From IMG/VR virus record IMGVR_UViG_3300046790_000047, positions 1-23,245 of that record: a stretch of 23,245 bases of DNA; one strand, given 5' to 3'. The translations under genes were made by a program, and so were the position numbers. Shown piece after piece: positions 1 to 23,245 of the stretch (position 1 is its first letter; every line of letters starts with the position of its first letter). A model generated the notes under the pieces. The model was not told the origin of the DNA, did not search any database, and saw nothing but the letters and a program-made list of their open reading frames with translations. Source of the DNA: a virus.

Positions 1-625
1 CAAGGTCAAACGGATCCCTAATCAGTACCCACTCGTAATAAGCCCCGGCGTCGAGCGTGAGCGATGCCGGTGCTTCGTAGTGGTCCACGCCTAATCGCAG
101 GCTGCCGGCCGTGATTTGCAGCTGCGTTCCAGCGGCATCGGCGCGCACGTACACGCCGAAGCGTGAGTTGACTTCGCTCGACACGGGCGCGGTAACCCCT
201 TGCGGTCCCGGCCCAGTTGCGTTCGCCCATTCGCCGACCCACGGTGACGAACTGTCGCGCGCCACAACCAGCCCGCCGCCGCCGCCGCCGCCTTGAACCC
301 AGGCATACGGCCCGGTGCCGGACCCTGCCATATCCGTAAGGACCCACTCTGCATACGTGGGCCCTGCTAAGTGGCGTGGCGTTGCCGAGTCAGTGCTAGA
401 TGCGCCGTGGATCAAGCCGTAACCGTCAGGCGGCACGACATCGATTCCGAGCGGCGCATATACGCCGACACGCGCCCCAACCTCGGTCGTCACCGGCAGC
501 GTAATCAGCGGCCATGACGCCGGGTCCGCTATCACGTACTCGCCGACTGCCGGATCGCCGACTAGACCGGGGTGCGGCATGAGCCCGCCGCTACCCGCAC
601 CGGGGATTGGTGGATAGAGAGGCAT
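1..625 (-). CDS. Surface protein with internally duplicated domain (3' end beyond window)
   Basis: Partial: starts at the ATG at 625, one base after the previous TAA, and stays open to the left edge, at least 208 residues. I translated it by hand through the edge and found no stop. It begins MPLYPPIPGAGSGGLMPHPG. Two similar stretches of about 55 residues occur: one from TTEVGARVGVYAPLGIDV to YAEWVLTD, the other from SSEVNSRFGVYVRADAAG to YYEWVLIRD. A glycine run (seven Gly, bases 272-292) separates them. The pattern suggests a repeated beta domain in an adhesion or fibre protein. The motif E-V-x-x-R-x-G-V-Y followed about 45 residues on by Y-x-E-W-V-L is the shared element. Family unknown. 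Confidence 0.65.
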   Translation of the reverse strand, partial: MPLYPPIPGAGSGGLMPHPGLVGDPAVGEYVIADPASWPLITLPVTTEVGARVGVYAPLGIDVVPPDGYGLIHGASSTDSATPRHLAGPTYAEWVLTDMAGSGTGPYAWVQGGGGGGGLVVARDSSSPWVGEWANATGPGPQGVTAPVSSEVNSRFGVYVRADAAGTQLQITAGSLRLGVDHYEAPASLTLDAGAYYEWVLIRDPFDL

Positions 626-626
626 G

Positions 627-1610
627 TTATGCAACCTCCGTCACTAGAGCGGCACCCACTGCCGAGGCCCATGCACCGGTAATGAGGCCGGTGTAGCCGT
701 ACGGCGTTTCATAGTAAGAGCCCGGTACCATGAGGCATGTGTAGCTCGAGCTCGAAGCAGCGCTGCCGAGCTTGAGATACAGCGGCGATGTTGAGTCGTT
801 CTGGATTGTCGATCCCCTGCGCAGTGCATTGCTCGCGAGCAGCGTAACGGGCGTGATGGCGGCGGCGACGCTGGCAACGGTTGCCGTAGCTGGTGCACCT
901 GGCGATGCTGGGAAATTCGAGACCGTGACCGAGCCGTCGATCGCCACTGCGCCGGACGGCGCGACCTTGACGTCGACGTACCCGCCGCCGCCCTGAGTCG
1001 TGCGGCCCGTGATCACCGATTTGACGATCGACGCGTCGGATTCGGGGTGAGTCACATCGGAGATGCGAATAGTCCCGGTGCGCACCACCGTGTAATGCAG
1101 GATGGTCTGTATGTGGAACGTAGTCTGTGCCGTGCCGCCGTTCGTGAACACGACGCGGAAATACGCCGCTCGCGGTCCGACCGTATACGAGCCCGGGAGG
1201 CTCGGTAGCAGCGTAAAGGCGAGCGTCTCACTCCAGAGAACGCCGTCTGTTGACCACTGCATTTTCAGCCCGTCAGTGGCTGACCCCACGTTAGCAAACG
1301 CGTGCACGCCGATCGCTGCGTAGTCTTGCACGAACACCGCGGCGCCCGTGAAGGTGCCGTTAGCAGCAAGCGGCGTGTCGGTGCTGTTGCCAGCATCTGC
1401 TACGGACGGCACAGAGATCCGCAACGGCACGCCGCCGTCTGAGATCTTCACCCGGCCATCGGCTTCCGTCGCGACAAATTGGGCGTGGTTGGTGCCGTCC
1501 ACACCCGCGATGAGCTCGGCCGCTTCGGTGCCGGTGAGCAACGCGCCGTCGGTGACCGCGGTCGTCGACATGCCGGGCGGTAGGTCTATCTGCTTGAGTT
1601 TGATAGTCAT
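627..1610 (-). CDS. Beta-rich virion surface protein, uncharacterised
   Basis: 327 aa, ATG start overlapping the previous stop. The first part reads IKLKQIDLPPGMSTTAVTDG and NHAQFVATEADGRVKISDGG. The middle has a jelly-roll-like pattern: IGVHAFANVGSATDGLKMQW, TDGVLWSETLAFTLLP and YFRVVFTNGGTAQTTFHIQT, reminiscent of structural phage proteins that measure an averaged difference between samples. The rest (GGGGYVDVKVAPSGAVAIDG, VTVSNFPASPG, LRRGSTIQNDSTSPLYLKLG) contains further short strands. I do not recognise a named domain. From position it belongs to the fibre or adsorption cassette. The TAA stop is one base before the next ATG. Confidence 0.6.
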   Translation of the reverse strand: MTIKLKQIDLPPGMSTTAVTDGALLTGTEAAELIAGVDGTNHAQFVATEADGRVKISDGGVPLRISVPSVADAGNSTDTPLAANGTFTGAAVFVQDYAAIGVHAFANVGSATDGLKMQWSTDGVLWSETLAFTLLPSLPGSYTVGPRAAYFRVVFTNGGTAQTTFHIQTILHYTVVRTGTIRISDVTHPESDASIVKSVITGRTTQGGGGYVDVKVAPSGAVAIDGSVTVSNFPASPGAPATATVASVAAAITPVTLLASNALRRGSTIQNDSTSPLYLKLGSAASSSSYTCLMVPGSYYETPYGYTGLITGAWASAVGAALVTEVA

Positions 1611-2080
1611 GGCGTGGCCAGTGTTAGGAATGCGACGACGTCGCCGGCGTCGAGGTTGAACGCGAGCCCGCTGCCTTGGTAAAGCAGGTCACCCGCGTCG
1701 AGGCTGGCGATCGGCTTGGCCGTTGCGCCGGCGTCGACCGAGAAATAGAAGTCGCTGGCGCGTGATGCATCGCCGAGCGTGTACGCAACGCCGTTGACGA
1801 ACACATGCAAATAGCCGTCCGCATTCGGCGTGACGGCCAAGGGTGTTGCGCACGCCAGCATGTGCGGAGCGGTGGTGATGGACGCTGGCATAGCTTTGTT
1901 GGACAAGGGTATCGCCACGCTGGCACCCGATCCTGGCTCACCTTGCGGCCCCTGCGGCCCCTGCGGCCCGACAGGACCTGCGGCTCCGTCCGCACCCGCG
2001 GGCCCGGTCGGACCTGCGGGCCCCGGCGATCCGGCAGGTGACACAATGACAGTCAGCTCGCAAAACTCATCTGTCGACAT
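1607..2080 (-). CDS. Collagen-like protein, second member
   Basis: 157 aa, ATG start behind AGGTGA. Its N-terminus (FCELTVIVSPAGSPGPAGP) parallels that of the preceding gene (CxVTV...AGSPGP). Gly-X-Y triplets extend to about residue 50, including GPQGPQGPQGEPG. The C-terminal 100 residues have LHVFVNGVAYTLGDA, SDFYFSVDAGATAKPIASLD and DLLYQGSGLAFNLDAGDVVA, a strand-rich pattern like small trimeric adhesion tips. Its stop overlaps the next ATG (ATGA). Likely a fibre or decoration component, receptor unknown. Confidence 0.65.
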   Translation of the reverse strand: MSTDEFCELTVIVSPAGSPGPAGPTGPAGADGAAGPVGPQGPQGPQGEPGSGASVAIPLSNKAMPASITTAPHMLACATPLAVTPNADGYLHVFVNGVAYTLGDASRASDFYFSVDAGATAKPIASLDAGDLLYQGSGLAFNLDAGDVVAFLTLATP

Positions 2081-2084
2081 GGCA

Positions 2085-2090
2085 TCACCT
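2085..2090 (-). promoter_or_regulatory. Ribosome-binding site of second collagen-like gene
   Basis: AGGTGA on the minus strand about four bases before the ATG at 2080, overlapping the stop region of the previous gene. The same AGGTGATGC context is found before the sheath gene. Confidence 0.55.
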
Positions 2091-2899
2091 CACGCCGGAA
2101 ACCAGCTGCCGTATGGATATTCGCGGATGTAATCGATCTCGACCCACGCAAACGTCGCGGCGACCGTGAGGATTTCGAAGCCGGCACGCGTCGGCGTTAG
2201 AGGTGCAAACCCACCACCGTCGACGCGCAGGATGCGCTGCGTGTGTGGATTGATCACCGCGCTACCCCACCGCGAATCAGAGGGGCGCCAATCCTGCACA
2301 AACACGTAAGCACCGTCGTCAACGCCCGGCACAACCGTGCTGAGCGTGGTCGGCGTCAGGTCGAGATACTTGTACGACCGGCAGCGGTTGCCCCACAAAT
2401 AGCCGTAGCTCAGCGCGACCGTCGTCGGGTCGTGCGCTCCAGCGACGTTTGTCAGCTGCATCTGAATCACTTGCGACGTGTTCATGCGCGGGTCGGTGAA
2501 GCGCGCAGCGATCTGCGTCTGCGGCGCTGACAGCGCTTTTGTTAGCCGCATGCCGCTCGTCGACTGGATTCGAATCACCCCATTGACGAGCGTCGAGTTG
2601 TATTCGGTCGGGCCCAGCACGGGCGCCGCCGTCGTGACCTCGCCCTTGCGCGTGAGCAGCTCGCCGGTGCCGTTGTGCAGAGCCGTCCATCCGCGATCGC
2701 CGAGCACCGGCGAGCCGGCGTCAAACTCGTCATTTAGTGCGGCAGCCACCAGCGGCGGCGTCAAGTAGGGCGCGAGCACGGTCGCTGCGCCGCCAGCTCC
2801 AGGAGGACCCGCGGGCCCGACCGGACCCGCGGGGCCGACGGGCCCGGGGCTGCCTGCGGGCTGCGCGGTGACGGTGACTGTGCATCTCTGGGTTGCCAT
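2090..2899 (-). CDS. Collagen-like protein with lectin-like C-terminal domain
   Basis: 269 aa, ATG start behind GAGGG. The N-terminus QRCTVTVTAQPAGSPGPVGP leads into Gly-X-Y triplets (about residues 16 to 35), followed by a linker and a roughly 210-residue domain. That domain has LNDEFDAGSPVLGDRGWTAL, VNGVIRIQSTSGMRL, TDPRMNTSQVIQMQLTN, LSYGYLWGNRCRSYKYLDL and a YVFVQDWRP segment, with alternating strands like a concanavalin-type jelly roll. It probably trimerises through the collagen segment and binds a surface sugar; this is inference. It shares the N-terminal module with the next gene. Confidence 0.65.
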   Translation of the reverse strand: MATQRCTVTVTAQPAGSPGPVGPAGPVGPAGPPGAGGAATVLAPYLTPPLVAAALNDEFDAGSPVLGDRGWTALHNGTGELLTRKGEVTTAAPVLGPTEYNSTLVNGVIRIQSTSGMRLTKALSAPQTQIAARFTDPRMNTSQVIQMQLTNVAGAHDPTTVALSYGYLWGNRCRSYKYLDLTPTTLSTVVPGVDDGAYVFVQDWRPSDSRWGSAVINPHTQRILRVDGGGFAPLTPTRAGFEILTVAATFAWVEIDYIREYPYGSWFPA

Positions 2900-2908
2900 G
2901 TTGAGCCC

Positions 2909-3280
2909 TCACGGTGTGAGTAACGCGAGGTCGCCGTGCGCGAATAGCAGCCGCTCCGGTGCGGTCGAGTGCGCGAGCCATACGTCCCAATGCCACGTCG
3001 CAGGCTTGCCCGTAGGCGCGAGCGTCGACGTGTCTGCGGGCAAGAGCGTGAGCAGTACGAAGGTGCCCTCGACAACGACCGCCCACCCGGGGATTTGCGG
3101 CACAGCGCTGTGCGTGGGCGAGAACGGCGCTGTCACCGTGTACGGCGCGAGGTCGAACGGCGTGCCGTCCGAATGCACAGCGCTCAGTCGCAGACCGACC
3201 GACGCCCCGATCGCGACGCGGATTTGCACGGCGGCCGGCACGAGATTGATTTGAGCCGGCAGGGCTCCAGCGCAGCTCAT
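2909..3280 (-). CDS. Small beta-rich structural protein
   Basis: 123 aa, ATG start overlapping the glycosyltransferase stop. Contains INLVPAAVQIRVAIGASVGL, a TPFDLAPYTVTAPFSP strand and the segment GTFVLLTLLPADTSTLAPTG followed by TWHWDVWLAHS and a final LLFAHGDLALLTP. The arrangement of a hydrophobic strand, an LPADT turn, a W-x-W-D-V-W strand and a closing hydrophobic strand resembles the N-terminal beta-sandwich of BppU-like upper baseplate proteins (my recognition; weak). It could be an adaptor that links the collagen-like proteins to the baseplate. Function uncertain. Confidence 0.55.
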   Translation of the reverse strand: MSCAGALPAQINLVPAAVQIRVAIGASVGLRLSAVHSDGTPFDLAPYTVTAPFSPTHSAVPQIPGWAVVVEGTFVLLTLLPADTSTLAPTGKPATWHWDVWLAHSTAPERLLFAHGDLALLTP

Positions 3281-4008
3281 AGCGGCACCTCGTCGTGGCT
3301 GGTGTTGTAGGGCGTAAGCAGGATGCGCGGGATGCGATAGGGGTGCACCGGTTGGTCGCCGACGGCGCGCAGGTCAGACCAGTCGAGCGTTGCGCCGCGA
3401 CCGTCTTCGCCGAGCCACACGCGCGCGCGTGCGCTCTCCGCCGCGAAGCGGTGCCCGAAGGTCGACTTGATGGTGCCGTCGCCGCCTAAGTGATCGCAGA
3501 TATTTGGGACCGGCACGAAGACGTCGAGCTCGTTGGCGAGCGTAAACGCTCGCAAGCGCTCGTCGTCCCATGTGCCCCACAGGTCGCCGAAGAGATGCTC
3601 GCGGTCGCACACCCAGTCGAGCGCTCGGTCGCCGAGCTCGCGCGGCAGCACGAGCAGTTGAACGAACTGCAGTCGCCGGGTGCTTGCCCATCGCAAGCCT
3701 TGCGCGTGCGCGATCTCGACCTGGTCGCGCGGCAGCCAGCCAGCGATCGGCGAGTGCGGCCGCGCAGCGACGAGCGTCTCGAGCGTCGCGCGTAGGTCAG
3801 AGCACACGGCGATGTCGTCGGCGAGGATCGCGATGTGCGTCGCGCGCGGTTGGGCTAGCGCGCACGCGACCCAAGTCGCTTTCCACGCCGGCCAGCAACC
3901 TCGCCGGTTGATGTCGACGTGCACGCGAACCTCGCCGCCGACGCGCTCGACGAGTCGCCGGCAATGCTCCGCGCGTTCCGGCACTGTCATGATGCCAAGC
4001 GCTAGCAT
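3277..4008 (-). CDS. Glycosyltransferase-like protein (GT-A type) in fibre cassette
   Basis: 243 aa from the ATG at 4008, which overlaps the fibre stop (ATGCTAG). The frame is open a little further upstream, but that part lies inside the fibre gene. Residues 1-12 (LGIMTVPER) look like the first strand of a GT-A nucleotide-sugar fold; VRVHVDINRRGCWPAWKATW and the ATHIAILADDIAVCSDL block follow, where D64-D65 would be the DxD-like metal and sugar-nucleotide site. A later CDHLGGDGTIKSTFGH motif (His at about 173 and 186) resembles the C-terminal metal/donor motif of phage GTs. Cytoplasmic, no signal peptide. It may decorate a virion fibre. Substrate unknown. Stop overlaps the next start as ATGA. 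Confidence 0.7.
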   Translation of the reverse strand: MLALGIMTVPERAEHCRRLVERVGGEVRVHVDINRRGCWPAWKATWVACALAQPRATHIAILADDIAVCSDLRATLETLVAARPHSPIAGWLPRDQVEIAHAQGLRWASTRRLQFVQLLVLPRELGDRALDWVCDREHLFGDLWGTWDDERLRAFTLANELDVFVPVPNICDHLGGDGTIKSTFGHRFAAESARARVWLGEDGRGATLDWSDLRAVGDQPVHPYRIPRILLTPYNTSHDEVPL

Positions 4009-7000
4009 TGGAACGCTATCTCGAGTCCGCTCTCGTGCGTCGACTGCGCGCCCCACCAGACGACCGCAACGTTAGAGGCCCAAATAATCCACGCGAGATA
4101 GTGCACGCCGATGGGCGACTGCAGGGAGTATTGACCGTTGGCCGTGACTGCGTCATTGACGCTGGTCGAAAGCACGCGCGTGCGAGTGCCGCTCGGCGTG
4201 CCGACGGTGTCGAAGCCGATGCCTGTTACGGCTGCGAAGGTCTTCGTCTGCACGGCGGCATAGGCTTGCGCACGGGTCCAGGTGCCCGGCACGCCCTGCA
4301 CGAATTCGAAGCGCGAGGACGAGCCATTCGCGCCGACCCAGGTGTTGGCCGTCGGGTGCGTGAATGTCTCCGGCGTCCAGCTGCGCGCGTATCTAAACGC
4401 TGCTGTGACCTGGTTGTCGATGTTCCAAAGGTCACACTTGGCCGGTGTCGTATCGTTGCCGACCGTCTGCATGTGATAGGTCGTCGCGCTGCGCGGGCTG
4501 CATGTACCGAGGTAGCGCGACGCGGGTGCGCCAGACTTGGTCAAAACGCCGTTGACGCGGGTTATTGCGGTCGCGCGTGCTGTCGGCAGTGTCCAGTTGA
4601 CGAACTCCACGGCGACGCCGGCGGCCGTTCCGTCGGTGGGTGCAGGTGCTGACAGTGAGATGAATACGTCGAACGGCGTGCCCGTCGTGCGGCCTGACAG
4701 CGTCTGTCCGAAACCGTTGACCGAGCACAAGCGCCAGCCTGAGACCGTAGTGTCGTAGAGCGCGATCCTGTCGCTCTTGACCGGGGCGAGGTAGATGATT
4801 GAAAAGGCGCCATCGGCGACCGGCGAGTCGTCAGCCGTCGGCGACAAGCGAAAGCCGTTTGTACTCGGGTCGACGTCAGGCGGCACCCACCATGCTTGAC
4901 TCGTGCTTTTGCCCGTCAGAACGGATCCGGCAACAGGCCCTGTGCCGGTGAAGTCGATTCGACCGCTGGCGCTTAACACCGACTCGGCCGCTAGCCCATA
5001 GGCCGTGTCGACTTTCCAATAGGGGCTGTCTGGGTTGTAGCTCGTGTAACTGCGGCCGCAGACCCATGTCGTCGCAGAGCCGGAGATAACCGAGTAACTG
5101 ATCGAGGTGCCCGGCGAGCCGCCAGAGGCACCGCTCGTCGCATAAGGCGAGTCTATTTTGCTCGGCGAGCTCGGTGTGATGGTGAGCGAGATGGTAGCGC
5201 CGGCGTTGACGCCGAACCGCACGCCGCGCAACACCTGCTCGGACCCAGGCGGCGATACGAGTGTGAGGCTAACAGTGGAGCCGAGCATGTCGAGCTCGTA
5301 GAGCCAGCCGGGATAAACCGTTGTCGGCGGCGTGGTGTCGCGCGGCCACAACTGCAGCTCGCCGGGAATCTCGATGAACAGGCCGCTGGTGGTCGAGCCG
5401 GGTCGAAATTCGCGATTGCAGTACGCATAGCCAGCCGAGCCAGTGCGCACGATCATTTGCGAGCCGCTGACCGTCGCGGTGTAGGCGCCGGAGTAGGCGA
5501 GGTCGAGCTGATAGGGCGTGCCGGCGGTGCCGGGTGCGATGACTTCGTATACGCCGCAGTTGGCCGCGGCTTCGAAGAGCACGACGACAAGGTCGCCGGC
5601 GACAACGGCGACGCCGTCGACGCTGAGGGCGCCGTTGGCCGTCGCGGTGAGACGCGGCCGGTTGGTCGAGATGGTGGTCGCCGTGTAGGCCGGCAGCGTG
5701 GTTGCAGTGGCGAGCCGCGCGTCGAAGTAGCTTCGAGCCCGCAGCGCGTCCAGCCGCGCTTTATCGGCGGCCGATTGGAAGCCGGCAGTGCTGGCCGTAG
5801 CGACCGCATGCAGCGTGCCGCCGCCGCGTGTGCCGTGCTGCGCATCGGTGGCAAGGGCGGCGTTTTGCTGCGCCCATATTTGCGGCGTAGTCCCTACGGT
5901 GATCGGACCCGTCGTGGTGAGCTGCCACCGCTGACCCGCATGGGTTCCCTCTGCCACATAGACAACGGACCCAGTCACCAGCTCGCCAGCGGAATCAGAT
6001 TCCGTCGCCCGCAACCAAGTTCCATCCGAGCCGGTGCCGACAACGGTTACGTGGTAGATGCCGTTTCGCCACTCGATCGAAGCCGATGCATCTTTGAATA
6101 AGATGCGGTCGCCGACTGCCAACGCTATGCCGTCGACGACGTTCGGCTGCATGCCCGGCACTTGGATATTTGGGATGTTCGTAACAGACGCCACGCGCAC
6201 CGCTGTCTTGAAGCTGGCGGATAGGCCATCAAGACGCGTTTTGTCGGCGGCCGATTGGAAGCCATCAGCTGCGCCGGTGGCAAGTCCCGGCATCGCGTGC
6301 ACGTGGTCGCTACGAACGAGCGTAACCGCAGCGCCCGGCGCATTCGCTGCACCCACCGTGAGCGCTACCGGCGTCGCCGTGGCGGGGATCGCGTGCACGT
6401 GGTCTGACAGCGCGAGCGTTGCAGCGCTGCCGGCAGCATTGGAGCCCGCGAGCGTAAGCGCAACGGGCGTGCCGCTCGAGACAAGGTGCGTGTGATCCTG
6501 GCGCGCAGCGGTCGTGCCGCCGCCGACGGCTGCGGCAGCGTTGCCGACTGCCGGGCTCGTGACAGTCGCGAGCGGCGTGTTAGTGGCGCCCGACGCGAGC
6601 GAGTCGAGCTTGATTTTGTCGACGCCCGTGAGAAAGCCAGACGCTCCGCCGGCAATGGCTGCTGCGTGCAACGTGCCGCCGCCGCGCGCGCCGTGCTGCG
6701 CGTCGGTCGCAATCACGCCGAGCTGCACGCTGTCGGCGGCGACCACAATCGAGCCGTCGGCGTGCGCAACGACGTCAAGCTGGTTGCCCGTCTTCGTCAG
6801 ACCGGCGCCGGCGATGATTTGGCCGGCGCCGGAAACCTGTGTGAACGCGAGGGGGGTCGTACCAAGCACGATCGGGTCGTTGGTGGTGAGGGCCCATCCG
6901 CTGTCTGAGTTGGCGGTGCCCTCGGTAACAAACACATACATGCCAGAGTTGACCTCTGCCGAGCTGTCAGCGTCGGTCGAGCGGGCCCAAGCGCCGGCAG

Positions 7001-9533
7001 CGGTCGTGTATATGCCGTTTGCACTGCCTGCGGTCTGCGCGGTAAGCAGCACGCGGTCGCCGGCCGATGTCGTGACGCCATCGATGGCGACGGCGCCAGT
7101 GAGCGCGGCGACGTTGGTGGTCGCAACGAGACGCACGGACGCCTTGGTATCGAGTCCTAGGGCGACGGCGTCCACATAGGCTTTTGTCGCGGCATCCTGT
7201 GCGGCGGTCGGGTCGGCGACGCTGGTTAGACGCTGAGCATTGAAGCCGACGTTGGAGCTCGCCGCAGCGAGCGCCGTCTGCACGCGCGCAAACGAGGTGA
7301 CCTGCGCGCCAGTCTCGACGCCGTCGAGCTTGAGCTTGTCGACGGCCGATGCGAACCCATCTGCCGCGGTCGTGACGAGCCCCGGCATGGCGTGCGTGTG
7401 ATCGCTGCGCGCGACCGTCGTCGCCGAGCCTTGCGCGTTCGCGCCGCCGATGGTGAGCGCGACGGGCGTGCCGACGCTCACGGTGTGCTTATGGTCGTGT
7501 CGCGCAGCGGTCGTGCCGACGCCGACCGCGGCCGCCGCATTGTCGACGGCGACCGGCGCCGTCCCAGTGAGCGCCGCGGCGCCGGTTGCCAAGCCGTCGA
7601 GCTTGAGCTTGTCGGCCGCCGATGCAAACCCATCTGCCGCGGTCGTGACGAGCCCCGGCATGGCGTGCGCATGGTCGCTGCGCGCGAGCGACGTCGCCGA
7701 GCCGGTGCTCTGCGCTCCGCCGACGGCAAGCGCGGACGGTGCGGCCGTCGACACACTGTGCACGTGGTCGCCCTTGGCCGCTGCCGTCTCGACGCCGACG
7801 GCGGCGGTCGTGACAGTGATTTGCGTCGGCGCGTTGGTGGTGAGTGCAGCGGCGCCCGATGCGATCGCGTCGAGCTTGGTTTTATCGAGTGCCGACTGGA
7901 ATCCAGCAACGCTCGGCGTCGCTGCGGCGTGCAGCGTGCCGTCGGTCTGCGCGCCGTGCGCATGCACGTGGTCGCTTCGAGCGGCCGTCGTGCCGACGCC
8001 GACCGAGCCCGTAAACGCAACGGCTGCCGGCGTCGAGCTCGAGAGCGCCGCGGCGCCGCTGGCGATGCCGTCGAGCTTGGTTTTATCGAGTGCCGATTGG
8101 AATCCAGCAACACTCGTTGTCGCAGCTGCGTGCAGCGTGCCGTCGGTCTGCGCGCCGTGCGCATGCACGTGGTCGCTTCGAGCGGCCGTCGTGCCGACGC
8201 CGACCGCGGCTGCCGTGCCGACGTTCGCCGGCGCCGAGCTCGAGAGCGCAGCGGCGCCGCTGGCGATGCCGTCGAGCTTGGTTTTATCGAGTGCCGATTG
8301 GAACCCGGCAACGCTCGGCGTCGCAGCGGCATGCTGCGGGCCGCCGCCACGCGTCCCGTGCTGCGCATCGGTCGCGAGCGTGCCGACCTGCACGGCGTCT
8401 GCAGACACGACTATCGAGCCGTCAGCGTGCGCGACTACGTCGAGCGAGTTAACGGTCTTCGTAAGCCCGGCGCCGGCGATTAGCTGCGCGGAGCCAGTAA
8501 ACCGCGTGAACGTAAGCGCCGACGTGCCGAGCAAGATCGGCGCATCGGTCGAGAGTATCCACCCGCTGTCCGCGAAGGCGGTGCCGGCGGTGATGAATAT
8601 CACCATGCCCGGCAGGAGCTCTTCGCTTGAGTCTGCGTCGCTGCTGCGCAGCCACGCGCCGGCGTCGTTGGCGATGTAGATGCCGTTGTCGACTGGCGAC
8701 GCTTGCGCCGTGAGCAGCACGCGGTCGCCGTTCACGGTGGCGACCGAGTCGACTACTTGCGTATTCGACGCAGTGATCGGAATCGTTGCAACGAGTCGGC
8801 ACGGCGTGCGTGTGCCGGCGCGGTTGACGGCCGCGATGACGCTCGAGAGCGGCACGGCGTCGCCTGGTAGCAGTGGGACGCCGACGTTATGGATGATGTG
8901 CCCGGCGGCATTCTGGTCGCCGGTAAAGGGTATCGTCCCGTCGGCGCGAAGCAGGTTGTCGCTAAGGGAGGGAGCGAGCTTCTCTTCGGTGATGCTGCCG
9001 TCGGGTATTACGCCGCCGCCGCCGCCGCCGACGCCGCCTTCGATGGCTTCGACCATCTGTCGGTGAAAGTCGACGAGAGGGCGGTTGGTAGAGCCCTCAT
9101 TCATCTCCGTCAACTCGACCGACGGCACGGTCGGCACGAGCGTCGCGTTCGGGTCGTATCTCTCGGCGAGCCCGGGGTAGTCGATGTGGTAGCCCGGCGA
9201 GCGAATCGAGATGCGCCGCGTGACAGATGACACCACCTGGCCGCTCGCGGTGGCCGTGACGCGCACACGGAACGGACCCCAACACCCGATATCAAACTCG
9301 AGCGTCCACGTCTCCGGCGCGAGCTGCGTGAGTAGGGGGTTACTGTTGGGCGGCTCGTCGAGCAGCACGACGTCGACGAGCGCACCGGTCGGGATGTTGC
9401 CGACCGTGATCGTCACGGTGTGCGCGCGCGTCGCGGCGACAGCTCCGGTGCTCTTGATGTCGGTGCGGCCGCGGTCGACGCTGCCGGCCGGGATGCCTGC
9501 GTCTACTTGGTCGAACGTGAGTGTGATTGCCAT
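4002..9533 (-). CDS. Long tail fibre with D-H-x-H repeats
   Basis: 1843 aa, ATG start two bases after the wedge stop. Residues 1 to about 120 look like a beta-sandwich attachment domain. A glycine run at about 166 to 174 leads to IPDGSITEEKLAPSLSDNLL and FTGDQNAAGHIIHNVG, both typical of phage fibres. Three copies of a roughly 130-160 aa domain (about 244-400, 798-958, 1111-1243) carry GDRVLLTAQ / NGIY / DADSS motifs. Nine D-H-x-H motifs occur at about 454, 521, 589, 620, 680, 711, 1013, 1044 and 1076; in T4 gp37 such H-x-H motifs bind iron in a trimer. Residues about 1250 to 1843 are non-repetitive and probably contain the receptor-binding tip. The end overlaps the next gene by seven bases. 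Confidence 0.85.
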   Translation of the reverse strand: MAITLTFDQVDAGIPAGSVDRGRTDIKSTGAVAATRAHTVTITVGNIPTGALVDVVLLDEPPNSNPLLTQLAPETWTLEFDIGCWGPFRVRVTATASGQVVSSVTRRISIRSPGYHIDYPGLAERYDPNATLVPTVPSVELTEMNEGSTNRPLVDFHRQMVEAIEGGVGGGGGGVIPDGSITEEKLAPSLSDNLLRADGTIPFTGDQNAAGHIIHNVGVPLLPGDAVPLSSVIAAVNRAGTRTPCRLVATIPITASNTQVVDSVATVNGDRVLLTAQASPVDNGIYIANDAGAWLRSSDADSSEELLPGMVIFITAGTAFADSGWILSTDAPILLGTSALTFTRFTGSAQLIAGAGLTKTVNSLDVVAHADGSIVVSADAVQVGTLATDAQHGTRGGGPQHAAATPSVAGFQSALDKTKLDGIASGAAALSSSAPANVGTAAAVGVGTTAARSDHVHAHGAQTDGTLHAAATTSVAGFQSALDKTKLDGIASGAAALSSSTPAAVAFTGSVGVGTTAARSDHVHAHGAQTDGTLHAAATPSVAGFQSALDKTKLDAIASGAAALTTNAPTQITVTTAAVGVETAAAKGDHVHSVSTAAPSALAVGGAQSTGSATSLARSDHAHAMPGLVTTAADGFASAADKLKLDGLATGAAALTGTAPVAVDNAAAAVGVGTTAARHDHKHTVSVGTPVALTIGGANAQGSATTVARSDHTHAMPGLVTTAADGFASAVDKLKLDGVETGAQVTSFARVQTALAAASSNVGFNAQRLTSVADPTAAQDAATKAYVDAVALGLDTKASVRLVATTNVAALTGAVAIDGVTTSAGDRVLLTAQTAGSANGIYTTAAGAWARSTDADSSAEVNSGMYVFVTEGTANSDSGWALTTNDPIVLGTTPLAFTQVSGAGQIIAGAGLTKTGNQLDVVAHADGSIVVAADSVQLGVIATDAQHGARGGGTLHAAAIAGGASGFLTGVDKIKLDSLASGATNTPLATVTSPAVGNAAAAVGGGTTAARQDHTHLVSSGTPVALTLAGSNAAGSAATLALSDHVHAIPATATPVALTVGAANAPGAAVTLVRSDHVHAMPGLATGAADGFQSAADKTRLDGLSASFKTAVRVASVTNIPNIQVPGMQPNVVDGIALAVGDRILFKDASASIEWRNGIYHVTVVGTGSDGTWLRATESDSAGELVTGSVVYVAEGTHAGQRWQLTTTGPITVGTTPQIWAQQNAALATDAQHGTRGGGTLHAVATASTAGFQSAADKARLDALRARSYFDARLATATTLPAYTATTISTNRPRLTATANGALSVDGVAVVAGDLVVVLFEAAANCGVYEVIAPGTAGTPYQLDLAYSGAYTATVSGSQMIVRTGSAGYAYCNREFRPGSTTSGLFIEIPGELQLWPRDTTPPTTVYPGWLYELDMLGSTVSLTLVSPPGSEQVLRGVRFGVNAGATISLTITPSSPSKIDSPYATSGASGGSPGTSISYSVISGSATTWVCGRSYTSYNPDSPYWKVDTAYGLAAESVLSASGRIDFTGTGPVAGSVLTGKSTSQAWWVPPDVDPSTNGFRLSPTADDSPVADGAFSIIYLAPVKSDRIALYDTTVSGWRLCSVNGFGQTLSGRTTGTPFDVFISLSAPAPTDGTAAGVAVEFVNWTLPTARATAITRVNGVLTKSGAPASRYLGTCSPRSATTYHMQTVGNDTTPAKCDLWNIDNQVTAAFRYARSWTPETFTHPTANTWVGANGSSSRFEFVQGVPGTWTRAQAYAAVQTKTFAAVTGIGFDTVGTPSGTRTRVLSTSVNDAVTANGQYSLQSPIGVHYLAWIIWASNVAVVWWGAQSTHESGLEIAFQC
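7862..8335. repeat. Tandem 201-bp repeat within the fibre gene (third copy partial)
   Basis: Three copies of CGAGCTTGGTTTTATCGAGT begin at 7871, 8072 and 8273, exactly 201 bp apart, encoding a 67-residue unit that includes FQSALDKTKLDGIASGAAAL and AARSDHVHAHG. The first two copies are nearly identical over about 140 bases; the third is only partly conserved. Similar but more diverged blocks lie at about 7321-7404 and 7588-7680. Confidence 0.8.
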
Positions 9534-9535
9534 AT

Positions 9536-10135
9536 CTACACCACACCGACGAGCTGGCCGCCGGTCGTTTGCGCGATGTCCGCGAAGCCTTGCTGCACGT
9601 TGATATCCGGAGTGACAGCGGCGCCGCCGAGCGTGAACTGCTCGCCCAGGTCGGCCGCGGAGAAGATAACGTCGATGCGCACGCCCGCGGCTTTCGCCTC
9701 CTGAAATACCTGGCGAAGCTGCACGCCCGTGGTTGCGAACGTGAGGCCGAGCAGCTCGAGCTTGAACGCCCCGGGGAAGTATTCCTCGAGCAGGATGGTG
9801 CCGCCCGGCGGCATGATGGCGCGAGCGATTCCGAGAATGTCGGGCGGTCTACCGCTCGACTTGTTGAGCATGATGCGCGCCGATATCCAGAGTTTGTAGG
9901 TGAAGTCGTCGCGGCCGGCGCGCGGCTGTCCGATGAGCTCGCCGAGCATGTCGAGCGCGTCGCCCTCTGCGCCCGGCAGCATCGTTCCGACGAAGACATC
10001 GTAGATAGCGTCTTCGAGCTGCTGCACCTGCTCGAGGTAGGTGGCGAGCAGCGCGAGAAACTTCGGCGTGCGCAGGTCGTAGATAGGCAGCGCTTGCCCT
10101 TGGGTCACCACGTCAGGGTTGTGCGTGAGCGTCAC
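9536..10135 (-). CDS. Baseplate wedge protein, gpI / DUF2612-like
   Basis: 199 aa, GTG start overlapping the J stop. The helical N-terminus (LRTPKFLALLATYLEQVQQL, DAIYDVFVGTMLP), the GDALDMLGELIGQPRAGRDD motif and the FTYKLWISARIMLNKSSGRP stretch followed by a DILGIARAIM helix are typical of this wedge family in small myophages. Proteins of this type complete the wedge and give the attachment point for tail fibres. It stands directly before the fibre gene, with the fibre ATG two bases after its TAG. Confidence 0.8.
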   Translation of the reverse strand: MTLTHNPDVVTQGQALPIYDLRTPKFLALLATYLEQVQQLEDAIYDVFVGTMLPGAEGDALDMLGELIGQPRAGRDDFTYKLWISARIMLNKSSGRPPDILGIARAIMPPGGTILLEEYFPGAFKLELLGLTFATTGVQLRQVFQEAKAAGVRIDVIFSAADLGEQFTLGGAAVTPDINVQQGFADIAQTTGGQLVGVV

Positions 10136-11310
10136 GGGCCGACCCAGGTCGCGCCCGCGAAGGTCGCGACTTCGCGCGTGCCAACCAGCAAGACGTTGTC
10201 GGGCGAGGTCGGGATCGCATCGGGCGGCAGCGCCGGCGCGAGCGCGATGTCGAGCGTCACGTTGACGACGCCGAGCACTTCGGATGCGATGGCGAGCAGC
10301 CGCACGAGATACACCGGCTCGCCGATGCCGAAGTGCGCCGGGCTCGTCGGGTCGACGCTCGCTTGCTCGAGCGCCGCACGGATGCTGGCGGCGACGTAGC
10401 TCGCATCTGTGGTCGCGGCATAGGTGACGTTGACGATCTTTTCAGTCGGGCGTGAGAAGCGCACCGTGTGCGTCACGCCCTCGCTGTCGAGTATCGACAC
10501 GCTCGTCGTGCCGTAGGTCTCGATGCCGGCCGGTTTGTTGCGCCAGATGGATTGCGCAATCACCTGGTCGTTGCCACCGGAGACGACGATCTCGAACGAG
10601 TGCGGCGGCAGCGAGTTGACGACGACGTCTGAGACGTTTTCGTAGCCCTTCGCGGTGAGCACGTTAGGCAGTAGGGCGACGTCGGCGACGATGCCGTCGA
10701 GCGTCGAGCCCTCGCTGGTCGCGCGCAGCTCGGCTTGCCGGATGCGATACTCTTCGTCGGTCTCGACGTCGCGCCCAGGGATCGCAGGTAGGGGGTTTGT
10801 GACGGCTGTCCAGCCAGACGCCGGGCTTTCGATCTTGGTGAGTGTGTTGGCACCGGCCGTGAGCTCGCCGGCCGTCTCGGCGGCGGCAGCGACGTCGACG
10901 CTTGTCGATGTGGTCGAGGTGAGTGCGTCTTCGAGTGTGACGAAGCGCACGCTAGGTCGCGTGGGGTCAGACACGACGCTGCCGCTCGGGACGAGCGTCG
11001 ACGGCGCCATCGTGAGGTGTAGCGTGGCGAGCGCTTGCGTCGCCGGTAGACGCGGCACGCCGACGAGCGACCCGTTGGCGTCGGCCGCGATGCCTTCGGC
11101 GCTGACAGGGTCGTGTGCGTCGTAGACTTCGGCGATCGCTTCCCAGCACGCGGCGAGCTCGAGCGCGAATGCCATGTTGAGATTGGCGATCACGCCGGTG
11201 GCGCTGGTGTTGAGCGAGCCGTCGACGGTCGAGCGCTGGGCGGCTTGCAGCTCGGCGATGATCTCCGAGACGGTCTTGGCGACGAAGCCTTCCGGGGTGA
11301 GTCCGCTCAC
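10132..11310 (-). CDS. Baseplate J-like wedge protein
   Basis: 392 aa, GTG start overlapping the gp25-like gene stop. N-terminal segment FVAKTVSEIIAELQAAQRST and the VIANLNMAFALELAACWEAI helix lead into a YDAHDPVSAEGIAADANGSL region. The canonical J motif is present: IPGRDVETDEEYRIRQAELR followed by a GSTLDGIVADVALLPNV stretch. Then NVSDVVVNSLPPHSFEIVVS and QVIAQSIWRNKPAGIETYGT (the W-x-x-K-P-A-G-I-x-T-x-G box) match the family. Baseplate J proteins form the wedge arms whose rearrangement triggers sheath contraction. GTGA overlap with the next gene. Confidence 0.9.
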   Translation of the reverse strand: MSGLTPEGFVAKTVSEIIAELQAAQRSTVDGSLNTSATGVIANLNMAFALELAACWEAIAEVYDAHDPVSAEGIAADANGSLVGVPRLPATQALATLHLTMAPSTLVPSGSVVSDPTRPSVRFVTLEDALTSTTSTSVDVAAAAETAGELTAGANTLTKIESPASGWTAVTNPLPAIPGRDVETDEEYRIRQAELRATSEGSTLDGIVADVALLPNVLTAKGYENVSDVVVNSLPPHSFEIVVSGGNDQVIAQSIWRNKPAGIETYGTTSVSILDSEGVTHTVRFSRPTEKIVNVTYAATTDASYVAASIRAALEQASVDPTSPAHFGIGEPVYLVRLLAIASEVLGVVNVTLDIALAPALPPDAIPTSPDNVLLVGTREVATFAGATWVGP

Positions 11311-11756
11311 GGTGAACCCCCGTTGAAGCGCGCGGGCGCCACGGTGCCGGTGGGCGTGGCGGTGTCTGTGGGCTCGGTCGATGCGTCGAGCGTCACGAGC
11401 ACGTCGCGGTAGACCGGCACGACCTCGCCGGCGGTCGTCGTGACGGTCGCCGAGATGTTGAGCGAGCGCTCCGCGCGGGCGAAGCCAATCTGCAGCCGGT
11501 CGACGCTGGCGACGCCGCCCGTCTCGCGCAGCACCTGCGTGAACACCGCGCGCACGACCTGGTCGGGAGGCCGGCGCTCAAAGAAGAGCGTGCGGTAGTC
11601 GATGCCGACGCGGGTATCGAGTGGCCACTCGCCCTTGAATAGGGCGACGCGCAGCTTGATGTCTTGGGCGACGGCGTCGGCCCCGTGGACGAGCGCAAGG
11701 TCGCCGCCAGCGATCACGATGTCCCCGTCGAGCGGGTCGAGCGCAAGGTCGGTCAC
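11307..11756 (-). CDS. gp25-like baseplate wedge protein
   Basis: 149 aa from the GTG at 11756, chosen because homologous proteins usually begin directly with a TDLALDP-like segment. The frame is open back to a GTG at 11813, which would add 19 residues (MHRFAGALALRSTLPVQPG). The core IAGGDLALVHGADAVAQDIK followed by RVALFKGEWPLDTRVGIDYR is characteristic of gp25/DUF2634-type wedge proteins, which couple the baseplate to the first sheath ring. A later RAERSLNISATVTTTAGEVV block and the Pro/Thr-rich tail complete it. Its stop TGA overlaps the next gene's GTG as GTGA. Confidence 0.8.
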   Translation of the reverse strand: MTDLALDPLDGDIVIAGGDLALVHGADAVAQDIKLRVALFKGEWPLDTRVGIDYRTLFFERRPPDQVVRAVFTQVLRETGGVASVDRLQIGFARAERSLNISATVTTTAGEVVPVYRDVLVTLDASTEPTDTATPTGTVAPARFNGGSP

Positions 11757-11795
11757 GCCGGGCTGTACAGGCAGAGTCGACCGAAGCGCAAGAGC
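11757..11795 (-). repeat. Leader repeat, copy 2 (upstream of gp25-like gene)
   Basis: Second copy of the 39-base leader described at 12754-12792, ending directly at the GTG at 11756. If the gp25-like gene instead begins at the GTG at 11813, this stretch would be coding (LALRSTLPVQPG). Confidence 0.4.
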
Positions 11796-11805
11796 ACCGG
11801 CGAAT

Positions 11806-11824
11806 CGGTGCACCGGTGCACCGG
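11806..11824. repeat. Overlapping palindromes CGGTGCACCG and CCGGTGCACCGG
   Basis: Two overlapping perfect palindromes (11806-11815 and 11813-11824) made of a repeated CGGTGCAC unit, abutting the palindrome at 11825-11836. They lie in the longest intergenic gap of the window. They could bind a dimeric protein or form small hairpins. Their function is unknown. Confidence 0.5.
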
Positions 11825-11836
11825 TTGCTCGAGCAA
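11825..11836. repeat. Perfect 12-bp palindrome next to spike stop
   Basis: TTGCTCGAGCAA reads the same on both strands and directly follows the spike TAG. As RNA it could form only a four-base-pair stem with a UCGA loop. No U run follows, so it is not a standard terminator. Confidence 0.5.
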
Positions 11837-12589
11837 CTAGTCGCTGGCGACGACGGTCGACCCGACGCCGGTCGGCGTGGCCGGGATGGCTGCGACGGCG
11901 GTGTTGAAAGCTCCCGAGATAACCCCGCTCGGGTCGAGCGCGGCGATAGCCGTCTTGAGCGCTGTCACGAGCACGGTGAGGTCGGTCTGATTGGCGGTGA
12001 AGTTGCCATTGGTCTTCGAGGCGAGCGCGACCGCGTCGGTCGGCGCCGAGCTGCCTAGGTTGACCTTGCTCGCCGTGACGTAAATCGCCTTACCCGTATC
12101 AGAGCCGAGCCGCATGGCGGTCGACGACACGGGACTCAGGAGGTGTCCCAAGGGCGCCGGGCCGAGCGGTAGGGCGACGGCGCCGTCGAGCGTGTGTGTC
12201 CCCAAGTCGCCCGTCGAGATGGCGACCTGGCGGCTCTTAGACGCGGTAGCGAGCCATTGGTCGATAGAGCGCTCGGCGAAGACGAGCAAGACGAAGTCGC
12301 CGGCGGCGAGCGGCCATGTGATGGCGAAGCCGCCGCCCTGCGGGAACGCGATAGGCACGCGCGGGATGATGGGCAGGTCCTCTTCGACGAAGGGCGCAAA
12401 CCCCTCTGCGTCGTCGGCCATCGCCAGCGCGTTGCGAAGACAAGGGCGCACGTCGGCGAGCTGGCCGCGGCCGCTCGCGTCGGTGTGCACTGCCACGATT
12501 TGCCCCGGCATCGCCGTGTGGGTGTCGAAGAGCGCCGACGCGATGGCCGCCTGCACTATCTCCGCCCAGTCGGGCGTTGCGAGCGTCAC
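11837..12589 (-). CDS. Baseplate spike protein, Gp138 N-terminal domain type
   Basis: 250 aa from the GTG at 12589. The open frame runs further upstream to 12847, but that part is Arg-rich and overlaps the hub and the 55-aa gene out of frame, so the GTG, overlapping the previous TGA, is chosen. Starts with TPDWAEIVQAAIASALFD, then an OB-fold-like part: MPGQIVAVHTDASGRGQLAD, EEDLPIIPRVPIAFPQGGG and AAGDFVLLVFAERSIDQWL. This matches Gp138_N and gpV-type spikes that form the membrane-piercing tip below the hub. The region after residue 120 contains LGTHTLDGAVALPLG and later beta repeats likely to form a trimeric stalk. TAG stop is followed immediately by two palindromes. Confidence 0.8.
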   Translation of the reverse strand: MTLATPDWAEIVQAAIASALFDTHTAMPGQIVAVHTDASGRGQLADVRPCLRNALAMADDAEGFAPFVEEDLPIIPRVPIAFPQGGGFAITWPLAAGDFVLLVFAERSIDQWLATASKSRQVAISTGDLGTHTLDGAVALPLGPAPLGHLLSPVSSTAMRLGSDTGKAIYVTASKVNLGSSAPTDAVALASKTNGNFTANQTDLTVLVTALKTAIAALDPSGVISGAFNTAVAAIPATPTGVGSTVVASD

Positions 12590-12753
12590 GCGTCGGGCGC
12601 GACTAAGGCGCTCGCGAGGTCGTCGGCCTCGAGGTCGGCTTCGGCGCTCGCCGGCGCCGGCACGGGCTGCAGGTCGCCAGTCGGGATGGCCGGCTCCGGC
12701 AGATCGAGCGTCGCGGTGATTTCTTCGGTGGGCGTTGGGTCGGTGCTCTGCAT
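12586..12753 (-). CDS. Small acidic protein between hub and spike
   Basis: 55 aa, ATG start. The sequence begins MQSTDPTPTEEITATLDL and is dominated by Pro, Ala, Asp and Glu, ending DLASALVAPDA; it looks acidic and largely disordered. Support for it as a real gene: it fills the only sizeable space between hub and spike, its TGA overlaps the spike GTG as GTGA, which is the same coupling used elsewhere in this operon, and its codons are mostly GC-ending. I know no family. It might help hub and spike assemble, or be a C-terminal hub extension made by read-through of the hub TAG, since both share a frame. Role unknown. Confidence 0.6.
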   Translation of the reverse strand: MQSTDPTPTEEITATLDLPEPAIPTGDLQPVPAPASAEADLEADDLASALVAPDA

Positions 12754-12792
12754 ACGGGCGCGTAGCGGCAGAGTCGCGCCGAGCGCAAGGGG
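12754..12792 (-). repeat. Leader repeat, copy 1 (upstream of 55-aa gene)
   Basis: This 39-base segment lies between the hub stop and the ATG at 12753. It aligns without gaps with 11757-11795, which precedes the GTG at 11756, at 26 of 39 positions by my count, with start codons in register. The shared core on the minus strand includes CTTGCGCT and CGACTCTGCC. It contains no good Shine-Dalgarno sequence. Confidence 0.45.
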
Positions 12793-13650
12793 CTAGCGCT
12801 GCAGAGCGCTCAGCTCGAGCTCGGTGCCCCAATCGTTGCCGAGCCACTCGCCCTTGTACGTCACAGAGTCGATGCGATAGACGCCGTCGACGTAGCGCGT
12901 GTCGAGCTCGACCTGGCGGCCGGGATACAAGCCCGGCAGCATGAGCGTGCGAGCCTTCACTATCTGGTCTTTTCCGAGTTCTGGCGACTCAATCAAGCCG
13001 CTCTGCGGCGACAGCAGAATCGGCGGGTCCGGTAGCGCTGCCGCGCGCGTTGGCAGAAACTGCAGCTGGCCGTCTTGAATCGACCACGATAGCCCGCACG
13101 ACCGCGTGATGCGGTCGAGCTGCTGGGCGGCGTCGCCGCTCGTCGTGATGCCCTTGCCGACGGCGGCTTGCCCTGTTTTCCAGTAGCGCGCATCGGCCGC
13201 GATGGTCGCTGCGTTGCCGGCGCCGACCTGCATAGCGGCGGCGATGTCTGTGATGATTTTGGCAAGGGGTGTGCCCTGGACGTAGTTGCGTTGGACGCGC
13301 GCGCTTTTCTTCTTTTTGCCGCCGTCGTCGCTCGTGATGGTGGTGGTCCACTGCGTGCCGTCGCGCGAGCTCCAGGCTTCCGAGAGGTCGCCGCGAAAGA
13401 TGAGACTTAGTCCCGTGGGTGCATAGCCCGCTTCGAGCGACACGTAGACCTGGCGCATGGCGTGCAGCCGCTTGCGGGTGTCTTCGGAGAGGTTGTTGAT
13501 CACGACGTCGCAGCGCCCGGACACCTTAGCGGACAGCGAGCGCTTGACGTGAAAGCTCACGTTCAGCTCGGTGATGGTCATGTCTTCGACCTGCAGCGAG
13601 TAGACGCGGTCGAAGAGTGCGTCGGCCGGCATGATGCTCTGGTCGGCCAT
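12793..13650 (-). CDS. Baseplate hub protein (gp27/gpD-like)
   Basis: 285 aa, ATG start. The N-terminal half has the beta strands expected of a hub domain: VEDMTITELNVSFHVKRSLS, then CDVVINNLSEDTRKRL, QVYVSLEAGYAPTGLSLIFR and DLSEAWSSRDGTQWTTTIT. The GTPLAKIITDIAAAMQVGAG helix and the DAAQQLDRITRSCGLSWSIQ segment followed by QLQFLP are typical of late-control-D and gp27-like hubs. The ending with a VYRIDSVTYKGEWLGNDWGT stretch also fits. The trimer of this protein joins the tube to the spike. It ends in an amber TAG; the 55-aa gene downstream is in the same frame, 13 codons later. Confidence 0.8.
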   Translation of the reverse strand: MADQSIMPADALFDRVYSLQVEDMTITELNVSFHVKRSLSAKVSGRCDVVINNLSEDTRKRLHAMRQVYVSLEAGYAPTGLSLIFRGDLSEAWSSRDGTQWTTTITSDDGGKKKKSARVQRNYVQGTPLAKIITDIAAAMQVGAGNAATIAADARYWKTGQAAVGKGITTSGDAAQQLDRITRSCGLSWSIQDGQLQFLPTRAAALPDPPILLSPQSGLIESPELGKDQIVKARTLMLPGLYPGRQVELDTRYVDGVYRIDSVTYKGEWLGNDWGTELELSALQR

Positions 13651-13653
13651 GCG

Positions 13654-13980
13654 TCACCAAGTGTCGTCAGTGACGTAGTAGAGGCGATATCGGTCGCCCA
13701 TCTCGGCGAGCGTCGGCTTGCCGCTCTCGTCGCGCAGGTCGAGAAACCAGAGGTCACCCGGCGGCAGCTTGGTGTTGTAGTGGTAGCGCTCGAGCAGCGG
13801 GTAGAGAGTGATCATGCGCACGCCGACAATCAACGGCACGCCGGCGGTGTCCGACACGCTCATGCGAAAGCACGCGCCGCGCTGGCTCCAAACGATGCGC
13901 AGCGAGTAGCTCGAGCCGCTGAGCTGCACGCGTTGGGTCGTGTCGACGTCGGGCGTCGTCGTGATGCGGATGCTTGCCAT
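13654..13980 (-). CDS. Baseplate plug protein, Pam3 gp18-like
   Basis: 108 aa, ATG start three bases after the previous stop (TAACGCATG). All-beta character with YSLRIVWSQRGACFRMSVSD, a VGVRMITLYPLLERYHYN segment, the LPPGDLWFLDLRDESGKPTL block and a YRLYYVTDD ending; a G-D-L-x-F-x-D motif followed by E-M-G-x-R-Y-x-L-x-Y is typical of the small proteins annotated as cyanophage Pam3 baseplate plug gp18. It occupies the expected slot between Dit-like protein and hub. TGA stop and the next ATG are three bases apart. Confidence 0.75.
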   Translation of the reverse strand: MASIRITTTPDVDTTQRVQLSGSSYSLRIVWSQRGACFRMSVSDTAGVPLIVGVRMITLYPLLERYHYNTKLPPGDLWFLDLRDESGKPTLAEMGDRYRLYYVTDDTW

Positions 13981-13983
13981 GCG

Positions 13984-14910
13984 TTAGGGAGCGGGCGCGA
14001 CGCCGGTGAGTCTGTCTTTTAGGTCGTCAAACACTTGTTTGGCGCCACTCACCTTACGCTTGAGGTCGGGCGAGACTTCGCCGGGCTTGGTCGGCTGGGT
14101 GTTCTGTGTGCCCTTGGCCTTCGCCGGCGTGGCGCGGACCTGCGTAGGCAGTGGCGAGCCGTAGGTGACGCCGACGACATTGACCATCTGACATTGCGCC
14201 GTGAACATGAGCGCGTTGGCCGAGCTCGACGCGTCGCGCGTCACGGTGAGCTCAATCAAGACGGCGTTGTTGTAGACGCGGTATGCGGTGACGACCTGGA
14301 CAGCCTTGCGCCGCGCGTAGGTGTCACGCAGCGCGGCCGCGACGGCGGCGACGCGGTCGAAGGAGCTGCCGACCGCGTTCGCGTCGCTCGGCCCGAACGG
14401 CGTGCTCGTGATGGTCGGCGCGACCACCATCTGCAGCGCTTGCATCGACATGTTGTTGCGGATGCCTTGGGGCTCCGTGACCGCCATCTGCAGCTTCTTT
14501 TTGGGCGTGCGCGGGTCGCTCGCGGCGCGCGAGAGGTCGTACACCTGGCCGACGAATGGCAGCACGCTCAACCAGCCCGCGACCGGCTCACCTTCGATCG
14601 GGTAGGTTTTGAACGTGTCGTGGGTCGTGAGAATGGCGCGGCCGTCTCGGTCGAGCAGCGGGTAGCTCGTGCTCATGAGCACGTCAGAGCCGGCGTGTGA
14701 CTTCGGGGCTTCGATGGGCGTGTTAGTCACGATGCCCTCGATATGCAGCGTCTCAGGCTGCGTGCGCACGTGGTCGCTGATGTTGGGCCCGTCTTCGACC
14801 GGAAACTGCGTGCACTGCGCCGTCATGCCGTGACTCTCGCGCACGCTGCAGTCGATCCATATGCCATCGATTTGCATGTGCGTGACTTCGCGCGTGTTGT
14901 TGAACGGCAT
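13984..14910 (-). CDS. Dit-like baseplate protein
   Basis: 308 aa, ATG start. The N-terminal region resembles the Dit-like phage tail N-terminal domain: IDGIWIDCSVRESHGMTAQC, the QFPVEDGPNISDHVRTQPE stretch (proteins of this family characteristically read fPVE.G..isDH) and TLHIEGIVTNTPIE. A middle helical part (RVAAVAAALRDTYARRKAV) and VVTAYRVYNNAVLIELTV follow. The last 60 residues are Lys/Pro/Thr-rich and probably flexible. Dit-like proteins form a ring at the distal end of the tube to which the hub attaches. It lies between the tape measure and the plug gene, matching gene order in small myophages. Confidence 0.8.
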   Translation of the reverse strand: MPFNNTREVTHMQIDGIWIDCSVRESHGMTAQCTQFPVEDGPNISDHVRTQPETLHIEGIVTNTPIEAPKSHAGSDVLMSTSYPLLDRDGRAILTTHDTFKTYPIEGEPVAGWLSVLPFVGQVYDLSRAASDPRTPKKKLQMAVTEPQGIRNNMSMQALQMVVAPTITSTPFGPSDANAVGSSFDRVAAVAAALRDTYARRKAVQVVTAYRVYNNAVLIELTVTRDASSSANALMFTAQCQMVNVVGVTYGSPLPTQVRATPAKAKGTQNTQPTKPGEVSPDLKRKVSGAKQVFDDLKDRLTGVAPAP

Positions 14911-14919
14911 CGGGCTCGT

Positions 14920-14925
14920 CTCCTA
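14920..14925 (-). promoter_or_regulatory. Ribosome-binding site of Dit-like gene
   Basis: TAGGAG on the minus strand, formed in part by the tape measure stop codon TAG, nine bases before the ATG at 14910. Suggests coupled translation. Confidence 0.55.
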
Positions 14926-16683
14926 CGGCGCGGTGCGCTCAAGCTCTTGTTTGGTGCGGCGCATTTGGATGTCTGCCGCACGTTGCTGCTGGCGCGTGTA
15001 GTCGGACACGTTGGCGTTCGGCGGCAAGTAGTTGTTGATGGTGATGGAGCCCGGCGAGACGCTATTGATCGACGACGCCGGCGGCGGCAGCGGTGCCGTG
15101 ACGGCGCCGCCGGTATAGGATGCGTATGGACTGGCGTACGCAAAGCCCGGCGTGCCGCGATTGGTCTCTGTGTCGGCCGAGAGTCGGCGTTGCTCTTCTG
15201 CAGCCGCTGCGGCTCGCTCGGCGAGCACCTTGGCGTGTACTTCGTCGGCGCGCTTCTTTCGCTCTTGCGCTGCGAGGTTTTCCGCGGCTTCGGCGAGTAC
15301 GCGCGCGTTGTGGCGATCGGCGAGCGGCCCGCTCGTTGGCGAGCCGGCCTCTTCGTAGAGAATCTCATCCCATTTGTTCTTGAACTCACGCAGCGTGCCG
15401 CCGAACTCTTGAATGCGGCGACCCCATCGGTCGAAGAATCCCGACCAATCGAAGCTCTTGATAGACTCGATAAAGCGGTCGTAGACCTCGCGCGCGGCTT
15501 CGATCGCGTGCTTGAACTCGTCGAGCACCTTGTCCGACGCGCCCTCGCCGAACATCTTATTGAGTAGGTCGCCGAAGAGTGACTCGCCGCCCTCGAACCA
15601 CGTGATCAACTCGTCGAGCACGCCAATGACGACGAGTATCGCCGCCGCCACGGCACCGATGGTGAGCAGCGCCGGCGCGAACGCGTAGAGCATGGCGACG
15701 CCGAGCACGACGAACGCCGCCTTGAGTATGTTGCTCGTCTGCGTGAGCTTGCCGAACTGCTTGATCGACGCGAGCACCCAACCGAGCATCTTGTTGGCGA
15801 CGGGCAAGAGCTTTTTGCCGATGTCGGTGGCGAGGTCGCGAATCGAGTCGCCGAGCGCTTTCTGCTGGTTGGCGAAGCCGCCAGCGGTGCGGATCGCATC
15901 GCCTTGCGCTTTGGTCGTCTTGCTCAGAATGAAGCCGTACCGAAGCTCGGTCTTCTCCGCATTGGTCATTGCGGTGAGCTTCTTAGTGATCCCCTGCGTG
16001 TGCGCGTATTCGGCGAGCGTCGCGTCGTTCATGACGACGCCGAATTTCTTGAGCGGCTCGGCTTCGCCAGTGATGCCGCTCTTGAGCGCAGCGAGTGCGT
16101 CTTCGTCGCTGGCGTTGAAGAAACTGCCGAGATTGACGGCCAGCTCAGCGAACTGCTGCGACATCGCCTGCGCTTTGCCGGCGTCGCCCGTCATGGGCTC
16201 GAGCATGGCGCCGAGCGCCGCTGCGTTGGCCTCCATGGCGTACTTGGAACGCCCCATCGACTCGCCGACGGAGGCAGCCCAGGTGTGCACCTGCGACTCG
16301 CCTTCGGGTCCGAAGACCTCGCGCAGCACGTTGTTAGTCTCATCGGCCGAGCTGGCGAGCTCGGTCATGTGCGCGAGCGCGGAGACTACCGCGGCGCCGC
16401 CGATGTACTTGCCGAGCGTGGCGCCGATCGCGCTGCCGATGCCGCCGCCGTCTGTGACTTTCTTGGCGATTGACTTGGCGTTCGCGCGCGCACCATCCGC
16501 CGCGCCGTCGCCCATGGCCTGGCCTGACTTGAGGAATCGGCCCTTGGCGTCGCGCATCTTGCCGTCGACGCCTTCGAGGCCTTTCTTGACCTTGCTGAGT
16601 CCTTCGTCTGCTTTCTTAAACGCCTTCTCGTCGACCTGGAGGCCGAGCATGGCGACGAGCTCGCGTAAGACGACCGCGCTCAC
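14923..16683 (-). CDS. Tape measure protein
   Basis: 586 aa, GTG start overlapping the chaperone extension stop, with AAGGAT six bases upstream. The N-terminus (VVLRELVAMLGLQVDEKAF) and the coiled region after it match phage tape measures; residues about 100 to 260 are alanine-rich helices (e.g. AMEANAAALGAMLEPMTG). A hydrophobic stretch at about 318 to 364 (FVVLGVAMLYAFAPALLTIG and following) could be membrane-inserted during DNA ejection. Residues about 444 to 507 are a charged coiled coil with an ERAAAAAEEQRRL run. The C-terminal NNYLPPNANVSDYTRQQQRA region probably contacts the baseplate hub. Applying the usual 1.5 angstrom per residue suggests a short tail tube near 90 nm (inference). 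Confidence 0.85.
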   Translation of the reverse strand: MSAVVLRELVAMLGLQVDEKAFKKADEGLSKVKKGLEGVDGKMRDAKGRFLKSGQAMGDGAADGARANAKSIAKKVTDGGGIGSAIGATLGKYIGGAAVVSALAHMTELASSADETNNVLREVFGPEGESQVHTWAASVGESMGRSKYAMEANAAALGAMLEPMTGDAGKAQAMSQQFAELAVNLGSFFNASDEDALAALKSGITGEAEPLKKFGVVMNDATLAEYAHTQGITKKLTAMTNAEKTELRYGFILSKTTKAQGDAIRTAGGFANQQKALGDSIRDLATDIGKKLLPVANKMLGWVLASIKQFGKLTQTSNILKAAFVVLGVAMLYAFAPALLTIGAVAAAILVVIGVLDELITWFEGGESLFGDLLNKMFGEGASDKVLDEFKHAIEAAREVYDRFIESIKSFDWSGFFDRWGRRIQEFGGTLREFKNKWDEILYEEAGSPTSGPLADRHNARVLAEAAENLAAQERKKRADEVHAKVLAERAAAAAEEQRRLSADTETNRGTPGFAYASPYASYTGGAVTAPLPPPASSINSVSPGSITINNYLPPNANVSDYTRQQQRAADIQMRRTKQELERTAP

Positions 16684-16970
16684 TGGCGATCCTTGATGGC
16701 GGCTGCTTGTCGGCGCTCTAGCTCGTCGTACATGTCTAACACCGCGTGTGCGTCGTACAGGTCGTCAAGAGTCCAGTCGTGGAATATCTCCGTTAGGCTT
16801 GCCCGGTAATGGGTGCTGGTTGCGATGCGGTGGATGTCCCAGTCGATGCCTGCGGGGATTGCGGCAGTAACGACATCAGCGTCTTGAGTCGCTCCGCGAA
16901 CGTGTTCTTGTCGCTCGCGGTACCGGCGAAAAAACTCGAGAAGTTTGCCTCGAGCCCGAACGCAAACCAC
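16680..16970 (-). CDS. Tail assembly chaperone extension (-1 frame, T-like domain)
   Basis: Open in the -1 frame relative to the chaperone from 16970 to the TGA at 16680. The only possible start codon is a GTG at 16970, deep in the chaperone with no clear ribosome-binding site, so this is best read as the frameshift extension. The part with real protein character starts near 16859: PAGIDWDIHRIATSTHYRAS, then an IFHDWTLDDLYDAHAVLDMY helix and a charged end. The fused product would be about 215 aa. In lambda, the equivalent gpGT protein bridges tape measure and tube. The stop overlaps the tape measure GTG start (GTGA), coupling the two. Confidence 0.75.
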   Translation of the reverse strand: MVCVRARGKLLEFFRRYRERQEHVRGATQDADVVTAAIPAGIDWDIHRIATSTHYRASLTEIFHDWTLDDLYDAHAVLDMYDELERRQAAAIKDRQ

Positions 16971-17326
16971 TGGAGCATGACGTCGTAGCGCCCAACAAAA
17001 TGCTCTTCGAAGATGGCGTCGAGCTTGGGCGCGTGCTCCGCGTCGAGGTGCACGACGGTGAACCGCGCGAGCTCGTCGCTGATGGCCGCGAAGTCGGCCT
17101 CGGTAACGCGCTGCGACAGCTCGCGGATCGCATCCGATGCGCCGGACGCGAGCGACACAGTGATGTCGCCCTTCGCGTGCAACGTGCCCTCGATGAATCC
17201 GGCCGTGGCCGGGCCGAGCGAGCGCATGAGCCGCACGAGCATCGCACGGCCCTGCTTAGCGCCGAGCAGCGTCACCTCGTAGCGATGCCCTCCAATGACC
17301 TTCTCTTTGACCGCGCGTGTCGGCAT
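16793..17326 (-). CDS. Tail assembly chaperone, short (zero-frame) product
   Basis: 177 aa, ATG start. Sequence begins with a basic region (RAVKEKVIGGHRYEVTLLGA), then a helical domain with KQGRAMLVRLMRSLGPATAG, REL-SQRVTEADFAAISDELA and HVDAEHAPKLDAIFEEHFVG-type segments, and ends in a Ser/Thr/Pro/Gln tail. Position between tube and tape measure is that of the lambda G-like chaperone that coats the tape measure during assembly. The last 178 bases overlap a second open frame in the -1 register, so part of the product is probably extended by frameshifting. Codons here are strongly GC-ending until about position 16853 and then become mixed, suggesting that the true zero-frame constraint ends near there. 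Confidence 0.75.
   Translation of the reverse strand: MPTRAVKEKVIGGHRYEVTLLGAKQGRAMLVRLMRSLGPATAGFIEGTLHAKGDITVSLASGASDAIRELSQRVTEADFAAISDELARFTVVHLDAEHAPKLDAIFEEHFVGRYDVMLQWFAFGLEANFSSFFAGTASDKNTFAERLKTLMSLLPQSPQASTGTSTASQPAPITGQA
16854..16860 (-). other. Candidate -1 slippery site, AATCCCC
   Basis: On the minus strand the zero frame reads CAA TCC CCG CAG; slipping back one base gives ATC CCC GCA. This is not a canonical heptamer, but the C run allows re-pairing at the proline codon, and codon character switches from the zero frame to the -1 frame at this point. The resulting join enters the AGIDWD segment directly. Confidence 0.4.
16928..16934 (-). other. Candidate -1 slippery site, U UUU UUC
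   Basis: On the minus strand the zero frame reads AGT TTT TTC, giving the canonical heptamer T TTT TTC in the correct register for -1 slippage. The -1 frame is open from here to the stop at 16680, so slippage would yield a full extended chaperone. Its weakness is that 70 bases of well-behaved zero-frame codons follow it. Confidence 0.5.
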
Positions 17327-17329
17327 GCG

Positions 17330-17767
17330 TTAGCGGCCCCCAAAGAACGATGTGCGGGCGTCCGCTAAATCGATTTTCCACTCGAAGACCTGCACAGTTT
17401 TTCCGAGCTTGATGGCCGGCGGCGCGACGATCCACGCGCGCGCGCTGGTGACGAGCAGTCTGCCGGCGAGGTCACGCGCCATGAACACGCCGCACGCTGC
17501 GCCGTTGAGCACGGCGATGTCGGCCGAGAGCATGGCGCTGAGACGGTCGTTGGCGTCGGCGGTCTGCGCATACTTGAGCGTAGCCGTCGCCGAGAAGTTG
17601 TTGGTCCGCGTGCGGGTGACCTCACCGTCGGCCCCCACATATTTCATGTACCAATCTTCCGTCCAATCGATAGTCAACACCTCGTCTTCCGCATAGCCGC
17701 CGCCGTCGAGAGGCACAGCGTTTAGGCTGAGGTTGAGCTCTTTGATGTTCCAGGCCTTAAATCCCAT
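17330..17767 (-). CDS. Tail tube protein, DUF3277 family
   Basis: 145 aa, ATG start behind TAGGAG. The opening FKAWNIKELNLSLNAVPLDG, the EDEVLTIDWTEDWYMKYVG block, the RTRTNNFSATATLKYAQTA strand pair and the closing KTVQVFEWKIDLADARTSFF are characteristic of the DUF3277 tube family that partners DUF3383 sheaths. Hexameric rings of this protein stack to form the inner tube through which DNA passes. Length is normal for the family. TAA stop is three bases before the chaperone start. Confidence 0.85.
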   Translation of the reverse strand: MGFKAWNIKELNLSLNAVPLDGGGYAEDEVLTIDWTEDWYMKYVGADGEVTRTRTNNFSATATLKYAQTADANDRLSAMLSADIAVLNGAACGVFMARDLAGRLLVTSARAWIVAPPAIKLGKTVQVFEWKIDLADARTSFFGGR

Positions 17768-17775
17768 GATGCGCG

Positions 17776-17781
17776 CTCCTA
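17776..17781 (-). promoter_or_regulatory. Ribosome-binding site of tail tube gene
   Basis: TAGGAG on the minus strand, about eight bases before the tube ATG at 17767. A strong match, fitting a protein made in many copies. Confidence 0.6.
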
Positions 17782-17800
17782 TGGCTCTTGATGGTGTGGG

Positions 17801-19111
17801 TCAGACCTGCACGAGCCCGACAACGCGGACCTGATGGATTGCACCGCTGAGGGCGTACGTGTAACGCATGTCCGGCAAGATGCGCTGCGTCTTGAGCGCC
17901 GGGTCGATGCTCGCGAGCGCCGGCGCAGTGACCGAGTAGGGCTGCTGTCCGTCGATGATTCCGAGGGCGATGCCGTCTAGAATCTGGCCGTTGATTTGGG
18001 AGCGCACGAGCTCGATGCCGCTCTCGGTGTACGGCACCACGTCGTTATTGCGCAGTAGCGAGATGATGCGGTCTTCGATGTTGACGTCGAACCAGTCGAT
18101 CGCGACGGTTACGTCGAGATAGCGACCGCTCGCCGCCCAGCCCCACAGCGTGAAACCAAGCCCCTTGATGTTGACGTAGCAGTTGGCTTTCTTCGTCTTG
18201 AGCGCGAGCCGCTGCGACGTGTTCGGGCTCTGCATGGTGACCGCCGCGAGCCCTTTGTTCGCGAAGGTAATGGGCCCCGGGAGCTTCGGCAGAAGGGCAC
18301 CGACGACAGCCGCGTCGAGATGCTCGGCGGGGTGTGGATGGTACCAAACCGACGCGCGCGTGAATGACTGCGACTGCAAGACGCTGGCGATGTCGGTCGT
18401 CGAAGACGTCGGGATGGCGCTGTCAGCGCTCGCGGCGAGGTAGATGGCTCGCTCGAGCTGCGCCCATGCTGCGGCGCTCTGGATGGCCTCCTGGCTCGGC
18501 GAGAGCATGACGAGCGCATACCAGTCGCCATCGGCTGCGCGGATGGCAGCCAAGTCGACAGCGGGCAAGACGGTCGGCGCCGGCGTGGTGTCGTCGAAGC
18601 TGAGGTTGCTCGAGACGTTTGAGATGGCGTGCGTCACGTTGGCAGTGTCGCTCGTCACGACGACGCTCGACGTACCGGTCGCGGTGACGTCGGTGATGGC
18701 GTTGATAGCCGTGATGAGCTGCAAGCACACCGCGTCGGCTGTGGTCGGCGGCGAGGCCGTGACGTCGACCGCGACGCCGTCGATGGTGATTGTGTAGTGT
18801 TGATTGGGCGCACTCGGCGCCGCCGGCGTGAGCGAGAATGTCTGCGTAAAGCTGCCGGTGAGTCGGCCGACCTTGTACGTGGGCGGGCTCGGCGACTGTG
18901 ACTTGAGTTGCTTCGCCGCGCGGTAGAGCTCGCTGCTCTGCGGCACGTTGAATGGCGGCAGGGTGAGCTCGTCGGCCGTGCTGAAAGTGCGGACTAGCTC
19001 CGGCCAATAGGAGTGATTGACGGCAATGAGCGCAATGCCGAAGCCGAAGCGGGTGACGGTAGCGTCGGCGACTACGACTGTGTGTTGGATGACTTCGATC
19101 TCAGTGCCCAT
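17801..19111 (-). CDS. Tail sheath protein, DUF3383 family
   Basis: 436 aa, ATG start. DUF3383 proteins form the contractile sheath of KPP10-, AP22- and Pam3-type myophages. Supporting segments are the N-terminal VTRFGFGIALIAVNHSYWPE, the FSTADELTLPPF / AAKQLKSQSPSPPTYKVGR region, an inserted beta domain with a YTITIDGVAVDVTASPPTTA stretch, a DWYALVMLSPSQEAIQ helix entry, and the C-terminal VNIKGLGFTLWGWAASGRYLD and TVAIDWFDVNIEDRIISLL blocks, which correspond to the conserved sheath core. The order sheath, tube, chaperone, tape measure is exactly the usual one. Ends in TGA 33 bases before the tail tube gene. Confidence 0.85.
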   Translation of the reverse strand: MGTEIEVIQHTVVVADATVTRFGFGIALIAVNHSYWPELVRTFSTADELTLPPFNVPQSSELYRAAKQLKSQSPSPPTYKVGRLTGSFTQTFSLTPAAPSAPNQHYTITIDGVAVDVTASPPTTADAVCLQLITAINAITDVTATGTSSVVVTSDTANVTHAISNVSSNLSFDDTTPAPTVLPAVDLAAIRAADGDWYALVMLSPSQEAIQSAAAWAQLERAIYLAASADSAIPTSSTTDIASVLQSQSFTRASVWYHPHPAEHLDAAVVGALLPKLPGPITFANKGLAAVTMQSPNTSQRLALKTKKANCYVNIKGLGFTLWGWAASGRYLDVTVAIDWFDVNIEDRIISLLRNNDVVPYTESGIELVRSQINGQILDGIALGIIDGQQPYSVTAPALASIDPALKTQRILPDMRYTYALSGAIHQVRVVGLVQV

Positions 19112-19114
19112 GCA

Positions 19115-19120
19115 TCACCT
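19115..19120 (-). promoter_or_regulatory. Ribosome-binding site of sheath gene
   Basis: AGGTGA on the minus strand, overlapping the TAG stop of the neck gene and three bases before the sheath ATG at 19111. The same AGGTGATGC arrangement precedes the start at 2080, one of the clearer Shine-Dalgarno matches in the window. Confidence 0.6.
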
Positions 19121-19721
19121 ATTTGTCGAACTGTCTTTCGGGGACCTGCACGACGTCGACGTCGCCGCCGAATGGCGTGTGCACGGTGCCGGCAACGCGC
19201 ACGTGTTCGATCGTGCCGATAGTTTCCGGGACGAGCGCTTCGCCGCACTCACACATCGTGTCGAACGCGTAGGCCATTCGGAGGTCGAGGCTCGCGGCGG
19301 ATTCCTTTCGGAAGTCGTGGAATCGCAGCAAGTCGACGAGCATGCCGGCGGGCTGCTCGAGCGAGATGCCGAGCTTGGCGAAGGTGTTGTACGTGCTCGG
19401 CAGCGCTAGGCTGTTTTGAACCCGCTCGAGGTAGCGGAACGCTCGGCCCCACGGGGTACCGTCGCGCGTCTGCACGAGAATGCTCAGCGTGATGGCGCGG
19501 CTGCCGATGATGCGCACGGCGGCGTCTTGGCCGTCGCCTTGCGACACATACCTAACTTCGTCGCTACCGGGAGGGTAGGGAGCGCCGAGCAGATTGAGAC
19601 GCGCGAGCGGTCGCGGCAGCATGCCTTCGGGCTCGCCGGTCCACACGACGCTGTCGATCACAATCTGGGAAGTGCACGCGACCCATGTGCGCGTGACGTC
19701 GGCGAAGAGTTGCCAATCCAC
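19119..19721 (-). CDS. Neck / tail-terminator protein (LIC_12616-like)
   Basis: 200 aa, GTG start one base after the upstream TAG, with GGAGG nine bases before it inside the end of the previous gene, so translation is probably coupled. The protein starts MDWQLFADVTRTWV and has a VRYVSQGDGQDAAVRIIGSR segment, an ITLSILVQTRDG strand and a late YAFDTMCECGEALVPE segment. This layout resembles neck-terminator proteins found directly upstream of DUF3383 sheath genes, which cap the tail tube and sheath and join them to the neck. The assignment rests mostly on position and general character. It ends seven bases before the sheath start. Confidence 0.6.
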   Translation of the reverse strand: MDWQLFADVTRTWVACTSQIVIDSVVWTGEPEGMLPRPLARLNLLGAPYPPGSDEVRYVSQGDGQDAAVRIIGSRAITLSILVQTRDGTPWGRAFRYLERVQNSLALPSTYNTFAKLGISLEQPAGMLVDLLRFHDFRKESAASLDLRMAYAFDTMCECGEALVPETIGTIEHVRVAGTVHTPFGGDVDVVQVPERQFDK

Positions 19722-19722
19722 G

Positions 19723-20184
19723 CTACTTCGCCTCCAGTTCCCAGGTGATGGAGTTGAGCAGCGTGCTGTGTTCGACTAGCGGCGTCTCGATGCCGCCCTT
19801 TGCGGCAATCGTGGCTTTCTCTAGCGGCGGATGTATGTGCGCGAGGATGCGATCCTTGATGAGGTCGACGGCTTTTTCGCCGGTGAGGCCGAGCGCAGCC
19901 GCTTCGGTTAGTTCGCCGAGTAAGCAGCGCTGGCCGAGTGGCGCCATAAAGTCGACGAGGTCGCGCTCGTGCTCGTCGATGGCCGCACGGATAAAGCTGC
20001 GCTCCGGCACGCCCAGGCCAAACTCATGGATCGTGCCGAGCTCGACGTTAGTCAGGCCGTCGGCGCCGTGCGGCGCGTTGCCCTTCGCACCTTGAACGCC
20101 GACGAGCACAGAGGGGCCGTCGCCGAGCTTCGCGACAGCCTTGCCAAGCGCTTTCCATCCCTTGTCTTTATCGATGACCGGCAT
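19723..20184 (-). CDS. HK97 gp10-like tail-completion / morphogenesis protein
   Basis: 153 aa. The open frame extends upstream to 20493, but that part overlaps the DUF4054 gene and reads as low-complexity Arg/Ser/Thr, so I place the start at the ATG at 20184, one base after the DUF4054 stop. The segment ELGTIHEFGLGVPERSFIRA is the hallmark of phage virion morphogenesis and gp10-like proteins (a G-x-x-x-E-F/Y-G stretch followed by P-x-R-x-F-x-R). Near the C-terminus, THE hydrophilic ETPLVEHSTLLNSITWELEA matches the family's L-v-d-T-G-x-L-x-x-S-I ending. These proteins form part of the neck or tail completion ring. It overlaps nothing and leads directly into the neck gene. Confidence 0.7.
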   Translation of the reverse strand: MPVIDKDKGWKALGKAVAKLGDGPSVLVGVQGAKGNAPHGADGLTNVELGTIHEFGLGVPERSFIRAAIDEHERDLVDFMAPLGQRCLLGELTEAAALGLTGEKAVDLIKDRILAHIHPPLEKATIAAKGGIETPLVEHSTLLNSITWELEAK

Positions 20185-20185
20185 G

Positions 20186-20533
20186 TCAGAGCACCATGCC
20201 GAGCGGGTTGTAGCTACGGTCGATTTCCAAGCGGCGCCGCTCATAGATAGAGCGCGCGCCGTCGGGTTCTTTGCTCGGGTCGAGCCGCGCAAACTCGCCG
20301 GCGGGCGTGAGCACGAGCAGCTCGGCGGCGAGGTATTTGACGCGCATGTCGCGCGCCGTGTCGACGAGCACGGTGCCGGTGGGCGTGATGCCGTCCGGCT
20401 TCGCGATCGGCGTGGCGCCCGAATAGCTCGCCGCGGTGAGTGCTTCGGCGTCGTCGAGCTTAGCTTGGACGAGCGAGTATGCCGTGCGGGCAAACTCAGG
20501 AAACTCGACGAAGAGCTGCTCGACGGTGACCAT
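20186..20533 (-). CDS. DUF4054-type head-completion / connector protein
   Basis: 115 aa, ATG start. Opens with VTVEQLFVEFPEFARTAYSL, the F-P-E-F motif typical of DUF4054 and of other small helical connector proteins that bind below the portal ring. A second helix (QAKLDDAEALTAASY) and a VKYLAAELLVLTP helix follow, then the ending YERRRLEIDRSYNPLGMVL. Members of this class join the head to the tail after packaging. It follows the capsid genes and is separated by one base from the next gene, whose ATG is at 20184, so the two are probably translated together. Family call from recognition; good agreement with gene order. Confidence 0.75.
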   Translation of the reverse strand: MVTVEQLFVEFPEFARTAYSLVQAKLDDAEALTAASYSGATPIAKPDGITPTGTVLVDTARDMRVKYLAAELLVLTPAGEFARLDPSKEPDGARSIYERRRLEIDRSYNPLGMVL

Positions 20534-20536
20534 GTG

Positions 20537-20785
20537 TTAGGCCTTCGAAGGTGGCTTCGGGTTTGACGCTCGCAAGGCTTCGGGCGGCGGCGGCTCCGGC
20601 ACGGTGACGAGCAGCTCGCCGGTGTCGACGTACCACTTGAAAGGGCCCGCGAGCGTAGCGTTGACCCGCTCGAGGTCGGCCGCTGGGATCGTGACTATCG
20701 ACAGCGGGTCGAGCTTAATCAGACCGCTGGCGCCCTGTATCCACAGGATGTGGGCTGAGTTGTTAGTGATGGTTGTGTCGGCCAT
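20537..20785 (-). CDS. Small uncharacterised head-region protein
   Basis: 82 aa, ATG start with AGGA seven bases upstream, a clear ribosome-binding site. The N-terminus (TTITNNSAHILWIQG) and the middle (KLDPLSIVTIPAADLERV) look like a small beta domain; the last 20 residues are proline-rich and basic (PPPPEALRASNPKPPSKA) and probably disordered. It sits between the major capsid gene and the DUF4054 gene, with three bases to the next start. I do not recognise a named family. Position suggests a minor head or decoration component. Function is inferred only from its neighbours. Confidence 0.6.
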   Translation of the reverse strand: MADTTITNNSAHILWIQGASGLIKLDPLSIVTIPAADLERVNATLAGPFKWYVDTGELLVTVPEPPPPEALRASNPKPPSKA

Positions 20786-20835
20786 GGGTGCTTTCCTGCG
20801 CGGTGTGAGTCGGTGTTAGGCGTGGCGCGGTTGGG

Positions 20836-21903
20836 CTAGATGCCGTCCATGTAGACGGCCGACAGCGGGTACTCCCAAGCGACGCCGCCGGCGCGCGCCC
20901 AGCTCTCGACGCTGAGAGCGAGGTTCTTTGCTTGCGGCGGCAGCTCTTTGGGCGGCTGCGTGAGCTCGAGGTGCACGTAACGCGGGTCGCGGCGATACCA
21001 GATGCCGCGCGAGCCGGTGCCGGCTGCGTCGGCCGTGGCGAGCGGCAGCCACCAATCGACCTGTCTTACGAAAGCGGTGCGCGCGAGGTAGACACGCAGG
21101 ATCGTGTCTTCGGGGTCGGAGCCGGCGCCCGTGTAGAGCGGCGTGTTCTGTAGGTAGCGATACTCGCTCAGCGGAAATAGCGCCGTGTCGGGCGACTCGA
21201 CGCCGTTCGTCGCGACAAGGATCGAATCCTCCGCGGCGATGAGGTCTTTCAACACGTCCTCCGGCGTCTTGGTGCCGGTTCCCCATGCCGACGTGGCTCC
21301 CACAACGGACGCGGCAATCACGGGCACGTTGGGGTGATTGACGAGCCCTTTGATGGTCGTACCGGGCTGTCCGATGGCGGCGATCTTCTCGAGACGCTGC
21401 TCGAAGCCGAGCCGCACCGCTTCGGCCTCTTTGTTCTGATAGTCGACGCCGGCCATTGCGGCGCGCTCGAGGTCGAGCACTGAGTAGTCGTAGCCGAGCG
21501 CGTAGGTCGCGATGTCGTACGACTGCTTCTTTGCCATCACGGCGACGCGGCGAATATCATCGGCGAAATTGGCCACGATTTCGGCCATGCCGGTCGAGTC
21601 CCACATGCGATAGGACCACGTCTCGGCACCTGGCGGCGCTTCGGAGCTCACCGGCACAAACTGGCGCCACTTGAGCGCGGGCTTGTGCGTCTCGCGCAAG
21701 CGCGCGGAGATAAACTCCAGGTCGCGACCGAAGAGCGCCGTTTCGTTGGCGTCGATGCGGTCGATGCCGTGGATGGATGCGCGCGTGTGCGCGATGGCGC
21801 GCACGACGTTCGCGAACTGCGTCGCGTCTAGACGCTTACCCAGCTGCGCGAGCTGCTCAGCGAGCGCGTGTGAGTCGAGCCGGTCGAGAATGTGATGGTT
21901 CAT
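20836..21903 (-). CDS. Major capsid protein, DUF2184 family
   Basis: 355 aa, ATG start. The N-terminal 50 residues are helical (LDRLDSHALAEQLAQLGKRL), then a RDLEFISARLRETHKP segment leads into the shell domain. Recognisable DUF2184 features are the MWDSTGMAEIVANFADDIRR block, the YDIATYALGYDYSVLDLERA block and the following AAMAGVDYQNKEAEAVR helix, and an IAAIGQPG / GLVNHPNVPV pair. These proteins build the icosahedral HK97-fold shell. The length is typical of the family. It lies after the protease and cement genes and before the head-completion genes. The 48-base gap before the start has only a weak GAAAG as ribosome-binding site. It ends in TAG, followed by about 50 bases before the next gene. 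Confidence 0.85.
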   Translation of the reverse strand: MNHHILDRLDSHALAEQLAQLGKRLDATQFANVVRAIAHTRASIHGIDRIDANETALFGRDLEFISARLRETHKPALKWRQFVPVSSEAPPGAETWSYRMWDSTGMAEIVANFADDIRRVAVMAKKQSYDIATYALGYDYSVLDLERAAMAGVDYQNKEAEAVRLGFEQRLEKIAAIGQPGTTIKGLVNHPNVPVIAASVVGATSAWGTGTKTPEDVLKDLIAAEDSILVATNGVESPDTALFPLSEYRYLQNTPLYTGAGSDPEDTILRVYLARTAFVRQVDWWLPLATADAAGTGSRGIWYRRDPRYVHLELTQPPKELPPQAKNLALSVESWARAGGVAWEYPLSAVYMDGI

Positions 21904-21951
21904 GGCTGTGACTTTCGGGCTTTCGGCGCTGTGGCTGGCGCTGGCGCGCTG

Positions 21952-22437
21952 CTAGAGGTTGATCTCGACGATGGCGACGCCGCCGGCGGCTGCGCCGACA
22001 ATCACGTTGAGGTAGGGCGCGGCGACCGCGTTGCCGGCGTCTGCGTCGTTGCGGAGCTCGCCGAGCATGTTGCCGGCGCCGACGACCGCGAAGCGGACGA
22101 AGGGGCTCGTGTGCGCGACGAGTGCGGTCGCTGCGACGATTGCGATGCGCCCCTTGCGCATGACGGGCAAGCTCGAGCCGACCCGGTAGGGCGGCTCCGG
22201 GTAGGTATGGTCCCAGAGCGTGATGCCGGCGACGCCGAGCTGCGTCGTGACCTCGCCCGTGGTGGCTGGCGCGCGGACCGACTTGGGGTCGCGGGTGGCA
22301 GCCGTATCGAAGACGACGACGACTCCGACGTTAACGATCGCTGCCGACGCGAGCCCGGTGGCGATGGCGCTCGGCCAGTTTTCGATGCGCTGGCCGTGCA
22401 CGCCGATCACGGGATTGACGGGATAGGTGAGTTGCAT
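21952..22437 (-). CDS. Head stabilisation (structural cement) protein
   Basis: 161 aa, ATG start with AGGGA about 12 bases upstream. The protein is rich in small residues and alternating hydrophobics (VVVVFDTAATRDPKSV, VGAAAGGVAIVEINL), consistent with an all-beta virion protein. Its position between the DUF2213 protease and the DUF2184 capsid gene is where phages of this type carry a cement protein that binds the outside of the capsid shell. The segments around ITLWDHTYPEPPYRVGSSLP and MRKGRIAIVAA resemble cement proteins: a small domain in which a region controlling hydrophilic surface is followed by a strand-rich core. The function is inferred from position and general sequence character rather than from a catalytic motif. 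An alternative is a head decoration spike. Confidence 0.65.
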   Translation of the reverse strand: MQLTYPVNPVIGVHGQRIENWPSAIATGLASAAIVNVGVVVVFDTAATRDPKSVRAPATTGEVTTQLGVAGITLWDHTYPEPPYRVGSSLPVMRKGRIAIVAATALVAHTSPFVRFAVVGAGNMLGELRNDADAGNAVAAPYLNVIVGAAAGGVAIVEINL

Positions 22438-22476
22438 GGTTCGGGTTTCCCTTCGTATGTGGTCGGTGTGGTGGGC

Positions 22477-23245
22477 CTACTCGGAGCGCGAGCTCGCGAG
22501 CTTCGAGCGCCATGGCGGCGTCTGGTATTCGCGCTTGGGCGGCTCTCTGCCGTCGTTGCGACGACCCGCTAAAATCGCGTGCACATCGGTGTCGTCGCCG
22601 CTGTCGACGTGGTGCGTCTGGTCGTTGCCGCGGTTGTGGGTCTGCTTGTTGTCAGCGAGCCACTTGTCGACGGTCATGTCGAAGAGCGCGTCGACGTAGC
22701 TGTCGGAGCGTTCCGAGAGCAGCTTGCCGCCGGCTTTCATCTTTTCGAGGGCGAGCTCTTTGATCTCGCGCGGGCTCTTGCCGTCGAGCTTCGCGTCGCG
22801 GCCTAGCACTGGGCGAGCGCGGTCGAGCAGGTCGAGCCGCTCGCGCAGCGCCGTGTCGAAGCGCTTCGGGTCGGCCGCTTGCGCGAGCTGCGTCTTCGTC
22901 GCGTCGAGCTCGGCGTGCTGCGTGTCGAAGCGCTTCTGCAGCTCGACGAGCTTCGCCGCGGCATCTCGCACCGCGGTGTCGCGCGCGTCGAGTGTGCGTT
23001 GCATGACTTGCGCGGCAGTCGGCGAGACTTGCGCTTCGATTCCGTCGATACGGATGGTGACCAGATCCATGTTGCTATCCCTCTTGAGCTCGTCCGTGAG
23101 CACTGCTCGCGCGGCACCTTCGCCGAGCGCAAAGTCGTCAGGCGTCTTGCTGTCGAGTCGCAGCGCGACTTCGGCGCCAGCGCGGCCCCAGTTGCGCGGA
23201 CCGATCCCAACGTGGTTGTAGATGATGTTTTTTTGCTCGGCGTCG
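22477..23245 (-). CDS. DUF2213-type prohead protease with scaffold-like C-terminus (5' end beyond window)
   Basis: Partial gene, open through the right edge. The frame does not begin at the GTG at 23103: it continues upstream without a stop to the last base, giving at least 256 residues. The upstream residues include IIYNHVGIGPRNWGRAG followed by a VALRLDS-like stretch, a signature I associate with the C-terminal end of the DUF2213 protease domain. That domain is thought to process capsid proteins during prohead maturation. Downstream comes a charged helical region (KLVELQKRFDTQHAELDAT) likely to be coiled coil and scaffold-like, then a GKSPREIKELALEKM segment and a polar tail. It lies first in the order protease, cement, major capsid, which is usual for this family. 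Family call from recognition by eye; the catalytic part is outside the window. Confidence 0.8.
   Translation of the reverse strand, partial: DAEQKNIIYNHVGIGPRNWGRAGAEVALRLDSKTPDDFALGEGAARAVLTDELKRDSNMDLVTIRIDGIEAQVSPTAAQVMQRTLDARDTAVRDAAAKLVELQKRFDTQHAELDATKTQLAQAADPKRFDTALRERLDLLDRARPVLGRDAKLDGKSPREIKELALEKMKAGGKLLSERSDSYVDALFDMTVDKWLADNKQTHNRGNDQTHHVDSGDDTDVHAILAGRRNDGREPPKREYQTPPWRSKLASSRSE

What the first reader, a model, noticed from the sequence alone, without database searches (positions are those of the whole stretch)
3277..4008. Glycosyltransferase-like gene inside the tail-fibre and collagen-like cassette
A probable GT-A glycosyltransferase (ADDIA at residues 63-67, DHLGGD near 172) overlaps the end of the long fibre gene and is followed by a small beta protein and two collagen-like proteins. 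An enzyme co-translated with structural fibre genes suggests that virion fibres or collagen-like tails are glycosylated. Seen: gene order, overlaps and motifs. Known: GT-A enzymes use an acidic DxD-like site. Inferred: the substrate is a virion protein, possibly a Gly-X-Y segment.
Basis: partly seen in the sequence, partly recalled or inferred. Interest (0 to 1): 0.6.

Follow-up and report, generated by a model that had tools for sequence, protein, structure and literature searches.

The report
Sugar-adding enzyme paired with tail fibre
This phage carries a sugar-transferring enzyme from a family known to decorate phage particles with sugar, and across related and unrelated phages it always occurs with one particular domain of the long tail fibre, which suggests that the fibre is what it decorates.

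Summary
The gene is real, and its coordinates, overlaps and motifs are as described. It encodes a GT-A-fold glycosyltransferase under purifying selection (dN/dS 0.13-0.36). It is a divergent member of PHROG 854, the family of Che8 gp110, which published work names as essential for capsid glycosylation in a mycobacteriophage. Of the three proposed kinds of substrate, the collagen-like proteins are disfavoured: their Gly-X-Y tracts contain no lysine, and six of the eight related records that carry the enzyme have no collagen match. The fibre is favoured. A ~285-residue fibre segment (residues ~1265-1550, window 4884-5741, minus strand) occurs in all seven enzyme-bearing records whose sequence reaches it. 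It is missing, together with the enzyme, from the one close relative with a complete fibre and no enzyme (L053). The fibre tip and base vary independently of the enzyme. In one phage (L005), the distal fibre and the enzyme are the only parts detectably shared with the window. The best reading is a fibre-domain plus glycosyltransferase module, in which the enzyme glycosylates the distal shaft of the tail fibre. No chemistry could be tested, and the sugar, acceptor residue and host are unknown. This is a new variant of a known kind (phage-encoded virion glycosyltransferase).

The parts
3277..4008 (-). Glycosyltransferase gene (243 aa), PHROG 854-like, GT-A fold; D64/D65 (3814-3819), D149 (3562-3564) and H173 (3490-3492) are the family-invariant acidic and His positions
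4002..9533 (-). Long tail fibre gene (1843 aa); stop overlaps the GT start by 7 nt
4884..5741 (-). Fibre segment (residues ~1265-1550) found in every GT-bearing fibre whose sequence reaches it and absent from the GT-less relative; proposed acceptor region. Scanned core 5094-5744
4002..4883 (-). Fibre tip (residues ~1551-1843); replaced in L004 and L005, which still carry the GT
2909..3280 (-). Small ORF (123 aa), start overlaps the GT stop (ATGA); L003 and GT-less L053 each have a small protein with an 'MSC-G' start at this place; function unknown
2090..2899 (-). Collagen-like protein 1 (8 Gly-X-Y triplets plus a C-terminal domain shared with the L004 fibre tip); not conserved with the GT
1607..2080 (-). 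Collagen-like protein 2 (12 Gly-X-Y triplets); not conserved with the GT

Best explanation
The gene encodes an active GT-A glycosyltransferase made in step with the long tail fibre by overlapping start and stop codons. It transfers a sugar from a host nucleotide-sugar donor onto the distal shaft segment of the fibre (residues ~1265-1550) before the tail is assembled, so that the mature fibre carries glycans just behind its receptor-binding tip. Enzyme and acceptor segment travel together as a module, while tips are exchanged freely. Shown: gene, family, fold class, invariant active-site positions, purifying selection, gene overlap, and co-occurrence with the fibre segment across different phage backbones. 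Inferred: that it is catalytically active, that the fibre segment is the acceptor, timing before assembly, and function (stability, protection of the fibre, or adhesion). Unknown: donor sugar, acceptor residue, host.
For: Family and fold: PHROG 854 'glucosyltransferase' E 1.4e-6 over residues 2-178; hhalign to ten PHROG 854 proteins, probability 97.8%, E 7.6e-13; AlphaFold2 mean pLDDT 74.7 with residues 1-170 mostly 72-97; best PDB fold matches POMGNT1 (E 1e-7), GnT-I and mimivirus R655. Active site: D64, D65, D149 and H173 invariant in 15 proteins, relatives as low as 15% identical. Precedent: Che8 gp110 is in PHROG 854 (E 1e-99) and is described as essential for capsid glycosylation (PMC12363180). 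In GMA2, Dylan and Mareelih the PHROG 854 gene sits among head and tail genes. Fibre as substrate: separate scans of 2.9 million viral contigs with the GT and with the fibre segment gave nearly the same few contigs. The segment is in seven of seven GT records whose sequence reaches it; L053 (baseplate J 87%, sheath 88%, fibre base 87%) lacks both. Tips of L004 and L005 are unrelated to the window tip, yet both keep segment and GT. L005 shares only GT and distal fibre with the window. The next L005 gene is an integrase.
Against: No chemistry or mass data. Only one GT-less close relative has a complete fibre, and the seven records reduce to two or three independent backbones, so co-occurrence could partly be simple inheritance of adjacent genes. 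The first acidic position of the family E-D-D motif is Ala63 in the whole clade, and the family His in 'NHxxxW' is replaced, which leaves altered or weak catalysis possible. Residues 181-243 are poorly modelled and global TM-scores are low (0.33-0.48). The experimentally known PHROG 854 substrates are capsid (and tail tube), not fibre. Marine phages with glycosyltransferases in fibre regions have been read as host-surface modifiers (PMC7029224).
Confidence: 0.6

Rival explanations
1. The enzyme glycosylates another virion protein (major capsid or tail tube), as its mycobacteriophage relatives do, and lies next to the fibre only by chance.
For: PHROG 854 members with published data act on capsid and tail tube (PMC12363180 and PMC12619734); in other phages the gene lies near head or tail genes.
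Against: L005 carries the enzyme with no detectable homologue of the window's capsid, tube or sheath, but with the same fibre segment; L053 has a 90% identical capsid and 88% identical tube and no enzyme.
Confidence: 0.12
2. The enzyme modifies the host surface (LPS or another envelope glycan) to block superinfection or re-adsorption.
For: Glycosyltransferases in the tail-fibre region of pelagimyophages were interpreted this way (PMC7029224); the prophage wall-teichoic-acid enzyme TarP is among the fold matches; PF01755, an LPS biosynthesis family, matches several PHROG 854 relatives.
Against: The gene is translationally coupled to a late structural gene; a receptor-modifying enzyme should track the receptor-binding tip, but tips change while the enzyme stays with an internal segment; no second sugar gene was recognised beside it in the window.
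Confidence: 0.17
3. The enzyme glycosylates the Gly-X-Y tracts of the two downstream collagen-like proteins, as collagen galactosyltransferases do.
For: Gene order in the window, L001 and L002; relatives match GT25 (PF01755), the family of human collagen galactosyltransferase ColGalT1 (own knowledge), which is among the weaker fold matches.
Against: No collagen match in six of the eight related GT records (some are fragments); the tracts have no lysine, so no hydroxylysine acceptor, and only one Thr and three Ser in total.
Confidence: 0.04
4. The protein is a glycosyltransferase-fold fibre assembly chaperone that has lost catalysis.
For: Its place directly after the fibre is typical of fibre chaperones (own knowledge); Ala63 and the changed 'NH' motif depart from the family.
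Against: Both Asp of the metal motif, D149 and H173 are invariant in the full-length clade members; chaperones usually track the fibre C-terminus (own knowledge), which here changes freely.
Confidence: 0.07

Closest known systems
PHROG 854 phage glycosyltransferases (Che8 gp110, Dylan gp35, GMA2 gp23)
   Same: Same family profile and invariant residues (R12, L19, D64, D65, L92, D149, H173); genes within or near the virion modules of several phages
   Different: 15-22% identity, Ala in place of the first acidic residue, a ~60-residue C-terminal extension, alone rather than in a multi-enzyme cluster, tied to a tail fibre instead of head and tube genes
GT25 family (PF01755; LPS glycosyltransferases, collagen galactosyltransferase ColGalT1, mimivirus R655)
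   Same: Several PHROG 854 relatives match PF01755 (best 1.2e-7); R655 is the best sequence match and a top fold match in the PDB
   Different: The window protein itself does not match PF01755; no Lys in the neighbouring collagen-like tracts
GT13 enzymes POMGNT1 and GnT-I
   Same: Best fold matches of the model (E 1e-7 to 6e-5)
   Different: Low global TM-score (0.42-0.47); no sequence match
Tail fibre assembly chaperones and small genes directly downstream of fibres
   Same: Position and overlap with the fibre stop
   Different: This is an enzyme fold with conserved active-site residues and it does not follow the fibre tip

Membership tests
GT-A glycosyltransferase | GT-A (Rossmann-like) fold | tested here: met
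   Model with alternating strands and helices, mean pLDDT 74.7; top PDB matches are glycosyltransferases
GT-A glycosyltransferase | Acidic metal/nucleotide motif (DxD or EDD) | tested here: inconclusive
   D64 and D65 invariant, but the first position is Ala63 where relatives mostly have Glu
GT-A glycosyltransferase | Catalytic acidic residue and C-terminal His | tested here: met
   D149 and H173 invariant in 15 proteins; their catalytic and metal-binding roles are assigned by analogy, not tested
GT-A glycosyltransferase | Sugar transfer activity | not testable with these tools
   Needs purified enzyme
PHROG 854 | Significant match to the family profile | tested here: met
   E 1.4e-6, profile 3-177 of 211; hhalign E 7.6e-13
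GT25 (PF01755) | Match to the Pfam profile | tested here: not met
   No match for the window protein at E <= 1; 8 of 15 alignment members match
Virion-glycosylating phage enzyme | Glycan on a virion protein that depends on the enzyme | not testable with these tools
   Needs mass spectrometry
Virion-glycosylating phage enzyme | Gene linked to virion structural genes | tested here: met
   Overlaps the fibre gene by 7 nt; adjacent to a fibre end in all related records
Collagen glycosyltransferase | Collagen-like partner with Lys (or many Thr/Ser) in Gly-X-Y | tested here: not met
   No Lys, one Thr, three Ser in the two tracts; partner missing from six of eight related GT records

The most novel reading that the evidence does not exclude
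A mobile two-part module, a fibre shaft segment plus its dedicated glycosyltransferase, moves between unrelated phages and puts a sugar on the tail fibre itself, so that the adsorption organelle is a glycoprotein whose glycan is independent of the exchangeable receptor-binding tip.
Probability: 0.4. Interest if true: 0.7.

Novelty: new variant of a known kind. Interest (0 to 1): 0.5.

Why it matters
Phage virion glycosylation has been described for capsid and tail tube of mycobacteriophages; glycosylation of a tail fibre did not appear in the literature I could search. If true, it would add a post-translational layer to host recognition or fibre stability, and give a simple two-component system (a ~285-residue acceptor plus a 243-residue enzyme) that could be tested in a laboratory bacterium. 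It also gives a rule for reading glycosyltransferase genes beside phage fibres, which have been taken to act on the host surface.

Tried and rejected
Single-sequence searches gave nothing in Pfam, the PDB, the phage collection or the plasmid collection. GT8 was absent. Two genome-contig scans (GT profile, major capsid) found no relative, so no host could be named. The first AlphaFold2 model (6 close homologues) was poor, pLDDT 58; adding PHROG 854 relatives raised it to 74.7. Fold hits of the poor model were used only as a lead. The 2023 paper on mycobacteriophage virion glycosylation is not held; its results are cited through papers that quote it. Collagen substrate considered and rejected. 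The fibre N-terminus and the tip as the enzyme's partner were considered and rejected because both vary independently of the enzyme. I did not find a test to separate acceptor recognition from plain linkage beyond tip exchange and the L005 and L053 comparisons.

Full report
What is there. The window is a 23,245-base virus record from a contractile-tail phage: sheath-like protein, baseplate J, a hub-like protein and major capsid are recognisable, all on the minus strand. The gene at 3277-4008 encodes 243 residues. Its ATG overlaps the stop of the 1843-residue fibre gene by seven bases and its stop overlaps the next start by four. The gene is under purifying selection: pairwise dN/dS is 0.13-0.36 among six homologues.

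What kind of protein. Pfam and the PDB give no sequence match, but PHROG 854 'glucosyltransferase' matches at E 1.4e-6 over residues 2-178. A profile of six window-type proteins against ten PHROG 854 proteins gives hhalign probability 97.8%, E 7.6e-13. Among 15 proteins only R12, L19, D64, D65, L92, D149 and H173 are invariant. This pattern fits a GT-A metal motif, a catalytic acid/base and a C-terminal His ligand; the roles are assigned by analogy. The family motif is mostly E-D-D, and in this clade the first residue is Ala. The AlphaFold2 model from 13 sequences has mean pLDDT 74.7, good to about residue 170 and poor after 180. Its best PDB matches are POMGNT1, GnT-I and mimivirus R655, with GalNAc-T2 and ColGalT1 further down. 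Eight of the 15 aligned proteins match Pfam GT25, though the window protein does not.

Precedent. Che8 gp110 belongs to PHROG 854 and is described as one of two glycosyltransferases essential for viral capsid glycosylation, the other being Corndog gp38 (PMC12363180). Dylan, a Corndogvirus, has a PHROG 854-like gene 47% identical to Che8 gp110 among portal, protease and capsid genes. Glycans were reported at the C-termini of capsid and tail tube subunits (PMC12619734). In GMA2 and Mareelih the related gene lies between head and tail genes.

Which virion protein? Scans of IMG/VR with this enzyme found eight contigs, and in all the gene sits at the end of a long fibre gene. Collagen-like proteins are detected only in the two records nearest the window, and their Gly-X-Y tracts have no lysine and one threonine. 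So the collagen idea is not supported.

The fibre comparison is more informative. Fibre residues ~1265-1550 are found in all seven enzyme-bearing records whose sequence reaches that part (L001, L002, L003, L004, L005, L007, L016; L007 from the middle of the segment on, because its contig begins there). The eighth, L006, starts after it. The fibre base is missing in L005; the tip is unrelated in L004 and L005 and diverges in L003 and L007. The close relative L053 (baseplate J 87%, sheath 88%, capsid 90% identical) has a complete fibre with the same base and a recognisable first part of the tip, but lacks this segment, and has no enzyme: its fibre is followed directly by a small 'MSC-G' protein like the gene that follows the enzyme in L003. 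An independent scan with the segment (core 5094-5744) returned eight contigs: the seven above and one, L168, that ends inside the segment. A further segment-bearing contig, L047, ends inside the fibre. L005 has no detectable homologue of any other window protein; only the enzyme (67%) and distal fibre (48%) are shared, and its next gene is an integrase. The same seems to hold for L006 and L007, but their tail genes may lie off the contig.

Interpretation. Segment and enzyme stay together while the base and tip on either side change, and they cross between unrelated phages. I take this as evidence that the segment is the acceptor, or contains it, and that the enzyme is made in step with the fibre to modify it. 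It is correlative, with few independent cases. The segment has many conserved Ser/Thr and two conserved Cys; I do not choose among them.

Rivals. A capsid or tube substrate is weakened by L005 and L053. Host-surface modification, the reading given to glycosyltransferases in pelagimyophage fibre regions (PMC7029224), remains possible but should track the tip. An inactive chaperone is less likely given the invariant residues, though Ala63 needs checking.

Limits. No chemistry was possible. Host unknown. Contigs are fragments, and pattern-based scans miss distant relatives. Only openly licensed papers were searched.

Noticed in passing
window 2090-2899 (residues 57-267); L004 fibre residues 1811-2032; L003:8726-9829; L047 fibre end: The C-terminal domain of collagen-like protein 1 reappears as the fibre tip of L004 and L047 and behind a different N-terminal domain in L003, so one tip domain seems to be mounted on three kinds of stalk.
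   Followed up: partly
window 4002-9533: The fibre gene is built of repeated segments (SDHVHA-type repeats and a domain repeated about three times); L002, nearly identical elsewhere, has a fibre of 1604 instead of 1843 residues, so repeat number changes quickly.
   Followed up: no
L003:11269-12003, L053:19553-20269, L005:8818-10218: ParA-like ATPase genes (read from sequence) and, in L005, an integrase (Pfam) lie just past the tail module, which hints at a temperate or plasmid-like life.
   Followed up: no
window 627-1610: A 327-residue protein with no Pfam or PHROG match, found only in the nearest relatives L001 and L002.
   Followed up: no
L036:3481-4902 (phage mEp390): A PHROG 854-like enzyme of an E. 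coli phage lies between two HNH endonuclease genes near the genome end, unlike the virion-module position elsewhere.
   Followed up: no
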